Positions 1 to 64,000 of a DNA stretch of 64,000 nucleotides are shown here, piece after piece. Source of the DNA: Helicobacteraceae bacterium (lineage in GTDB: Bacteria; Campylobacterota; Campylobacteria; Campylobacterales; SZUA-545); assembly GCA_031258155.1 (NCBI GenBank), contig JAIRNH010000003.1, forward strand, positions 1 to 64,000, in the 5' to 3' direction. Numbering within the stretch: the first letter of the stretch is position 1; the number at the start of each line of letters is the position of its first letter. The position numbers were made by a program, and so were the translations under genes. The notes beneath the pieces were generated by a model. The model was given only the letters and a program-made list of their open reading frames with translations. It searched no databases and was not told the DNA's origin.

Positions 1-249
1 TTTATTAGCAGTATATTTCCGTTGCATAGCGGCGATTTCTTCGGGGTCGCAGGGCTCGTTCTATACTGCGTATCCTCTCTTGCTATGGCGCTGTTTGCCA
101 TAACGGGATATATGCTCTACTACGAGCGTTTTGTGCGCGAAAGAAAACGCAAGAAAACTCAAAACGCGCTAGACAATGAAACGCTAAGCTCTCAGGTTGC
201 GGTCAAATCGGCGGCTAATCCGACAAGCGACGTTCTTTCGGAACCCTAA
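1..249 (+). CDS. PepSY-type transmembrane protein, C-terminal end (partial)
   Basis: The reading frame is open from the first base of the window, so the 5' part lies outside it. The visible part starts with a short stretch ending in LHSGDFFG, followed by one hydrophobic helix (VLYCVSSLAMALFAITGYML), an aromatic YYERF and a basic tail rich in Arg/Lys. A His-Ser/Thr-Gly-Asp motif before a last helix and a basic cytoplasmic tail is typical of PepSY-associated TM proteins (iron-regulated membrane protein family), which sit in the inner membrane and are often linked to iron uptake or ferric reduction. The family call rests on this short C-terminal piece only. The last 35 codons are polar and look unstructured. 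Confidence 0.55.
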   Translation, partial: FISSIFPLHSGDFFGVAGLVLYCVSSLAMALFAITGYMLYYERFVRERKRKKTQNALDNETLSSQVAVKSAANPTSDVLSEP

Positions 250-472
250 ACGGCAAATATGGGCGGTCGTTTATTCGCCCGCCCGTTCGCCGACGTTCTT
301 TCTGAAACTTAAGCGCAATATAAACATATGGGCGTTCGTTTGCCCGATCGCCCGCTTTGATTTTTTGCGCCCGCGCGATCTGAACGTTCGCATTTTTTTG
401 TGCGATCCGATAAGCGACGCTCTTTTGGCAACCCAAGCGGGTAGATATGGGCGCGATCACCCGTCCGTTCGC
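219..472. repeat. Three degenerate copies of a ~70 bp direct repeat
   Basis: Three imperfect copies can be aligned by eye at about 219-290, 280-353 and 404-472. Each begins with a GCGACGTTCTTT-like block and continues to an ATATGGGCG block and a CGTTCG block. The first copy covers the end of the PepSY gene, including its stop codon, so the repeats may have arisen by duplication of the gene's 3' end. The stretch 250-596 has no convincing gene: the open frames on both strands are repeats read through and match nothing recognisable. Confidence 0.5.
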
Positions 473-596
473 ATGATCGCTTTCTTTGGTGTCTTGCGTC
501 AGCACGATCCGAAACGCTTGTTTTACAAATGACGTGAAACTATTAGCGAGCGGCATATAACGTCGCCATAAAAAGATAGCGATCTTAACGCGCCGT

Positions 597-890
597 TTAT
601 CGATTATTCGCAATATCGTAGGCGTCGGTGGAATAGGCTAACTCTTTTTGCGCTTCTAACTCGGCAAGCCTTGACGTTAAGACCGCTTTTATATCTTTTC
701 GTTTAATAGCGGGCGAATCAGTCAAATCAAGATTTGCCTGCCATAAACTTGAACCATATTTTTTTCGTAGCTCGTCGAGGGATTGCGGTTTGCGCGTCGT
801 AGCGGCGACGCGATCGCCTCTTGCGAGCAATATCTCAAGCATCGGATACGCCAGTCCGCCGTTTGCTCCCGTTATAAACCATGTTTTCAT
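597..890 (-). pseudogene. Short-chain dehydrogenase/reductase with large internal in-frame deletion
   Basis: The 97-codon frame has a good Shine-Dalgarno (AAGGAGG) before its ATG at 890. The N-terminus is a classical SDR Rossmann start: MKTWFITGANGGLAYPMLE, a TGxxxGxG-type NAD(P) motif at residues 7-13, then ARGDRVAATTRKP and a conserved NLDLTD-like acidic turn near residue 55. After about residue 62 it jumps to RLAELEAQKELAYSTD, which resembles the extreme C-terminus of SDR proteins of the oxidoreductase type that normally run to about 280 residues. The middle with the catalytic Ser, Tyr and Lys is missing, so no dehydrogenase activity is expected. I infer an in-frame deletion remnant. It could still be translated. 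Confidence 0.7.
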
Positions 891-1025
891 AGAAGCCTCC
901 TTGCTATTTATTGCCGATCATTTATCATGTCGCGATTAAAACTAGCGGAGTTCTCGCGTTTGTCGTCGGCTATGAAAGCCCTTTAGATAAACGTTAATAA
1001 AAATAGTTCAATTATTGCGCGGGCG

Positions 1026-2039
1026 TTAATATACGTCGCCAAAATTAAGCGATAGCTGTCGTCGATTGTAGCCCGCTTTATTCACCTGCCAATTATTTAC
1101 TGCATCAGGTCTATTAAATATAATTTTTTCAACGGACAAACGCAAGTTGTTTTTTTCGATTATCGTTATATCTTTATGTTCTTTTATCAATTGTCTATTC
1201 AGTTCGTATTTCGGGTTATCGACGTCTGTAACTCGATTATATATAACGGCTCTTGGAATAGAGTATTTTAAGGCATATTCCATTGCAAGCCTTGATCCGC
1301 TATCGTTGCCTTGATCATTTTTGGCGTAACTTGCCGATAATACGACGCCATCGCTAAATAGAGCTTGCAGTCTGTCTCGTTGTTGATACCTGCCGCGCAA
1401 TTCCATGCTGGATTTAGCGTCCTTATAATATTCGGTTATTAACAATCCGTTATTTTTAACGATTCTATCCGCCAACTCTATATTTGACGCTGGCAAAATA
1501 TTGTTTAACGGACTTGGAAGAATCGCGACCGTTTTTCCGTTTGAGCGCATAGCTTGCCTGTGCGCTATCGAGTCGCAACCTAAAGCTAACCCGCTGATTA
1601 TCGTAACGTCGTTTTTTACTAATTCTGCGACAGTCTCTTCTTCAATCGCTTTTATATCGTTATCTGGATTGAGCAAGCCAATTACGGCTACATTTCTATT
1701 TTCCGCCATTAACAGGCGTATATTACCGCGATAAAAAATAACTACGGGCTGTTCGCTATTTTTCGCGTTTCCCCGACAGGGCGGAAAAGCGCTGTCGCCG
1801 ATCGCGACGACTCCGTCCGCAAACTCTTTTAACTTTTCTATTTCATTGATTATTTGTTGGCGTTTGTTTTCAAAGTCCTCGCGCGTTACGCAGTAATTTT
1901 CTTTAGCGTCTTTACTTAACAAAAACGCAATAGCGTCTATAGACTTGCGATCTTTCAGATTTTTAATTATCCATGCGTTGCCGATGTTTTTGTAGGTCGT
2001 TGCCGCCAAAATATTGATTGCGTTATCCGAATAGATCAT
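1026..2039 (-). CDS. DprA/Smf-like Rossmann-fold protein (ShosA-like)
   Basis: 337 residues with the DprA/Smf fold: ISGLALGCDSIAH at 148-160 and RDRLQALFSDGVV at 221-233 match the signature regions of the DNA-processing protein DprA, which binds single-stranded DNA and loads RecA. It lacks the usual glycine-rich PPxLLxxG context and has an unusual N-terminus and C-terminus. It starts five bases after the stop of a phosphoribosyltransferase-like gene, so the two are surely co-transcribed. That pairing is the hallmark of ShosTA, in which a PRTase toxin is countered by a DprA-like antitoxin. Codon use is visibly AT-richer than the neighbours, which suggests transfer. It could instead be an ordinary competence DprA, but the partner argues against this. 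Confidence 0.72.
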   Translation of the reverse strand: MIYSDNAINILAATTYKNIGNAWIIKNLKDRKSIDAIAFLLSKDAKENYCVTREDFENKRQQIINEIEKLKEFADGVVAIGDSAFPPCRGNAKNSEQPVVIFYRGNIRLLMAENRNVAVIGLLNPDNDIKAIEEETVAELVKNDVTIISGLALGCDSIAHRQAMRSNGKTVAILPSPLNNILPASNIELADRIVKNNGLLITEYYKDAKSSMELRGRYQQRDRLQALFSDGVVLSASYAKNDQGNDSGSRLAMEYALKYSIPRAVIYNRVTDVDNPKYELNRQLIKEHKDITIIEKNNLRLSVEKIIFNRPDAVNNWQVNKAGYNRRQLSLNFGDVY

Positions 2040-2044
2040 TTTAC

Positions 2045-2659
2045 TTATTCCTTTAGTCTGCTTGTGCGACCGACCGCGTAAAAGGCGACCGATTTTGCGC
2101 CGTTGTCTAGCAACGCTTGGATAGCGTCTTCGTCTATATTTATCGTTTTAGTATATATATCGTCAATCAATAAAATATCTTTGCCTTTTATCGCGTTACT
2201 TGAAATTGCGCAAGTTTCAGTTGTAATGCCCGGATATGGCGTTGGTCCATCGTTATCGATATTATCAACGTTTTTTAAATGGGTAGTTTTTGTATCGATA
2301 CGTCGAACAATGTAATTCGCGCCGTCGCGAAAATAATCTAACTTTTTTATTACGGCGCGAACGGTTGACTTAAACAATAGCTGATCGGGGCGATAATTCA
2401 CTTTCGCGCGAGGAACAACGCATATTGTCGGCGATTTCAGTTTTAATAATTTATAAACTTGAGGCAAATCTTCTAGCAGAACTTTTTCCAACTCTTTGAC
2501 TGCGGCTTGTAAGCTATGAGCGGGCGCTTCAAAGGTATTTTTTAGCGTATTGATATAATCTGGATTGCCTAGCTTTTTGTATCCAACATATTCCGAATGA
2601 TAAAAAGCGGTAATATCTCGACTTAAATACCTGTTTTCTTGAATTGTGAACTCACGCAT
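2045..2659 (-). CDS. Phosphoribosyltransferase-like protein (ShosT-like)
   Basis: 204 residues. The C-terminal half carries a PRTase-type PRPP-binding loop: ILLIDDIYTKT near residues 163-173, two hydrophobics plus DD followed by a Thr-rich loop, as in ComF and other type I phosphoribosyltransferases, then a second Rossmann strand (GAKSVAFYAVG). A conserved VVPRAK strand lies near residue 82. No zinc finger of the ComF kind is present. The gene is upstream of and nearly touching the DprA-like gene. In the described ShosTA system the PRTase protein is the toxin and the DprA-like protein restrains it. I infer a similar role here from domain pairing only; a nucleotide salvage enzyme is the alternative. 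Confidence 0.68.
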   Translation of the reverse strand: MREFTIQENRYLSRDITAFYHSEYVGYKKLGNPDYINTLKNTFEAPAHSLQAAVKELEKVLLEDLPQVYKLLKLKSPTICVVPRAKVNYRPDQLLFKSTVRAVIKKLDYFRDGANYIVRRIDTKTTHLKNVDNIDNDGPTPYPGITTETCAISSNAIKGKDILLIDDIYTKTINIDEDAIQALLDNGAKSVAFYAVGRTSRLKE

Positions 2660-2768
2660 GATCGCTATTTACGACGAAAGCCGAGCGAGGCTTTTTATCG
2701 TCGAACTTAACTTGCCCGCGTCTGCGCGCGAATCCTAAGTCTCGCTGGCGCCGCTTGTTTTGCAAAGT

Positions 2769-3437
2769 TTATTTCTTTCCGCCGAAAGCGGCGATCAACG
2801 CCTCTATATCCTCTTCATCCACTACGTCGTCGGTCGCGTCGCCCGAAATATGCACGGCGGAGCTGACGCGTTTTTCATCCGCGACTTTAGTATCAAACAA
2901 CGAGTTCATATAGCGCGAAAGCGCGCGCATTACATTGATAACCCGCTCGATTTTCTGGCGGTGAATATCCTGAAACTGCATTACGTCCATAGCGACCATT
3001 ACCTGATCGTTGGTTTTTTGAGCGATCTGCGTTATCCGATCGATTCGTTTTTGCAAGTCGCCGCACAGCTCAAGTTGCGCCGCAAAGGTTTGAACCTGCG
3101 GAAAACGTAGTTGTAGCCGCTCGAAGACGGAGGCGAACCGCGTAAGCGCTTCGCCGCACCCCTTCGCGAGGTTTTCCGTCTCCGACGCGTCCAAACCGAT
3201 AGCCTCTAAAATATCAAATATCTGGCTGGACTTCTCTTCGCCCTCGCGCGCCACGTCGTCAAGCTGATGCACCACGCGGTGTTCCGCCGAAGGCGGCGGG
3301 GGAGGCCACACAACGCCCGCTTTGGGTCGGTAATTTAACTCTTCATACGAGGTTTCCGTCGCATCTTGCGTTTGATCCGATTCGGTCGCGCCGCTTAAAT
3401 CCTCGTTCATAAGCGAATCAAGTTCTTCTTGCGTCAT
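2769..3437 (-). CDS. cheZ: CheZ-like chemotaxis phosphatase
   Basis: 222 residues. The centre is a long helical region; the motif MQFQDIHRQKIERV (about residues 151-164) matches the CheZ signature with the catalytic Gln in a FQD-x3-Q context, which dephosphorylates CheY-P. Divergent CheZ proteins of this form are known in Helicobacter (HP0170) and Campylobacter. The N-terminus MTQEELDSLM and the C-terminus DEEDIEALIAAFGG both look like the CheY-binding peptide of FliM (SQEEIDALL in this window's FliM). A proline run at about residue 45 suggests a flexible linker. The start has an AAGGA ribosome site. It stands alone, divergent from the histidinol-phosphatase gene. Confidence 0.82.
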   Translation of the reverse strand: MTQEELDSLMNEDLSGATESDQTQDATETSYEELNYRPKAGVVWPPPPPSAEHRVVHQLDDVAREGEEKSSQIFDILEAIGLDASETENLAKGCGEALTRFASVFERLQLRFPQVQTFAAQLELCGDLQKRIDRITQIAQKTNDQVMVAMDVMQFQDIHRQKIERVINVMRALSRYMNSLFDTKVADEKRVSSAVHISGDATDDVVDEEDIEALIAAFGGKK

Positions 3438-3470
3438 CGTAGTTATCCTTATAAAAACGCCGCTTTAAGC

Positions 3471-3476
3471 TATAAT
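3471..3476 (+). promoter_or_regulatory. Probable sigma70 -10 box (TATAAT) for the PHP phosphatase gene
   Basis: A perfect TATAAT preceded by GC (GCTATAAT) lies 32 bases before the GTG start at 3509. No clear -35 box is seen, which is common in Campylobacterota. The same GCTAnAAT form recurs before several genes in this window. Confidence 0.55.
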
Positions 3477-3508
3477 CCTAGCCAATCAACAATTAAAGAG
3501 CCAATAAA

Positions 3509-4306
3509 GTGATCATCGATTTACACAATCACACGCCGCGTTGCAACCACGCCAAAGGAAGCATGGAAGAGTTCGTTTTGGAGGCGATCAAGCAAAAAGT
3601 CAAAATTTTCGGCTTTAGCGATCACGCGCCGCTAAATTGGGACGATAAACACCGAATGGACGCGGACGAAATGGAGGCTTACGAAAACGAGTTTTTCACG
3701 CTGAAAGCAAAATACGCCGATCAAATAACGCTGCTGTTGGGCTACGAGGCGGACTATCTGCCGACGAAAACAATCGAGCGGGTTTTTGAGCGCGAAGTCG
3801 ATTACCTGATCGGTTCGGTGCATTTTGTCGATCTGTGGGGTTTCGACGACCCCGAAAGCGTTTTTGACGCGTTCGGATCGGACGAGTTCAGCAAGCGCGG
3901 GCTAGACGAGGTGTGGCGCTCGTATTTCGCCGCGATCGCGGATATGGCGGCAAGCGGGCGGTTTAACATAGTAGGGCATTTGGACTTGATCAAAATTTTT
4001 GGGCATTACGAGGGCAAAAAATCCGACGACGCGGTTGAGAAGGCGCTAGCGGCGATCAAAGAGGCGGATATGGCGATTGAGATTAACGCTTCAGGTTGGC
4101 GTAAGCCTGTAAATGAGCAGTATCCGTCGATAGAAATCTTAAAACTAGCTTATTCGCTAAATATACCAATCACCTTTGGTAGCGACGCGCACGCGGTCGA
4201 TCATATCGGATACAAACGCGCGGCGGCTTACGAGCTGGCGCGATCGGTCGGCTACAAAGAGGCGGCGGTTTTTAAGGACAAAAAAAAGCAAATGATGAAA
4301 ATATAG
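3509..4306 (+). CDS. hisK: Histidinol-phosphatase, PHP family
   Basis: 265 residues beginning IIDLHNHTPRCNHAKG, the PHP-domain metal motif HxH followed by CxHA, then FGFSDHAP and later GHLDLIKIFG and FGSDAHAVDHIG, which supply the remaining metal ligands of the HisJ/HisK-type histidinol-phosphatase. This enzyme removes phosphate from L-histidinol phosphate in the penultimate stage of histidine synthesis. Length fits the family (about 260-280). The start is GTG with no strong ribosome site. Another his gene in the window, hisD, is 36 kb away, so the his genes are scattered. Other PHP phosphoesterases are a possible alternative, but the CNHAKG motif is specific. Confidence 0.85.
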   Translation: MIIDLHNHTPRCNHAKGSMEEFVLEAIKQKVKIFGFSDHAPLNWDDKHRMDADEMEAYENEFFTLKAKYADQITLLLGYEADYLPTKTIERVFEREVDYLIGSVHFVDLWGFDDPESVFDAFGSDEFSKRGLDEVWRSYFAAIADMAASGRFNIVGHLDLIKIFGHYEGKKSDDAVEKALAAIKEADMAIEINASGWRKPVNEQYPSIEILKLAYSLNIPITFGSDAHAVDHIGYKRAAAYELARSVGYKEAAVFKDKKKQMMKI

Positions 4307-4373
4307 GCGCTCATGACAATCTATATTGGGTTATCATTCCAAATCTTTATCACACTTCGGGGAGGAAAGTTTA

Positions 4374-5813
4374 ATGAGTTTTTCGGTTAAGGCGGAGGAT
4401 TTCGCCAAATTTCAGAACGTCGTAAAAGAGAGCAAGATCGAGTTTGTCGATTTTCGCTTCACCGATATTAAGGGCGTGTGGCACCATGTCTCTTTCACGA
4501 GCAAATCGATCACGAAAGAAACCTTTGAAAACGGGCTTCCGTTTGACGGCAGCTCGATTCCCAATTGGCAACCGATCAACCGATCGGATATGTTGCTAGT
4601 TCCCGACGCGGCGACGGTTTTTGTCGATCCGTTTACCGCCGATCCGACCGCCGTCGTTATCTGCGACGTGTGGGATATTTACAAAAATCAACCATACGAA
4701 CACGATCCGCGCTCCATCGCAAAAAAGGCGCTGGCGTATCTCAAATCCACCGGCATAGGCGACGCGGCGTATTTCGGTCCCGAAAACGAGTTTTTCGTGT
4801 TTGACGAGTTGTTTATCCGCGACGATTCCAACTGTCAGTATTACGAGCTAGACAGCGAGGAGGGCAACTGGAACAGCGCCAAGAAGTTCGACGATCGCCC
4901 AAATACAGGTCATCGCCCCGCCGTCAAAGGCGGCTATTTCCCCGTTCAGCCCGTCGATAGCATGGTCGATCTGCGCGCCGAAATGGTCAAAACGCTTGAA
5001 AGCGTAGGGCTTGAAATCAATATCAACCACCACGAGGTCGCGGTCGCGCAGGGCGAGATCGGCGTGAAATTCGCCTCGATCGTAGAGGCGGCGGACAACG
5101 TGCAAAAGCTGAAATACGTCGTCAAAAACGTAGCGCACCTAAACGGCAAAACGGCTACTTTTATGCCCAAGCCGCTTTACGGCGACAACGGCAACGGCAT
5201 GCACTGCCATCAATCAATCTGGAAGAACGGCAAAAACGTTTTCGCGGGCGATAAGTATCAGCAACTTAGCGACGAGGCGCTTAACTACATCGGCGGCGTT
5301 TTGAAGCACGCGCAGTCGATCGCGGCGTTTTCCAACGCCTCCACCAACAGCTACAAACGGCTAATTCCGGGCTTCGAGGCGCCGAGCATTCTCACCTATT
5401 CGGCGCAAAACCGCTCCGCCTCCTGCCGCATTCCATACGTAAGCGGCGCTAGCGCTAAACGCGCGGAGTTTCGTTTCCCCGATAGCTCCGCAAACCCGTA
5501 TCTAGCCTTTGCCGCGATGTTGCTTGCGGGTATCGACGGCATTAAGAACAAAACCAACCCGGGCGAGCCTATGGAGATGGACCTTTTCGAGCTTTCGCTG
5601 GACGAAATTCGCGAAAAGGGCATTCAGCAAATGCCGCACACCCTGCGCGAGGCGATCGAGTGCATGCTCGCCGATCGCGGCTACCTGAAAGAGGGCGGCG
5701 TATTTACCGAAGAGTTTATCCAAAACTATCAGCACTACAAGTTCCAGTCCGAAATTTGGCCGTGGGAGGCAAGACCTCACCCATACGAGTTTAAGACGAC
5801 TTACTCGTGCTAA
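4374..5813 (+). CDS. glnA: Glutamine synthetase type I
   Basis: 479 residues from the ATG at 4374, which has a GGAGG ribosome site at 4361-4365; an upstream in-frame ATG at 4326 lacks one. Glutamine synthetase landmarks are all present: [18 protein letters not shown], the [10 protein letters not shown] loop, RIPYVSG and [13 protein letters not shown]. It condenses ammonia and glutamate to glutamine with ATP in a cytoplasmic dodecamer. At the position of the adenylylated tyrosine (NLYDLP in E. coli) this protein has DLFELS, so the tyrosine is replaced by phenylalanine and GlnE-type adenylylation is not possible. A lack of adenylylation is known for the Helicobacter pylori enzyme. The gene follows the phosphatase gene after 67 bases. 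Confidence 0.96.
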
Positions 5814-5823
5814 CGACGTCAAA

Positions 5824-5847
5824 CCTTTGCCGTTTTCTCGGCGAAGG
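5824..5847 (+). terminator. Hairpin after glnA, possible terminator
   Basis: CCTTTGCCG at 5824-5832 pairs with CGGCGAAGG at 5839-5847 over nine base pairs (one G-T) with a six-base loop, eleven bases after the stop codon. No T-run follows, so it may be a weak or Rho-assisted terminator, or an mRNA-stabilising stem. Confidence 0.35.
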
Positions 5848-6017
5848 CTTGACATTTGGCGAGCGCGCGCTTCTAAAGCCGCGTTTCGCCAAACGCTTTT
5901 GTTAGCCGTTTTTAGCGATAACGGCAAGCGTTCGCCGCCTTTTTATATCCGAAACAAACAAATACTGTATTATTTCCAAACGACAAGTTCGCGCGCGGTC
6001 GCGTTAGGAGCGGTATT

Positions 6018-7292
6018 ATGAGCAGAACGCTAGAGCTTTTTAAGGAACTAAGCAAATATAGGCGCGGTAGCGGCGAAACAAAAGAGGGTTTTGAGTTTTT
6101 GCTCGGCTTCTGCGCTAGAACCGGCGCGAAAACGTCAAGCGACGCGGCGGGCAATATATTAGCTTCGATCGGCGCGCCGAAAATATGTTTTCAATCGCAT
6201 TACGATATGGTGGTTATCGGCGAACACCCGCCTAAAATACTGCGCGAGGGCGATTGGCTAAGAGCCGCGAACGGAACGTTGGGCGCGGATAATGGAATCG
6301 GCGCGGCGCTTATGCTCGCTCTGATTGAGGAAGGTTGCGAGGGCGATTATCTTTTTACGAACGACGAGGAGATTGGACTGATCGGCGCTAATAATCTCCG
6401 CGTTTTTCCAAGCGCGACAAAAATTGTCAATTTGGACAGCGAAGAGGAGGGCGCGATTACGATTGGTTGCGCGGGCGGCGCGGACTATTTGTTAAGCCTG
6501 CCTTTTTCGCTTGAACCGATCGACGAAAAAGCGTTCAGGGCTTATAGGGTAGCGGCAAAAGGATGCGTCGGCGGGCATAGCGGCGTCGATATTCATCGCG
6601 GTATTCCAAACGCGATTGTCGAAATCTGCCGTTATCTGTTCAATAACGGCGCAAAACTCGCCTCGATTAACGGCGGCGAACGATTAAACTCTATCGCCAA
6701 AAACGCCGAAGCGATCGCCTTTTTTCCGATTGAAGTCGCGCCGAAAAACGCCGAGTTTATTGAGATTGCGCCCTTTAACGCGTCATTTAACGCGATGATA
6801 AACAGTCGCGCGATCTTATCCGCGCTTACGCTGGTCCCAAGCGGGGTTTTAGGCTACGACGCGCGTTATAACGTAACTTCGCGTAGCAATAATTTAGCTA
6901 CGATAAAAACAGAAAGCGATCGGTTGGAGCTAACGCTTTTCGCGCGAGGCGGAAGCGAAAACGATCTGGACGCGACGGATTCGCAAATAGCGGCGCTTGC
7001 CGAACTAGGCGGTTTTACCCTTTCTCGGCTTGGACGCTATCCTAGTTGGAGCGCGGTTGAAACGCCGCTTAGCGATCTGGCGCTAACGCTGATGAGAGCG
7101 GAGGGTTTGTCGCCAAAAATCGGCGCGATACACGCGGGGTTAGAGTGCGGGATACTTATAGACAAGACGCCAAACGCGCAGTGCGCGTCGATCGGACCTA
7201 CGATCGAGTTTCCGCACAGCGATCGCGAGCGGGTATTTCTGCCCAGCGTAGAGCGGCTTTATCGCGTGGCTAAACGTTTTGTGGAGGCTTAA
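6018..7292 (+). CDS. pepD: M20-family aminoacyl-histidine dipeptidase
   Basis: 424 residues with the metal and catalytic motifs of the M20C dipeptidase PepD: FQSHYDMV (His-Tyr-Asp around residue 61, usually HxD with HLDMV), GADNGIGAA near residue 91, TNDEEIGLIGANNL near residue 115 (the Glu-Glu pair) and NLDSEEEG near residue 140. The family splits Xaa-His and other dipeptides in the cytoplasm with two zinc ions. It is somewhat shorter than E. coli PepD (485 residues). Start chosen at the ATG after GGAGCGG. It stands alone between glnA and the nadK operon, which runs the opposite way. Confidence 0.85.
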   Translation: MSRTLELFKELSKYRRGSGETKEGFEFLLGFCARTGAKTSSDAAGNILASIGAPKICFQSHYDMVVIGEHPPKILREGDWLRAANGTLGADNGIGAALMLALIEEGCEGDYLFTNDEEIGLIGANNLRVFPSATKIVNLDSEEEGAITIGCAGGADYLLSLPFSLEPIDEKAFRAYRVAAKGCVGGHSGVDIHRGIPNAIVEICRYLFNNGAKLASINGGERLNSIAKNAEAIAFFPIEVAPKNAEFIEIAPFNASFNAMINSRAILSALTLVPSGVLGYDARYNVTSRSNNLATIKTESDRLELTLFARGGSENDLDATDSQIAALAELGGFTLSRLGRYPSWSAVETPLSDLALTLMRAEGLSPKIGAIHAGLECGILIDKTPNAQCASIGPTIEFPHSDRERVFLPSVERLYRVAKRFVEA

Positions 7293-7636
7293 ACCGCCTT
7301 GCCGCTCGCGTAAGTCGCGGTTGTTCTTGGCAAGATTTAATATTATATTGACGGCGCGGCGTTTAAATACGCGCGCCGAGAAATTGTATCGACGGCGAGT
7401 TTTATGTTGCGAAATTCGTTACCTTTGCCGATACCATCAGGAGGCTTAAAAGCCTTTTTGCCGCCGCTTCTTTTAAAGGGGCAAATAAAAAACTTAACGG
7501 AAAACGGAAAGCTATTTATAATACGAGTTTGTCGGCTTTTGACCCCGTTTGCCGCTTCTTCGTCGCGCCGCGTCTTGTTTTTCTTCGCAAGTCGCTTTTT
7601 GCGCTCGCTAACCCTCGCCGTTTTCAAGAGGTTTAA
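7293..7636. other. Intergenic stretch between convergent pepD and nadK
   Basis: No supported gene. Two short overlapping open frames on opposite strands (about 7343-7627 and 7404-7640) have low-complexity basic composition and match no family I recognise. A small stem AGGCT-TAAA-AGCCT followed by TTTT at 7442-7459 could end transcription from pepD. Confidence 0.4.
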
Positions 7637-8515
7637 CTAATAATTGTTCAGTTCGCCCCAGTTTAATTTGGCGCGTATCGCGCTGAAAAAGTTACGTTCG
7701 GGACGACAGATCATCTTAACAAAAGAGTCGCTCATTGAGATCGCGACGCGATCGCGCAGGGTGATAGGCGTCATATCTTGCCCGTCGATAATCATTACGC
7801 CCTCTTTTTCCTTAATGCGTAGCTCTATATCAAAATTTGTCGGCAGAACAAGCGATCGTTGATTCAAGGAGTGCGGACAGATCGGCGTAAAAATAAAGTT
7901 TTTAGCGTAAGGATACACGATCGGACCGCCCGCCGACAGATTGTAGCCCGTCGCCCCCGTAGGCGTAGCGACGATCAGCGCGTCTCCGTTATAAGTATTG
8001 GCTAACGCCCCGTCCACAATCAGATCGATATGTATCATACGCATCTTTTGATGGCGGATTACCAGATCGTTAATCGCGTGTAAAACCTGCTTTTTGCCGT
8101 CGATCTCCGCGTTGATCTGGATAATCATGCGCTTTTCAATCTCGTAATCGTGCTTTAAAATTCTTTCGATAGCGCCTTTAATCTCGCTAGACTGCACGTC
8201 GGTCAAAAAACCTAGCGTTCCCATATTTACGCCCAAAATCGGTTTTTCGTATTTGAAGCTGTTGCGCGCTAGAGCGATCAGCGTGCCGTCGCCGCCTATG
8301 CTGATAAGAAAATCGGATCGGCTGTAAAGCGCGTAATCATCCACGCCGTTTAACCCGATCATCTTCGCGCACTCCTCGCCTATAAGCGTTTCCACGCCCA
8401 AAGAATCCAAAAAGAGCCTAAGTTCAAGAAAGTAATCTCTTAGCTGCGGCGAGTTAGGTCTCAAACGCGCGCCGACGGTTTTAATTTTTCCAATTCGTTC
8501 GTTTACGCTCAACAT
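7637..8515 (-). CDS. nadK: NAD kinase
   Basis: 292 residues. The diagnostic GGDGT motif is at LISIGGDGTLIALAR (about residues 90-104), followed by GVNMGTLGFLTD, the substrate region AINDLVIRH, and the glycine-rich loop TPTGATGYNLSAGGP. The enzyme makes NADP from NAD with ATP or polyphosphate in the cytoplasm. Length is normal for the family. It lies 42 bases downstream of rsmH on the same strand and is probably the last gene of the folD-lepB-M50-rsmH-nadK operon. A second, degenerate NAD-kinase-like protein is encoded at 57059-58060. Confidence 0.94.
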   Translation of the reverse strand: MLSVNERIGKIKTVGARLRPNSPQLRDYFLELRLFLDSLGVETLIGEECAKMIGLNGVDDYALYSRSDFLISIGGDGTLIALARNSFKYEKPILGVNMGTLGFLTDVQSSEIKGAIERILKHDYEIEKRMIIQINAEIDGKKQVLHAINDLVIRHQKMRMIHIDLIVDGALANTYNGDALIVATPTGATGYNLSAGGPIVYPYAKNFIFTPICPHSLNQRSLVLPTNFDIELRIKEKEGVMIIDGQDMTPITLRDRVAISMSDSFVKMICRPERNFFSAIRAKLNWGELNNY

Positions 8516-8557
8516 GTTGTGGATTTTACCCGACAGATCGTTAAACCGCGCGGCGCT

Positions 8558-9529
8558 TTATCGGACGTTTTGATTTGCAATAAACCTAAAACCGCGCAGT
8601 TTCGCGCTTCTGCTTCTAGGATTTGAACGCAATTCGTCCGCTTTCGCCGTTATCGGTTTTTTGGTCAAAACCTCTCCAAATCGGCGATTGCCGCCGCACT
8701 CGCAACGAAGCGCGTTTGGCGGACATACGCACTCGCGCGCCCATTTTTTGAAACGATCTTTAACCATGCGATCTTCTAGCGAATGAAAAGAGATAACGGC
8801 TATAACCGCGCCGCTTGGCTTTATATTTTCGAGGCTATCGAGCAGTTTGCCAAGCTGATCTAACTCGCCGTTGACCTCGATTCTGATCGCTTGAAAAACC
8901 CGCGTGGCGCTATGGATTTTGCCTCGCGAAAAGTTAGCGGCGATCAAACCCGATAGCGCTTTGGCGCTATAAAACGGACGTTTTTTTATAATTAGCGACG
9001 CTATAGCTTTAGCGCGCGGCTCCTCGCCGTATTCAAAAAATAGGCGGCTTAACTCGCTTTCCTCGTAGCCGTTTATAACGTCGATCGCGCTAAAACGCGA
9101 GCTTTGATCCATGCGCATATCCAAACAATCCGAATTGAAGCCAAAACCGCGATCGCCGTCGTCAAGTTGCAAGGAACTAACGCCTAAATCGGCTAAAACG
9201 CCCGCGATCGGCTCTTTTATCGTCGCTATCTCGTCGGCAAACTCGGCGCGGATCGCCCTGAACCGATCGCCGAATATTTTAAGCCGCTTGGCGGAATAAT
9301 CAAGCGCCGTTTGATCGCGATCTATGCCGATATACGCGATCTTTGGATAACGCGAAAGCGCCTCAAAAGCGTGTCCGCCGTAACCGAGCGTGCAATCTAC
9401 CAAAACGCCGTCTTTAAGATCGCCAAAAAGCCCGAAAACCTCGTTTGTCAAAACGGGAGTATGCGGGCTTTGGCGTTCGTTTGCCGCGCCAATTCGCAAA
9501 CGCGAAACTTCGCCGTTTTCGCGCTGCAT
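8558..9529 (-). CDS. rsmH: 16S rRNA m4C1402 methyltransferase
   Basis: 323 residues from the ATG at 9529. A longer open frame runs to 9628 but would overlap the upstream peptidase gene by 97 bases, whereas 9529 lies two bases past that gene's stop and has an AGG-type ribosome site. RsmH features: HTPVLTNEV at the N-terminus, the SAM-binding DCTLGYGGH, ADLGVSSLQLD, RMDQSS, RVFQAIRIEVN and SFHSLEDRMVK. It methylates N4 of C1402 of 16S rRNA. C-terminal cysteines (ECVCPPNALRCEC) are usual for the family. In many bacteria the gene leads the dcw cluster; here it is in a mixed operon. Confidence 0.94.
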   Translation of the reverse strand: MQRENGEVSRLRIGAANERQSPHTPVLTNEVFGLFGDLKDGVLVDCTLGYGGHAFEALSRYPKIAYIGIDRDQTALDYSAKRLKIFGDRFRAIRAEFADEIATIKEPIAGVLADLGVSSLQLDDGDRGFGFNSDCLDMRMDQSSRFSAIDVINGYEESELSRLFFEYGEEPRAKAIASLIIKKRPFYSAKALSGLIAANFSRGKIHSATRVFQAIRIEVNGELDQLGKLLDSLENIKPSGAVIAVISFHSLEDRMVKDRFKKWARECVCPPNALRCECGGNRRFGEVLTKKPITAKADELRSNPRSRSAKLRGFRFIANQNVR

Positions 9530-9531
9530 TT

Positions 9532-10185
9532 TCAACCTATCATCGCGCTTATGATCGCGTTCATTGCGCCTAATAGCGGTTTTTTTAAGTCCGTCGCCAA
9601 TACGACGATTAAAACGACTAAACCCCAAGCGCCGATACGATTAAAATATCGCGCCAAGTTAAACCCGAATATCGCCGCCAAATGCGCGATCGCGATTGCG
9701 CCGTCTAACGGAGGGATCGGCAGCAGGTTGAAAACCGCCAAAACCACGTTCCACGTAACCAGATAAAAAAGCAAAAAAAATAGAAAATTCGCCTCGTCCG
9801 CGCCCGTAAATAGAACGTTAATTAAAATCGCCGCGCAAAAAGCCAGAGCAAAATTATAAGCCACGCCCGCCAGCGAGACGACGATCATCGCCTTGTTTCC
9901 GCCGCGCTTTAAAACATGATAAACGTCGATCGGCACGGGTTTTGCCCAGCCGAATAGAAATCCAGAACCGCTTATCACAAGTAAAAGCGGCAGAGCGATA
10001 GTGCCGATCGGATCGATATGCTTGATCGGATTTAGGCTCAATCGCCCCTCGTTTTTAGCGGTCGAATCTCCAAACATATACGCCGCCAAGCCGTGCATAA
10101 TCTCGTGTCCGATCACGGCGATCAACAGCGCGCCGATCATCGCCAAAACGTTAAGCGGATCGAACCTGTCCAGAAAGCCGCTCAT
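9532..10185 (-). CDS. Site-2 protease-like membrane metallopeptidase (M50 family)
   Basis: 217 residues, mostly transmembrane helices. The zinc-binding motif HEIMH (HExxH) lies at about residues 27-31 in the first helix region, and a second family motif NLLPIPPLDG near residue 155 supplies the third ligand Asp. The NPIKHIDPIGTI stretch is typical of the short S2P/RseP-like subfamily without a PDZ domain, conserved in Campylobacterota. Substrate unknown. The start ATG overlaps the last bases of lepB by four (ATGA), so translation is coupled. Confidence 0.88.
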   Translation of the reverse strand: MSGFLDRFDPLNVLAMIGALLIAVIGHEIMHGLAAYMFGDSTAKNEGRLSLNPIKHIDPIGTIALPLLLVISGSGFLFGWAKPVPIDVYHVLKRGGNKAMIVVSLAGVAYNFALAFCAAILINVLFTGADEANFLFFLLFYLVTWNVVLAVFNLLPIPPLDGAIAIAHLAAIFGFNLARYFNRIGAWGLVVLIVVLATDLKKPLLGAMNAIISAMIG

Positions 10186-11063
10186 AAGAGATTTTCAAGC
10201 CCTTTAAGCGTCAATCCAATGCGATCCCAGCGCACTTTATAACGCTCTCTATCCCACTTTTGCTTACATTTGGCGCTTCTTGGGTCTATATCGCCGCAAA
10301 CTGCCGTCAGAGCTTCGTATTCGTTTTGGAATATACCCTCTTTCACCATACTTTCATAGCTTCTAGGTTCCCAACTAAAGTAGGAAAACCACGGCGAACC
10401 GACGATTAGATCGTAAGACACGCTACCCCAATAACGGCTATCGGCGCTACGATCGCGGTTATCGCCCATCATAAAGTAGCGCCCCTCCGGCACAGTGATC
10501 GGACCAAAGGCGTACATTTCCGGCTGAAGCGCTCCGCGCGCGCGCAACGTTTGGTCGTATTGAACGCCTTTATGCTCGTTTTTATACGGGTTTTTCACCC
10601 ATAGCTCGTCGCCAAACGTCTCTATTTGATCTTCGGCGTAATTGGCGCGAATATACGCTTCGCCCTCGTTTGGACGTATGTATAGCGTTTCGCCGCGCAC
10701 CATTACGCCGTCGCCGCCAAGCGCCACGCACCGCTTCACATAATGCAATTTCGGATTTATCGGATAGCGGAACACCACAACGTCTCCGCGCTTTGGTCCT
10801 TCTCCTACGATCAGATGTCCGTCTTCGTCAAAATCGGGCAAAACGGCGATCTCCAGCCAAGGAATATGCGGAGTCGGAACGCCGTAAACAAACTTTTTAA
10901 CGATCAGGTGATCGCCTTCTAGTAGAGTGCTTCTCATAGAGCCGCTTGGAATCGCGAACGCCTGCGCGAAAAAGAAAATGGCAAGCAGCACGATGACTAT
11001 TGTTCCCGTCCAAGAGTTGCTAAAACGGTATAGCTTAATTAACGCGGTTTTTATTTTGCTCAT
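10182..11063 (-). CDS. lepB: Signal peptidase I
   Basis: 293 residues. One N-terminal transmembrane helix (IVIVLLAIFFFAQAFA) is followed by the catalytic serine in IPSGSMRSTLLEGD near residue 42, the lysine in YPINPKLHYVKRCVALGGD near residue 111, and the box E motif MGDNRDRSADSRYWG near residue 198. It cleaves signal peptides on the outer face of the inner membrane. Middle of the folD operon, 20 bases after folD. A cysteine-containing C-terminal extension is typical of the epsilon lineage. Confidence 0.95.
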   Translation of the reverse strand: MSKIKTALIKLYRFSNSWTGTIVIVLLAIFFFAQAFAIPSGSMRSTLLEGDHLIVKKFVYGVPTPHIPWLEIAVLPDFDEDGHLIVGEGPKRGDVVVFRYPINPKLHYVKRCVALGGDGVMVRGETLYIRPNEGEAYIRANYAEDQIETFGDELWVKNPYKNEHKGVQYDQTLRARGALQPEMYAFGPITVPEGRYFMMGDNRDRSADSRYWGSVSYDLIVGSPWFSYFSWEPRSYESMVKEGIFQNEYEALTAVCGDIDPRSAKCKQKWDRERYKVRWDRIGLTLKGLENLL

Positions 11064-11083
11064 AGCTCTTTCTTAAATGCGGA

Positions 11084-11932
11084 TTATTGAATCTTGCGCC
11101 GTTTGGCGGCTTTGATCGTGTTTGATAATAACATAGCGATCGTCATTGGTCCCACGCCGCCCGGCGTAGGAGTGATCCACGAGGTTTTAGGCGCGACTTC
11201 CTCAAAGGCGACGTCGCCGCGCGTTTTGCCGTCTATTCTATTGATGCCTATATCCGCTACGATCGCGCCCTCTTTTACCATATCGGCGGTTATAAGATTG
11301 GCTTTGCCAACGCCGACTACGAGAAGATCGGCTCTTTTCGTATGTTCGGCTAGATCGCTAGTAAAGATATGACAGACGTCTACCGTAGCTCCGGCGTTTA
11401 ACAACAACGCCGCCATAGGTCTGCCGACGATATTGCTCGCGCCCACCACGCAGGCGTTTAATCCTTTGACCTCTATGCCGTTAGCCTCCAGCAATTTCAT
11501 AACGCCGATCGGCGTGCATGGCGCGAAGCTATCCAGCCCCGTAAAAAGCCGTCCAAAATTGTGCGGGTGGAACCCGTCCACGTCTTTTTCAATCGCGATT
11601 TTCTCCAACAGTTCGCTCGCGTCGATATGTCGCGGCAACGGAAGTTGTATAAGAATGCCGTCTAAAAACGGATTGGCGTTCATCATCTTGATCGTGTCGA
11701 TAATCTCTTGAAGTTTGAGGTTTTCCGGCATTGCGTGAACGACCGAATACACCCCGACCTCCTCGCACGCCTTAGCTTTCATTCGCACATACAACTCGCT
11801 TGCCGCGTCGGAGCCTACCAGAATTACCGCCAAGCCGGGTATAATTCCTCGCGTTTCTTTGAGGCGGAGAGTCTCTTTTTTTAAATCTTCTTTGATTTGC
11901 GCCGATAGTTTCTTGCCGTCGAGTAATTGCAT
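11084..11932 (-). CDS. folD: Bifunctional methylenetetrahydrofolate dehydrogenase/cyclohydrolase
   Basis: 282 residues, full length for FolD. Conserved pieces: LLDGKKLSAQIK at the start, YVRMKAKACEEVG with the catalytic Lys, GILIQLPLPRHID, DVDGFHP, PCTPIGVMKLL, GASNIVGRPMA and TPTPGGVGPMTIAML. It interconverts 5,10-methylene-THF and 10-formyl-THF in the cytoplasm. First gene of the operon. The start codon has no ribosome-binding site and lies only about seven bases from a perfect TATAAT, so the transcript may be leaderless. Confidence 0.96.
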   Translation of the reverse strand: MQLLDGKKLSAQIKEDLKKETLRLKETRGIIPGLAVILVGSDAASELYVRMKAKACEEVGVYSVVHAMPENLKLQEIIDTIKMMNANPFLDGILIQLPLPRHIDASELLEKIAIEKDVDGFHPHNFGRLFTGLDSFAPCTPIGVMKLLEANGIEVKGLNACVVGASNIVGRPMAALLLNAGATVDVCHIFTSDLAEHTKRADLLVVGVGKANLITADMVKEGAIVADIGINRIDGKTRGDVAFEEVAPKTSWITPTPGGVGPMTIAMLLSNTIKAAKRRKIQ

Positions 11933-11938
11933 CGGTTA

Positions 11939-11944
11939 ATTATA
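11939..11944 (-). promoter_or_regulatory. -10 box (TATAAT) almost touching the folD start codon
   Basis: On the minus strand GCGCTATAAT ends six bases before the A of the folD ATG (11932). Transcription starting the usual 6-8 bases downstream would begin at or next to the start codon. Confidence 0.5.
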
Positions 11945-11982
11945 GCGCTCTTACAATAGCGATAAAAATTGCGAGGTTTTTT

Positions 11983-12303
11983 ATGCGTCTGTTTATAGGT
12001 TTGCTCGCCGCCGCCGCTTTATTTGGCGACGAGCCGTTTATTACGACTAAGGAGTATGGCGAAGCTATATACAAACGATACGAAACCCTTTCGTGCGCCG
12101 ACTGCCACGGAGAGAGCGCGGAGGGCAAAACGCTGGCTTATTACGAGCGAAAACGCAAATTAGAGGCGATCTACGCGCCGAAACTGCGCAATTTAAGAGG
12201 CGACGAGCTAAAAAAAGGAATATCCAAACACGGCTTTGGACCGTCGTATTATTTGAGCGACGACGAGTTTAAGGCTTTAGCCGCGTATCTAAAGGACGAT
12301 TAA
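11983..12303 (+). CDS. Small periplasmic monohaem cytochrome c
   Basis: 106 residues. A short signal peptide (MRLFIGLLAAAALFG) precedes DEPFITTKEYG. One haem-c motif CADCH occurs near residue 38 (SCADCHGESAEG), and a later segment GISKHGFGPSYYLSDDEF could supply the distal ligand, although no clear Met ligand is visible. The C-terminus ends in a helix ALAAYLKDD typical of class I cytochromes. It probably carries electrons in the periplasm. Its start is divergent from folD with a 50-base gap. Similar short cytochromes are common in Campylobacterota. The minus-strand frame over the same bases is a shadow. Confidence 0.8.
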   Translation: MRLFIGLLAAAALFGDEPFITTKEYGEAIYKRYETLSCADCHGESAEGKTLAYYERKRKLEAIYAPKLRNLRGDELKKGISKHGFGPSYYLSDDEFKALAAYLKDD

Positions 12304-12482
12304 GCCTTGTTTGGCGTTTCGCGCCCGCGTTTTACTCGCGCGACAAAAGCCAAATCCGCGCGATCGTCGTCGGTTGAGTTTCGTTTGCGCGAAACGCCCG
12401 AAAAACCGCCGCCGACTAGCTTCTAATCCGCGCGAATAATCGGCGAAAAGCGAGCGGCGCGGCTTCGGCTATATCTTGCGCG

Positions 12483-13103
12483 TTAATGATGCGAATGAAC
12501 GTTTTTGTTTAAACCCATCGCTCGCGCTAGATTGCATACGCCAAGCTCGCACGCCTTTATCGCGTCCGACTCGGCGTTTTTTAGATCGCCTAGGTCTTTA
12601 TAGGCGTTTCCGCGATTATTATACGCGCCGCCGTCGCTTGGCTCTAGTTTAATCGTTTCGCCAAAATCGGCGATCGCCTTTTCATAATCGCCCGAATATG
12701 CGTATGCGAATCCGCGATTGTTGTAAGCGCTCTTCTGTTTCGGATCGAGTTTAATCGTTTCGCCAAAATCGGCGATCGCCTTTTCGTAGTCGCCCCATTG
12801 CGCGTGCGCTACGCCTCGCGCGCTATAGGCTTTGGCGTTTTTTGGATCGAGTTTGATCGCCTGATCGTAGTCGGCGATCGCGCTGGAATAAGCGCCGCGC
12901 TCGCGGCGGATATTTCCGCGCGCGACGTAAGCCTCCGCGTCTTTTGGATTGCGCTCGATCGCGCGCGTAAGCCGATCTGTTTCGTCGTTAGAATCGCCGC
13001 TTGCGGTTGTTTCCATAGAGTGCGAATGAGCCGAGAGCGTATCCGTAGCGGCTATCGCCGCGATCAGCGAACAGACGATCGCCGCGGATTTAACTAGTTT
13101 CAT
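12483..13103 (-). CDS. Secreted tetratricopeptide-repeat protein
   Basis: 206 residues. A signal peptide (VKSAAIVCSLIAAIAAT, cleavage near TLSAHS) is followed by four to five TPR units of 34 residues, seen as repeats of AYxxRGxxxxxxGDYxxAIADFxxxIKLDP. Two adjacent units are almost identical in DNA (around 12648-12690 and 12750-12792), which points to recent internal duplication. The C-terminus is His-rich (NVHSHH) after a CELGVCNLA stretch with two Cys. TPR proteins of this kind, including the Sel1/HcpA relatives of Helicobacter, are scaffolds; no partner is evident. A second member is at 58364-59293 and ends with a similar ACGLGDCAL motif. Confidence 0.85.
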   Translation of the reverse strand: MKLVKSAAIVCSLIAAIAATDTLSAHSHSMETTASGDSNDETDRLTRAIERNPKDAEAYVARGNIRRERGAYSSAIADYDQAIKLDPKNAKAYSARGVAHAQWGDYEKAIADFGETIKLDPKQKSAYNNRGFAYAYSGDYEKAIADFGETIKLEPSDGGAYNNRGNAYKDLGDLKNAESDAIKACELGVCNLARAMGLNKNVHSHH

Positions 13104-13205
13104 ATTTTCTCCTTACAAAAGCGAGATTATGACAAAACGCGCATTAGACGCAATGATTATAAAAGTCAAAACCCATTATATCGCGTCGTTAAAAATGGGG
13201 GCGGC

Positions 13206-13211
13206 TAAAAT
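13206..13211 (+). promoter_or_regulatory. -10 box (TAAAAT) next to the miaA start codon
   Basis: GGCTAAAAT ends six bases before the GTG start of miaA (13218), and there is no ribosome-binding site between. As with folD, this geometry predicts a leaderless transcript. Confidence 0.4.
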
Positions 13212-13217
13212 ATCGTC

Positions 13218-14114
13218 GTGAAAACGCTGGCGATAATAGGGCAAAGCGCGTCGGGCAAGAGCGATCTGGCGCATAAAATAGCGCGTAAAACAAACGCCGC
13301 GCTACTCTCTATGGATTCGCTCGCGGCGTATAAAAGAATAGAGATCGCTTCGGCAAAGCCGACCAAGCTGGAGCGCGAAAATTTGATCTATTTTGGATTA
13401 GACCTTGTGGAGCCTCGCGATCGATTCGGCGCGGACGAGTTTGTCGCCGAGTTCTTACGCGCCAAAGCCTTTTGCGAAGCTAATGATCGCGATTTAATTA
13501 TTGTGGGCGGCAGCGGTTTTTATCTTAGCGCTTTAACGTTCGGGCTTTCGCCGATTCCAAAAATAACGCCGCGGATCAAAGCGCAAGTAGCCCAAACGCT
13601 GCTGGACGTTCGCGGCGCCTACGCGCTATTGAAGACAATCGATCCTCCTTATGCGGAGAAGATTGCGCCAAACGATCGCTATCGTATTGAAAAGGCGCTT
13701 TTGATCGCGCTATCAAGCGGCAAGCCGCCTAGCGAGTGGTTTAGCCTATATCCGCCCAAGCCGATCTTGCCAGACGCGAAAGCGGCGATTTTAACGCTTG
13801 CGATCGAGGCTTTGCGCGAGCGCGTCAAACACAGAACTAAACAGATGCTAAAAAACGGGCTTATCGGCGAGATTGAAAACCTGCTTAAGATAGCGCCGCG
13901 AAACGCGCAACCTATGAGGGCGATCGGCGTAAAAGAGACGATTGATTATATCGACGGGAAAATAACCGTCGGCGATCTTGAAAATCTAATCAATATCCAC
14001 ACCGCGCAGTTTGCCAAGCGGCAGCGGACATACGACAAAGGGCGCTTCAAAAACGCGATCGCGCTTGAGGCGCGCGAGCTGGAAACTTTTGCCGTCAATT
14101 ATCTTGCCCGATGA
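13218..14114 (+). CDS. miaA: tRNA dimethylallyltransferase
   Basis: 298 residues. The P-loop GQSASGKSDLAH at the N-terminus, the SMDSLAAYKRIEIASAKPT segment, IVGGSGFYLSAL, the PNDRYRIEKAL motif and MRAIGVKETIDYI are the MiaA signatures. It transfers a dimethylallyl group to A37 of tRNAs reading codons that begin with U. Start GTG at 13218. The protein is complete and of normal length. Confidence 0.94.
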   Translation: MKTLAIIGQSASGKSDLAHKIARKTNAALLSMDSLAAYKRIEIASAKPTKLERENLIYFGLDLVEPRDRFGADEFVAEFLRAKAFCEANDRDLIIVGGSGFYLSALTFGLSPIPKITPRIKAQVAQTLLDVRGAYALLKTIDPPYAEKIAPNDRYRIEKALLIALSSGKPPSEWFSLYPPKPILPDAKAAILTLAIEALRERVKHRTKQMLKNGLIGEIENLLKIAPRNAQPMRAIGVKETIDYIDGKITVGDLENLINIHTAQFAKRQRTYDKGRFKNAIALEARELETFAVNYLAR

Positions 14115-14153
14115 GAGCCGCCGCCAAATAGCGTTTAACGCTTCGATACCGAT

Positions 14154-14780
14154 CTAGTCGCGCGCGTGTTTCAAAACTAGCCTCATATCTTTTTCGTCGA
14201 TTACGACGTTCGCCTCTTTTTTCAAGACCTCTTTGGCGCAAAAGGCGATTTTTGTCGCGGCGTATTTGAACATCGCGCGATCGTTCGCCCCGTCGCCAAC
14301 GGCGATAGTGTCCTTAGCGTCTATTCCAAGCAGGCTTTGAAGGCGCCGAAGCATGTCGCCCTTAGAGAAACCAAAGAGCATTTCGCCGCCGACCTCTCCC
14401 GTTAAAACGCCGTTTTTATGGCGAAGTATATTTGCGAACGACGCGAGCGCGCCGAGTTTTTTGGCGGCGGGGTCTGTGGCTATATGAAAGCCGCCCGAAA
14501 AAATAACCGTCTTATAACCGCGCCGCCTTAGCTCCGTTACGCACTCGATCGCGCCGTTTATCAGCGGCAGGTTTTCGCATATTTTTACCGCTTCGTCGTA
14601 GCGCATTCCTTTTAGCGCCAACGCGCGGCGCGAGATCGCCTCGTAAAAATCCATTTCGCCGTTCATCGCTTCGCGAGTGATCGCGGCGATCTCCTCGCCT
14701 TTGCCGAAGGCTTGCGCCAAAATATCGATCGTTTCGCCGTCCATTAACGTAGAGTCAAAATCAAAAACGCAGAGTTTCAT
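14154..14780 (-). CDS. serB: Phosphoserine phosphatase
   Basis: 208 residues of the HAD superfamily: motif I FDFDSTLMDGETID (nucleophile Asp and acid/base Asp), motif II VIFSGGFHIA, and motif III/IV VGDGANDRAMFKYA. The cap helices contain REAMNGEMDFYEA, which fits SerB specifically. It makes L-serine from phosphoserine in the cytoplasm. The C-terminal region is the same length as Campylobacter SerB, which also lacks the N-terminal ACT domain. It converges with miaA and is divergent from metF. Confidence 0.92.
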   Translation of the reverse strand: MKLCVFDFDSTLMDGETIDILAQAFGKGEEIAAITREAMNGEMDFYEAISRRALALKGMRYDEAVKICENLPLINGAIECVTELRRRGYKTVIFSGGFHIATDPAAKKLGALASFANILRHKNGVLTGEVGGEMLFGFSKGDMLRRLQSLLGIDAKDTIAVGDGANDRAMFKYAATKIAFCAKEVLKKEANVVIDEKDMRLVLKHARD

Positions 14781-14888
14781 CTCGCTCCTTTCGCGTTCGT
14801 AATCCTATCAAAGCGGCGGCTTGCCGCAAGTCGCTTTTAGCGCCAAAATTCGCTAAGATCGCAACAAATTAAGGAACGGGCTTAGCGT

Positions 14889-15809
14889 ATGTTTGAAACA
14901 TTGATAGAAAAATTGCGAGAGGGGAGTTGGCTTACGCTCGAGACAAACCCCGCTAAGAGCGCCAGCTTTCAACCGATAATCGACAAACTTGCCGAGTTGG
15001 AGATTGACAAAAAAATAGACGCTTGGAGCGTTACCGATAACGCGTTGTCGCAACTTCGTTACGGCTCTATTTTTGCGGCTATTAAACTTCAGGCGGCGTT
15101 TAACAAGCCCGCGATCGCCACAATCAGCATGCGCGATCGCAATCTTATCGGCATTCAATCGGATATTCTAGGCGCGAACGAGGCGGGCGTTAGGGCTTTT
15201 TTGAGCGTTACGGGCGATCCGGCGAGCATGAGCGATCAGCCTCGCGCGAAGGGCGTTTTTGAGGCGAACAGCGTCGAGTTTCTGAAAATAGCGCATTTTT
15301 TTAATCGCGGGATCGATTACGCCGGCAAAACGATCGCGCCCGCGCCAAAGCAGATTTATCCGTTCGCCGTCTGCAATAGTTACGCGAAAAACGCGGCGAG
15401 TCTTAAACGCAAGATCGCCAAAAAGATAGGCGCGTCGGCGATCGGCGTGATTTCGCAACCCGTTTTTTCGATCGAGGACGCGCTTTTTTTGCGAGCGCTG
15501 TTTGACGAGGCGCGCGCCGAGTTTGACGACGAACGCGCAAACGCTAGGCTGGTTGTAGGCTTTTTTCCGCTTGCGCGCCTAAAAACCGCGCAATTTTTGC
15601 AGTCGCGCGTTCCGGGCGTTCGCGTCGGCGATCGCTGGATCGACGCGCTCTTTGCGGCTAACGCTAAAGGCGAAGAGGAGGAAAGCAGGGCGGGTTTCGA
15701 GATGAGCGCGGAGCTTTTACGCGCCATGCGCAAGGAAAATCTGCCCGTTCATATTATGAGCGCGAATAAGTTTGAGTTAGCCGCGCAGCTAATCGACTAC
15801 GCGGCGTAG
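14889..15809 (+). CDS. metF: Methylenetetrahydrofolate reductase-family protein
   Basis: 306 residues. TIM-barrel MTHFR-type features: LTLETNPAKSASF at the first strand, DAWSVTDN, ATISMRDRN near residue 81 (family: hxCRDRN with substrate-binding Asp and Arg), FLSVTGDPA, AVCNSY and IGVISQPVFS near residue 190. It reduces 5,10-methylene-THF to 5-methyl-THF for methionine synthesis using FAD. The protein is more diverged than E. coli MetF but the order of motifs holds. A ribosome site AAGGAACGG precedes the ATG, and a TAAGAT -10 box sits at 14854-14859. Confidence 0.85.
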   Translation: MFETLIEKLREGSWLTLETNPAKSASFQPIIDKLAELEIDKKIDAWSVTDNALSQLRYGSIFAAIKLQAAFNKPAIATISMRDRNLIGIQSDILGANEAGVRAFLSVTGDPASMSDQPRAKGVFEANSVEFLKIAHFFNRGIDYAGKTIAPAPKQIYPFAVCNSYAKNAASLKRKIAKKIGASAIGVISQPVFSIEDALFLRALFDEARAEFDDERANARLVVGFFPLARLKTAQFLQSRVPGVRVGDRWIDALFAANAKGEEEESRAGFEMSAELLRAMRKENLPVHIMSANKFELAAQLIDYAA

Positions 15810-15903
15810 CAACGATCCAAACTTGCTCAAGCCTATTTTATAGCCAAACGCGAATTGCATGGCAAGTCTATCGATAAAGCGGCGTAGCTCGGGCGGCTAA
15901 AAG

Positions 15904-15938
15904 CCTCGCGTTTTGGGAAATCGGACGCGAGGTTTTTT
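15904..15938 (+). terminator. Intrinsic terminator after metF
   Basis: CCTCGCG (15904-15910) pairs with CGCGAGG (15926-15932), followed by six T. The loop is 15 bases. It is about 95 bases after the metF stop and could equally end a short RNA from this gap. Confidence 0.6.
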
Positions 15939-16199
15939 GTTGTCTTATATTTATGAAAACCGCGCCGGAACGTCTTTTAGTTTGCGCGATAAGGTTTCGT
16001 TTGTAAGCGCCGCCAAATATAAAATTAAACGCGATCGATAAACTTAAACCATTTTGGCTACGCCTCTAAAACGCGAAAACGCATAGGCGCGGCTTATCGC
16101 GCGTATTTTCGTCTAAAAGTAATTTTTAGCGATATGTTTATTACGCGCCAAAAAAGCGGGAGCTGGCGGCGCAATCCAAGGCAAGCGCGCCGCTTGTCG

Positions 16200-16390
16200 C
16201 GTTCCAAAAAAGGACGTTTGCGCAATATAAAGGGGGCTTGTTCTAAACGACGTTGTATTACATATAACAAATGGGCGCGTCAAAAAGGGGCGAGGCGAAC
16301 GCGTTAAACTCCTTATGTTTGTTTAACGTTTGTCGCGCGCCAAAAAAAAGAAACGTTTGTATAACAAAGGCTTGTTCTGTAAGCGTCGCT
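16200..16390. repeat. Two degenerate direct repeats in the gap before the tRNA genes
   Basis: Two copies at about 16202-16248 and 16337-16380 share a CCAAAAAA block, ACGTTTG, an AT-rich spacer and GGCTTGTTCT, and each is followed by GGCGAGGCG some 45 bases later. The stretch 15810-16472 holds no gene that I can support; an apparent frame at 16271-16561 runs into the antisense of tRNA-Asp and is spurious. Confidence 0.45.
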
Positions 16391-16472
16391 ACGCGACAAA
16401 GAGGCGAGGCGTTTTGTTTTCTTTTGCCGTCTAAAAAAACGTCGAAGCTAATAATGCCGCCATTTTATAGCG

Positions 16473-16549
16473 TGGCGGTCCGGACGGGGCTCGAACCCGC
16501 GACCTCCGCCGTGACAGGGCGGCGCTCTAACCGACTGAGCTACCGAACC
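16473..16549 (-). tRNA. tRNA-Asp (GTC)
   Basis: The cloverleaf can be drawn by hand: acceptor GGTTCGG pairs with CCGGACC (one G-U), anticodon stem CCGCC/GGCGG encloses loop CTGTCAC giving anticodon GTC, and the T-loop is TTCGAGC. CCA is encoded. Last gene of the four-tRNA operon. Confidence 0.95.
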
Positions 16550-16564
16550 ACGCAATTTTAGAAC

Positions 16565-16640
16565 TGGTGGTCGCTACTGGGCTCGAACCAATGACATCCA
16601 CCTTGTAAGGGTGGCGCTCTACCAACTGAGCTAAGCGACC
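16565..16640 (-). tRNA. tRNA-Val (TAC)
   Basis: Acceptor GGTCGCT/AGCGACC, anticodon stem CCACC/GGTGG with loop CTTACAA giving anticodon TAC, T-loop TTCGAGC, CCA encoded. It lies 15 bases upstream of tRNA-Asp in the transcript. Confidence 0.95.
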
Positions 16641-16668
16641 GCAATCGTATTTTAGCGTTTTAGTTCTT

Positions 16669-16744
16669 TGGCGTCCCCAAGAGGATTTGAACCTCTGTCG
16701 CCGCCTCGAAAAGACGGGGTCCTTGGCCGCTAGACGATGGGGAC
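16669..16744 (-). tRNA. tRNA-Glu (TTC)
   Basis: Acceptor GTCCCCA/TGGGGAC, anticodon stem CCGTC/GGCGG (one U-G) with loop TTTTCGA giving TTC, T-loop TTCAAAT, discriminator G, CCA encoded. Confidence 0.95.
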
Positions 16745-16765
16745 CTAACCGTCCGCGCTATTTTC

Positions 16766-16841
16766 TGGTGACCCGTGTTGGATTCGAACCAACGACCCTC
16801 TCATTAAAAGTGAGATGCTCTGCCAACTGAGCTAACGGATC
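16766..16841 (-). tRNA. tRNA-Lys (TTT)
   Basis: Acceptor GATCCGT/ACGGGTC (one U-G), anticodon stem TCTCA/TGAGA with loop CTTTTAA giving TTT, T-loop TTCGAAT, CCA encoded. First gene of the operon. Confidence 0.95.
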
Positions 16842-16859
16842 CAAAAATCGCGAGGCGCA

Positions 16860-16888
16860 ATACTAGTAAAAAATGCCTTTAGCGTCAA
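16860..16888 (-). promoter_or_regulatory. Sigma70 promoter of the tRNA operon
   Basis: On the minus strand TTGACG (16883-16888) is followed after exactly 17 bases by TAGTAT (16860-16865). The predicted start is about ten bases before the 5' end of tRNA-Lys. This is the best two-box promoter in the window. Confidence 0.75.
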
Positions 16889-16967
16889 TAAAAAACGCCG
16901 ATTTTTTAGCTTTTTCACCAAATTTCGCGTTTAAGCGCGCATATAGGTTTCGCGAACGGGCGCGATC

Positions 16968-17633
16968 TCACGCGTAGCGCTCCTTCGCGTCCACCTGCGC
17001 GATCTCCGCCGTATCCAAGTCAAACCGCTTGCCGCGCCGTTTAAAAATTGCCGCGCTAAGTTTATAGCCATAGACGCAACCCGTGTCGATTCCAAGCGCG
17101 TGCTTATCCCTTCGTATGTCGCTCGGCGTATGTCCATACACCGCGAAACCTTGATTGCCATTATACAGCTCGGACCAGAAACGATAATCCATCGCGCCCG
17201 CGCCGACATAGCGCAACCTTGTTAGTATGGATAACTGATCGTCGTTTAGGCAATCTAAACGCATCGAATTGGTAAGCCCCGCGTGAACTACGACGATATT
17301 GGCGATTCTTAAAAATCGCGGCGACGAAAAAATATAGGCGACGTCGTTCGCGTTCAGTTTATTAAAGAATTCCAAATATCCGTTCGATTCGATCGGCTCG
17401 CCCGCTTTTTTCGCCGCCGCAATATCGAGCAGTTTCTCCTCGTGGTTGCCTATAATAGTTATTACGCCCTCGTTTCTAGCGTATCTAAGCGTTTCTAGCG
17501 GTTTTGGTCCTTTGCTGAACAGATCGCCCACGCTAATCTCGCAGTCGCTTGCGCCTACGCCGATCTTTTGGCGTAGCTTTCGCCATTCGTCCAAACAGCC
17601 GTGAATATCGCCGTAAATTACGATTCGTCCCAT
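16968..17633 (-). CDS. Calcineurin-like metallophosphoesterase (bacterial PPP phosphatase type)
   Basis: 221 residues with the serine/threonine phosphatase (PPP) motifs GDIHGCLDEW, VGDLFSKGP (normally GDxVDRGP), GNHEEKLL, VVHAGLTNS and VYGHTP, in the order that binds two metal ions. Proteins of this size are either PrpA/PrpE-like protein phosphatases or symmetrical Ap4A hydrolase relatives. The replaced VDRGP box (LFSKGP) is a divergence worth noting. No partner kinase lies nearby. Monocistronic. Confidence 0.82.
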   Translation of the reverse strand: MGRIVIYGDIHGCLDEWRKLRQKIGVGASDCEISVGDLFSKGPKPLETLRYARNEGVITIIGNHEEKLLDIAAAKKAGEPIESNGYLEFFNKLNANDVAYIFSSPRFLRIANIVVVHAGLTNSMRLDCLNDDQLSILTRLRYVGAGAMDYRFWSELYNGNQGFAVYGHTPSDIRRDKHALGIDTGCVYGYKLSAAIFKRRGKRFDLDTAEIAQVDAKERYA

Positions 17634-17810
17634 AAGCGAAGTTTAGCTAATTGCGGCGGCAAAAGAAGAAAGCGGCTTACGATCGCCGACGAGCTAGATT
17701 GGTAAAGCGGCTAGCAGCAATCCAAAGCGGATAAAGAGAGCCGCGATCGCGCGTCGTTCGCGATCGCGGCAAAACGGCGATTTCGTAGGTAAATTACGCC
17801 TTTTAGCCGT

Positions 17811-18218
17811 TTAAGGGGCGACGGACGGAGCCGCTCCGTATTTGTTTTCGCCCTCGTCTCCCTTTTGCGCCCATAGGTAGAGGTTATATAACGGGACCAA
17901 AAGCCACCAGCCGACCTGACCAATATCGTGCAATCTGCGAATTTCCGCGCTTATCAACGGGATCAGCGTAAATAGCCCAAACAGCGACGATAACGGCGTA
18001 ACCGGAACGCCTAAGACGACGATAAAGATAACGGAGTCAATTACGCTCAAGACGATTGAAATAGCAATCGTTACTAACGCAATCGTCCAAAAATGCCGCC
18101 TTCCTATTCGACCGGCGAACGCGCCTCCCTCTAGCGCCTTTTCGCGATTAGACAAAGCGCCGTATGTTTCCTTGATATAGCTAAGCCATACCTGAAACCA
18201 ACCCTTAACTGCCTCCAT
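17811..18218 (-). CDS. DUF805 inner-membrane protein
   Basis: 135 residues. Typical DUF805 layout: GRIGRRHFWTIAL with the conserved GRxxRxxFW, a first helix (TIALVTIAISIVLSVI), a second one (VIFIVVLGVPV...LFGLFTLIPLI), then RRLHDIGQVGWWLLVPLYNLYL with the family's RRLHD-GxSGWW motif. The function of the family is unknown (E. coli YhaH/YhaI type). The start ATG follows AGGGGGAG-like bases. Single gene. Confidence 0.88.
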   Translation of the reverse strand: MEAVKGWFQVWLSYIKETYGALSNREKALEGGAFAGRIGRRHFWTIALVTIAISIVLSVIDSVIFIVVLGVPVTPLSSLFGLFTLIPLISAEIRRLHDIGQVGWWLLVPLYNLYLWAQKGDEGENKYGAAPSVAP

Positions 18219-18417
18219 TCTAACTCCCCCTAAATAGTTTTGTGTAGGAACAATCGCGAATTCTATCCGTAATGCGCTTAAAAATTAGCGTAAAATAAGA
18301 TGGAGCGGCGAGGTTAAGGGATAAAAATCTTGCCGCGAACGGCGTTTGCTATTTTCTAAATTTATGGAAGTTTAAGGAGCGCGTAAAACTCGACCGTTTA
18401 AATAAGCGTAAACTTAA

Positions 18418-18423
18418 TATAAT
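18418..18423 (+). promoter_or_regulatory. -10 box (TATAAT) for metY
   Basis: Perfect TATAAT in an AT-rich stretch, 38 bases before the metY ATG. No clear -35 box or riboswitch (SAM type) is visible upstream. Confidence 0.5.
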
Positions 18424-18460
18424 TTAATTCTTGAGTAACTTTATCTACAAAGGTGAAATT

Positions 18461-19738
18461 ATGAGCGAAAGCTGGAGACCGGAGACCGCCGCCATTCACG
18501 CGGCATACGACAACAAGAGCGGCGAGGGGACGATGGCGGTGCCAATCTACCAAACCACCGCATACGAGTTTGGCAGCGCGGAAACGGCGGCAAACCGCTT
18601 CGCGCTGAAGGAGCTTGGCAATATCTACACGCGGCTAAACAACCCGACCGTCGGCGTTTTGGAGGGGCGTTTTGCCGAAGTGGAGGGCGGCGCGGCGGCG
18701 CTCGCTACATCTAGCGGCGCGGCGGCGGTTTTCTATTCGATTGCCAATCTAGCCGCTTCGGGCGAAAATATCTTGCTTGCCAACAAGATTTACGGCGGCA
18801 CGCTTAGCTTGACGCAATACACGATCAAACGTTTTGGGATTGAAACGCGCATATTCGATCCGCAAAAACCGGAGACGATCGAGCCGCTTATCGACGATAA
18901 AACGCGGGCGATTATCTTTGAGTCCATCAGCAACCCCTCGATTGATATAGCCGACGTCGAGCCGATCGTCGCGATCGCCAAAAAGCATAAGATCGCCACG
19001 ATCGTCGATAACACCGTCGGCACGCCCTATCTGTTCCGCCCGTTTGATTGGGACGTTGACGTAAGCGTCCATAGCCTTAGCAAATATACGAGCGGGCAAG
19101 GGCTTGGCATAGGCGGCATTATCGTAGAGCGCAAAGGGTTAAACGAGCTTTTAATCGGCAATCCGCGCTACAAGCACTTTAACGAGCCTGATTATAGTTA
19201 CCACGGGCTAGTTTATGCCCAGTTACCGTTTCCGCTTTTTACGCTTAGGGCGCGGCTTAGTTTGGCGCGGGATATTGGCGCGATCGCTCAGCCGTTCGCA
19301 GCGTGGCTATTTTTGCAGGGGCTAGAGACGCTTAATTTGCGGATTAAGCGCCACAGCGAAAGCGCGCTTACCGTCGCCAAATGGCTAAAAACGCACAAAA
19401 AGGTTCAGTCGGTTAATTACCCGCTGTTAGAGGGCGACAAAAACTACGCTTACGCCAAAAAATACCTTACGGGTTACGCGAGCGGACTGCTTAGCTTTGA
19501 GGTGGGCGATCTGGAGTTTGCTAAGCATATCCTTAATACGACGAAAATCTTCAGCCGCGTCGTTAATATCGGCGATAGTAAGTCGATCATCACGCACAGC
19601 GCCAGCACGACGCACCAGCAACTGACCGAACGGGAGCAAGCCGATTGCGGAATCACCCCGGGACTTGTGCGGTTGTCGATCGGTTTGGAAGCGCCGGAAG
19701 ACCTGATTGCGGATTTGGAGCGGGCGCTTAACGTCTAA
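18461..19738 (+). CDS. metY: O-acetylhomoserine sulfhydrylase
   Basis: 425 residues from the ATG at 18461, which is preceded by AAAGGTG; an in-frame TTG at 18431 has no ribosome site. PLP-dependent Cys/Met metabolism family: YQTTAYEFGS, TRLNNPTVGVLE, ATSSGAAAVFYS, and the PLP lysine in VHSLSKYTSGQG (about residue 206). Length and the GxGIGGIIVE stretch fit O-acetylhomoserine sulfhydrylase, which makes homocysteine from O-acetylhomoserine and sulfide. It stands next to, and converges on, the radical-SAM/ssu sulfur region, so it is the likely point where released sulfide is fixed. Confidence 0.92.
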   Translation: MSESWRPETAAIHAAYDNKSGEGTMAVPIYQTTAYEFGSAETAANRFALKELGNIYTRLNNPTVGVLEGRFAEVEGGAAALATSSGAAAVFYSIANLAASGENILLANKIYGGTLSLTQYTIKRFGIETRIFDPQKPETIEPLIDDKTRAIIFESISNPSIDIADVEPIVAIAKKHKIATIVDNTVGTPYLFRPFDWDVDVSVHSLSKYTSGQGLGIGGIIVERKGLNELLIGNPRYKHFNEPDYSYHGLVYAQLPFPLFTLRARLSLARDIGAIAQPFAAWLFLQGLETLNLRIKRHSESALTVAKWLKTHKKVQSVNYPLLEGDKNYAYAKKYLTGYASGLLSFEVGDLEFAKHILNTTKIFSRVVNIGDSKSIITHSASTTHQQLTEREQADCGITPGLVRLSIGLEAPEDLIADLERALNV

Positions 19739-19750
19739 ATTGCGCCGCTA

Positions 19751-19772
19751 CCCGCGCTCTCTTAAGCGCGGG
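19751..19772 (+). terminator. Hairpin after metY
   Basis: CCCGCGCT (19751-19758) pairs perfectly with AGCGCGGG (19765-19772), loop of six bases, twelve bases past the metY stop. There is no T-run on either side. The rest of the gap to 20093 contains short AAGCGTCAAACG-type repeats and no gene. Confidence 0.4.
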
Positions 19773-20093
19773 AAATTAGGCTTACCCGCGTTAGGGTAAA
19801 GAGTCGTTAAAAACGCCCCGCCAATTTGTATGGCGAAAATATAATTATCTCAATTATCAATTTGATGTTCATTAGCTTTAGAATTAAGCCGCCCGTTGGC
19901 TAACGGCTTGCGCGAGGAAAATTACCGCGCAATCAACTATCTTAGTTAAGAAACGGCGCAAAGCGCCGCCTCTGCGGTAAGCGACAATGACCGCTCGCGC
20001 AAAAGCGTCAAACGACGACGAGCGTGATTGAACGGCTTCGCCGGCACGGCAAAGCGTCAAACGGCGCTAACGCTCCCCGTGCGTAGAGCAACT

Positions 20094-20191
20094 GCCGCGT
20101 CTGCGCGCGTCGGTTTTCAACGCCACAAAGCGCGGAAAGTTCGGATATTTCGCCGCTTAAACGACAATTCGCGTTTTTTTTTGGCGCTCAT
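20094..20191 (-). pseudogene. Remnant of a third tandem radical-SAM gene (N-terminal ~30 codons)
   Basis: This stretch copies the start of the neighbouring gene at 20201-21460, including the sequence before its ATG. It has an A9 run instead of A6 after the start, a seven-base deletion, and has lost the AGG of the ribosome site. The reading frame breaks after about ten codons and the similarity stops at 20094. It shows that a third copy of the gene once followed in the same tandem array. Confidence 0.8.
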
Positions 20192-20200
20192 ATGTTCTGC

Positions 20201-21460
20201 TTAAAATACGCGGGCGAGATCGGTGTCGGGGTGGTTGCCGCACCTGCGGTAGTCGTCAAAATCGATCAGCAGGTTATGCCGCCGCCGAATCTCCTGCAAA
20301 CCTTGCGCTAAGCGGACGTAATACTCCAGCGATCCGCTTGTCTGATTATGGCGGGCGCCAAGTTCGCTGCCCGGTCGCGGTTGCCAGACCGTAAAGATCA
20401 CGCTAACGCCGTGCCGCGCGAAATCTTCCGCTTCGTTCAGGACAAGGTTTAGCCCCTCTTCCTCGCTTTTTACGCCGTGCGGACGCGCAAGCTCCACGCC
20501 AGCCACAAAACCCGTATTGACGCGGTTTTCGCCAAACACCTCCACCGCGTCGAAAAGCCGCTTTTTCCACTCCTTGTAGCCCACCCACTTTGCCTTGCCC
20601 GGGCAGTATTGGTTAAACAGCTCTTCGCTTAACGCCTCGATATTGCAAGTGAGGCTAGATACGCCCGTGTTGTCGTATAGCGTCTTTAACTGCTCTTTAG
20701 TAAGCGCCGAGCAGATCAGCTGCGAAGGAAACTTGGGCGTATTAAAGTTTTCGCCGATCGCTTGCAATACCTCTATATAAAACCGCGCCTCCCTATCAAA
20801 CGGCTTTTCGCCGTGAAAATCGCTGCCGCTAGAGAGGCAGATCGCCGTATATCTGCCTTTTTCTTTTAGCGCCTCGCCGATTGTTTCGCGCACGTCGTCG
20901 ATCTTCACGCGCGTTTGCATTGCTATCTCTTCGCGTTGCGCCTTGAGGTGATTTACTATGTCGCAAAACTTACACCCGCCGCCGCCCTCGTTCGCCGTCC
21001 AGAAATGGCAATAGCGATTTGGAATCACGTAAAGGCGCTGAGGGCGCGCGCTGATCACGTTTTGCATAATCGCGCCGCTTTTGGCGCGTTTGTCGTAATA
21101 GTCGGGTTTCTCCCAGTAAAAAACCTCTTCGATCGGCTCGCCGTTATCGGTTATAAAGAGCCGTCCGTCGATCAGATCGACCACATACGGGTTGTTTTCG
21201 ATCGGCGTGGGCAGTCCGATAATCGACGTGCCGTCTCGCATAACGAGCGCCTCGGGGCGTTTGTCGATTCTGCCGTCCCTAGAACCAAAAAGGTGCGTGC
21301 CGAAGTTTTGATGTTTCGCGGGATCAAACGCCGAAAGCGCGCCGCTCGTATATGCCACGCCGCGTCTGTGCGCGTCGGTTTTCAGCGCCACAAAGCGCGG
21401 AAAATTCGGATATTTCGCCGCGACTTCGTTAAACGACAATTCGCGTTTTTTGGCGCTCAT
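20201..21460 (-). CDS. Atypical radical-SAM protein, second tandem copy
   Basis: 419 residues. The iron-sulfur site is read as CHFWTANEGGGGCKFC (Cys151, Cys163, Cys166), that is C-x11-C-x2-C, with a glycine run before the CxxC. This differs from the canonical CxxxCxxC of radical-SAM enzymes, but the following features (ICLSSGSD as the GGE-like strand, the later beta-alpha units SLTCNIEAL and VNTGFVAGVEL) fit a radical-SAM TIM barrel. The first 150 residues form a separate domain with DGR/DGT turns. Substrate unknown. It starts nine bases after the stop of the paralogue at 21470-22717 with an AGGAGAA ribosome site. The last 44 residues are identical in both copies. Confidence 0.7.
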   Translation of the reverse strand: MSAKKRELSFNEVAAKYPNFPRFVALKTDAHRRGVAYTSGALSAFDPAKHQNFGTHLFGSRDGRIDKRPEALVMRDGTSIIGLPTPIENNPYVVDLIDGRLFITDNGEPIEEVFYWEKPDYYDKRAKSGAIMQNVISARPQRLYVIPNRYCHFWTANEGGGGCKFCDIVNHLKAQREEIAMQTRVKIDDVRETIGEALKEKGRYTAICLSSGSDFHGEKPFDREARFYIEVLQAIGENFNTPKFPSQLICSALTKEQLKTLYDNTGVSSLTCNIEALSEELFNQYCPGKAKWVGYKEWKKRLFDAVEVFGENRVNTGFVAGVELARPHGVKSEEEGLNLVLNEAEDFARHGVSVIFTVWQPRPGSELGARHNQTSGSLEYYVRLAQGLQEIRRRHNLLIDFDDYRRCGNHPDTDLARVF

Positions 21461-21469
21461 ACGTTCTCC

Positions 21470-22717
21470 TTAAAATACGCGAGCAAGATCGGTGTCGGGG
21501 TGGTTGCCGCACCTACGGTAGTCGTCAAAATCGATCAACAGATTATGCCGCCGCCGAATCTCCTGCAAACCTTGCGCTAAGCGGACGTAATACTCCAGCG
21601 ATCCGTTGCGGCGCCCCGCGAACGCCGATCCCTGATTGGGATTCCATACGCAGTGAATAGCGCTCACGCCATGCGCCGCTAGATCGTCCGCTTCGCTTAG
21701 ATACCGCTCCAACGCCTCGTCCTCGCTCCTGAAGCGCGTAGGCTCGGCAAGCTCCACGCCGCCCACCGTTCCCGTATTGACGCGATTTTCGCCAAACACC
21801 TCTACCGCGTCGAATAGTCGGCGCTTCATCTCCTTATAGCCGATCCATTTGGCTTTGCCCGGACACACGCGGTTAAACTGCTCCTCGTCTAGCGTCTCTA
21901 TATCCATAGTAACGCTGGATACGGGCGTGTTGTCGTAAATGCGTTGAAGCTGATCTTTTTTCATCGCCGTGCAGATTAGTTGAATGGGGATTTTAGGCGC
22001 GCTAAAACTTTCGCCCACCGCCCGCAAAGCCTCGATATAGTAATCCGCCTCGCTATCGAACGGGGTCTCGCCGCGAATGTCGCTGCCGCCGGTAACGCAG
22101 ATCGCCGTATATCGCCCGCGCTCTTTTAGCGCTTCGTTTAACGTCTCCCTTATGTCCGTTAAATCGAGCTTGGTCGGCATAGCGACCTCGTTTTTCGCCT
22201 GCTTTAAGTTGCTCACTATATCGCAGAACTTACACCCGCCGCCGCCCTCGTCGCTCCAGAACCAGCAGTAACGATACGGCGAGAGCGACAGCCGTTGAGG
22301 GCGCGCGCTGATCACGTTTTGCATAGCGATCCCGCCGCTTGTTTTTTTGTCGTAGTAATCTGGCTTCTCCCAATAAAAGACCTCTTCGATCGGCTTGCCC
22401 TGATCGGCGACGTATAGCTTGCCGTCGATCGCGTCTATTATGTATGGGTTTTGCTCGATAGGCGCGGTGGTAACGACCAGCGACGTTCCGTCGCGTAGCC
22501 ACATACCTTCGGGTCGTCCCGTGATTTTGCCGTCGCGGTTGCCGAAAATATGCGTGCCTCCGCCTTGATGAACGGCGGGATCGAACAGCTCCAACGCCGC
22601 GTCGGAATATAGCACGCCGCGCCGCTGAATATCGATTTTCAGCAGCGGCAGACGGGGGAAATCGGGATATTTCGCCGCTACCTCGTCAAAGGTTAGCTCG
22701 CTTCGTTGAACGCTCAT
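21470..22717 (-). CDS. Atypical radical-SAM protein, first tandem copy
   Basis: 415 residues, about two thirds identical by eye to the next gene. Its cysteine site is CWFWSDEGGGGCKFC (Cys151, Cys162, Cys165; C-x10-C-x2-C). The barrel motifs CVTGGSD (near residue 204, a GGxx SAM-amine motif), SVTMDIETL and VNTGTVGGVEL are recognisable. A conserved block FYWEKPDYYDKK precedes the cluster. The start overlaps the stop of the FMN-binding protein gene by four bases (ATGA), so the two are translationally coupled and likely work together. I place it in the radical-SAM superfamily with moderate confidence; the reaction is unknown, though the sulfur-related neighbourhood suggests C-S or thiol chemistry. 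Confidence 0.7.
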   Translation of the reverse strand: MSVQRSELTFDEVAAKYPDFPRLPLLKIDIQRRGVLYSDAALELFDPAVHQGGGTHIFGNRDGKITGRPEGMWLRDGTSLVVTTAPIEQNPYIIDAIDGKLYVADQGKPIEEVFYWEKPDYYDKKTSGGIAMQNVISARPQRLSLSPYRYCWFWSDEGGGGCKFCDIVSNLKQAKNEVAMPTKLDLTDIRETLNEALKERGRYTAICVTGGSDIRGETPFDSEADYYIEALRAVGESFSAPKIPIQLICTAMKKDQLQRIYDNTPVSSVTMDIETLDEEQFNRVCPGKAKWIGYKEMKRRLFDAVEVFGENRVNTGTVGGVELAEPTRFRSEDEALERYLSEADDLAAHGVSAIHCVWNPNQGSAFAGRRNGSLEYYVRLAQGLQEIRRRHNLLIDFDDYRRCGNHPDTDLARVF

Positions 22718-23202
22718 AGATTATCCTTTTTAGCAAGCTGATCTAGATGGACAAAATACGGGCGCGCCGCCTGTTCCTCGGCGATTCGCGTAGAGGGCGT
22801 TTCGTCCTTGACGCTAACGATCTCATAGCGCCACACGCCCGCGATTGCGCGTCCGCCGTAGCGCTCTTGCGCCGCTTCGTAGGCGCGGGTAAACTCCTTG
22901 CCCGAAACAATGTTGCGCGAGGCTTTGACGGAGAACTGATAGGTCTTTTTATCGGGCGTAATTAGCAAAATCGCGATCGGCTTGTCAAACCAGATCGCGC
23001 GGGTTAAATTGCGGTTGGTTTCGGAGCTTTCCAAAATCTCCCACGATTCGATCAGTTCGCCGCTCCAACGTAGCGATCCCTTACATACCGAATGCGGCGC
23101 GCCGTTTTCGTCCAGCGTCGTGAGGACTTTGATCGCCCCCTCCTCGTTAAAACGCGACAACGCCTCTTGTAAAAGCGCGTCGTTACTTTTCGCACGGCTC
23201 AT
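22714..23202 (-). CDS. FMN-binding split-barrel protein (pyridoxamine-phosphate-oxidase-like)
   Basis: 162 residues. LTTLDENGAPHSVCKGSLR resembles the opening strands of the PNPOx/flavin-reductase split barrel (normally TxxxDGxPhxxxh), followed by an ETNRNLTRAIWFDKPIAILL stretch that resembles the dimer interface and FMN phosphate region, and YQFSVKASRNIVSGKEF. Such proteins bind FMN, F420 or haem and often donate electrons. First gene of the radical-SAM operon with translational coupling, so a reductase or electron-donor role is a reasonable inference. The start has no strong ribosome site (AAGAAAAAAA before ATG). Confidence 0.65.
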   Translation of the reverse strand: MSRAKSNDALLQEALSRFNEEGAIKVLTTLDENGAPHSVCKGSLRWSGELIESWEILESSETNRNLTRAIWFDKPIAILLITPDKKTYQFSVKASRNIVSGKEFTRAYEAAQERYGGRAIAGVWRYEIVSVKDETPSTRIAEEQAARPYFVHLDQLAKKDNL

Positions 23203-23252
23203 TTTTTTTCTTATTGTTGATATTTCAAAGCGGAATACTACACTTTAGTTGC

Positions 23253-24397
23253 TTAAATGGGTTCAAAAATGCAACGCAACAATATAGAGGGCGTAGCTTT
23301 AGCCTTGTTTAGCGTATTATCACCTGGCTGATAGGCGTCTTTCGCGCGAATAGACGTCTCTTTAACTATCGGAGCTTTCATTTTTGCGTAGTTATGCTTT
23401 GGCGTATTTGTTGCAAGCGGTTTTCTATCCGCCGTAAATGCCGCCGAAGGCAGGTTATCTACCAAGACGCTTTGCTCTATAAGCGTCGCCTCTTTTTCTT
23501 TGCCGCCAGCAATAAACCATAGTTTTCCTAATGGCGCGCAACCTTACAGCGCGGCAAACTTGACGTTGAAAAGCTCGGCTTTCTCCGGCGAAGCGGCTAT
23601 AGCTTTTTCAAAAGCGGCAAGCAGCCGTTTTTCTAATTCGCGCCTTTAGACGGTAACCTTCAACTCTTTGGGCAAAATAATCTTCGCTTTCGCCCGCGTA
23701 AGGGCGAATAAAATCCGTATAGTACTGGCTACCGACGTCGCGAAGCTCGATCCGCGCGCGCAAATAATCGGAGATAAGCGCGGTTTTAGGCGCGGCGGGA
23801 GCTGGGATAGCGCTCGCTGGAACGTCTTCTAATCTCAAATATCCCGCCGGCGGTATGCCTACCGGATGGTCGTTCTCAACATAAGACGGCAATAACAATA
23901 CGTTAAGCGCTTTCAAGTAGTTCATAGTCGTTTCAGTCAGATTCCGACCGTCTATAAACTCCTTAAAAAAAGCGTCCGCGGTTTGCGCGAACGTCTTTGC
24001 CGCTTTTTCGGATAACGCGCCGCGCGCCGATACAAAACTTTGCGCGACCCTTTTTGAAAATCCAAAATCGCTCATAGCCCGCTCGACTACCGCCTCTTTA
24101 TTCGCAACCCTCGCTTCATACGAATTCGCGTAAGTTTTTGGCGCGTAGGTTTGATCGATTTCGCTCTGTCGATCAACGGATGGATTTTCCGCTTCGGCGA
24201 TCGTATCGATCGGCGCGATATAAGTTTCGCTTTGTCGCGCGATAAGCGTTAGGCTTTCCGTCTTTTTTTTTCGGCTCGGCGCCGTTTGGGCGCGAAGTTT
24301 CCTCCGCGCCTTTATTAACTCTCAACGTATCGGCGTAATTAAGCGGTTTTTGCCAAAGCGCGCCGAGCGCCGCCGAGAGAGGATTAAAATAGCCCAT
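23253..24397 (-). pseudogene. Decayed or phase-variable gene with A9 tract, frameshift and in-frame stop
   Basis: Starting from an ATG at 24397 with AAGGAG before it, three frames join into one protein of about 380 residues. The first break is at an A9 run (24263-24271, written as T on the plus strand): one base too many; A8 would restore the frame. The second is one extra base near 23643 between RLKA and ELEKRLL. Then an in-frame TAA (23544-23546) separates NVKFAAL from GCAPLGKLWFIAGG, which stays open to 23253. The protein has no signal peptide and mixed helical segments; I do not recognise the family. The pieces at 23608-24075 and 23253-23465 would be called as separate genes by usual software. 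Function unknown. Confidence 0.65.
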
Positions 24398-24476
24398 TAG
24401 ACGCTCCTTAAAGTTATCCGTTGATCCAAATCGGACGCAAGCAAAGTTTCTTTTAACGCGCAAAGCGCCCAAAACT

Positions 24477-25244
24477 TTAGATCGCATAACTAAACGGCGC
24501 GTCGAGATCGCCGAAAAACGCTTTGTAGATCGCCGATTTTTGCCGCGCGAATTCGGCGCTAACGCGGTTGCGCGGCGAGCTAAGCTCTATGCGGTGAATC
24601 GCCTCGATCCCGCCCTTGCCCATCACCACCACGCGCTCTCCTAGATAGACCGCCTCGTCTATATCGTGCGTTACTAGGATCATCGTGATCTTTTCGGCGC
24701 TCCATATACGCAAAATCTCCTCTTGCAGGCGGATTTTGGTGATCGCGTCAAGCGCGCCTAGCGGCTCGTCGAGCAGTAGCAGTTTCGGGCTGTTGGCGAG
24801 CGCTCTAGCGATCGCCGCTCTTTGCGACATGCCGCCGCTTAGCTCGCGCGGATAGCGTCGCTCGGCGCCGCTTAGTCCTACTAGCGCCAGCTTTTCTCGC
24901 GCGATCTCGTTTGCGTTTGGCGTATCGGGCGGCAAGCTGAACTTGATATTGTCGATCACGTTCAGCCACGGCAACAGGCGGTGATCTTGAAAGATAAAGC
25001 CGCGCTCGCGGCTTGGTTTGCCCACCGGTTTGCCCTCGAAGATCGCCTCGCCGCCGCTTGCCGTCTCCAACCCGCCGATAATCCTAAGAAGCGTCGATTT
25101 GCCGCAACCGCTCGCGCCTATGATCGATACGAACTCCCCGCGATCGACGCTCAAGCTGACCTTGTCCAGAACGCGGTTTTCCGCGCCCTTTTTTGAAAAC
25201 GTCTTGCTTAGATCGCGAATTTGCAAAATCAGTTCTACTGCCAC
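24477..25244 (-). CDS. ssuB: Sulfonate-type ABC transporter ATP-binding protein
   Basis: 255 residues from the GTG at 25244, which overlaps the permease stop by ten bases; the frame is open further upstream but that part is the permease gene read in another frame. ABC motifs: Walker A GASGCGKST, Q-loop FIFQDHRLLPW, signature LSGGMSQRAAIARA, Walker B LLLLDEPLGALD and switch His in VTHDIDEAVY. This RLLPW variant is typical of the SsuB/TauB nitrate-sulfonate-taurine group. It energises import. Last gene of the operon. Confidence 0.9.
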   Translation of the reverse strand: MAVELILQIRDLSKTFSKKGAENRVLDKVSLSVDRGEFVSIIGASGCGKSTLLRIIGGLETASGGEAIFEGKPVGKPSRERGFIFQDHRLLPWLNVIDNIKFSLPPDTPNANEIAREKLALVGLSGAERRYPRELSGGMSQRAAIARALANSPKLLLLDEPLGALDAITKIRLQEEILRIWSAEKITMILVTHDIDEAVYLGERVVVMGKGGIEAIHRIELSSPRNRVSAEFARQKSAIYKAFFGDLDAPFSYAI

Positions 25245-25987
25245 CTGATCGCCTTTTTGGTGATCTTGCGAAGCAGATCGTCTAGCAGTTTGCCGATCAC
25301 GCCGATAATCAGCATTCCCAAGATCACCATATCGGGGCGAGCGAGCGATCGCCCGTCCATCAGCATATAGCCGATCCCCGCTTGAGCGGCGATCAGCTCG
25401 GCGGCTACGACGCATATCCACGCCATGCTAAGCCCCAAACGAATGCCCGCCATAATAAACGGCAGCGCGCCCGGCAAGATCACGCGGGCGATCACGCGCC
25501 GACGCGAGGTTTCATAGACTTTGGCAAGCTCCAGAAATTTTGGATCGATGTTTTTGATCCCCTCCACCGTGTTTATTAGGATAGGAAAAAACGCGCCGAT
25601 CGCGATAATGTAGATTTTCGATCCCTCGCCTATGCCAAACCACAAAATCGCCAGCGGTATCCACGCGATCGGCGGGATCGGCTGGATTACCTGCAAGATT
25701 CCTTCCGTTAGCCGCTCCGCCGCGCGCGATAGCCCGATTACGATTCCAAGCGTTAAAGCGAGAACCAGCGCGATCGCAAAGCCTTCCAAGACGCGGATTA
25801 TGCTTGCCTTCGTGTGTTGCCAGAGCGTCCCGTCCTCGACGAACTCTACGCCCGTAGCCACCACGTCTTCGGGCGGCGGCATTGTGTAGGGCTGAATCCA
25901 ACCCGCCAAATCAGCTCCCTTCCATACCGCGATCAGCGCCAGAGGCAAAATTAGATATTGCGCTACCAAACCAGCCCGTCGCAACAT
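25235..25987 (-). CDS. ssuC: Sulfonate-type ABC transporter permease
   Basis: 250 residues with six predicted helices. PPPEDVV near residue 38 after the first helix, LGIVIGLSRAAERL, the EAA-loop region GIKNIDPKFLELAKVYETSRRRVIARVILPGALP (quoted in part by position, about residues 146-178), and GIRLGLSMAWICVVAAE place it in the SsuC/TauC family of BPD transporter permeases. It forms the membrane channel. It overlaps ssuB and follows the third binding-protein gene by three bases. Confidence 0.9.
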   Translation of the reverse strand: MLRRAGLVAQYLILPLALIAVWKGADLAGWIQPYTMPPPEDVVATGVEFVEDGTLWQHTKASIIRVLEGFAIALVLALTLGIVIGLSRAAERLTEGILQVIQPIPPIAWIPLAILWFGIGEGSKIYIIAIGAFFPILINTVEGIKNIDPKFLELAKVYETSRRRVIARVILPGALPFIMAGIRLGLSMAWICVVAAELIAAQAGIGYMLMDGRSLARPDMVILGMLIIGVIGKLLDDLLRKITKKAIRWQ

Positions 25988-25990
25988 AAT

Positions 25991-26947
25991 CTAAATCCCC
26001 GCCAGATCGATATATTTCTCGCTGACAAACGCGTCAATATCCACGTTTTTGCGAATAATTTTCTCTTTTAGCAGATAGTTTGCGACGTCGGCGATCTCTT
26101 TTAGATCGCGCGGCGTAAATTTGATGTGAAAATCCATTCGCGCAAGCGACGCGGCGGTTACGTCAAGAGGCAGCTTGTATGCGGGCGCGAGTAGTTTTGC
26201 CGCCTCTTTTGTGCGGTTGCTTACATATTTCGCGCCGCGATCAAGAGCGCGGATATACGCCGCCAAAACCTCAGGGTGTTTCTCGGCGTAACCGCTTCTC
26301 GCGTAGGCGATAATGTTGCCCTGTTTTATCCCCTCGCCGTCGGCTACCACCCGCGCTTTACCGGAGAGCGTAAGCAGACTGATGTAATGCTCCCAAGTCA
26401 TCGCGCCGTCGATCTGCTTGTTTTCCAGCGCGATCGGAATCTCGTTCGCGCCTAGATTGATATGCTCGAACTCCTCGCTTTTCACATTGTGCTTCTCTTG
26501 CAAAAGCGCGAGCAAGTGTTGCACGTAGGTTCCCTTGCCGTAGGCGATCTTTTTGCCTCTTATGTCCTCGAACCTCTTGATTGGCGAGTCGATCGGCGCG
26601 ACCAGCGCCATCGCCTTTTCGCCCGCGGCGATATTGGCGAACGCCACTATGTCAAGCCCCACAGATCGCGCGATAATCGCGGGCTGATCGCCCAAAATCG
26701 CCGCGTCTATATCGCCGCTTCGCGCCGCCTCGTTGATCAGCGGACCGTTTTCAAAGACGTTCCACGTATAGGTCGCGCCGACTTTGTTTAGCTCCTCGTC
26801 CAGATACCCCAGCTCCTTCGCCGCCCAGAGCGGCGCGTGAAGCGGGTATGGCGTGGTGGCGATCCGTAGCGTCGGCTTATCCGCGCCAGATAGATCGCAC
26901 GCCAGTAGCGCGATCGCGGCGAGCGCCGCAATGCCAAAGCGCCTCAT
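25991..26947 (-). CDS. ssuA: Sulfonate-type ABC substrate-binding lipoprotein, third copy
   Basis: 318 residues. The signal ends in a lipobox ALLAC followed by Asp (ALLAC-DLSG), so it is probably a lipoprotein; Asp after the Cys keeps lipoproteins in the inner membrane in E. coli. The mature part has the SsuA/NMT1-like fold: LRIATTPYPLHAPLWAAKEL, NGPLINEA, DAAILGDQPAIIARSVGLD, and GKKIAYGKGTYVQHLL. It catches sulfonate-like ligands for the permease. Its first 30 residues are nearly identical to the second copy in DNA too, which suggests recent duplication or conversion. The start overlaps the previous gene by four bases (ATGA). Confidence 0.88.
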   Translation of the reverse strand: MRRFGIAALAAIALLACDLSGADKPTLRIATTPYPLHAPLWAAKELGYLDEELNKVGATYTWNVFENGPLINEAARSGDIDAAILGDQPAIIARSVGLDIVAFANIAAGEKAMALVAPIDSPIKRFEDIRGKKIAYGKGTYVQHLLALLQEKHNVKSEEFEHINLGANEIPIALENKQIDGAMTWEHYISLLTLSGKARVVADGEGIKQGNIIAYARSGYAEKHPEVLAAYIRALDRGAKYVSNRTKEAAKLLAPAYKLPLDVTAASLARMDFHIKFTPRDLKEIADVANYLLKEKIIRKNVDIDAFVSEKYIDLAGI

Positions 26948-27900
26948 ATCCCCGCCCTTTCGATATATTCGGCGGTAATGAACTTGTCGATATCCACGTC
27001 GTTTCGGATCAGTCGCTCTTTAAGCAAGTAATCTTTAACCGATCGGATTTCGGCTATGTCGCGCTCGTTGAATTTCGTGTATAGCTTTTGGTTGCCGAAT
27101 ACCTTGATAAACGTGTCGCGATCGAGCCTGAAAATCGGCGAGAGTAGCTTATACGCCGCCTCTTTATCGCCCTCGATCCGCTTCGCGCCGCGATCAATCG
27201 CTCTAATATACGCCGCGACGACTTCGGGGTGTTTTTCGGCGAACGATCGCGTTACATAGCTTACTCGGTTGGTCAGCTTCAGTCCAACGCCGTCGGCGAT
27301 TAGCCGCGCCCTGCCTTCCGCGATCAGCTTGGTTAAGGTGTGATCCCATGTCAGCGCGCCGTCCACGTCGCCGCGATCGAGCGCGGCGCCAATATCCTCC
27401 GCGCCTAGATTGACGTGATCTATGTCGCTTTTACCTAATCCGTTTGCCTTGAGCAGCAGATCGAGCAGGTGATGCACCGTCGATCCCTTGCCGTAGGCGA
27501 TCTTTTTGCCTTTTATATCTTTAACGGATTTGATCGGCGAATTTGGCGGAACAATCAACCCAATCGTGCGCTCGCCCGATCCCAAATTGGAGATCGCGAT
27601 TATGTCCAGCCCCGCCGATCGAGCGGTGATCGCGGGCTGATCGCCTGAAACGCCCAAATCCGCGCTGCCTCCGCTTAGCGCTTCATTTACCAGCGGTCCC
27701 GCCGCAAACTCGTTCCACGTATATGCCGCGCCGACTTTCTTAAACTCCTCGTCAAAGTAGCCTAGCTCCTTTGCCGCCCAGAGCGAGGCGTAGGCGGGCG
27801 TTCTTTGCGCGGCGATCCGTAGCGTCGGCTTATCCGCGCCAGATAGATCGCACGCCAGTAGCGCGATCGCGGCGAGCGCCGTAAAACCAAAGCGTCTCAT
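26944..27900 (-). CDS. ssuA: Sulfonate-type ABC substrate-binding lipoprotein, second copy
   Basis: 318 residues, with the same lipobox ALLAC-DLSG. It differs from the other two at the presumed ligand positions: SGDQPAITARSAGLD, GERTIGLIVPPNSP and YGKGSTVHHLLDLLL instead of KGTYxQHLLALL, and ALTWDHTLTKLIAEG instead of WEQYISLL. These changes fit a different ligand range. It overlaps its neighbours on both sides by four bases. Exact substrate unknown. Confidence 0.88.
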   Translation of the reverse strand: MRRFGFTALAAIALLACDLSGADKPTLRIAAQRTPAYASLWAAKELGYFDEEFKKVGAAYTWNEFAAGPLVNEALSGGSADLGVSGDQPAITARSAGLDIIAISNLGSGERTIGLIVPPNSPIKSVKDIKGKKIAYGKGSTVHHLLDLLLKANGLGKSDIDHVNLGAEDIGAALDRGDVDGALTWDHTLTKLIAEGRARLIADGVGLKLTNRVSYVTRSFAEKHPEVVAAYIRAIDRGAKRIEGDKEAAYKLLSPIFRLDRDTFIKVFGNQKLYTKFNERDIAEIRSVKDYLLKERLIRNDVDIDKFITAEYIERAGI

Positions 27901-28853
27901 ATCCCAGCCGCTTCGATATATTTTGTCGTTACGAACTCTTTTATATTTACGTCTTTTTTGATGATCCCCTCTTTAAGCACGTAGTTTTTGACCGTCTCGA
28001 TCTCTTTAACGTCGCGCGGCAGGAATTTGGCGTAATACTCAAAGTGCGAAAAGACCTTTTCTAATACTTCGGGCGTAACTTTGAAGGTCGGCGAGAGCAG
28101 TTTTGCCGCCGCTTTGTTGTCTTTGTTGATGTATTGCGAGCCGCGTTCGATCGCTTTGATATACGCCGCTAAAACTTCGGGGTGTTTAGCCGCGAAGTCT
28201 CGCTTGATATAGGAGATGTTGTTGCCGAGTTTAATCCCCGTTCCGTCGGCTACCACGCGCGCCTGACCCGACTCGACTAGCAGGCTAATATACTGCTCCC
28301 AGATCACCGCGCCGTCGATCTGCCCCGTTATGATCGCGGTTGGAATATCGCCGGCGGCTAGATTGATATGCTCAAAATCGCCGTTTTTCAGCCCCGCGTT
28401 ATTGACCAGTAACGCCAGCAGGTGTTGCGCGTATGTGCCTTTGCCGTAGGCGATCTTTTTGCCTTTGACGTCCTTTACCTCTTTTATGGGCGAATCGATA
28501 GGGACGATCAGCGCCAAAGCCTTTTCGCCGATTCCGAAATTGGCGAATATCACGATGTCCAGCCCGACCGATTTGGCGATGATCGCGGGCAAGTCCGCCA
28601 TCATTCCTAGATCAATGCTACCGCCGCGCACCCCTTCATTGACCAGCGGTCCGTTGCCGAAAACGTTCCACGTATAGGTCGCGCCTATCTTCTTGAACTC
28701 CTCGTCCAAATACCCCAGCTCTTTCGCCGCCCAGATCGGCGCGTAAAGCGGGTATGGTTGAGCGCCGATTCTTAACTCCGCTTTGGAGCCGTGATCGTGA
28801 TCGGCGAAAACAAAACTCGTCATAGCTAAAAACGCAAAAAACAGTTTTTTCAT
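27897..28853 (-). CDS. ssuA: Sulfonate-type ABC substrate-binding protein, first copy
   Basis: 318 residues from the ATG at 28853 (AAGGAA ribosome site just after the ssuD stop); a longer frame to 28877 would run into ssuD. The signal peptide (KKLFFAFLAMTSFVFA) is cleaved by signal peptidase I rather than II, followed by a His-rich start DHDHGSK. The rest follows the family: LRIGAQPYPLYAPIWAAKEL, NGPLVNEG, DLPAIIAKSVGLD and GKKIAYGKGTYAQHLLALL. It is closer to the third copy than to the second in the ligand region. A free periplasmic protein plus two tethered ones for one permease is unusual. Confidence 0.88.
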   Translation of the reverse strand: MKKLFFAFLAMTSFVFADHDHGSKAELRIGAQPYPLYAPIWAAKELGYLDEEFKKIGATYTWNVFGNGPLVNEGVRGGSIDLGMMADLPAIIAKSVGLDIVIFANFGIGEKALALIVPIDSPIKEVKDVKGKKIAYGKGTYAQHLLALLVNNAGLKNGDFEHINLAAGDIPTAIITGQIDGAVIWEQYISLLVESGQARVVADGTGIKLGNNISYIKRDFAAKHPEVLAAYIKAIERGSQYINKDNKAAAKLLSPTFKVTPEVLEKVFSHFEYYAKFLPRDVKEIETVKNYVLKEGIIKKDVNIKEFVTTKYIEAAGI

Positions 28854-28866
28854 CGTTGTTCCTTTC

Positions 28867-30003
28867 CTAGTTTGCAAAATGCTGATTTAGCAAGTTGGTA
28901 TCAAACGCGCCGCCCGTTACCGTGTCGCTAACCGTAATGGGTTTTTTGCCGTCGAGTAGCGGAAACACAAGCTCGGCGAAGCGCACCGCCTCTTCGAGGT
29001 GAGGATAGCCCGATAGCACAAAGGTATCCGCTCCTAGCGCCTCGTATTCTTTAAGCCGTTCGGCGACTGTTTTGGGATCGCCCACAAGCGCCGTTCCCGC
29101 GCCGCCGCGAATAAGCCCTATGCCCGCCCAGAGATTGGGCGCGACCGTCAGCTTGCTTCTGTCGCCTTTGTGCAGATCGGTGATTCTATGCTGTCCTACG
29201 GAATCGGAGACGTTCTGAATATGCTGCGCCTTTTGGATAATCTCGTCGTCTAGTTTGCTGATGAGTTTATCGGCGGCTTCCCAAGCCTCTTTTTCCGTTT
29301 CGCGGACGATTACTTGCAGGCGAATGCCGATTCGCACCTCTCTGCCGAGTTTCTTAGCGCGGGCTTTTACGTCCTTGATCTTTTCGGCGACCTGCTCTAG
29401 CGGTTCGCCCCAACTTAGGTAAGCGTCGATATGCTTTGCCGTAAGATCGTGCGCCGCGTCGGAGGAGCCTCCGAAATAGAGCGGCGGGCGCGGTTTTTGC
29501 GGTCCCCAGAAAAGATTTATCGCGTCTTTAACGCGGTAATATTTGCCGTTGTGCGTTACCTTGTCGCCGCCAAGTATCTTTTTCCAGATCGTAAGAAACT
29601 CGTCGGCTTGCTCGTAGCGCTCGTCGTGGCTTAAAAACACGCCGTCGGCTTCAAGCTCCTCAGGCCAAGCGCCCGGCACCACGTTTAGGATCAGCCGTCC
29701 GTCTAACGCCTCGTCTAGCGTCGTGGTTTTTCGCGCGAAAACGGTCGGCGAGCCTTCCGCCGAAGTGCGAAGCGCGACAAGCAGTTTGATCTTGCTTGTA
29801 ACGTTAGCCAGCGTCGCCGCCGTAAGAAACGGGTCGAAATTGCCGCTACCCGTCGGGATAAGCAACCCGTCGTAACCTAGCGTTTCGGCGGTCGTAGCGA
29901 TCTGCCTAAGGTATTTGTTGGTAACGGGGCGAGCGTATTCGCTCTTGCCAAGATAGCGGCTATCGCCGCCTGTCGGTAGAAACCAGAAAATTTCGGAAGC
30001 CAT
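28867..30003 (-). CDS. ssuD: FMNH2-dependent alkanesulfonate monooxygenase
   Basis: 378 residues, aligning along its length with E. coli SsuD: FWFLPTGGDSRYLG, GYDGLLIPTG, LVALRTSAEGSPTVFARK, the active-site pattern SERY-like SHDERYEQ, YFGGSSDAAHDL, IGIRLQVIVRETEKEAW, VGQHRITDLHKGD (with the loop Arg) and AGIGLIRGGAGTALVGDP, then VLSGYPHLEEA. It cleaves the C-S bond of alkanesulfonates using FMNH2 and oxygen, giving aldehyde and sulfite. No ssuE flavin reductase is next to it; the split-barrel protein 5.7 kb downstream is a possible reductase. First gene of the operon with GGAG before the ATG. Confidence 0.93.
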   Translation of the reverse strand: MASEIFWFLPTGGDSRYLGKSEYARPVTNKYLRQIATTAETLGYDGLLIPTGSGNFDPFLTAATLANVTSKIKLLVALRTSAEGSPTVFARKTTTLDEALDGRLILNVVPGAWPEELEADGVFLSHDERYEQADEFLTIWKKILGGDKVTHNGKYYRVKDAINLFWGPQKPRPPLYFGGSSDAAHDLTAKHIDAYLSWGEPLEQVAEKIKDVKARAKKLGREVRIGIRLQVIVRETEKEAWEAADKLISKLDDEIIQKAQHIQNVSDSVGQHRITDLHKGDRSKLTVAPNLWAGIGLIRGGAGTALVGDPKTVAERLKEYEALGADTFVLSGYPHLEEAVRFAELVFPLLDGKKPITVSDTVTGGAFDTNLLNQHFAN

Positions 30004-30045
30004 TTAGGAACTCCAAACTTGGATTTGTTGCTATGCAAACCGCAT

Positions 30046-30132
30046 AATGTTTAGTTTGTATATCAACTTAGTTTGAAATCCTAGCGATCGTTTCCTTAAA
30101 TTAAAATTATGTTGATTGAATTACTAAACATT
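30046..30132. promoter_or_regulatory. AT-rich region with inverted and direct repeats upstream of the ssu operon
   Basis: AATGTTTAGT (30046-30055) recurs as the exact inverted ACTAAACATT (30123-30132), and TTAGTTTG occurs twice in direct order (30051-30058, 30068-30075). The region is clearly more AT-rich than its surroundings and lies 40-130 bases before the ssuD ATG. It probably holds the promoter and operators of a sulfur-starvation regulator. The regulator itself is not in the window. Confidence 0.45.
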
Positions 30133-30367
30133 AAACTAAAGCTAGAAAGCGTTTCAGCTGAATATCCGCAAGAGCGTCTAGCGGCTGGTTTGCAACCATG
30201 CCTTTGACGCTTACCGCGCCTTTGGGGCAGAGACGTTTGACTGATCTAGCGTCTTTGGCGGCGCGATAACTATCGAGGCGCCAGACGGCGAATTGTCGGC
30301 GGATTTCGTAGGGCAAGCCTAAAAAATCGCGGCAGAACGACGAATATTTCGCGCTTAAAACAAGCAA
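30131..30367 (-). CDS. Small unassigned frame (possible gene fragment)
   Basis: A frame of about 78 codons, open up to a stop at 30404, starting only with TTG/CTG-type codons and without a ribosome site. The peptide (SSFCRDFLGLPYEIRRQFAV in its first part, CPKGAVSVKG later) looks protein-like but I do not recognise it, and there is no ATG. It may be the 3' remnant of a lost gene. Low confidence. Confidence 0.22.
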   Translation of the reverse strand: MLVLSAKYSSFCRDFLGLPYEIRRQFAVWRLDSYRAAKDARSVKRLCPKGAVSVKGMVANQPLDALADIQLKRFLALV

Positions 30368-30441
30368 AGCAAAGCTGAAAGCGGCGTAAGCGCCGCCGAG
30401 TCATTTATCTAGTAGCGCGAGAAGCGATCCGATTCGCGCCT

Positions 30442-30864
30442 TTATTCTTGTTTGTCTTTTTGTTCTTTTGCGTAGTGTTTCGCAAACAGCGAAAAAGTAA
30501 AATAGAGCAATAAATATGAAATCGCAAGCGCTATGACGATAATTGTTATTATCGCCGAAACGCTTAACTCGTTTAATACGTCGGAAAACTCGCTTAATAA
30601 CTCGTCTTTGAATAGCGCTACGTAAAACGCTATTATTGCCGCCTCTATCGCGATGACCTCGAGCGCAAAGCGGTTCGTTTGGCTTTTTGTCGGCGGCTCT
30701 TTGAAATCATTGACGAAGAACTTTGCGGGTATCGCCGCGACTACCGCGCCAACGGCTGTAAATGCCGACGACGACAAGCTAATATCCGCCGCGTATTCGA
30801 TAAGACTTAATATAGCGGCTATAAGAACGACGCTAACCTGATAGATCGCCGCGTATTTCCACAT
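30442..30864 (-). CDS. Four-helix integral membrane protein of unknown function
   Basis: 140 residues with four hydrophobic segments (residues about 5-25, 33-50, 66-88 and 102-126) and a charged C-terminal tail ending KEQKDKQE. The stretch NDFKEPPTKSQTNRFALE between helices 2 and 3 is polar. The layout is like small ABZJ_00895-type membrane proteins, but I cannot fix the family. It lies between the ssu promoter region and the amidohydrolase gene, on the same strand as both. Confidence 0.6.
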   Translation of the reverse strand: MWKYAAIYQVSVVLIAAILSLIEYAADISLSSSAFTAVGAVVAAIPAKFFVNDFKEPPTKSQTNRFALEVIAIEAAIIAFYVALFKDELLSEFSDVLNELSVSAIITIIVIALAISYLLLYFTFSLFAKHYAKEQKDKQE

Positions 30865-30944
30865 AATCGCCCCTTTTTGCTCGCTATCTTATCATAGCTT
30901 GTTATTTGACAAGAGATTCTACGCGCGCGATCGCTCTTTTGGGG

Positions 30945-31793
30945 TTACTCGACGTTAAAAACTCTCGCGGCGTTGTTAAACAGTAGCTTTTCCAGAACCG
31001 TCTCGTCGAAACCAAAGGCTAAAAAGTCCTCGATCGACTGCTTGATCGGGCGAAACGGATAGGAGCTGCCGAATAAAAACTGATCTTGCAGAAAGGTTTT
31101 CGCGGCGTTAATCAGCGCTTCGCCGCCCGCGATAAATCCGTACATATCGGGGACGGGAAAGATATTTTCGTAGCGAAACGCCGCGCCTACTAATCCGGCG
31201 GTATTGGGATAATAGCCGTGATAGACCGCGATCGGAAGCGTTGGAAAGTTTGCGGCGACGAGGCTCAAACGCGCGGGATCGTTGAAAGTTAGATCGGGCG
31301 TGGTGGGACCGCTCATCAGCGTTAGCGGAATTTTTCGTTTGGACAAATGTTCGTAGATAGGGAAGTAAAGCCTATCGTCGGGGTGGCGCGGCGGCGAGGC
31401 AAAGCCCGGCTCGATATTGATCGCCTTTAGTTTCAGCGTATCGATCGCGTAATCGATCTGTTTTATCGTTTCGTCGGCGCCGTCAAGCGCGGGATCAATC
31501 CCGCCAACGCCTAGAAGTTCCTTGTGCGGCGTTACGATACGGCTTAAAAAAGCGTTGTCGATCCGCTGCGCGGGCGTTCTGCGCCCTACGACGATCGCGT
31601 AGGTCAGCCCAGCCGATCGCGCCTCGTTTAGAAAGCCCTCTTGCGTGCGCGATTTGACAAAATGCGCCGCGTCTCCTCGCGTCCCTACGCGCCTGTTTAA
31701 CCATTTGGCGGTCTCAAACTCGATTGTGTCGTCTTGCGCCCCAAAAAACGGGTGCAAAAACGCGGGGCGGCAACGCGCGTCGATAATTTTCAT
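30945..31793 (-). CDS. Amidohydrolase-2-like TIM-barrel protein lacking usual metal ligands
   Basis: 282 residues with a good ribosome site (AAGGAGAG). IIDARCRPAFLHP opens strand one, where amidohydrolases have HxH; here it is ARCRP. LLGVGGIDP, INIEPGFASPPRHPDD, LPIAVYHGYYP and FLFGSSYPFRP follow the order of the amidohydrolase_2 family, but the final metal-binding Asp (normally FGSDYP) is Ser. So it has the fold with an altered or absent metal site. DARxRP variants are known in family members of unknown function. It sits upstream of the sulfonate genes on the same strand and could act on a sulfonate breakdown product; this is inference. Confidence 0.68.
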   Translation of the reverse strand: MKIIDARCRPAFLHPFFGAQDDTIEFETAKWLNRRVGTRGDAAHFVKSRTQEGFLNEARSAGLTYAIVVGRRTPAQRIDNAFLSRIVTPHKELLGVGGIDPALDGADETIKQIDYAIDTLKLKAINIEPGFASPPRHPDDRLYFPIYEHLSKRKIPLTLMSGPTTPDLTFNDPARLSLVAANFPTLPIAVYHGYYPNTAGLVGAAFRYENIFPVPDMYGFIAGGEALINAAKTFLQDQFLFGSSYPFRPIKQSIEDFLAFGFDETVLEKLLFNNAARVFNVE

Positions 31794-31917
31794 AAGCTCT
31801 CCTTTTTTTATGCCGCAAGCCTATCATATTTTATCTATCGAATTACTCAAGATAGTATCGGCAATCTCGCCGCTTTTATATTTCGGGTTTATTGCGCCTC
31901 AGCGCTAGGCGCAAATC

Positions 31918-32490
31918 CTAGTCGCCGATATAGTCGCATGGGTTGGGATACTCTTTATATGGAAAAAACTTGCCGCTTAGCGCTTGGTTATACTCCCAAT
32001 ACGCCTTCTTTCGCTCTTTAGTGTTAAACGCGGCGATCTGAAGAAAAGCGTCGTCTTCTTCTTTAGCCAAATATTTGTTTATATCCTTTCGGTCATCGCC
32101 TATATACGTTTTTCTTTCACAACTAACGACGCGATCAATCGTTTCGCTTACTTGCATGATAGCCGTATCGTCTTTTGAGGCTCCGGCTAAGATAGCGGCT
32201 TGATACGCCTTTGCCGATTGAATTAAACTTTGGCGCTCTTTAAGCTGTTCTGGTTTTGGTTTGTATTCGTAGATGGCGATCTCGATATCGTCCCTAACGC
32301 CGTTATTGTTGCTATCGATCCCTTCTAGCGTAGCTTTGCCCGCCTCGCCCGGATCGGGAGGCAGATTGTATCTTTTTAGCGAAGATGAATTGCAACCGCT
32401 AATAATTAACGCCGCCAGAGCGACAAGAGCGGTAATCGGCGGTTTTGCTATATTGTTCAAAGCGCGACTTAGTCGCCGATATAGTCGCAT
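31918..32490 (-). CDS. Tandem lipoprotein with Ca-binding-like motif, second copy
   Basis: 190 residues. A lipoprotein signal (ITALVALAALIISGC) is followed by a short linker and LPPDPGEAGKATLEGIDSN. The motif DSNNNGVRDDIE is a DxNxNGxxDDxE calcium-binding loop as in dockerin/thrombospondin type 3 repeats. The C-terminus contains two Cys (VVSCERKTYIGDD and PNPCDYIGD) that could pair. It is about 85 percent identical by eye to the upstream gene. The start is uncertain: the ATG at 32490 lies in the end of the upstream gene in another frame, and a TTG at 32460 is possible. Function unknown. Confidence 0.7.
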   Translation of the reverse strand: MRLYRRLSRALNNIAKPPITALVALAALIISGCNSSSLKRYNLPPDPGEAGKATLEGIDSNNNGVRDDIEIAIYEYKPKPEQLKERQSLIQSAKAYQAAILAGASKDDTAIMQVSETIDRVVSCERKTYIGDDRKDINKYLAKEEDDAFLQIAAFNTKERKKAYWEYNQALSGKFFPYKEYPNPCDYIGD

Positions 32491-33014
32491 GGGTTGTCGC
32501 CATCGTAGAGCGATAGTATTCTCCCGCTTAGCGCTTGGTTATACTCCCAATACGCCTTCTTTCGCTCTTTAGTGTTAAACGCGGCGATCTGAAGAAAAGC
32601 GGAGTCTTCTTCCATAGCCAAACGTTTGTTTATGTCCTTGCGATCGTCGCCTATATAGGTTTCTCTTTTGCAACTAATAATGCGCATAGTCGCTTTGCTT
32701 GCTTGCGTTATCGCCGCTTCGTCTTTCGAGTCTCCCGCTAAGATAGCGGCTTGATACGCCTTTGCCGACTGAATTAAACTTTGGCGCTCTTTAAGCTGCT
32801 CCGGCTTTGGTTTGTATTCGTAGATGGCGATCTCGATATCGTCTCTTATGCCGTTATTATTGCTATCGATCCCTTCTAGCGTAGCTTTGCCCGCCTCGCT
32901 AGGATCGGGAGGCGGGACATACTTCTTGGGTGAATCAGAACCGCCGCCGCTATCGCCGCAACCGATAATTAGCGCCGATAAAGCGGCTATGGTTAAACTC
33001 TTGAGCGTTTTCAT
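32469..33014 (-). CDS. Tandem lipoprotein with Ca-binding-like motif, first copy
   Basis: 181 residues. Signal SLTIAALSALIIGC is a clean lipobox, then a glycine-serine linker (GDSGGGSDS). DSNNNGIRDDIE, EYKPKPEQLKERQSLIQSAK and FNTKERKKAYWEYNQALSG are shared with the second copy. It starts directly after the stop of the hydrolase-like gene (33017), so the three genes are likely one transcript. The family is not one I recognise; a surface or periplasmic role with calcium is a guess from the motif. Confidence 0.75.
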   Translation of the reverse strand: MKTLKSLTIAALSALIIGCGDSGGGSDSPKKYVPPPDPSEAGKATLEGIDSNNNGIRDDIEIAIYEYKPKPEQLKERQSLIQSAKAYQAAILAGDSKDEAAITQASKATMRIISCKRETYIGDDRKDINKRLAMEEDSAFLQIAAFNTKERKKAYWEYNQALSGRILSLYDGDNPCDYIGD

Positions 33015-33016
33015 TT

Positions 33017-34528
33017 TTACTCCTTTGATTGACGAGGATATTTAAGCTCGGCTTTTAGTTTATTATAAAAGGCGGCTATATTCGTATAGCTTGGAAGCGG
33101 TTGATAGTTATTAAAATACCCAAAGTAAAAATCATGGTTGGTAAAGCCTCTATGGTCTAAGAAAAAGACGTTATTGTCGATATTGGCGCTTAATACGTTA
33201 TAGGCGACTCGAAACAGATTGACTATCCTATCGTCAAACGCCGTTTGATAATAAAAATGTTTGGCAAACGAATCGCCCGATAACGATCCCGCGCTTATCA
33301 TGCCTACGCTATCTACGAATTCGCCCGAAACGCCGAATTTTTTCATAGCCTGGGCGCCAAAAAGCGCGCCCTGACCGTGCGTTATCAGTATAACCCGCTT
33401 GTTTGACGCGAGACTAGAGGATATTTGGCTATTGATTGTCGCGGCGTTAATACTTTCCAGCGCTTTTAATTGCGAAATATTTTCTAAACCCCACGCGATA
33501 ACATCTTCTATGTCCGCGGATTTGGTTTTATCCAAAATCTCTTGCAGGGCAGATTTAGGAATACGATTAACATAAACCGCGGTAGGCTTGCCGCTTCTTG
33601 CCAACATAATAATAGAGGCTAGAATCTCCATAGCGTCTTTGGAAAGCCCGTCGGCTTTTTGTTTTTGCTCTATAACCTCCCAAAAGTCCATAAAGGCGTT
33701 TGCCGTGTAGTTATATCCAACTTCAAATTCGGAGGTCTCTTTGGAATCAAACGGCTCGCGGAACTCTAATCGTATAGTATCTAACGTATTTCCAGCTTTT
33801 TTGTCTGTCTCGTACGCCCCGTTAATATAGAATGTTTTTGTGGTTTTCTGGACGCACTTTTTTAGCTCGTCGTGGTAGTATTTGCCCTCTTCGCATTCGC
33901 ATTTGCCGGTTTCTTTGTCCAAGAGCATACCTTCGTCGCATTTGCCGCCGCAATAGGTATCCTCTGGCAGATGAAAGCCTTGAGAAAACCAAAAGTCGTC
34001 AGCGTAGCGTTGAAGTTCGTCTTTGACGGATAACGGCAGGCAATACTCCAGATTAGCGCTTGGATTATAGTCTAGCGCATACTCGTCGTTTAGATAGTAT
34101 ATATACTCACCAATTTGTGGGTAAGGCAAGAAAACGCCAATATAAACGGCGTCTTGATTGATTCTGCTATATCCTCTGTAAAACACAACTAGCCTGTTCT
34201 CTTCATCGCTAGCGCTGTTTGACTTTACGTAAGCAAGCGTAGCCTCGTCAATCGACAGGATATCAAGACCAATCGTTTCGTATAAGCTTAGATCGCCCGC
34301 TTCGCGCTTGAGGTTGTATATTTTGAGATCGGAGTTTGGAGCCGAATTATTACGAACGAATTTAACGCTCGCGTAGAACTCAGGCACACTCTCTTTGGCG
34401 TGCGCTACGATCCATCCCAAAGGATCAAGAGCGCCTAAATAACGGCTTCTTGGCAGAGGCGCAATCTCTACGGTAATCTCGCCGCCCGATTGATTAAACC
34501 GCATAAACGAATTTTGATCAAACGGCAA
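33017..34528 (-). CDS. Secreted alpha/beta-hydrolase-like protein, separated from its signal peptide by a stop
   Basis: The open part is 503 codons, with TTG as the only start near its 5' end. A lipase-like nucleophile elbow is read as SNKRVILITHGQGALFGAQA (family GxSxG, here HGQGA, without Ser) near residue 378, followed by AGSLSG and a late HRGFTNHDFYFG that could carry the catalytic His. A cysteine cluster (CGGKCDEG, GKCECEEGKYY, KKC) near residues 190-225 looks like a small EGF-like module. The replaced serine makes lipase activity doubtful. In the same frame, right before the TAA at 34547-34549, is a perfect signal peptide, so the gene was once longer (see separate entry). Confidence 0.65.
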   Translation of the reverse strand: MPFDQNSFMRFNQSGGEITVEIAPLPRSRYLGALDPLGWIVAHAKESVPEFYASVKFVRNNSAPNSDLKIYNLKREAGDLSLYETIGLDILSIDEATLAYVKSNSASDEENRLVVFYRGYSRINQDAVYIGVFLPYPQIGEYIYYLNDEYALDYNPSANLEYCLPLSVKDELQRYADDFWFSQGFHLPEDTYCGGKCDEGMLLDKETGKCECEEGKYYHDELKKCVQKTTKTFYINGAYETDKKAGNTLDTIRLEFREPFDSKETSEFEVGYNYTANAFMDFWEVIEQKQKADGLSKDAMEILASIIMLARSGKPTAVYVNRIPKSALQEILDKTKSADIEDVIAWGLENISQLKALESINAATINSQISSSLASNKRVILITHGQGALFGAQAMKKFGVSGEFVDSVGMISAGSLSGDSFAKHFYYQTAFDDRIVNLFRVAYNVLSANIDNNVFFLDHRGFTNHDFYFGYFNNYQPLPSYTNIAAFYNKLKAELKYPRQSKE

Positions 34529-34618
34529 CGGAGTTCTGCTATCGGTTTAGTTCTCGGCGTTTAGCGGCGAGGAAGCTAAAATCAGCGCGGCGACTAGGCA
34601 TTTTGCCGCGTAAAGCAA
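34529..34618 (-). other. Signal-peptide segment cut off by an in-frame TAA
   Basis: Reading in the same frame as the hydrolase-like gene from a TTG at 34618 gives LLYAAKCLVAALILASSPLN, then AEN, then TAA (34547-34549), then TDSRTPLPFDQN, which continues into the downstream frame. This is a textbook signal peptide with the cleavage site (LNA) next to the stop codon. One base change (to AAA, CAA or GAA) would rejoin the two halves. I see no SD before the TTG. Confidence 0.7.
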
Positions 34619-34779
34619 ACCGCGATCGCGCGGCAAGCAACCGGCGCAAGATTTTTTATCAAAATCAAAAGAGAGACGCATTCAAACCCCTTCGTCGCCG
34701 ACTTGGGCGGAGAAAACCAAATCGCGCAACTTTACCCAAACAAATCTTAGCTTTGGTTAAACGGCGTTTCAACGGCGAT

Positions 34780-34809
34780 TTGAAGCGTTTAAGCGTTTTT
34801 TACTATAAT
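34780..34809 (+). promoter_or_regulatory. Sigma70 promoter of the rpsL-rpsG-fusA operon
   Basis: TTGAAG (34780-34785) and, after 18 bases, TATAAT (34804-34809). The leader to the rpsL ATG is about 55 bases and includes an AAAGGAG ribosome site. The rest of the gap back to 34619 shows no gene. Confidence 0.65.
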
Positions 34810-34868
34810 CACGAGCTTTTTTCACCCTTTACGGGCGTAAAACCGCCTAGACTAACAAAAGGAGATAT

Positions 34869-35273
34869 ATGCCAACCATTAACCAATTGGTTCGCAAGGG
34901 TCGCAAGAAAATAACCTTCAAGTCCAAATCGCCCGCGCTCGCGGAGTGTCCGCAACGACGCGGCGTTTGCACTAGGGTTTATACCACCACGCCGAAAAAA
35001 CCAAACTCGGCGCTTAGAAAAGTCGCCAAAGTTCGCTTGATGAGCGGATTCGAGGTGATCAGCTACATTATGGGCGAAGGGCATAATCTACAAGAGCACG
35101 CGATTGTGCTGGTGCGCGGCGGGCGCGTAAAAGACCTGCCCGGCGTGAAATACCATATCGTGCGCGGCGCGTTGGATACCGCCGGCGTTGCAAAACGCAC
35201 GGTTAGCCGCTCCAAATACGGCGCAAAACGCCCCAAAGTCGGCGCCCCCGCGGCGGCTGGCAAGAAAAAATAA
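34869..35273 (+). CDS. rpsL: 30S ribosomal protein S12
   Basis: 134 residues. [39 protein letters not shown] (read across residues 26-47), [15 protein letters not shown] and [10 protein letters not shown] are universal uS12 sequences. The lysine of TPKKPNS and the KYGAKRP tail are those linked to streptomycin and decoding; both look wild type. An alanine- and lysine-rich tail (AAAGKKK) is a little longer than usual. First gene of the str operon without tuf. Confidence 0.98.
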
Positions 35274-35753
<480 letters not shown>

Positions 35754-35762
35754 GGATAACCG

Positions 35763-37844
35763 ATGGCAAGAAGCGCTTCGCTTGAAAAAGTAAGGAATAT
35801 CGGTATCGTCGCGCATATCGACGCGGGTAAAACCACGACGACGGAACGAATACTGTTCTACACGGGCGTTCAGCATAAGATCGGCGAAGTGCATGACGGC
35901 GCTACGACGACCGACTGGATGGAGCAGGAGAAAGAGCGCGGCATTACGATCACCGCCGCCGCCGTTAGCTGTTTTTGGAACAACTATCAGATCAACATTA
36001 TCGACACGCCCGGACACGTCGATTTCACGATCGAAGTAGAGCGCTCTATGCGCGTGTTAGACGGCGCGGTGGTGGTTTTCTGCGCGGTGGGCGGCGTTCA
36101 GCCGCAGACGGAAACCGTCTGGCGGCAGGCGAATAAATATCGCGTTCCGCGAATCGTCTATGTAAATAAGATGGACAGAATCGGCGCGGATTTTTACAAG
36201 GTAGAAAAGCAGATCGTAGAGCGTCTAAAGGCAAAACCGCTAGCTATTCAGTTGCCAATTGGAGCGGAGGATAACTTTGAGGGCGTGGTCGATCTTGTTA
36301 AGATGAAAGCGGTCGTGTGGGATAAAGAGGCGGCGCTAGGCTCGGCTTACCATTTAGAGGAAATCCCCGCCGATCTAAAGCAAAGAGCGGAGGAATACCG
36401 CGAGAAACTGCTTGACGCGGTAACCAGCATAGACGACGCGCTAACCGAAAAATATCTTGAAGGAGAGGAGATCGCGGAAGCGGAGATTATGGCGGCGATC
36501 AAAAAGGGTTGCCATGAGATGACCTTTATCCCTATGCTGTGCGGCAGCTCCTTTAAGAATAAAGGCGTTCAGACTATGCTTGACGCGGTAACGGATTATC
36601 TGCCTTCGCCGACAGAGGTTACAAACATCAAGGGTCTAGACCCGAAAACCGATACGGAAGTGAGCGTGCCAAGCGACGAAAATCACCCGTTTAGCGCGTT
36701 GGCGTTCAAGATTATGACCGACCCGTTTGTGGGGCAGTTGGTGTTCGCGCGCGTCTATAGCGGCAAACTGGAGGCGGGTAGCTACGTCTATAACTCCACT
36801 AAGGACAAAAAAGAGCGCGTTGGGCGGCTCGTGAAACTTCACGCCAATAAACGCGAGGAGATCAAGGAGCTTTACGCGGGCGACATCGGCGCGATCGTAG
36901 GCTTGAAAGATACGCTCACCGGCGATACGCTTTGCGATCCCGACAAGCCCGTTATCCTAGAGCGAATGGTATTTCCAGAACCGGTGATCAACGTCGCCGT
37001 CGAGCCGAAAACCAAAGCCGATCAGGAAAAAATGAGCATAGCGCTCAAAAAACTAGCCGAAGAGGACCCCTCGTTTCGCGTTAGCTCCGACGAGGAGAGC
37101 GGACAGACGATTATCGGCGGCATGGGCGAATTGCACCTAGAGATTATCGTCGATCGTATGAAACGCGAATTTAAGGTCGAAGCGGAAGTCGGCGAGCCGC
37201 AAGTGGCGTATAGAGAGACGATCAAAAAGAAAGTCGAACAGGAGCATAAATACGCCAAGCAATCAGGCGGACGCGGTCAATACGGACACGTGTTTTTGCG
37301 AATCGAACCGAACGAAAAGGGCAAAGGATACGAGTTCTTTGACGAGATCAAAGGCGGCGTAGTGCCTCGCGAGTATATTCCCGCCGTCAATAAAGGCGTG
37401 GAAGAGACGCTTAAAAACGGCGTTTTAGCTGGTTATCCCGTCGTCGATGTAAAGGTGGCGCTAACCTTTGGCAGTTATCACGAAGTCGATAGCTCGGAAA
37501 TGGCGTTCAAGCTCGCCGCGTCGATGGCGTTCAAAGAGGGCGCGCGCAAAGCGGGGCTGTGCCTGCTAGAGCCGATGATGAAGGTCGAGGTGGAAATGCC
37601 CGAAGAGTATATGGGCGACGTAATCGGCGATCTAAACCGCAGACGCGGGCAGATTCAGGCTATGGACGACGCTTTTGGCGTGAAAAAAGTAACCGCTTTA
37701 GCGCCGCTTTCGGAGATGTTTGGCTACTCGACCGATCTAAGGTCTATGACGCAGGGGCGCGGCACATACTCTATGGAATTCGAGCGCTACGAAGAGGTTC
37801 CAAACAACGTGGCGGACGAGGTTATTAAAAAGCGCAACGGTTAA
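35763..37844 (+). CDS. fusA: Elongation factor G
   Basis: 693 residues. GTPase motifs [21 protein letters not shown] and [10 protein letters not shown], the switch region RGITITAAA, then domain III-V sequences such as [19 protein letters not shown] and [19 protein letters not shown]. It drives translocation on the ribosome. Last gene of the operon; a strong terminator follows at 37861. No second EF-G copy is in the window. Confidence 0.98.
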
Positions 37845-37860
37845 TTTATCGCAAGACCGC

Positions 37861-37892
37861 GTCGCTCTCGCAAGCCGAGAGCGACGTTTTTT
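37861..37892 (+). terminator. Intrinsic terminator of the str operon
   Basis: GTCGCTCTCG (37861-37870) pairs perfectly with CGAGAGCGAC (37876-37885) with a five-base loop, then G and six T. This is the clearest terminator in the window, 16 bases after fusA. Confidence 0.9.
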
Positions 37893-38131
37893 GGCGCTGT
37901 AACGTTTTCGCCGAGCGTATGCGGGCGGCGGGCGAAGCGCAACTTTAACCATTTCTTTCGCGCAAGGGGCGGGGGCTTTTTTCTTGCCGTCTGTCGATTT
38001 TGCGATTAAAGCCTCCGAGTCGCTCCGCATTTGTTAGTTTCACATTTGAATCGTTAAAAAATAAACGCCGCGCTTTTATATCGCTTTTTTGTTTGCGGCA
38101 AGAATCCCTAACCGCATATGCCGCGTGAAAT

Positions 38132-38341
38132 AGATGAATTCCTGCTTTCCTACGCGCATTACGGGGATGGCAACCCTCTTTGCGCAACGCGCCCTTTATC
38201 CGTCCCGTGAAAACCGGGTATCCATATACGCCAAAGACGTGAAAGAGATGGATTTCCGCTTGCCTCCGCGATTACGGGCGGTAAACCGCCCTATCGCTCC
38301 GCGCTGGAATGACAAGAATGTGGATTTTCGCGTTCCCACGC
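38132..38341. repeat. Degenerate repeats of the GGAATGAC / TGGATTCCCGC type
   Basis: Two 33-base copies, 38132-38165 and 38246-38279, share AGATGxATTxCxGCTTxCCTxCGCG and end in ATTACGGG. A third partial copy begins at about 38325 after GGAATGACAAGAATG. They resemble the dispersed GGAATGAC...TGGATTCCCGC elements known from many bacterial genomes, although worn. Apart from the terminator, the gap 37845-38417 has no gene I can support. Confidence 0.45.
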
Positions 38342-38417
38342 ACTCTTTTGCGCGCGGGGGCTTACGCGGGAAAGACGCGAAGGGCGAATTGGCGTTGTTA
38401 CGTCTCCTTACGCGGCG

Positions 38418-39803
38418 TTATTTTAGTTTTATGATCCAGTAGTCGGAATTCTTGGTAGAGCCATGATGACCGATTACATCGCCGTCGATAGAGTGGCTAT
38501 AGCCCGCGATAATATAGCCGCCGTCTCTTGTCTGTTGGATGGAATAAATCCAGTCTATATCGCTACCGCCAAGAGTTTTATCCCACTCAATAGCGCCGTT
38601 TGCGTCTAATTTTACGATCCAATAGTCGCTCCAGCCTTTGTTTTCCGTTACATCTCCGTCGTTAGATTCGCTAGAACCCGCGATAATATAGCCGCCGTCG
38701 TTTGTCTGTTTGATGGAAGTAGCGCAGTCATCGGCGCTACCGCCAAGAGTTTTATCCCACTCGATAGCGCCGTTTGCGTCTAATTTTACAATCCAGTAGT
38801 CAAGATTGTCGCTAGCAGCGTCATGGCGACCGGTTACATTGCCGTCGGTAGAGCGGCTATAGCCCGCGACAATATAGCCGCCGTCGTTTGTCTGTTGGAT
38901 GGAATTAGCGTAGTTGCCAGCGCTACCGCCAAGCGATTTTTGCCATTCGATAGCGCCGTTTGCGTTTAGTTTTACGATCCAATAGTCGCTCCAGCTTTTG
39001 TTTTCCGTTACGTCGCCGTCTGTAGAGCGGCTATAGCCCGCGACAATATAGCCGCCATCGTTTGTCTGTTGGATGGAACGAGCCTCGTCATCGTCGCTAC
39101 CGCCAAGAGTTTTATCCCATTCGATAGCGCCGTTTGCGTCTAATTTTACGATCCAGTAGTCGGCTTTTTTGTAGCGTTTCGTTACATCGCCGTCGGTAGA
39201 GCGGCTAGAACCCGCGACAATATAGCCGCCGTCTTTTGTCTGTTGGACGGAATTAGCGTAGTCATTGCCGCTACCGCCAAGAGTTTTATCCCATTCGATA
39301 GCGCCGTTTGCGTTTAGTTTTACGATCCAATAGTAGGCTTTACCGGCGGCGCCATGACGACCGGTTACATCGCCGTCGATAGACCAGCTTTCACCCGTGA
39401 TAATATAGCCGCCATCTTTTGTCTGTTGGATGGAACGAGCCTCGTCATAGCTGCTACCGCCAAGCGATTTTTGCCATTCGATAGCGCCGTTTGCGTTTAG
39501 TTTTACGATCCAATAGTCGGCGCTATCTTGGTTTTGCGTTACATTGCCGTCGGTAGAGCGGCTATAGCCTGCGATAATATAGCCGCCGTCTTTTGTCTGT
39601 TGGATGGAACGAGCCTTGTCATCGGCGCTACCGCCAAGCGATATTTGCCATTCGATTGTCGGGGGAGACTTTTGCTTATTGTCGCCCGCTAACAACATTA
39701 GAAAGGTTATGCTAATTACGGAGAGTAGAAAGATAATGAGAGGAATCTTTTTTTGGCCCCCGATAACGCGATTAAGGATCGAGCCAAACCGAGCGAATTG
39801 CAT
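38418..39803 (-). CDS. Membrane-anchored seven-repeat propeller-like protein
   Basis: 461 residues. One N-terminal helix (PLIIFLLSVISITFLMLLAG) anchors or exports it. The rest is seven repeats of about 57-62 residues, each reading IEWxKxLGGSxxDxAxSIQQT then xDGGYIxAGxSxSxDGxVT and DYWIVKLxANGA. The number and the blade-like pattern suggest a seven-bladed beta-propeller. DNA of the repeats is highly similar, so unequal recombination could change the copy number. Similar GGYIVAG/YWIVKL proteins occur in other bacteria as surface or lipoproteins of unknown role. No partner gene adjoins it. Confidence 0.75.
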   Translation of the reverse strand: MQFARFGSILNRVIGGQKKIPLIIFLLSVISITFLMLLAGDNKQKSPPTIEWQISLGGSADDKARSIQQTKDGGYIIAGYSRSTDGNVTQNQDSADYWIVKLNANGAIEWQKSLGGSSYDEARSIQQTKDGGYIITGESWSIDGDVTGRHGAAGKAYYWIVKLNANGAIEWDKTLGGSGNDYANSVQQTKDGGYIVAGSSRSTDGDVTKRYKKADYWIVKLDANGAIEWDKTLGGSDDDEARSIQQTNDGGYIVAGYSRSTDGDVTENKSWSDYWIVKLNANGAIEWQKSLGGSAGNYANSIQQTNDGGYIVAGYSRSTDGNVTGRHDAASDNLDYWIVKLDANGAIEWDKTLGGSADDCATSIKQTNDGGYIIAGSSESNDGDVTENKGWSDYWIVKLDANGAIEWDKTLGGSDIDWIYSIQQTRDGGYIIAGYSHSIDGDVIGHHGSTKNSDYWIIKLK

Positions 39804-40009
39804 TGCAACAATCTCTTTTCCTGACGAAATTAAAATTTATGAATGCTAGATCGTTTCGGCTTAAATTAGCTTTCTTGCCCAGCGAAAGCAAAACGCAACA
39901 TTGCCAACGAAACGCGACTTAAAATTAGGTTTTAAGAGACGAGACTTGAATTGAAATAGAGCTTAATGTAGCGTAGCGGCGTTTGGTAAGCCTAGAAACG
40001 CCGATTGAG

Positions 40010-40258
40010 CGCCGCGCGTTGGCAGGGCGCGCTTTTGCTATATACGCCGATCGCTTCGGGCGAGTATTCACCTAAAAAGATCGCGCCCGCGCGTTTGATT
40101 TCGCCTAAAAACGCCGACGGATTTTTAGTCAAAATCCATAATTGCTTGAGCGCTATTCTGGAGTTTTCAGGATAGGCGTTTGGTTAGCGCGCGCCTCTAG
40201 CCCTTCGGCGCTTGCCAGATCGGCGCGTTCGTTTCAGAAAGTTTTCAACTCCAAGCGT
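40010..40258 (-). pseudogene. hisD: Scrambled partial copies of the hisD 3' region
   Basis: 40010-40165 resembles hisD bases 40411-40565. 40186-40225 resembles 40279-40314, and 40228-40258 resembles 40366-40396. The copies have substitutions and gaps and carry no open frame. The last piece overlaps the end of the live gene. This looks like repeated tandem duplication and deletion of the gene's 3' end. The rest of 39804-40009 holds nothing I can identify. Confidence 0.75.
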
Positions 40259-41532
40259 TTAGTTACGCTTAGCGCGTGCGCCTCTAGCCCTTCGGCGTTT
40301 GCCAGATCGGCGCAGACGGCGGCTAACTCCGCAAAACCCTCTTTGCTCACGCTAATAATCGAGCTTCGTTTCAGAAAGTTTTCAACTCCAAGCGGACTAG
40401 AAAAACGCGCCGCGCCGCCCGTCGGCAGGGTGTGGTTTGGTCCCGCGACATAATCGCCGATCGCTTCGGGCGAGTATTCGCCTAAAAAGATCGCGCCCGC
40501 GTGTTTGATTTCGCCTAAAAGCGCCGACGGATTTTTAGTCAAAATCTCTAGGTGTTCGGGCGCTATTTGGTTCATCAGCCTAAGCGCCTCGCTTAGATCG
40601 CCCGCCACTATAACCGCGCCGCGCTCGTTGATCGATCGCGCCGCGATCGCGCCGCGCGAAAGGGTTTTCAGCCGTTTTTGCGTTTCGGTAATTACGCGCC
40701 GCGCCAAATCGCCGTCGGTCGTAATTAGGATCGACGAAGCCATTTCGTCGTGCTCGGCTTGGCTTAGCAGATCGAGCGCTATCATTTGCGCGTCGGCGTT
40801 ACTATCCGCGATAATCCCTATTTCGCTAGGTCCCGCGATCATATCGATATTAACTTCGCCAAAAACCAGCTTTTTCGCCGTCGCGACAAAGATATTGCCC
40901 GGTCCCGTAATCACGTCAACTTTAGGGATAGTCTCGGTTCCGTAGGCAAGCGCCCCGATCGCGCTCGCGCCGCCGACTTTGAACAGCCGTTTAACGCCGC
41001 ACAGACGCGCAGCCGCCAAAGCGAGCGGATTGATCGCTCCCTCTGGCGCGGGGGAGCAGACGACAATTTCGCTAACGCCCGCTACGATCGCGGGGATCGC
41101 GTTCATCAAAAGACTGCTAGGATACGCCGCCTTGCCGCCCGGAATATACAGCCCCGCGCGATCTACGGGCGAGACCTTCTGCCCTAACCAGCCTTGAGCG
41201 CTAAAGTCGATCCAGCTTTTTGGAAGCTGCTTTTCGTGAAATCTTTTAATACGATCGTAGGCGATCGTAAGCGCGGCTTGCAGATTGGGCGCCGTAGCCT
41301 CCCACGCCGCGTCGAAATCCTCGCCGGTAGCTATAACGTCGTCGATAGATTTTGGATTCCAGCGATCGAAACGCGCGATTTGATCTAGCAGCGCGCGATC
41401 GCCGCCTTGTTTAACCTCGTCCAAAATCGCCTGAACTTTCGGCGTAACGGCGGCGACGTCCGTCTCTCCGCGCGATAGCAAAACTCTGAACTCGTCGGCG
41501 AAATTGCTATCCTTCGTCGTTAGCAGTTTCAT
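40234..41532 (-). CDS. hisD: Histidinol dehydrogenase
   Basis: 432 residues. Motifs: VSPVDRAGLYIPGGKAAYPS, VCSPAPEGAINPL, GGASAIGALAYGTETIPKVD, GPGNIFVATAK, GPSEIGIIAD, the zinc and catalytic site AEHDEMASSILIT, IAPEHLEI and GPNHTLPTGGAARFSSPLGV. It oxidises histidinol to histidine with two NAD. The last residues LELKTF and the stop TGA come from a copied internal piece of the gene (SPLGVENFLKR region) read in another frame, so the C-terminus has been rebuilt by the duplication. The catalytic part is intact. Confidence 0.94.
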   Translation of the reverse strand: MKLLTTKDSNFADEFRVLLSRGETDVAAVTPKVQAILDEVKQGGDRALLDQIARFDRWNPKSIDDVIATGEDFDAAWEATAPNLQAALTIAYDRIKRFHEKQLPKSWIDFSAQGWLGQKVSPVDRAGLYIPGGKAAYPSSLLMNAIPAIVAGVSEIVVCSPAPEGAINPLALAAARLCGVKRLFKVGGASAIGALAYGTETIPKVDVITGPGNIFVATAKKLVFGEVNIDMIAGPSEIGIIADSNADAQMIALDLLSQAEHDEMASSILITTDGDLARRVITETQKRLKTLSRGAIAARSINERGAVIVAGDLSEALRLMNQIAPEHLEILTKNPSALLGEIKHAGAIFLGEYSPEAIGDYVAGPNHTLPTGGAARFSSPLGVENFLKRSSIISVSKEGFAELAAVCADLANAEGLEAHALSVTKRLELKTF

Positions 41533-41586
41533 AGATTATTCCGTTTTGATGAAAATAAGCGCCATTATAACGCAAGGGCGCCGCCG

Positions 41587-42036
41587 CTATAGTTTGCGCC
41601 CGCCCGTCGGGATCTCTGGTTGCGGCTCTTTGTTGTTAATCGTCGCTTCAAGCGCCTTTACTCGTTCGCTTAGCTCGTCGATACGCTTTTGCAAACCGGC
41701 GATAATATCGTCGTTCGAGTTGCGCATATAGTTCGCGTCCACAGCCAACTCGCGGATAAACTCGACCTCGTCTTTTAGTTTGGATATTACGCTGAAAAGC
41801 TCGTCGTTTTGCGTCGCGCGTAGCTGGCGCAAACGCTCGTTTTCCGATTTAACCATATTTAGCAGTTCCGCTTTCGCCGATTCAAACGAAAGGTTAAGAT
41901 CGGCGATAATCTCCGCTTTGAACTCCTCTTTTGCCTTCTCGGAAAGGTAAAAGTTTGCGAAATCGCGTTGCGAAACGTGCCTGTCGTCAGCTAAAGCCAA
42001 CGAAGCAAATAGAAGTGTAATAATTACGCGCCTCAT
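41587..42036 (-). CDS. Periplasmic coiled-coil protein of unknown function
   Basis: 149 residues. A signal peptide (RRVIITLLFASLALA, cleaved before DDRHVSQ) and then almost continuous helix: two long heptad-like stretches, KAKEEFKAEIIADLNLSFES... at about 35-80 and GLQKRIDELSERVKALEATI at about 112-131. The proline-rich end (EPQPEIPTGGRKL) is flexible. No enzyme motif. It precedes hisD by 54 bases on the same strand, and may be co-transcribed with it. Confidence 0.7.
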   Translation of the reverse strand: MRRVIITLLFASLALADDRHVSQRDFANFYLSEKAKEEFKAEIIADLNLSFESAKAELLNMVKSENERLRQLRATQNDELFSVISKLKDEVEFIRELAVDANYMRNSNDDIIAGLQKRIDELSERVKALEATINNKEPQPEIPTGGRKL

Positions 42037-42226
42037 ATCGGAGAAAAAGCAAAAATCGCGCCAAAAATGTAAAAGCGTTCGCGAAACGCCTTTTAGCGCC
42101 GTTAAGCGCGTTTATGGTATAAACCCGCGCCTTTAATTCACAGGCGTCAGTCCTTAATGGGTTGTTTTCATAAGAAAACTAACGGGCGCCGAGGCTAAAC
42201 CCAATTTTACACAAAGGATAAACTTC

Positions 42227-43021
42227 ATGGTAACCATGAAAGACCTGCTTGAGTGCGGCGTGCATTTTGGACACCAAACCCGCCGTTGGAATCCGAAAAT
42301 GAAAAAATTCATCTTCGGCGTTCGCAAGAACATCTACATTATAGACCTGCAGAAAACTCTGCGCTATTTTCGTTACACCGCAAACGTAGTGCGCGACGCC
42401 GTCGCGGCGGGCAAGACGATTTTGTTTGTCGGCACCAAGAAGCAGGCAAGCTCGATCATCGCGCAACAAGCCGAGCGTTGCTCGATGCCTTACGTGAATA
42501 ACCGCTGGCTTGGCGGCATGCTTACCAACTATAAAACGATCCGACTATCGATCCGCAAACTAGAGGTGATCGAGGAGCTAAAAGCCAGCGGCAAAATTGA
42601 ACTGCTGACAAAAAAAGAGGCGTTGCTTATTGAAAGACAGCGAGAAAAATTAGAAAAATATCTAGGCGGCATTCGCTATATGAAAACGCTACCCGATCTA
42701 GTATTTGTGTTGGATGCGGTGAAAGAAAAAATCGCCGTAGCCGAAGCTAGACGGCTTGGCATTCCTATCGTCGCGCCGCTGGATACCAACTGCGATCCCG
42801 ATCTGATCGACTATCCGATTCCGGGCAACGACGACGCGATTCGCGCCATCGAGCTTTTTTGCGTAGAGATGGCAAATTCCGCGATCGAGGGCAAGGAGTT
42901 AGCGGCGAAAGACAGCGTCCAAGTCGAAGAGGTTCCTCAAGAGGACGACTCCGAAGCCGTGTTGCAAGATATTTTAGAAGAGGCGGCGAAAGAAGCGGAC
43001 TCTAGCGAGGAGAACGTCTAA
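42227..43021 (+). CDS. rpsB: 30S ribosomal protein S2
   Basis: 264 residues: [54 protein letters not shown] and [21 protein letters not shown]. The acidic C-terminal tail ([20 protein letters not shown], about 237-256) is longer than in E. coli. A possible -10 (TATAAA) lies at 42118-42123. The stop overlaps the tsf start by one base (TAATG). Confidence 0.97.
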
Positions 43022-43926
43022 TGGCAAGCGTTGCTCCGGAACTGATCAAACGCCTGCGCGAAGCAAGCAACGCGGGAATACTCGATTGTAAAAAAGCGCT
43101 TGAGGAGAGCGGCGGCGATATAAACGCGGCGGCGGAGTGGCTACGCAAAAAAGGTTTGACCAAAGCCGCGAAGGTCGCCGATAAAGTGGCGGCGGAAGGC
43201 GCGATCGCGCTTAAAATAAGCGACGATCACAAAAAAGCGACGCTGGCGGAGATTAACTGCGAAACCGACTTTGTGGCAAAGAACGAGAACTTTAAATCTT
43301 TCGCGGCGCAAGCCGTCGGCGGCGTTCATAGTTCAAATTTCAAAACGATCGACGATCTAAAAAACGGCGCGATCAACGGCAAGAGTTACGCCGATTTCGT
43401 TGGCGAGGCGATCGCCAAACTCGGCGAGAAGATCGATATTCGCCGCTTTGCTAATTACTCGCTAACAAACGGCGCGATCAACGGTTATCTACACTCAAAC
43501 TCCCGCGTGGGCGCGATCGTGGCGATTGAAACCGCCGCAAATCTGGCGGATTTCGCCCGCGACATAGCTATGCACGCGGCGGCGATGAAGCCTCTATATC
43601 TTAACGAGGCGGACATTCCTAGCGAGGCGATCGCGAAAGAGCGCGAGATCGCGATAGAGCAGCTTAGAAAAGAGGGCAAGCCCGAAGCGATGCTAGATAA
43701 GATCGCGCAAGGCAAGATAAAAAAGTTTATTCAAGATAACACGTTAGAGGGTCAGGCGTTTGTCAAGGACGATAAAAAAAGCGTCGTCCAAGCGTTAAAC
43801 GACGCGGCAAAAGCGCGAGGCGCGAGCGCGAAAATCGTCTTTTTCGCTCGTTTTGAAGTAGGCGAGGGCATAGAGAAAAAATCCAGCGATTTCGCCGCGG
43901 AAGTCGCCGCGCAAACAAAGCGATAA
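43021..43926 (+). CDS. tsf: Elongation factor Ts
   Basis: 301 residues. LIKRLREASNAGILDCKKAL and the TDFVAKNENF motif are the EF-Ts core that opens EF-Tu; ECxTDFVA here reads INCETDFVA. A second conserved region is MHAAAMKPLYL, followed by GKIKKFIQDNTLEGQAFVKD. A terminator follows at 43939. Full length for the Campylobacterota form (about 300-355). Confidence 0.96.
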   Translation: MASVAPELIKRLREASNAGILDCKKALEESGGDINAAAEWLRKKGLTKAAKVADKVAAEGAIALKISDDHKKATLAEINCETDFVAKNENFKSFAAQAVGGVHSSNFKTIDDLKNGAINGKSYADFVGEAIAKLGEKIDIRRFANYSLTNGAINGYLHSNSRVGAIVAIETAANLADFARDIAMHAAAMKPLYLNEADIPSEAIAKEREIAIEQLRKEGKPEAMLDKIAQGKIKKFIQDNTLEGQAFVKDDKKSVVQALNDAAKARGASAKIVFFARFEVGEGIEKKSSDFAAEVAAQTKR

Positions 43927-43938
43927 ATCCCTTTTCGT

Positions 43939-43971
43939 CGCGCCCGATCTTAATCAAAATCGGGCGCGTTT
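43939..43971 (+). terminator. Terminator after tsf
   Basis: CGCGCCCGAT (43939-43948) pairs perfectly over ten bases with ATCGGGCGCG (43959-43968), loop ten bases, followed by TTTG. The T-run is short, but position and stem strength support termination before the encapsulin genes. Confidence 0.7.
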
Positions 43972-44047
43972 GCTCCTTCTAGCCGCATTTTCAAGCTATT
44001 TTTTGATACCTTTTAGCCATCTATATTTGAAAAAGGAGGCGGCTATT

Positions 44048-44404
44048 ATGGCAAGCGCTTATCAAGAGGAAAACCTGCCAAACGACGTTAAAGATTTTCA
44101 CCGCGTTTTATCCAGCGCGATCGAGGAGTTAGAGGCGGTCGATTGGTATCATCAACGCGCGGCGGTTACGAGCGACGGCGAGGCGAAAGCGATTTTCGAG
44201 CATAACCGCGACGAGGAGATCGAGCATTTCGCCATGAACGTCGAGTGGCTTAGACGAAAACACAAGGTTTTCGACGAGGCTTTGCGCGGATTTTTGTTCA
44301 GCGAAGGCGCGATTACCGAAGCGGAAGCGGCGTTCAGCGGCGGCGCTTCGGGCGAGAAAACGAAGTCGTCTAGCGGTTCGCTCGGCGTCGGTTCTTTGAA
44401 GTGA
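44048..44404 (+). CDS. Encapsulated ferritin-like protein (EncFtn)
   Basis: 118 residues from the ATG at 44048 with a perfect AAGGAGG site at 44033-44039; an earlier in-frame ATG at 43970 has none. EELEAVDWYHQR and DEEIEHFAMNVEWL give the iron ligands as Glu27, Glu57 and His60, with Trp33, the spacing seen in Rhodospirillum EncFtn. Two antiparallel helices form a decamer ferroxidase. The tail after residue 95 is flexible and ends GSLGVGSLK, which is the encapsulin-targeting peptide. It oxidises ferrous iron inside the shell made by the next gene, 12 bases downstream. Confidence 0.93.
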   Translation: MASAYQEENLPNDVKDFHRVLSSAIEELEAVDWYHQRAAVTSDGEAKAIFEHNRDEEIEHFAMNVEWLRRKHKVFDEALRGFLFSEGAITEAEAAFSGGASGEKTKSSSGSLGVGSLK

Positions 44405-44416
44405 GGGGAGGGCGAT

Positions 44417-45214
44417 ATGAGTATCTTGAAAAGAGGATTGGCGCCGTTTGGCGACAATGTGTGGGAGGCGCTAGAGGACGAGGCTAAGAAGGTTTTCAGC
44501 CGCCGTTTGACAAGCCGCAAGATAGCCGATTACGAAGGCGCGAAGGGTTTGGAGTTTGCCGCCGTAGGGACGGGTAGGGCGACGGAATTAAAAGAGAAGC
44601 TAGGCGGCGTTTCGATCGGCGCGCGCGAAGTTTTGAAGGCATTGGAGCTTAAAACGAGTTTTACGTTAAAGCGCGAAGACATTGATCTTATCGAGCGCGG
44701 CGCAAAAGCGTTTGACAATAGCGCGATCGCGGAAGCCGCCCGCGCTTTTAGCGACGCGGAAAACGCAATCGTTTTCGACGGCTTTAAAAAAGAGGGGATA
44801 GCGGGCATTTTGCCCTCTTTAACGCAAAAACCCGTCAAAGCGCAGGGCGACGATATACTGCCCGCCGTAGCCGAAGCGATCAGAGCGTTAAGAGACGAAG
44901 GCGTAGAGGGTCCTTACGCGCTTGTCGTTCAGCAACAATACTACGGCAAACTATTCTCCATAGGCGACGGCTATCCGCTGACAAAGAGGTTGAGCGAACT
45001 GCTAGACGGCGGCAAGGCGCTAGGCTCTACGGCTATCAAAAGCGGCGCGCTTGTAATCAGTCTGCGCGGCGGCGATTACGAGATTTTAGGCGGCGTTGAT
45101 ATTTCTCTCGGCTTTGAAAAAGAGAACGCGCAAGGCGCGGAGCTGTTTTTCTTTGAAACGCTTTCATTCCGCGTTAATACGCCGGAAGCCGCCGTCGCGT
45201 TGCAGTGGCAATAA
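44417..45214 (+). CDS. Encapsulin shell protein
   Basis: 265 residues, type 1 encapsulin of the HK97 fold: LKRGLAPFGDNVWEALEDEA, the E-loop area GVSIGAREVLKALELKTSF, LIERGAKAFDNSAIAEAARA, the NAIVFDG patch that binds cargo, GPYALVVQQQYYGKLFS and the C-terminal FFETLSFRVNTPEAAVAL. Length fits the 60-subunit (T=1) type. Together with the ferritin-like gene it makes an iron-storing nanocompartment in the cytoplasm. The operon follows tsf but has its own leader. Confidence 0.95.
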   Translation: MSILKRGLAPFGDNVWEALEDEAKKVFSRRLTSRKIADYEGAKGLEFAAVGTGRATELKEKLGGVSIGAREVLKALELKTSFTLKREDIDLIERGAKAFDNSAIAEAARAFSDAENAIVFDGFKKEGIAGILPSLTQKPVKAQGDDILPAVAEAIRALRDEGVEGPYALVVQQQYYGKLFSIGDGYPLTKRLSELLDGGKALGSTAIKSGALVISLRGGDYEILGGVDISLGFEKENAQGAELFFFETLSFRVNTPEAAVALQWQ

Positions 45215-45293
45215 TCCGACCGACGGCAAACCGCCCGATCGCGTCGCGTTTATGCGAACCTAGCGCGCGATTTGGCGGATTAAAGCGGAAGAT

Positions 45294-46328
45294 ATGATTA
45301 AGTCGGCGCGTATTATTAAAAGCGAAAGCGCGCAGTTTTATGAAACCAATTTTAGTTGCGACAACGCGATTGTTTTAACGTTTGGAGACGAAAAGTATTT
45401 TATAACGGACGGGCGTTATACGACGGAGGCGCGCGAAAACGCCAAAGAAACGAAGGTTATCGAAAGCGACGATCTAATAGCCGACGCCAGAAAACTGTTG
45501 CGTTTGAGCGGCGAAAAGCGGTTTGTGGTCGATCCAAGCGAATGGAGCGCCAAAGAGTGCGATGCGCTGAGAAAAAAACTACCCAATTTCGTCTTTTGTG
45601 AAAAGGTTAATTTTCATCAAAAACTTCGCGCGGTAAAAAGCGCTTCAGAAATCGCGCTAATCGAAAACGCCGTTAAAGAAAATCAAGAGGCGTTCGACCG
45701 CTTCGCCAACTTTATAGCTAAGAGCGGCGGCGGTAAAAGCGAAAAAGAGCTTTGGTTTGAGGCGAAGCGGTTTTTAAGCGATAGCGGCGCGCGCGATCTT
45801 AGCTTCGAGCCTATATTCGCAATCGACGCTAACGCGGCGAAGCCGCACGCCTTGCCGACCAACGACAAACTTAAAAGCGGATCGGCGATTTTATTCGACG
45901 CGGGGACAAAATACCGCCGCTACTGCTCCGATCGAACGCGAACGGCGGTTTTTGACAAAAACGGCGTTAGTTTTAAGATGGATCAGCGCTTTGGCGATCC
46001 TAAAAAACAAGCGATATACGATCTGGTTTTAAAGGCGCATGATAAGGCGATCGCGGCGGCTAGGATTGGCATGAAAGCTAGCGAGCTTGATCGCGTAGCG
46101 CGCGAAGTTATAGCAAGCGGCGGCTACGGCGAAGCGTTTAAGCATTCGCTTGGACACGGCGTTGGATTGGATATTCACGAAGAGCCTTTTATCAACAAGC
46201 GTAGCGAGACGACGTTAAAGGAAGGAATGATATTTACGATCGAGCCGGGCATTTATATTGCCGGCGAGTTTGGCGTCAGGATAGAGGATATAGTCGCGCT
46301 TGAAAAGGGCGGCGCGAGAGTGTTATGA
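45294..46328 (+). CDS. pepQ: Xaa-Pro aminopeptidase (M24)
   Basis: 344 residues. N-terminal creatinase-like domain to about residue 120, then the pita-bread domain with metal ligands in ILFDAGTKYRRYCSDRTRT (two Asp), HSLGHGVGLDIHEEP (His), TIEPGIYI (Glu) and GVRIEDIV (Glu). It removes N-terminal residues before proline. It begins the block M24 peptidase-folK-flhF-flhG that is also found in Helicobacter pylori (HP1037-HP1034). Stop overlaps folK start (ATGA). Confidence 0.9.
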   Translation: MIKSARIIKSESAQFYETNFSCDNAIVLTFGDEKYFITDGRYTTEARENAKETKVIESDDLIADARKLLRLSGEKRFVVDPSEWSAKECDALRKKLPNFVFCEKVNFHQKLRAVKSASEIALIENAVKENQEAFDRFANFIAKSGGGKSEKELWFEAKRFLSDSGARDLSFEPIFAIDANAAKPHALPTNDKLKSGSAILFDAGTKYRRYCSDRTRTAVFDKNGVSFKMDQRFGDPKKQAIYDLVLKAHDKAIAAARIGMKASELDRVAREVIASGGYGEAFKHSLGHGVGLDIHEEPFINKRSETTLKEGMIFTIEPGIYIAGEFGVRIEDIVALEKGGARVL

Positions 46329-46810
46329 GGCGCGATCTGGACTCGCGAAACGCGATTATTTGGAGGGCGCGCTATCCGTCTAAAACGATCAGATCGGCTA
46401 AACGCTTTCAGGCGTTGCTTGGGATTGGGGGCAACATTGGCGACGTTAAAAGGACGTTTGATCGCGTGTTCGCGCGCCTGCTAAACGACGGCGCAATCGA
46501 TATAGTCAAAACCTCGCCTCTGCTGTTGAATCCGGATTTTGCCGCTAAAGACGCGCCGCTCTACCTTAACGCGGCGATCGTGATCAGGACTAATTTATCC
46601 GCTTTTGCTTTATTGGAACGGTTGCGCCGCGTGGAGGCGCGCTTTGGTAGAACCCGTCCGTACAAGAACGCGCCGCGAACGCTTGATCTGGATATAATTT
46701 TCTTTGAAACCAAACGAAGCTATAATCCTAAATTGCTATTGCCGCACCCGAAGTGGCGCGAGCGAGCGAGCGCGGTAACGCCGATGTTGCATTTGCAAGG
46801 AACTAAATGA
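46325..46810 (+). CDS. folK: 2-Amino-4-hydroxy-6-hydroxymethyldihydropteridine pyrophosphokinase
   Basis: 161 residues. HPPK motifs: LLGIGGNIGDVKRTF (GxNhGd), a middle NAAIVIRTNLSAFALLERL, RRVEARFGRTRPYKNAPRTLDLDI with the catalytic Asp pair, and LLPHPKWRERASAVTPM. It pyrophosphorylates the pterin in folate synthesis. A basic N-terminal extension of about 30 residues (RRDLDSRNAIIWRARYPSKT) is also present in the Campylobacter/Helicobacter proteins. Overlaps flhF by four bases. Confidence 0.92.
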   Translation: MRRDLDSRNAIIWRARYPSKTIRSAKRFQALLGIGGNIGDVKRTFDRVFARLLNDGAIDIVKTSPLLLNPDFAAKDAPLYLNAAIVIRTNLSAFALLERLRRVEARFGRTRPYKNAPRTLDLDIIFFETKRSYNPKLLLPHPKWRERASAVTPMLHLQGTK

Positions 46811-48144
46811 AGCTCATCACCTATACGGGCGAAACGCCCTCCGAAGCTCTCAAGCAGATCGAAACCGACTGGGGCGAGGAAGCGCTTGTCGTAAGCAGTA
46901 AAGAGATCCGCAAAAAAACGTTGGGGCAGAGCGCGATTTACGAGATCGTCGTCGGCATAGAGGACGCCGTCGCCGCCGCGAAAGTTAAATCGAAAAGCGC
47001 GAGCGCAAAGCCGACCAATAATGGTAGCGATAAAAACGACGACGTTTTGGTGGAAATATCGAGCGCGGCGAAAGAGATCGAAAAAATCATGAAGATGGCG
47101 GGGTTAGCCGACGAGCCCAAGAAGCCGAAACCAGCCGCCGCGACCGAAACGCCAAAAACGACCGCATACGAGCCAACCAAGACGGCGATCGATCCTTCTC
47201 TCGTCAAAGAGCAAGCCGCCGATTTGAAAATGATAAACAAAGAGATAGCCAAGCTCGCCGATCGCGTGGAGCTAATACAGAACGCGATTTGGAGCAGCGT
47301 CGTCGATCCGAAAAGTCTCATTCCCCCCGAATTCGCCGAAATCTACCGCGTAAGCCGCCAGAGCGGTATGAGCGCCGAGCATTTCGACGCGATTATGCGT
47401 CAAACGCTCAAAGAGATGCCGTTATATATGCGCCAAAGCGGCGAAACGGTGCGCCGATATTTCAAGATGTTGCTACGCAAGATGATTCCAATAAGGGTTG
47501 AAAGCAGATTAAGCCGCCCCAATAAAAAAGTGATGATGCTAGTCGGTCCGACAGGCGTAGGCAAAACTACCAGCTTAGCCAAACTCGCGGCGCGTTACGC
47601 GCATAAGTCGGCGGAGCAATACAAAGTGGGGATTATAACTGTGGATACCTACCGTATAGGCGCGGTGGAGCAGTTAAGCTATTACGCCAAAATGATGCGG
47701 CTTGGCATAGAAACGGTGCGCGATCCAATCGATTTTGGCGCGGCGCTTTCGTCGCTAAGGCATTGCGATATTATTCTGATCGACACGGCGGGATCAAGTC
47801 AGCGCGATCGCGAAAAGATCGCGTATATTCAGCAGTGTCTCGACGCGGAAAAACAGACGAAGATAGACGTTTCGCTGGTTATGTCCGTTACAAGCAAGCT
47901 AGACGATCTGCGCGATATTTATAAAAACTACAGTTCGCTTGGGGTCGACACGATTATCGCCACGAAATTTGATGAAACAAGCTCGTTAGGATCGTTTTTC
48001 AGCTTTACTTACGAGCGCCAAAAACCGCTTTCGTATCTTTCGGTCGGTCAAGAGGTTCCCGACGATCTGATCGCCGCAAACGGAGATTATTTTATCTCCT
48101 GCCTGTTTGACGGCTTTAATAAACCGCAAGCGGTCGCGATATGA
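46807..48144 (+). CDS. flhF: Flagellar biosynthesis GTPase FlhF
   Basis: 445 residues. N-terminal B domain (KLITYTGETPSEALKQIETD), a linker rich in Lys/Ala/Pro, then an SRP-type GTPase domain: G1 LVGPTGVGKTTSLAKLAARY near residue 240, VDTYRIGAVEQL, DTAGSSQRD, and the TKFDETSSLGSFFS G4/G5 region. It places the polar flagellum and is needed for RpoN-dependent flagellar genes in this group. Part of an operon of overlapping starts and stops. Confidence 0.95.
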   Translation: MKLITYTGETPSEALKQIETDWGEEALVVSSKEIRKKTLGQSAIYEIVVGIEDAVAAAKVKSKSASAKPTNNGSDKNDDVLVEISSAAKEIEKIMKMAGLADEPKKPKPAAATETPKTTAYEPTKTAIDPSLVKEQAADLKMINKEIAKLADRVELIQNAIWSSVVDPKSLIPPEFAEIYRVSRQSGMSAEHFDAIMRQTLKEMPLYMRQSGETVRRYFKMLLRKMIPIRVESRLSRPNKKVMMLVGPTGVGKTTSLAKLAARYAHKSAEQYKVGIITVDTYRIGAVEQLSYYAKMMRLGIETVRDPIDFGAALSSLRHCDIILIDTAGSSQRDREKIAYIQQCLDAEKQTKIDVSLVMSVTSKLDDLRDIYKNYSSLGVDTIIATKFDETSSLGSFFSFTYERQKPLSYLSVGQEVPDDLIAANGDYFISCLFDGFNKPQAVAI

Positions 48145-49010
48145 CCAATCAAGCGCATAAACTCGCCGAGCTTGTAGGCTCGCAAAACGTCGATAAAAAC
48201 GCGATCACAAAATTTATCGCGATAACAAGCGGCAAAGGCGGCGTGGGCAAAACGACGATCAGCGCCAACGTTGGCTGGCTTCTGGCGCAAAAAGGCTATC
48301 AGGTCGGGCTGTTTGACGCGGATATAGGGCTTGCCAACCTAGACGTGATGTTAGGCGTTAAGCCAGAAAAAACAATTTTAAACCTTATGCGCGGCGAGTG
48401 CGGCGTGGAAGATATTTTGATGCGGCTTGACGAGACGCTCTATCTAATTCCGGGCGAAAGCGGCGGCGATATACTTAAGTTCGGCGGGCAATACGCGCTG
48501 GAGAGATTCTACGAGGAAATTAAAAAGCTAGACTTTTTGGATTATCTCGTCGTGGATACCGGAGCGGGTATTGGCGAAAGCGTCCAAACCTTTCTTAACG
48601 CCGCCACTGAAACCATAATCGTTACCACGCCCGATCCCGCCGCGATCACCGACGCGTACGCTATGCTAAAAGTTTTGTCGGCTTCGCGCGGGCGTCTGTT
48701 GATAATCATAAATCAAACGCAAAGCGATCGCGAAGGGGAGTTGGTTTTTGACAAGATTAGTAAAGTCGCGTCGAAAAATCTCCCCAACGTCGAATTGCGG
48801 TTATTAGGAGTATTACCGCGCGATAACGACATAGCCAAAAGCGTTCGCGGGCGATACCTCTTTTCAAAGGCGATCGTCGGCGGCAGGTCTAGTTCTCGAT
48901 TAGACGAGATATTAGACAGGCTGTTGCGGCTTATGGAACGCGGCGTGCTTGACGTGAAGGAGGGAAGCGGTTTTAGCAGATTTTTCAAACGGCTACTCGA
49001 TCAGTTTTGA
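48141..49010 (+). CDS. flhG: Flagellum number regulator FlhG (MinD-like ATPase)
   Basis: 289 residues. Deviant Walker A in ITSGKGGVGKTTISANVGWL, switch I DADIGLANLDVMLG, switch II DYLVVDTGAGIGES and a C-terminal amphipathic helix region (RFFKRLLDQF) that can bind membrane. The N-terminal NQAHKLAELV fits the FlhF-activating peptide. It stimulates FlhF GTPase and limits flagellar number; in Campylobacter it also affects cell division. Confidence 0.95.
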   Translation: MTNQAHKLAELVGSQNVDKNAITKFIAITSGKGGVGKTTISANVGWLLAQKGYQVGLFDADIGLANLDVMLGVKPEKTILNLMRGECGVEDILMRLDETLYLIPGESGGDILKFGGQYALERFYEEIKKLDFLDYLVVDTGAGIGESVQTFLNAATETIIVTTPDPAAITDAYAMLKVLSASRGRLLIIINQTQSDREGELVFDKISKVASKNLPNVELRLLGVLPRDNDIAKSVRGRYLFSKAIVGGRSSSRLDEILDRLLRLMERGVLDVKEGSGFSRFFKRLLDQF

Positions 49011-49018
49011 AAGAGCAA

Positions 49019-49363
49019 ATGGCGATGCGAGCGGATAACTTCATCTTTTTTCTTACGGTAAGCGGCTTTTTTATAGGGCTTATCTTCGCGTTGTTAGCCG
49101 ATTTTGAGCCGTTTTTGCTGGTATGCGTTTGCGTGGCGATCACCTTTATTTTTTATATGATAGGTCTTGGCGCGAGCGCGTTTTTTGTCCGCTATGCCGA
49201 CATAAAAATCGCCTATAAATTAGGCTCCGAATACTACGAAACTCAACTTGACAAAGCTCGTTCGCAAATCGAGAAACGAGAGATATATATCCGCGATTCC
49301 ATCGGCTTTATCAGAGCGCTTGAAAAGGAAACTAACGCCGTTAGAAACGAGGAGCCCGTATGA
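49019..49363 (+). CDS. Small inner-membrane protein between flhG and fliA
   Basis: 114 residues from the ATG at 49019; a TTG at 49007 overlapping the flhG stop is an alternative start. Two hydrophobic helices (FIFFLTVSGFFIGLIFALLA, about 7-26, and FLLVCVCVAITFIFYMIGLG, about 33-52), then a polar helical tail (KLGSEYYETQLDKARSQIEK). A gene of this type sits at the same place in Campylobacter (Cj0062c) and Helicobacter (HP1033). Role unknown, probably in flagellar assembly or localisation. Confidence 0.75.
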   Translation: MAMRADNFIFFLTVSGFFIGLIFALLADFEPFLLVCVCVAITFIFYMIGLGASAFFVRYADIKIAYKLGSEYYETQLDKARSQIEKREIYIRDSIGFIRALEKETNAVRNEEPV

Positions 49364-50058
49364 TCCCCCGTCAAGGCGCGATAGACGTTTACGCCGCGCA
49401 GCATAAAGAGGCGTTAAACGATCTCGCCGTGCGGTATCTACCCGCCGTAAAAGCGATGGCGCATAGGCTGAAAGAACGGTTGCCGGCGAGCGTTGACGCG
49501 GGCGATTTAATATCGATCGGAGCCGAAGAGTTAATTAAACTCGCCCGTCGCTACGACGCGGAGATAAACGATAGCTTCTGGGGCTACGCCAAAAAGCGCG
49601 TTCACGGCGCGATGCTGGATTTTCTAAGAAGCCTAGATACGCTAAGCCGCGGCGATCGCAAACTGATCAAAGACGTGGAAAAGATCATCGTCGCGTATTT
49701 TGGAGAACACGACGAGGAGCCAAGCGACGAATACCTATCGCAAACTTTGAACGAGGATATATCGAAAATTCAAAAGGCGCGCGACGCGGGAGAGGTGGGG
49801 GCGCTAATGCCGCTTGACGAGCAGCTACAACTGTTTGGCGCGGAAGACGTGGAAAAAAAGGTGTTAAGGGACGAGGCGATCGAGCAGATCACGTTTGTTT
49901 TATCGCAAATGAACGATCGCGAACAGATGATTATCCAGCTATATTTTTACGACGAACTAAATCTAAAAGAGATTAGCGACGTTTTGAATATAACCGAATC
50001 GCGCATCTCGCAGATTATCAAAAACGTTACGCGCAAAATTCGCGAAAGGGTTACGTAA
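49360..50058 (+). CDS. fliA: Flagellar sigma factor 28
   Basis: 232 residues. Region 2 has LPASVDAGDLISIGAEELI and FWGYAKKRVHGAMLDFLR, with the RSLDTLSRG start of region 3. Region 4 ends in LNLKEISDVLNITESRISQI, a typical helix-turn-helix. It directs transcription of late flagellar genes such as flaA, and is held by FlgM until export. The start overlaps the previous gene by four bases. Confidence 0.95.
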   Translation: MIPRQGAIDVYAAQHKEALNDLAVRYLPAVKAMAHRLKERLPASVDAGDLISIGAEELIKLARRYDAEINDSFWGYAKKRVHGAMLDFLRSLDTLSRGDRKLIKDVEKIIVAYFGEHDEEPSDEYLSQTLNEDISKIQKARDAGEVGALMPLDEQLQLFGAEDVEKKVLRDEAIEQITFVLSQMNDREQMIIQLYFYDELNLKEISDVLNITESRISQIIKNVTRKIRERVT

Positions 50059-51123
50059 GTGGCTGATATTCTAAGTCAAGAAGAGATTGACGCGTTATTG
50101 GAGGCTGTCGACGAGGACGAAACCACGCCGGATCGGTTGCTCACGAAAGAAAAAAGAGTCGAGCAGCGTCAGGTTACGCTTTATGATTTCAAGCGCCCAA
50201 ACCGCGTTAGCAAAGAGCAGCTTCGCGCCTTTAGATCGATCCACGATAAAATGGTGCGCTCTTTATCTTCGCAAATTTCGTCGGTAATGCGCTCGATCGT
50301 GGAGATTCAACTGCACTCGGTCGATCAGATGACCTACGGCGAGTTTTTGATGAGCCTGCCTTCTCCTACCAGTTTCAACGTCTTTTCCATGAAACCTTTG
50401 GAGGGCAGCGGCGTTTTGGAGATTAACTCTGCGATCGCTTTTCCTATGGTCGATCGGTTGCTTGGCGGCAAAGGCGAGGCATACGACGCGAACCGCGACT
50501 TTACCGATATAGAATTAAACCTTTTAGACACCATTTTGCGCGTTATCATGCAAAACCTAAAGGACGCGTGGGCGCCCGTAACCGATCTCTATCCGCTGGT
50601 TGAAGCCAAAGAATCTAGCCCAAACGTGATACAGATCGTGGCGCAAAACGAGATTGTAGTGATGGTGGTGATGGAGATTATTATCGGGCATACCAGCGGA
50701 ATGATGAACGTGTGCTATCCCGTGATCGCTCTGGAACCGATCTTGCCCAAACTCGCGGCGCGAGATATTATGATCAGCGACACGAGTTCGAGAAAATCGC
50801 GCAATAGGGAGCTTAAGACGTTGCTCGGCGGCGCGCGCGTCGGTTTGGAGGCGATTATAGGCGACGCTAAGCTAACATTACGCGAGCTGTTTGAACTGCA
50901 AAGGGGCGATATTTTAATTTTAAACCGTCCGGCGGACGACACGGCGGTGCTGTGCGTGGACGGCGAGGATAAGTTTGTCGCCAAACTCGGATTGAGCAGA
51001 TTTCGCAAAACCGTCAAAGTTGAAGAGGTTATACGCACGGAACACGACGACGTGAAAGAGGTTTTGACCCGTCTTGAAGAAGAACGGCACAAGAAAATAC
51101 AAGCGTTCAAAGGCGAAGCGTAA
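50059..51123 (+). CDS. fliM: Flagellar motor switch protein FliM
   Basis: 354 residues. Start GTG right after the fliA stop. The N-terminal peptide ADILSQEEIDALLEAVDE binds CheY-P. The middle domain has SSQISSVMRSIVEIQLHSVDQM and GGKGEAYDANRDFTDIE. The C-terminal FliN-like part contains LFELQRGDILILNRPADDTA. Forms the C-ring that sets rotation direction. Overlaps fliY by one base. Confidence 0.95.
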   Translation: MADILSQEEIDALLEAVDEDETTPDRLLTKEKRVEQRQVTLYDFKRPNRVSKEQLRAFRSIHDKMVRSLSSQISSVMRSIVEIQLHSVDQMTYGEFLMSLPSPTSFNVFSMKPLEGSGVLEINSAIAFPMVDRLLGGKGEAYDANRDFTDIELNLLDTILRVIMQNLKDAWAPVTDLYPLVEAKESSPNVIQIVAQNEIVVMVVMEIIIGHTSGMMNVCYPVIALEPILPKLAARDIMISDTSSRKSRNRELKTLLGGARVGLEAIIGDAKLTLRELFELQRGDILILNRPADDTAVLCVDGEDKFVAKLGLSRFRKTVKVEEVIRTEHDDVKEVLTRLEEERHKKIQAFKGEA

Positions 51124-51971
51124 TGAATTTTATCGAACTACTGCAAAAAGAGACGATCGCTACGGTAAGCGGCTTGCTTGGCTCTACGCCAACGGTTAGC
51201 CTAAAGGAGGAAAGCGCGCTTAGCGCCGATTCCGTCGTCGCTCTTCCGGCGGCGACGATCGATTTGGAATTTTCTGGAGCGTCGTTCGGCGCTGGGCGCG
51301 CGATTATGCCGCCGCAACTTGCTACCGCGCTGGCGGATATGATGGTTGGCGGCTCCGGCGAAAGCAAAGAAACTATGGAAAACGACGATCTCGACGCTAC
51401 GAAAGAGATTGTTTCGCAGATTTTTGGAGCGCTCTCAAGCTCGCTTGCCGCGCAAAACGAGATCGCGAAATTTACTATCAAAACCGGCGAAGCGAAGTTT
51501 ATTGATTCGGGCGGCTTAGCCGAGTTGGGTCAATTTGCCAAAATGTATACGTTTAGTTTCTCGATCGGCGCGATCGAAAGCGTAATGATGTTCGCGATCG
51601 ATCAAGCCGTCGCGGCGGCGCTAAACAAAACCGCCGCGCCGCAAGCTATCGCCCCGCGCTCCGCGAGCGCTTCTCAACGCGAGCATTTGGCTCTTACGCC
51701 CGAAGAGAATAAAAACATTCAGTTGCTAATGGACGTGCATTTGGTCGTGCGCGTGCGCATAGGCAAAAAACAGATGCTTTTGCGCGACGTGATCAATATG
51801 GATATAGGCTCGATCGTAGAGCTTGATCAGCTTGCCAACGAACCGTTGGATATTTTAGTGGACAGTAAAAAAATCGCGGAAGGCGAGGTGGTGATCGTCG
51901 ATGGAAACTTTGGCGTGCAGATCACCGCTATAGGCACAAAGCGCGAGCGTTTAGAGCAGCTCAAAAGCTGA
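51123..51971 (+). CDS. fliY: Flagellar motor switch protein FliY/FliN
   Basis: 282 residues. The N-terminal two thirds are the CheC/FliY-like domain (ATKEIVSQIFGALSSSLAAQ and a degenerate second half); the C-terminal 80 residues are a complete FliN domain: NIQLLMDVHLVVRVRIGKKQ, LRDVINMDIGSIVELD, NEPLDILVDSKKIAEGEVV and VDGNFGVQIT. It lacks the N-terminal CheY-binding peptide of Bacillus FliY. Last gene of the flagellar block. Confidence 0.92.
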   Translation: MNFIELLQKETIATVSGLLGSTPTVSLKEESALSADSVVALPAATIDLEFSGASFGAGRAIMPPQLATALADMMVGGSGESKETMENDDLDATKEIVSQIFGALSSSLAAQNEIAKFTIKTGEAKFIDSGGLAELGQFAKMYTFSFSIGAIESVMMFAIDQAVAAALNKTAAPQAIAPRSASASQREHLALTPEENKNIQLLMDVHLVVRVRIGKKQMLLRDVINMDIGSIVELDQLANEPLDILVDSKKIAEGEVVIVDGNFGVQITAIGTKRERLEQLKS

Positions 51972-51975
51972 TTTT

Positions 51976-53064
51976 ATGAGCCGCCTTTCGCGCTTAATCG
52001 GCGGACGAAAGCGTCTCAAATTTATAGCGGCGGGAGCGCTCGCGGTAATGATTATACTGGCAGGGCGTGCGACACAGCCCGAATTTGACGAGCAAACGTG
52101 GCTAAGACAGACAAAATCTTACGATATTTCTCTGCTTTACGCCGATCATGCGGACGAAAACGGCAAGTTTTTTAATCCTTGGCTCGCTAGACCTTCGCTT
52201 TTTACTTTAGCCGTTCGCAAAATTTTCGCGAAAAGCTATAAAACTCCGGATTTTCCGATAGAAAATTATCGGCATATTGAAAATAGCTACGAATACCTTT
52301 CTGATAGCGCAAACTCTATCTCTTTTGTCGGACACGCCTCGTTTATAATTAAGCTCGACGGCGCGACTATTTTTTTAGACCCTTTGCTTTCCGATCGCGC
52401 CGGATTAGCGCTTAAAGAGGTAAAAATACCGTTTAATTTCGACAAAGTCCCGCAAAATCCCGTCGTTTTAATAAGCCACAATCACTACGATCATTTAGAT
52501 ACGCAAACCATAAACGCGCTGATCAAAAAAAAGGCGGTATTTATCGCGGGTCTTAATATGGGCGGCTATTTCCAAGATTTAGGCGCCAAAAAGATATACG
52601 AATTAGATTGGTTTCAAAGCGTAACGATCGACAAGGTTACATATACTTTTTTACCCGCGCAACATTGGTCGTTAAGAGCGGGGCAGGGCGTTGACTCTAC
52701 GCTTTGGGGCGGGTTTTTAATCGAGGGAAGCAAAACGATATATTTTTCGGGCGATTCCGGATATTTTAGAGGTTTTGAAGAGTTTGGAAGGTGCTATTTG
52801 ATCGACTACGCTTTGATCGGCGTAGGCGCTTACGAGCCAAGATGGTTTATGCACTATCAACACCTTAATGTAAATGAATTTTTTCTCGCGGCAAAAGAGC
52901 TTAACGCGAAAGTGGCGATACCTATGCACTTAGGCGTTATACGGCTTGGCGACGAACACACTCTGTATCCGCTCCACGATATTACCTCTCGCGTTAAAGA
53001 CGACGAAGCGTTGTCTAAACGAGTAAAAGTCATGAGGGTAGGCGAATATTTTATAATCGAGTAA
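51976..53064 (+). CDS. Membrane-anchored metallo-beta-lactamase-fold hydrolase (NAPE-PLD-like)
   Basis: 362 residues. A basic N-terminus and one helix (KFIAAGALAVMIILAGRATQ) suggest an inner-membrane anchor or uncleaved signal. FVGHASFIIKLDGATIFLDP, then VLISHNHYDHLD (HxHxDH with an Asn-His-Tyr form), LPAQHWSLRA and YFSGDSGYFRGF, and IPMHLGVIRL give the zinc ligands. The order and the AQHWS motif fit the YtnP/NAPE-phospholipase-D-like (UlaG/RomA) group. Substrate unknown; lipid or lactone hydrolysis is possible. Five bases after fliY. Base composition is AT-richer than the flagellar genes. Confidence 0.82.
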   Translation: MSRLSRLIGGRKRLKFIAAGALAVMIILAGRATQPEFDEQTWLRQTKSYDISLLYADHADENGKFFNPWLARPSLFTLAVRKIFAKSYKTPDFPIENYRHIENSYEYLSDSANSISFVGHASFIIKLDGATIFLDPLLSDRAGLALKEVKIPFNFDKVPQNPVVLISHNHYDHLDTQTINALIKKKAVFIAGLNMGGYFQDLGAKKIYELDWFQSVTIDKVTYTFLPAQHWSLRAGQGVDSTLWGGFLIEGSKTIYFSGDSGYFRGFEEFGRCYLIDYALIGVGAYEPRWFMHYQHLNVNEFFLAAKELNAKVAIPMHLGVIRLGDEHTLYPLHDITSRVKDDEALSKRVKVMRVGEYFIIE

Positions 53065-53106
53065 GATCGCGGTTATCGAGGCGAATTGGCGCTGAAAGGA
53101 TAAAAC

Positions 53107-53280
53107 TTGTCGTTTTCTTGTCGGTATTATAGTTCTGATCGGTGCGTATTATTAAAAAAACAGTGCGATCCTGGCTGTAAAGGTTGCGTTTTATACGGGA
53201 AATTCATATTCTCATCTTCAAAGCCGCCGCCAAACGCGGCGATCAAGCGCGATAAACCGAGCAAAACAGATAGAAAATAG
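53107..53280 (+). CDS. Cysteine-rich 57-residue microprotein
   Basis: Below the size of most gene callers. A TTG start at 53107 is preceded by AAAGGA six bases upstream. The peptide has five Cys at 5, 13, 20, 24 and 27: FSCRYYSSDRC, then KKQCDPGCKGCVLYGKF. The spacing C-x3-C-x2-C at 20-27 resembles an iron-sulfur or zinc knuckle; the C-terminal half is basic and polar. Short proteins with a CxYYxxxxCxLLKxxCDPxCKGC layout seem familiar from this phylum but I cannot name them. It ends 71 bases before the HerA-like gene. Confidence 0.6.
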   Translation: MSFSCRYYSSDRCVLLKKQCDPGCKGCVLYGKFIFSSSKPPPNAAIKRDKPSKTDRK

Positions 53281-53312
53281 AGTAGGGCGATCTAGTTTTT
53301 TATTCGACGCGC

Positions 53313-53318
53313 TACAAT
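53313..53318 (+). promoter_or_regulatory. -10 box (TACAAT) for the HerA-like gene
   Basis: GCGCTACAAT, the same form as at 55843, 34 bases before the ATG at 53352 (ribosome site GGAGG at about 53341-53345). Confidence 0.5.
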
Positions 53319-53351
53319 ACGGCAACGCTTAACACTGCGGCGGAGGCGGCG

Positions 53352-55634
53352 ATGCAAGAGTCAAATAAGCTGTTTTATCTAGGAAGAGAGGGCGGCGCGG
53401 ATACGCTCTATAAAAGCAAGGACTTAACGACGCACGCGCTTATCATAGGAATGACGGGTAGCGGCAAAACGGGCTTGGGTATCGGCTTAATCGAGGAGGC
53501 GGCGCTAGACGCTATACCCGCTATTGTTATCGATCCAAAAGGCGATATGGGCAATTTGTTGCTGACATTTCCGCATCTTGCCGCCGAAGATTTTTTGCCG
53601 TGGATCGATCCCTCCGAAGCGGCGAGCAAGAATCAAAGCGTAGAGGAGGCTGCAAAAAGCGAGGCAAAACTGTGGGCGGACGGCTTGAAAGAGTGGGGAC
53701 AAGACGTTTCGCGGATCAAGGCGCTGAAAAACGGCGCGGAGTTTTCTATTTATACTCCGGGCGCGTCGCACGGCAGACGGATCAATATATTAAGCGGTCT
53801 TAAAGCGCCCTCGTCGGAGCTGGCGAACGATACCGACGCGCTAAACTCTATGATCGCCTCTTCGACGGCGAGTATTCTAAATCTGATAGGCATAAACTCT
53901 GATCCGTTATCCAGTAAAGAGCATATTCTTGTATCTACTATTATCGCTCATTTTTATAAGCGCGCTCAAGATTGTGAAATGGAGGCGTTAATAGCGGCGA
54001 TCATCAATCCGCCTTTTGAAAAAGTAGGGGTATTCTCTACGGAAGCGTTTATGCCTAAAGATAAGCGAATGGAGACGGCAATGAAGCTAAACGCGATTGT
54101 CGCTAATATATCTTTTTCGACATGGCTTGAGGGCGAGGATATAGATATTGATCGATTGTTATTTACCGAAGAAAGAAAGGCGCGCGTTTCGATATTTAAT
54201 ATCGCTCATCTAAACGATAGCGAACGCATGTTTTTTGTAACCGTATTGCTTAACAATATCGTCGCTTGGATGAGATTACAAGAGGGATCGCCGTCGCTTC
54301 GCGCTATATTATATATGGACGAAATTTTCGGTTTCTTCCCGCCGAACGGAAATCCGCCCTCAAAAACGCCTATGCTAACCCTGCTAAAACAGGCTCGCGC
54401 GTTTGGGCTAGGCGTAATTCTCGCTACGCAAAATCCTGTCGATCTCGATTATAAGGGGCTATCGAATATAGGCGCCTGGTTTATAGGCAGGTTGCAAACG
54501 GCGCAAGACAAAGATCGCGTATTGGACGGTTTGATAGGTTTAAATGGCGCGACAGTTAATAAAAGTGAGCTCGGCGCAGCTATTTCTGGCTTGAAAAAGC
54601 GTAATTTTTTATTAAAAAACGTCAATCAAGACGGACTTGTAGTATTTCAAACCCGATGGACGCTGTCGTATCTTAAAGGTCCGCTTTCGCGAGATCAGAT
54701 AAAATCGCTTACGCAAAGTAATCTATCGAAAAATAAAACGCCGCTTGTTAACAAAGTTGATACGCCGCTTATACCGTATATGGAACAACGTTTTTATTAT
54801 AAAACCGAAAGCGACTCTTATCGTTTAACCCCGTATTTGGTTTGTAGCGCGAAAGCTATATTTATTAACGCAAAACTATCTATCGATCTTAAGACGGCAG
54901 TTTGGGCGGAAACGGCGTTTGCTAAGGGCGAACAAACAGAGTGGCGCTTAATGGAAGCGCCGGCGCCGCTTGAAGCCGTCGCGCGCAAAAATAGTAGCTT
55001 TGACAAAATATCCGTTTTCATCGACGATCAAAAAAGATTGAACGCGCTTAAAAAAGAGGCTATCGCATATACTGGACGCGCGAAAAAACTTTGCGTTTTA
55101 AGCGCGCCGGCGCTGAAAATGGAAGCGCGCCAAGAAGAAAACGAAGACGAGTTTAGGTGGAGAATTAAGCGGAAACTGGACGAATTGTTTGAACAAGAAA
55201 GTAAAGGGCTTAAATCGATCTACGAGAAGAAGCGAAAAACGCTTGAGGATCGGCGATCGCGCTTGGCGCTAAAACTCGATAAAGAAAAAGCCGACGCGCG
55301 CAACAAAACGCTGGATACCGTCGTATCGATTGGCGGCGGTATTTTGAGCGCGCTGTTTTCAAAGGGCAAGTTGGGAAGCGTCGCTAAAGCGGCAAGCGGT
55401 ATTAAAAGCGCTGGCAAAACGATCAAAGAGCAGAATGACGTTAGATTGGTAGAGCGAGAGCTTTTCGAGCTTGAGCGAGAAACGAATAACGCGTCAAACG
55501 AATTAGAGATAAAAATTCAAGAGTTGAAAGAGAAGTACGACATATCAAAAGTAGATTTTGAAGAGATTGCGTTATATCCTAAAAATACTGATATATACGA
55601 CGAGGATTTGTTTGTGCTATGGAAAGAGAAATAA
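53352..55634 (+). CDS. HerA/FtsK-superfamily ATPase (DUF853-like)
   Basis: 760 residues. Walker A IIGMTGSGKTGLGIGLIEEA near residue 31, PAIVIDPKGDMGNLLLTFP, the Walker B region LRAILYMDEIFGFFPP near residue 320, ILATQNPVDLDYKGLSNIG (sensor) and the IGRLQTAQDKDRVLDGL arginine region. The C-terminal third has a long coiled coil (about residues 570-660 and 700-745) broken by a Gly-rich segment VVSIGGGILSALFSKGKLG. HerA-like ATPases pump DNA or form parts of defence and secretion complexes; no nuclease (NurA) or SIR2 partner is next to it. It is preceded by the cysteine-rich microprotein. AT-richer than average. Confidence 0.82.
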   Translation: MQESNKLFYLGREGGADTLYKSKDLTTHALIIGMTGSGKTGLGIGLIEEAALDAIPAIVIDPKGDMGNLLLTFPHLAAEDFLPWIDPSEAASKNQSVEEAAKSEAKLWADGLKEWGQDVSRIKALKNGAEFSIYTPGASHGRRINILSGLKAPSSELANDTDALNSMIASSTASILNLIGINSDPLSSKEHILVSTIIAHFYKRAQDCEMEALIAAIINPPFEKVGVFSTEAFMPKDKRMETAMKLNAIVANISFSTWLEGEDIDIDRLLFTEERKARVSIFNIAHLNDSERMFFVTVLLNNIVAWMRLQEGSPSLRAILYMDEIFGFFPPNGNPPSKTPMLTLLKQARAFGLGVILATQNPVDLDYKGLSNIGAWFIGRLQTAQDKDRVLDGLIGLNGATVNKSELGAAISGLKKRNFLLKNVNQDGLVVFQTRWTLSYLKGPLSRDQIKSLTQSNLSKNKTPLVNKVDTPLIPYMEQRFYYKTESDSYRLTPYLVCSAKAIFINAKLSIDLKTAVWAETAFAKGEQTEWRLMEAPAPLEAVARKNSSFDKISVFIDDQKRLNALKKEAIAYTGRAKKLCVLSAPALKMEARQEENEDEFRWRIKRKLDELFEQESKGLKSIYEKKRKTLEDRRSRLALKLDKEKADARNKTLDTVVSIGGGILSALFSKGKLGSVAKAASGIKSAGKTIKEQNDVRLVERELFELERETNNASNELEIKIQELKEKYDISKVDFEEIALYPKNTDIYDEDLFVLWKEK

Positions 55635-55650
55635 AGCTGGGGCGAGCGCT

Positions 55651-55668
55651 CTCTTGAAAATTCAAGAG
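55651..55668 (+). terminator. Small perfect hairpin after the HerA-like gene
   Basis: CTCTTGAA pairs with TTCAAGAG with a two-base loop, 17 bases past the stop. No T-run. The following 55670-55782 has an open frame of about 40 codons with nothing recognisable. Confidence 0.35.
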
Positions 55669-55842
55669 AATAACTATTATGTTAACCAATCTAGAATATT
55701 CAAGATGATCTGCGTTTTCGATAAGGAAGTCAATTTACAAATACGGTATTTTGGGCAAAAAACCGAAAACGCGCTTCCTTAACTTTTTAATTTAACGCCC
55801 TCCTCTCTCCGCGCCTGTTAGCTCTTTTTATTGCGTTGGCGC

Positions 55843-55848
55843 TACAAT
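55843..55848 (+). promoter_or_regulatory. -10 box (TACAAT) for the SPFH gene
   Basis: GGCGCTACAATGG, with a possible -35 TTGCGT at about 55831-55836 only seven bases upstream, so not a standard pair. The ATG at 55891 has a GAGAGGAAAG ribosome site. Confidence 0.5.
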
Positions 55849-55890
55849 GGCAGACTTTGCGACACTTATTTTTGACGAGAGGAAAGAACG

Positions 55891-57036
55891 ATGGTAGAGG
55901 TAATATGGAAAACGGCGGCGGCGCTAATCGGCGGTTTGCTGGCGCTTTGGTTTATTAAGGCGTTGATCCGCAATTTCGTGCGTTTTGCGAAATTCGCGCC
56001 AAATCGTTACGTCTTTCGCTATAAAGGCAAAAAGATCGTTTCGGAGGGAGCGGGACTGGCGTTTTTCTATTTCGCTCCATCGACCTCGCTCGTCGCGGTG
56101 CCTATCAGTAGCGAGGACGCGCCTTTTATGCTTTCGGATACCTCCGCCGATTTTCAAGAGATCACGATACAAGGGCAGATTACCTATCGCATTTCCAACC
56201 CCGCGCAAGCGGCGAAAATGCTCAATTACTCCATAGACATCGAACGCTCCGGACTAAACTATCAATCCGACGACCCTCAGAAATTGCCCGAGCGACTTGT
56301 CAATCTAGCGCTGGTCGCGATCAAAGGCGCGATCAAGGACCTTGAATTGAAGAAAGCCATAGTAGCCTCGGACGACATAGCCGACAAAGCGCGTCAGGCG
56401 CTTTCGGAACACGATATGGTTAAAGCGCTGGGCGTGGAAATACTGGGGCTTTCCGTCGCCGCCGTCCGCCCTGCCCCCGAAACCGCCAAAGCGCTGGAAG
56501 CCGAAACGCGCGAAAGCATTTTGCAAGAATCCGATCAAGCCATTTTTCAGCGGCGCAATTACGCCGTAGAGCAGGAGCGCACTATCCGCGAGAGCGAACT
56601 CAACACCGAAATCGCCGTAGAAAACAAAAACCGCGAGATTCAAGAAAGCAAGTTAGAAACCAAACGTTTAGCTATGAAAAAGGAACTAGAGACCAAACAT
56701 TTAGCAATGAAAAAAGATATGGAAATGCAAGACGAACGTCTTGCTTTTCAGGTTTTGCAGGAAGAAAAAACCCAAGCTCTTATCGACCTCAAAAGCCGAA
56801 ACGACAAGGCGGCTGCCGACGCCAAAGCCTACGCGCTTAAAGCGGTTATCGCGGCTTACGAGAACACCAAGCCGGAAGTTCTGAAAATATTGGCGAATGC
56901 TGGGTTGGATTCCGGTCGGTTGCTCGCGCAAGCCTTTCAGGGCATCGCCGATCAAGCGGAAAAAATCGGCAATCTCAACATTACCCCCGATCTCTTGAAC
57001 GCAATTATAGACGGCTCGGATACCAAAACCGCTTAA
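55891..57036 (+). CDS. SPFH (Band 7) domain membrane protein
   Basis: 381 residues. N-terminal helix (AAALIGGLLALWFIKALI), then the SPFH domain from about residue 30 to 210: PNRYVFRYKGKKIVSEGAGL, TADFQEITIQGQITYRISNP-like strand (residues 89-110) and VEILGLSVAAVRPAPETAKA. A long charged coiled coil follows (ENKNREIQESKLETKRLAMK with repeats of ETKxLAMKKxxE), ending in a helical tail. SPFH proteins build oligomeric membrane microdomains. It is followed after 22 bases by an NAD-kinase-like gene, which suggests a two-protein system. Regulation unknown apart from the -10 box. Confidence 0.88.
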   Translation: MVEVIWKTAAALIGGLLALWFIKALIRNFVRFAKFAPNRYVFRYKGKKIVSEGAGLAFFYFAPSTSLVAVPISSEDAPFMLSDTSADFQEITIQGQITYRISNPAQAAKMLNYSIDIERSGLNYQSDDPQKLPERLVNLALVAIKGAIKDLELKKAIVASDDIADKARQALSEHDMVKALGVEILGLSVAAVRPAPETAKALEAETRESILQESDQAIFQRRNYAVEQERTIRESELNTEIAVENKNREIQESKLETKRLAMKKELETKHLAMKKDMEMQDERLAFQVLQEEKTQALIDLKSRNDKAAADAKAYALKAVIAAYENTKPEVLKILANAGLDSGRLLAQAFQGIADQAEKIGNLNITPDLLNAIIDGSDTKTA

Positions 57037-57058
57037 ACAAGATCGGGCGGATAGGCTT

Positions 57059-58060
57059 ATGAAAAAATACGATCGCCGTATCGTCGTTATCACGCGAGAG
57101 ACGCGGCTTGAAAAGGCGCTCATAAGACACAACACCCGCGCCCAAGCGAAGTTCTACATCAATTCTCTAGGCGGGGATTTCGACGATTACGACGCGGAAC
57201 ATCGCCAATATCACGCCTCCGTGCGGGAGGCGCGTCAATGTTTGGAGGAGATGGGAAATCTCCAGATATTAGACCGCAAATACTTGCCCAATTTTATTTT
57301 TGCGCCGGAGGATATTGCGGTGGCGATCGGGCAGGACGGCTTGGTGGCGAATACGATCAAATATCTAAACGCCCAGCCGATCGTAGGCGTCAATCCCGAT
57401 CCAAATCGCTGGGACGGCGTGCTTTTGCCCTTCGCGCCGAAAGACGCGGCGAAAATCGTCGAGGACGTCATAAAGGGGCGACGAAAGACGGAAGAGGTAA
57501 CTATGGCGAAAGCGAGCGTCCAAAACGGACAGGAGTTGTTAGCCGTTAACGATCTTTTTATCGGGCAACGCACCCATGTGTCCGCCCGCTACATAATCAA
57601 GCATGGCGAGATCAAAGAGTCGCAATCATCAAGCGGCGTCATCGTCTCCACGGGGCTAGGTTCTACGGGCTGGATGAAAAGCGTTATCGCGGGCGCGTTG
57701 CGCATTTGCGCTTCTTCTATCATCGACGAATATCTCAAAGAACCCGCGACAGGCGCCGCGTCGAATACGTCGAATACGCAAGATAGGCGCTACGATTTTT
57801 CGGAACTCTCAAGCGCTATTGGAAAGTGGAAGAGCGAAGAGCTTATTTTTTCGGTGCGCGAACCGTTTCCAAGCAAGACGACGGGCGCAAATCTGGTTTT
57901 TGGAAAAGTTTCGGCGGATAAGCCGCTACGCATCGAATCTCTTATGGGAGAAAACGGCGTAATCTTTAGCGACGGCATGGAAAGCGATTTTCTGGCTTTC
58001 AACTCCGGCGTCGAGGCGACAATCGCCCTCGCGGACAAGCGCGGACATATCGTCGTATAA
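57059..58060 (+). CDS. NAD-kinase-like protein with altered GGDGT motif
   Basis: 333 residues. The fold is that of ATP-NAD kinase: AVAIGQDGLVANTIKYL (about residues 92-108) stands where NAD kinases have GGDGTxL, PIVGVNPDPNRWDGVLLPF for GVNxGxLGFL, AVNDLFIGQRTHVSARYII for the NE/ND strand, and VSTGLGSTGWMKSV for the TPTGSTAY loop. The Asp of the GGDGT loop survives. The true NAD kinase is at 7637-8515, so this one likely phosphorylates or only senses another nucleotide. Partnered with the SPFH gene upstream. An insert near residue 220 (SNTSNTQDRRYD) is variable-looking. Confidence 0.8.
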   Translation: MKKYDRRIVVITRETRLEKALIRHNTRAQAKFYINSLGGDFDDYDAEHRQYHASVREARQCLEEMGNLQILDRKYLPNFIFAPEDIAVAIGQDGLVANTIKYLNAQPIVGVNPDPNRWDGVLLPFAPKDAAKIVEDVIKGRRKTEEVTMAKASVQNGQELLAVNDLFIGQRTHVSARYIIKHGEIKESQSSSGVIVSTGLGSTGWMKSVIAGALRICASSIIDEYLKEPATGAASNTSNTQDRRYDFSELSSAIGKWKSEELIFSVREPFPSKTTGANLVFGKVSADKPLRIESLMGENGVIFSDGMESDFLAFNSGVEATIALADKRGHIVV

Positions 58061-58363
58061 CGCTCCGCGCGATCGTTAAAAGCGCGATAAAACATTCAAA
58101 CTGCAGACCCGAACGCCGCGTTTCAATGCGAGTTATGCCAGCAATAATGGTTATTCGCAACGCGCTCGATCGCGCAGGGGATATGGGGAGTGACGGGAGA
58201 GGCGGACGGGCGAGCGTCCCGATTGTCCATAGGAATACTACGGCGGCAAACGCGAATACGATCTTGACGTCCAACCGCGGTTTCCGATCGCGTTTTAATC
58301 TTACCCAACTGAGCGGCGGCGTTAGTCAAAACTAGCGCCGTTAAATCCCTTTTTCCTAGCTAA
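58061..58363. other. Intergenic stretch between convergent genes
   Basis: Short open frames on both strands overlap each other; one on the minus strand begins with a hydrophobic run (KIVFAFAAVVFLWTIG) but has no ribosome site. I see no supported gene, terminator or repeat. Confidence 0.35.
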
Positions 58364-59293
58364 TCAAAAAAACCAAAACGTTTTTTTGCTCGCCGCTTCC
58401 TCGTCTGCCTTCAACCTTTCAAGCAAAGCGCAGTCGCCTAAACCGCAAGCCTTCTGCGCGTCGTCCATAGCCTCTTTATCCTTACCCATATCGCGATAGG
58501 CGTTTCCGCGTTTTACATAGGCGGTTAGATTGCCGCGATCCATACTGATCGCTCGCCCATAGTCGGCAATCATCATATTTTCGTCGCCCATTTTTTCATA
58601 TATAGCGGCGCGGTTTATATACGCGACGGCTTCCTGCGGCGAATACTTAATAGACGCGGAGTAATCTGAAATCGCCTTCGCGTAATCGCCGGCTTGAGCG
58701 TAAGCCTCTCCGCGTCCGTTATACGCCGACGAGTTTTGCGGTTCGATTTTGATCAGTTGCGAGAAATCGTCAATCGCCTTCGCGTAATCGCCGGCTTTCA
58801 CATAAGCTCTTCCGCGTTCGCCGTAAGCCGCGCTAGGGTTACGATCTAACGCGATTCCGGCGCTATAGTCGCTTATCGCCGCTTTATAGTTGCCGATCGC
58901 GTAGTAAGCGGCGGCGCGATCGTAATAGATCGACGCGCTTGGGTCTAAATTCGCCGCGACGTTAAGATCCAAAATAGCTTTGTTGTAGTCTTTTAAGCCG
59001 ATATGGGCTTTAGCGCGGCTCGCGTAAGCCTTAGCGCCGAGTCTTGAGTTTAGTTCGATTGCCTTAGTGTAATCGTCGATCGCGTTTTTGTAGTTAGCCA
59101 GCACGTAATACGCATCGGCGCGGGCTATATACGCCCGCGCGTTTTTGGGATGCTGCTTAATCTCTTTGTTGAACTGCTGAATAGCGGCTCTATAGTTGCC
59201 CTCGCCTATCGCCAGCAACCCGCGCTCCAGAAAGGAAGCCGCGCCAAAAGCCGACAAACCAAACAATAAAAACATACACAGAGTTTTTCTCAT
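58364..59293 (-). CDS. Secreted tetratricopeptide-repeat protein
   Basis: 309 residues. Signal peptide (TLCMFLLFGLSAFGA), then about seven TPR units of 34 residues: NYRAAIQQFNKEIKQHPKNA, NYKNAIDDYTKAIELNSR, DYNKAILDLNVAANLDPSA, and so on to DKEAMDDAQKACGLGDCALL. It ends SKKTFWFF. It shares the DAxKACxLGxCxL C-terminus with the TPR protein at 12483-13103. Probably periplasmic scaffold. It lies downstream of the lipoprotein operon on the same strand with a 150-base AT-rich gap. Confidence 0.85.
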   Translation of the reverse strand: MRKTLCMFLLFGLSAFGAASFLERGLLAIGEGNYRAAIQQFNKEIKQHPKNARAYIARADAYYVLANYKNAIDDYTKAIELNSRLGAKAYASRAKAHIGLKDYNKAILDLNVAANLDPSASIYYDRAAAYYAIGNYKAAISDYSAGIALDRNPSAAYGERGRAYVKAGDYAKAIDDFSQLIKIEPQNSSAYNGRGEAYAQAGDYAKAISDYSASIKYSPQEAVAYINRAAIYEKMGDENMMIADYGRAISMDRGNLTAYVKRGNAYRDMGKDKEAMDDAQKACGLGDCALLERLKADEEAASKKTFWFF

Positions 59294-59443
59294 TTTTGTC
59301 CAATCATAAAATATATCGCCGCTCGTAGCGTAATATGTATATTATATTAAAGAGCGGTTAATTACGCTTTAATTTGGTTATTACTTTTTGTCGCAACGAC
59401 CAATTTTTAACCAAACAATAAAGCGCGCCGAAACAGGCGAATC

Positions 59444-60424
59444 TCAATCGCCAACCTCCGCAACAATCGCGTCTAGCAACCTCTCGGCTAGATTGTTTCG
59501 CAACGCTTCAAGCGCGCGCGCTTGCGCGGTTTGCGCGGTTTGCGACGACTCTTTGACCTCTAGGATAAACGCGCGCCTCGTCGTTCCGTATTCGTAATCG
59601 ACAATCTCGGTTTCAAGAACGGCGCGCGCCCACTGCCAGCCGTTCTCGGCGCGAACGTCGTTTTTGAAATAACCGATCGCCTGATAATCGCTTTTATCCT
59701 GCTCGGTAAGCGTAAAACCGATAGCGCTAATCGCTTCTGATAACAGCTTTTTGCCTTCGTAATCGCCGCCCACCGAGAACTTTACGGATCGCAAAGCGGC
59801 GCGTCTGCTAGCTAGAATATCGCTTTGACCTTTATACGCCGACGGCGGCATGGCGTCGATCACCGCCAAGATCGCGGCGATCTCGCGCCGCTCGTTTAAC
59901 AATCTATTCGCGAGACTTAACGCTTTCACCTTATTAAGCGGGTCGCTTTCGACGTTAGCCTCGTTTAGCAAAACGCCAACCTCAAGCTCTTTTTGCGAAA
60001 GCTCCGCGCCAAGCCTCATAGCGTTTTTAGCGCGATCCAAAACCGCCAAAGCGTAATATATCTTATTTGTTTCGTCGTAATAGCGCTCGGCGATCTCCAC
60101 GCCGCCGACAGTTTGGCTGACGCGAACGTTTACCGCGCTAGAAAAGGCGCTTTCAAACTCCCCTTTTAAGGCGCTGGAAGTTTTTGAGCGCTCCGCGCTC
60201 TCGACGCTGACGCTGATTGTTTTAGCTAGATCGTTTCTCGCGCGATCGGCGGCTATATCCCGCGTAATTCCGCTGCCAATTCCCGTTATATAGCGGCTCG
60301 ACGGATAGTCGCTAGCGCCGCTTACCCATTTAGGCGGCGCGGCGGCGGTCGATCCCGCTTTGTCGGCGCACGCGATAACCCCGATCCCTATTAACGCCAA
60401 AACAATTAACGCCGCAAAACGCAT
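59444..60424 (-). CDS. LPP20-family lipoprotein
   Basis: 326 residues. Lipobox region LIGIGVIAC, then PPKWVSGASDYPSSRYITGI, IAADRARNDLAKTISVSVES and SQTVGGVEIAERYYDETNKI are the LPP20 domain, named from a Helicobacter outer-membrane antigen. The C-terminal half (SVGGDYEGKKLLSEAISAIG and following) is a second, LpoB-like domain. An AAGGAG site precedes the ATG. Third gene of the operon, 22 bases after the COG3014 gene. Confidence 0.85.
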   Translation of the reverse strand: MRFAALIVLALIGIGVIACADKAGSTAAAPPKWVSGASDYPSSRYITGIGSGITRDIAADRARNDLAKTISVSVESAERSKTSSALKGEFESAFSSAVNVRVSQTVGGVEIAERYYDETNKIYYALAVLDRAKNAMRLGAELSQKELEVGVLLNEANVESDPLNKVKALSLANRLLNERREIAAILAVIDAMPPSAYKGQSDILASRRAALRSVKFSVGGDYEGKKLLSEAISAIGFTLTEQDKSDYQAIGYFKNDVRAENGWQWARAVLETEIVDYEYGTTRRAFILEVKESSQTAQTAQARALEALRNNLAERLLDAIVAEVGD

Positions 60425-60446
60425 AAGCCGCTCCTTTTAGGAATTA

Positions 60447-61688
60447 CTAGTATAAGCGCGGGGCGAGAAACGTCCTCTCTCCCGCTTTGATCTCTATATT
60501 ATATTCTTTTGCGCCGATCGTTACGCGCCGCCAACCGCGATCTAGCCGCGCGCGCGCGATATAGATAGAATCAGGCAGAGCATACCACCCGCGAGTATCC
60601 GCCACTTCGGTCGCAACGTTGAAAAGGTTCATAACAAGTTTCGCCATCGAAGCGGCTCCGCCGTCGTTTTTGCCTCCCGCCGCCGCCCCTACGGCGGCTT
60701 CCGTCGCCTTTTTGGCTACGAGCCTAGCGACGGCGCGCGCCGTAATAGCGGGCATATCGTCGTTAAGCGTTTCCAAAGCGATCGCCGCGACGTTTTCGAT
60801 CGGCTCAAAAATCGCCTGTTTATCATCGACTAAAAACCAAGCGGGGGCGGAAAACGGTCGCGTTTCATAATGCGGAAGCGAAACGCTAATCAACCCGATT
60901 GAAGAGCCAACCATTATGTCGGAGGCGCGTTTGATCGGCGCGAACCCGCCGCTTAAAATTACGATAAGCTCTCCTTGATCGCGATTGATCGCGCCAAAAT
61001 CGCCCGACAAACCGAACTCGCTTTTATATTGATTGTATTCCTGCGTCGCGCCTAGTTTTTTAGAAAGGCGCAATAGATCGTTTTTGAGATAATTTGGTAG
61101 ATTGACGCCGAAATAGCCCTCTTTATATACGCGATACGCTTGACGATACGATACAAGCGCCTCGCTATTTTCGCCTAGCGCCTCGAACACCGCGCCGCTT
61201 AAATACCTCAGCGCCGCGTCGTCTTGATACTCTCCCGCGTCGATTGTCTTTAGCCTCTCGTCGCCTTGCATAATCTCGACGCGCGCGCCGTATAGATCGC
61301 CCTTAAGCAGATAGTTGATCGCCGAATAAAAACTTGTCAGAACGCGCTCAAAATCGGCGGCGGCGTAAGCGATCGCCCCGTCGTTTATTAGCGCGGAAGC
61401 GGCTTGTTCGCTGACGCTGATCGCGTCGTATTCGGTAAAAAGCTCCTTTGCCGTCTCAAACGACTCGGAGCTTTCCTCGTAACGACCTAAATCCTGCAAA
61501 ATCATCGCGCGGTTCAACTCGAATACGACCCTATCGCGATCGGCGGGCGTTTTGCTCTCTAGCGCTTGCAACGCGGCTTCAACGTTGTTGGCTTTTAGAT
61601 TGCTCTCTACCCGCGCGAAACCGCTAGAGTGCGGAGCGCAACCGGTAAAAAAGCAAAACGCGATAACGGCGAATAGCGCGGCTCGCAT
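60447..61688 (-). CDS. COG3014-family lipoprotein
   Basis: 413 residues. Lipobox VIAFCFFTGC, then TPR-like helices (LNRAMILQDLGRYEESSESF, YGARVEIMQGDERLKTI), a middle domain with LIVILSGGFAPIKRASD, and a C-terminal region RAVARLVAKKATEAAVGAAA followed by VATEVADTRGWYALPDSIYI and ARLDRGW. This order is the COG3014 type, always near LPP20 and LpoB-like genes. Likely part of an envelope complex. Three bases after the LpoB-like gene. Confidence 0.85.
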   Translation of the reverse strand: MRAALFAVIAFCFFTGCAPHSSGFARVESNLKANNVEAALQALESKTPADRDRVVFELNRAMILQDLGRYEESSESFETAKELFTEYDAISVSEQAASALINDGAIAYAAADFERVLTSFYSAINYLLKGDLYGARVEIMQGDERLKTIDAGEYQDDAALRYLSGAVFEALGENSEALVSYRQAYRVYKEGYFGVNLPNYLKNDLLRLSKKLGATQEYNQYKSEFGLSGDFGAINRDQGELIVILSGGFAPIKRASDIMVGSSIGLISVSLPHYETRPFSAPAWFLVDDKQAIFEPIENVAAIALETLNDDMPAITARAVARLVAKKATEAAVGAAAGGKNDGGAASMAKLVMNLFNVATEVADTRGWYALPDSIYIARARLDRGWRRVTIGAKEYNIEIKAGERTFLAPRLY

Positions 61689-61691
61689 AGA

Positions 61692-62288
61692 CTACGGACG
61701 CACTCTTTTGTTTTCGACCAGCTTCTTGATTTTTTCCTGCCCGTTCCAAACAATCTCTTGCGATTCTATGTTTGTGAGCGTCAGATCTACCTGATAGTAT
61801 TTGACCGCCGTTTTACCTTCGCTGTCTATGATCGTATTGATCGAGCCGCCCACGATAAAGTCCGCGCCGATCTCTTGGCGCTCTTTTTTGCGGGTGTCCT
61901 CTTTGGCGTATTGATCTTGTTCCACGCGCTCGTCTCGCGCCGAGAGGCGATCGTCTCTTGAGGCGATAAACCGCGCTTCGCCGGAGTTGATCACAGCGCG
62001 CTGAATATCGCTGATAAACGTCTGCGTGTTGATATGCTCGTGGCTAAGATTTTTGATCTCGCCAACCGTCAAAACGGGCGCTTTCTTAGAAGCGGCGTAG
62101 AACCTAGCCAGCCAAGGAGCGTTAAGCATATCGCGGATCATCGTCTCGCCGGTCATTCTCGAATCCGCGTCGTTCCAATCGCCGCTAAGATCGATCGTTT
62201 CGCCAACGTCAACGCGGGTAACTTTCGTGGAGCAACCGCTTAAAAGCAGGGCGAAAATCGCCGCGCCTATCAATAAGACTTTTTTCAT
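61692..62288 (-). CDS. LpoB-like penicillin-binding-protein activator
   Basis: 198 residues. Lipoprotein signal (KKVLLIGAAIFALLLSGC), then VDLGETIDLSGDWND-like start, PVLTVGEIKNLSHEHINTQT and FIVGGSINTIIDSEGKTAVK with YYQVDLTLTNIESQEIVWNG. This is the LpoB/PF13036 fold that activates PBP1B in E. coli. In Campylobacterota the protein belongs to the three-lipoprotein cluster seen here. First gene, with a TATAAT box at 62314-62319. Confidence 0.85.
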   Translation of the reverse strand: MKKVLLIGAAIFALLLSGCSTKVTRVDVGETIDLSGDWNDADSRMTGETMIRDMLNAPWLARFYAASKKAPVLTVGEIKNLSHEHINTQTFISDIQRAVINSGEARFIASRDDRLSARDERVEQDQYAKEDTRKKERQEIGADFIVGGSINTIIDSEGKTAVKYYQVDLTLTNIESQEIVWNGQEKIKKLVENKRVRP

Positions 62289-62313
62289 CTTTGTCCCTTG
62301 TTTTGAATTAATA

Positions 62314-62319
62314 ATTATA
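62314..62319 (-). promoter_or_regulatory. -10 box (TATAAT) of the lipoprotein operon
   Basis: TTGTATAATTATT on the minus strand, 26 bases before the ATG at 62288, right after the 3' end of the RNase P RNA gene. Confidence 0.55.
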
Positions 62320-62341
62320 CAATCAAAAAACTATCTAAAAC

Positions 62342-62665
62342 GCGCGGCGCGGCGATAAGCCGGATTCTGTCTTGGACGACGATTTCTCTAGGTCGTTTGT
62401 CGCCAAACGACTCAAGCGAGGCGTTCGCTTTGCGGAGCTTTAACCTGACGCCTCTTGCTACGGGTTGGGCTTGCCTACAACCTTTGTCGCCAAAGGTTTG
62501 GTGGTCTCTTACTCCGCCGTTTCACCCTTACCGCGTAAAACGCGGCGGTTTGTTTTCTGTTGCGCTTTCCCTAAGATCGCTCTCGCCGCTCGTTAAGCGG
62601 AACCCCGCTCCGCCGTAGCCCGGACTTTCCTCGCGTTTTACCGCGCCGTCGCCTGCCGCGCCGCG
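62342..62665 (-). ncRNA. rnpB: RNase P RNA (type A)
   Basis: The minus strand has the universal GAGGAAAGTCCGGGCT block near the 5' end (62618-62634 region) and ends with ACAGAATCCGGCTTAT (62354-62369). P1 is formed by CGCGGCGCGGC at the 5' end and GCCGCGCCGCG at the 3' end. The internal GGGTAAGGGTGAAACGGCGG and AGGTTGTAGGCAAGCC-type blocks fit conserved regions CR II-IV. It is the catalytic RNA that trims tRNA 5' ends. Ends set by P1. Confidence 0.93.
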
Positions 62666-62671
62666 AAGCGA

Positions 62672-62677
62672 ATTATA
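62672..62677 (-). promoter_or_regulatory. -10 box (TATAAT) of rnpB
   Basis: GCGCTATAAT ends six bases before the first base of P1, which is the expected spacing for the RNA start. Confidence 0.7.
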
Positions 62678-62743
62678 GCGCCGCAACCAAAACAAACAGA
62701 GAACGTCTTTGCTCGGATAAAACGGCGGCTTGCAAGGAGGGGC

Positions 62744-62749
62744 TATAAT
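62744..62749 (+). promoter_or_regulatory. -10 box (TATAAT) of riboflavin synthase
   Basis: GGCTATAATTATCC, 35 bases before the GTG start. No FMN riboswitch is visible: the leader is too short. Confidence 0.6.
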
Positions 62750-62784
62750 TATCCGAAAAATCGCGGCGCGATAAAGGAGCGTAA

Positions 62785-63408
62785 GTGTTTACAGGTTTGA
62801 TCAGAGAGATTGCGCGAACGACGTTGACGGGCAATCGCTTGCGCGTAAAAGCCTCTTACCGTCCAAAGATAGGCGATAGCGTAGCCGTCAACGGCGCTTG
62901 TTTAACCGTCGTCGCTATAGACAAAGAAGGTTTTAGCGCCGATCTCTCCTACGAGACGCGCCAATCGATCGCGACGGAAAACCTAAATTTTCAAGCGCAT
63001 ATAGAGCCGGCGATGGTTATGGGCGATCGTTTCGAGGGGCATATAGCGCAGGGACACATCGATTTTATAGGCTCAATTCAAGCGATTGAAACGCAAGGCG
63101 ACGCTCAAAACTTTTTTATCGCGCCGCCAAAAGAGGCTATGCGCCTGATCGCCCCTAAAGGCTCGATTACTATCGACGGCGTAAGTTTGACGATCAACGA
63201 CGTTTTTGAAAGTTCATTTAAGCTGACGCTTATCCCGCACACGTTAAAAAATACGCTTTTTAGCGGCTATAAGGTAAATCGGCGCGTAAATATAGAGACC
63301 GATCTTTTTGCCCGTTACGCGGCGCGGATTTTGGACTGCGGCGCGATCAAAAACGATCTTCCGCGCGATAGGCGACGCGAGATCGATCTGATAACGGCGA
63401 TCTTCTAG
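62785..63408 (+). CDS. ribE: Riboflavin synthase, alpha chain
   Basis: 207 residues, two lumazine-binding barrels. The first: MFTGLIREIA, VAVNGACLTVV, DLSYETRQSI. The second: MGDRFEGHIAQGHIDFIGSI, GSITIDGVSLTINDVFE and LIPHTLKNTLFSG. It converts two 6,7-dimethyl-8-ribityllumazine molecules into riboflavin and a pyrimidine. GTG start at 62785 with AAGGAG at 62773-62778. The C-terminal DRRREIDLITAIF is lineage-typical. Confidence 0.95.
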   Translation: MFTGLIREIARTTLTGNRLRVKASYRPKIGDSVAVNGACLTVVAIDKEGFSADLSYETRQSIATENLNFQAHIEPAMVMGDRFEGHIAQGHIDFIGSIQAIETQGDAQNFFIAPPKEAMRLIAPKGSITIDGVSLTINDVFESSFKLTLIPHTLKNTLFSGYKVNRRVNIETDLFARYAARILDCGAIKNDLPRDRRREIDLITAIF

Positions 63409-63435
63409 CCGCGCCGTTAACGGCGCGGCGCGCGA

Positions 63436-64000
63436 CTACTTGCCGATCTCCTCAAACTCGTTGTGCTTCCACATATAAGCCAACGCCGACAAGAGTATGA
63501 AATACAACACAAAGATAACGCCCAATCGGTTGCGTTCGTCCTTTTTCGGATCGCCGATTTGATCGATATACTCGACCGCCTTAGCCTGCGCCTGTTGCGT
63601 TAAACCGACGCGGGGCATCGACGTGCCAAGCAGATGTTTTTGCGGATCGTTGATAAAGGTTTGCAGATAGGATTCGCCCTTAGAACGAATCATCACCGAT
63701 AGGTCCGGCGGCAAAACGCCGCCTAGATAGGATTTTAGCTCGCCCTCTTGCGCCTGTAACGCTACCTTGTCGTATATAAAGCTGTGGCAACGCGCGCAAG
63801 CGTTAACGGCGACGCTTTTCGCGTCGATCTCCTCTATTGGCTTAGCTTGCGACTTAATAAAGCCGACAATGTTTGCCGCATCGTCGTCCGTAAGACCTAG
63901 AAACGGCATTTTGAAGTAGGTGGAGCGAACCTTTTCGTCGAACGAGGCGATCGCCTTTTGCGTCGTTTCGTTAGCCGTCTGCTCCGCCTCTTCGAGCGTC
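63436..64000 (-). CDS. petC: Cytochrome c subunit of the cytochrome bc1 complex, C-terminal part (partial)
   Basis: The frame is open to the end of the window; about 188 codons are visible. One haem motif CARCH lies in NACARCHSFIYDKV, then LPPDLSVMIRSKGESYL, DPQKHLLGTSMPRVGL with the Met ligand (SMPR), and a C-terminal helix GVIFVLYFILLSALAYMW that anchors the protein, ending KHNEFEEIGK. This is the C-terminal haem domain of the two-haem PetC of Campylobacterota, which differs from classical cytochrome c1. The first haem domain lies outside. The TYFKMPFLGLTDDDA stretch just before is shared with that family. Confidence 0.85.
   Translation of the reverse strand, partial: TLEEAEQTANETTQKAIASFDEKVRSTYFKMPFLGLTDDDAANIVGFIKSQAKPIEEIDAKSVAVNACARCHSFIYDKVALQAQEGELKSYLGGVLPPDLSVMIRSKGESYLQTFINDPQKHLLGTSMPRVGLTQQAQAKAVEYIDQIGDPKKDERNRLGVIFVLYFILLSALAYMWKHNEFEEIGK

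Follow-up and report, generated by a model that had tools for sequence, protein, structure and literature searches.

The feature described here lies on the minus strand of the window, by which we mean the whole 64,000-nucleotide stretch of Helicobacteraceae DNA that was analysed (Table 1). Two tandem genes encode paralogous radical-SAM proteins of 415 and 419 residues, as the preliminary description had reported, and these are 66% identical to one another. The gene for a split-barrel protein precedes them; it ends in CTATGA, and its TGA overlaps the ATG of the 415-aa gene, so that the ATGA overlap noted earlier, a sign of translational coupling, is plainly seen in the sequence. The 419-aa gene begins 9 bases beyond the end of the 415-aa gene. 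Further upstream on the same strand (24477-30003) are genes for SsuB, SsuC, three copies of SsuA and SsuD, and one of the SsuA proteins (27897-28877) scores 172 bits with the SsuA_fam model TIGR01728 (cut-off 163.5). The set had been placed between metY and the ssu operon. The ssu genes are indeed its neighbours, but metY is convergent and lies outside the operon.

Table 1. Features at the locus (window coordinates) and the basis for their assignment
Feature	Coordinates	Strand	Basis and remarks
MetY, O-acetylhomoserine sulfhydrylase	18431..19738	+	TIGR01326, 527 bits (cut-off 495); convergent with the radical-SAM genes
Decayed 5' remnant of a third tandem radical-SAM copy	20069..20200	-	Direct repeats D2, D4, D5
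Variant radical-SAM protein, paralogue 2	20201..21460	-	419 aa; C-x11-C-x2-C; NF045502, 158 bits (cut-off 125)
Variant radical-SAM protein, paralogue 1	21470..22717	-	415 aa; C-x10-C-x2-C; NF045502, 161 bits
Split-barrel (FMN-type) partner protein	22714..23202	-	162 aa; weak PNPOx_N match (E=0.008, below cut-off); predicted fold; co-occurrence with radical-SAM genes
SsuB-like ABC ATPase	24477..25421 (longest ORF; true start probably ~25240)	-	Sequence and clustering with Ssu operons
SsuC-like permease	25235..25987	-	ORF and comparison of loci
Three tandem SsuA-like binding proteins	25991-26947, 26944-27900, 27897-28877	-	27897-28877 by TIGR01728; other two by similarity
SsuD, FMNH2-dependent alkanesulfonate monooxygenase	28867..30003	-	TIGR03565, 525 bits (cut-off 518)

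The span originally given for the feature, 20094-23202, holds for the genes; the reading frame stops at 20201, however, and 20094-20200 belongs to the decayed 5' end of a third tandem copy. This remnant is marked by direct repeats, in which 20069-20156 resembles 21334-21421 at 83% and 20177-20336 resembles 21446-21605 at 96%. Elsewhere in the host genome there is another full radical-SAM copy on contig C36, also adjoining Ssu-type genes, and a C-terminal scrap of such a gene on C1. Among named relatives, the nearest are Helicobacteraceae metagenome-assembled genomes (MAGs).

A variant radical-SAM family and its split-barrel partner

Both tandem proteins pass the curated cut-off (125 bits) of NCBI family NF045502, named "variant_rSAM", a radical SAM protein family without assigned function; paralogue 2 scores 158.2 bits and paralogue 1 scores 161.1. 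A Pfam search of both gave nothing convincing, with PF04055 unmatched, and the Pfam, NCBIfam and PDB sequence searches together turned up neither a named function nor a solved relative. The canonical CxxxCxxC motif is absent from both; the 415-aa protein has C-x10-C-x2-C and the 419-aa protein C-x11-C-x2-C. Departures from the canonical motif also occur in other genuine radical-SAM enzymes. Across the whole set the three-cysteine site reads C-x8..11-C-x2-C, the x8 spacing being commonest, and the atypical site singled out in the preliminary description is therefore real but characteristic of a named family rather than peculiar to this pair. The GGGG run before CxxC did not hold up as a hallmark: it is found in both window proteins but in only some other members, as a lineage feature, and in the core alignment G161, before the second cysteine, is the sole invariant glycine of that run. 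That alignment also shows invariant cysteines at C285, within CPGK, and at C403, within RRCGNH.

The window proteins have in common with the NF045502 core a site of the C-x8-C-x2-C type and the CPGK motif, but they score far below a core member such as L015 (431 bits). Together with their closest relatives they form a clade separate from the rest of the family, distinguished by a C-terminal RRCGNHPD motif, the split-barrel partner and the Ssu importer. A more distant relative, also with a variant cysteine site, is the MSMEG_0568 family (TIGR04043), to which NitD belongs; here the window proteins reach only 60.8 and 52.7 bits against a cut-off of 303.7, and the context of NitD is one of nitriles and cyanide. 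No characterised homologue of the window clade with a non-sulfur role was found.

An AlphaFold model of paralogue 1, built from 26 sequences, has a pLDDT of 86 and a pTM of 0.88. Its top Foldseek matches were RlmN, NosL, LipA, MoaA and Cfr (E 1.9e-6 to 1e-3, probability 1.00), with moderate TM-scores of about 0.4 by query and up to 0.63 by target, and all 30 PDB matches with E <0.001 were radical-SAM enzymes or their complexes (RlmN, NosL, LipA, Cfr, MoaA, Elp3). By this model the 415-aa protein has the partial (beta/alpha) barrel of radical-SAM enzymes; as a member of that superfamily it would carry a [4Fe-4S] cluster and cleave SAM to 5'-deoxyadenosine. The preliminary assignment to radical-SAM proteins is upheld by the predicted barrel, and a different fold, the outcome that would have spoken against it, did not appear.

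For the 162-aa partner the preliminary description had proposed an FMN-binding split barrel. The sequence assignment is weak, as the Pfam PNPOx_N model gave 17 bits (E=0.008) against a cut-off of 28.1, but the fold stood: a model with pLDDT 83 matched HupZ, HutZ, the FMN-binding protein 3in6 and F420 reductases, with E down to 1.7e-7. The partner is, on this modelling, a split-barrel protein of the FMN/heme/F420 type; we infer FMN as its cofactor, heme or F420 being possible.

The structure comparison also placed PhdC, a prenyl-FMN maturase, among other split-barrel proteins, and the sister group within NF045502 (L015) adjoins a nucleosidase gene and NifH/D/K-like genes. Both observations would suit a radical-SAM protein that matures a cofactor or protein (a nitrogenase-like cluster, a flavin or a peptide) for another sulfur enzyme. 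We regard this as quite unlikely given that (i) no third protein is constantly present as a target for maturation; (ii) tandem copies beside binding proteins (two here, three in L077) look more like substrate diversification and (iii) no nitrogenase-like genes are present at the window locus. The host has four PF00148 genes, one pair on C5 and the other on C26; the C5 pair, tested as a possible nitrogenase-like partner encoded elsewhere in the genome, turned out to be NifEN.

Linkage to sulfonate importers and distribution

Neighbours within 8 kb were tallied for 43 copies of the family. A gene for an Ssu-type ABC transporter was present in 38/43 and a split-barrel gene in 37/43, in 32 cases within 500 bases and on the same strand. 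Of the five copies that lack an Ssu gene, four come from contigs that are short or truncated, and the other, L092, is divergent; the divergent members outside the clade (L049, L050, L051, L092) have no Ssu genes nearby. The NF045502-type proteins on the Streptomyces and Agrobacterium plasmids that we examined, which act as a control, likewise have no sulfonate genes nearby, and a search of plasmids gave no match to the split barrel. A split-barrel gene is missing beside the host copy on C36 and beside some Campylobacteraceae copies. The radical-SAM gene and its split-barrel partner are thus a real unit linked to sulfonate importers. Absence of conserved linkage to sulfur genes had been named as evidence that would count against the original proposal; instead, sulfonate transport genes accompany the family across several phyla. 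Linkage to metY is weaker than had been stated, as it adjoins the radical-SAM genes in only 6/43 copies, and metK does so in 7/43. A SAM riboswitch, sought as a shared control element, turned up only once among the loci scanned, in L077 close to metY.

The carriers in our scan, named as in their records, were Helicobacteraceae, Campylobacteraceae, Spirochaetes, Accumulibacter, Clostridiales, Lachnospiraceae, Synergistaceae and a deltaproteobacterium. The family is rare nonetheless. When genomes were drawn evenly from the phylum of each seed MAG, with the seeds counted in, the radical-SAM gene was present in 5/399 (Lachnospiraceae MAG), 3/151 (Synergistaceae MAG), 2/247 (Spirochaetaceae MAG), 5/297 (deltaproteobacterial MAG) and 1/399 (Accumulibacter MAG). 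Sixty genomes around the host comprised 8 with both genes, 1 with the radical-SAM gene only, 1 with only a weak split-barrel match and 50 with neither. A 98%-complete genome of the host's own genus lacks both, which makes the pair patchy even among close relatives. In a tree of the radical-SAM proteins, several deep branches of which are long and unsure, phyla are intermixed, a pattern that horizontal transfer would give.

Comparison with a relative's orthologs gave a dN/dS of about 0.09-0.10 for each paralogue, indicative of purifying selection on both. Recurrence in several phyla combined with this low dN/dS argues that the gene set is not a product of chance. Over their final 135 bases the two window paralogues encode protein that is 98% identical, against 62% for the rest, and the same 98% identity of the ends recurs in two sister genomes. 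This suggests repeated gene conversion of the paralogue ends; perhaps this end meets a partner common to both paralogues.

All of the eight binding proteins tested, each from a locus outside Campylobacterota, passed the SsuA_fam (TIGR01728) cut-off; among them, the protein from L083 is closest to TauA. Sulfonate specificity is not strict among SsuA-family proteins. The transporter might import a compound that is not a sulfonate (thiamin or another precursor, a heme product or a nitrile), and the pair might process it. The appearance of HupZ and HutZ among the best structural matches of the partner is in keeping with such a role, as the radical-SAM enzyme HutW opens heme under anaerobic conditions (PMC10035031) and shares a pathway with a split-barrel protein, and the distant relative NitD is found in the cyanide-assimilation cluster nit1C (PMC10433974). 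We nevertheless consider this very unlikely. HutW and HutZ/HupZ function in a heme context, whereas the window partner is coupled to sulfonate importers; heme-uptake genes were not recognised at the loci; and, beyond the SsuA_fam result in every tested locus, the recurring neighbours are metY, metK and ssuD and, once, a suyAB-like pair.

SsuD requires O2. In Campylobacteraceae loci its gene is directly upstream of the split-barrel gene and SsuE was not recognised beside it, which could mean that the split barrel takes the place of SsuE as the flavin reductase for SsuD and that the radical-SAM protein is an accessory of the same pathway. SsuD (TIGR03565) was detected in 9/10 Campylobacterota carriers, the exception being a genome that is 75% complete, but in 0/19 carriers outside that phylum. 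Several of the 19 are MAGs that are perhaps incomplete, and the absence is partly due to this; even so, missing SsuD in all 19 would be unexpected if the pair needed it. Since both genes are kept in these 19 genomes, we reject an accessory role for the radical-SAM protein in the SsuD pathway and find service to SsuD strongly disfavoured and extremely unlikely.

A candidate oxygen-independent route to sulfonate sulfur

That the pair has some role in obtaining sulfur from sulfonates we consider highly probable. Our working model, to which we assign a probability of roughly 50%, is that the split barrel and the variant radical-SAM protein make up an O2-independent system for taking sulfur from SsuABC-imported sulfonates or close organosulfur relatives. 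The preliminary description had suggested action on a sulfur compound that SsuD cannot open, for example without oxygen. The carriers in which SsuD was not detected lend strength to the idea of an oxygen-free route alongside it; the opening of a C-S bond and the nature of the compound are what we infer.

Whether the radical-SAM protein itself would cleave the C-S bond is a question on which we place slightly less than even odds. Somewhat more tentative is the specific proposal that it acts as a direct desulfonase, an anaerobic counterpart of SsuD served by the same importer, which would generate a 5'-deoxyadenosyl radical within its own active site and work with the split-barrel flavoprotein. 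In this scheme SsuABC would import the sulfonate, and the radical-SAM protein would spend one SAM per turnover to generate the 5'-deoxyadenosyl radical, which would abstract a hydrogen atom from the sulfonate; the C-S bond would then break by elimination with release of sulfite, by analogy with the glycyl-radical enzyme IslA, and the split-barrel flavoprotein would give or take the single electrons needed. CysI would reduce sulfite to sulfide, and MetY would fix the sulfide. This host might use SsuD with oxygen and the radical-SAM pair without it. Contig C66 of the host carries CysH-, CysD-, CysN- and CysI-type genes, which together with MetY should enable it to use sulfite. The metK genes beside some radical-SAM genes fit SAM as a co-substrate consumed in each turnover, and the fact that there are two paralogues and three SsuA proteins suggests that the system handles more than a single substrate.

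Other candidate C-S enzymes adjoin the pair at some loci: a SuyAB-like pair at one (L078), nitrogenase-like (NifHDK-like) genes at three (L015, L024, L091) and an HgdB/BadF-type reductase at one (L079). A B12 radical-SAM protein is encoded at two loci. Given such neighbours, the pair might instead serve to make a substrate ready or to mature a partner. It could, for instance, tailor the imported sulfonate (by oxidising, rearranging or dehydrating it), leaving SuyAB, an Isr-like nitrogenase-like enzyme or Xsc to free the sulfite. We think such tailoring unlikely, because these neighbours vary by locus while the transporter, radical-SAM protein and split barrel are constant, and because SsuD is the sole other C-S enzyme at the window locus.

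Radical chemistry on a sulfonate can give C-S cleavage and sulfite, as in IslA (PMC6386719, PMC8473560). The proposed likeness to IslAB consists in radical chemistry started by SAM, breakage of a sulfonate C-S bond and sulfite formed without oxygen, but IslA belongs to the glycyl-radical enzymes and is activated by IslB, and no enzyme of that class was recognised at the radical-SAM loci. IsrBHDK, which serves anaerobic isethionate assimilation in Rhodobacter capsulatus and includes a radical-SAM protein (PMC11423573), likewise supplies sulfur from a sulfonate without O2 and goes with an Ssu-type importer; in contrast, it needs a nitrogenase-like HDK, and no nflHDK is present at the window locus. 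IsrB is reported to be closest to BciD (PMC11423573) and MarB is described as NifB-like (PMC12552129), while the weak relatives of the window family are MSMEG_0568, CofH and HmdB, and we do not equate the window proteins with either. With SsuD/SsuE the proposed system would have in common the importer, the involvement of a flavin and, likely, sulfite as end product, but SsuD depends on O2 and the pair also occurs where SsuD was not detected. In the open-access literature we found no paper on the pair and no function for the family, nor any match for MSMEG_0568 with radical SAM; earlier work in subscription journals is possible.

Sulfonates are a large pool of organic sulfur in guts, soils and seas, and Xsc, IslAB, SuyAB and IsrBHDK may not account for all anaerobes that use sulfonate sulfur. 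The module described here, whose core is an uncharacterised family of radical-SAM proteins, is a candidate system for the use of sulfonates without O2. It is small and concrete, comprising two genes that occur in several phyla and could be expressed and tested, and it offers a first functional context for NCBI family NF045502.

Genes around the sulfonate importer locus

The radical-SAM genes of the window form a tandem array whose C-terminal ends are concerted, and decayed remnants of further copies lie both in the window and on host contig C1 (table). The three tandem SsuA-like binding proteins encoded in the window suggest that a range of sulfonates is taken up. The amidohydrolase gene is found again near Ssu-radical-SAM loci of Helicobacteraceae and Campylobacteraceae.

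Features of the window, other host contigs and loci of other genomes (L-numbers; local coordinates)
Feature	Location	Context
Decayed radical-SAM remnant	window 20069-20200
Decayed radical-SAM remnant	C1:4716-4832
Three tandem SsuA-like genes	window 25991-28877
Amidohydrolase gene	window 30945-31793
Two small lipoprotein-like genes	window 31918-33014	tandem, much alike
SAF-domain and altronate-dehydratase-type pair	L078 10106-11582	between radical-SAM gene and SsuACB
HgdB/double-cubane-type reductase, fused BadF-type activator	L079 4260-7485	within Ssu-radical-SAM operon
B12-binding BchE-like radical-SAM protein	L080 12135-13499	adjoins variant radical-SAM operon, beside metK
B12-binding BchE-like radical-SAM protein	L093 10377-11738	adjoins variant radical-SAM operon
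NifH-like and SsuA/B/C-type genes, side by side	L015 222-6177
NifH-like and SsuA/B/C-type genes, side by side	L024 4-3214
NifH-like and SsuA/B/C-type genes, side by side	L091 2364-7150
NifH-like and SsuA/B/C-type genes, side by side	L082 8674-10430
Assimilatory sulfate reduction cluster	C66:60485-68209

Candidate enzymes in other loci

The L078 pair is SuyAB-like, its arrangement resembling that of SuyAB sulfolactate lyase, and the L079 operon also holds a second HGD-D gene.

Nitrogenase-like genes and host metabolism

The host cluster for sulfate assimilation includes ThiF/JAB genes and a sulfite reductase with a C-terminal TusA domain. It probably also fixes nitrogen, as the host carries NifEN genes on contig C5 and a NifDK-like pair on contig C26. 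Elsewhere, four loci combine NifH-like and importer genes, accompanied by NifD/K-like genes in three (L015, L024, L091), by an NF045502-core radical-SAM gene in three (L015, L091, L082) and by a nucleosidase gene in L015. We regard these sets as a candidate nitrogenase-like system in a sulfonate context, possibly separate from both the anaerobic isethionate system Isr and the Mar system of the NifB-like protein MarB.
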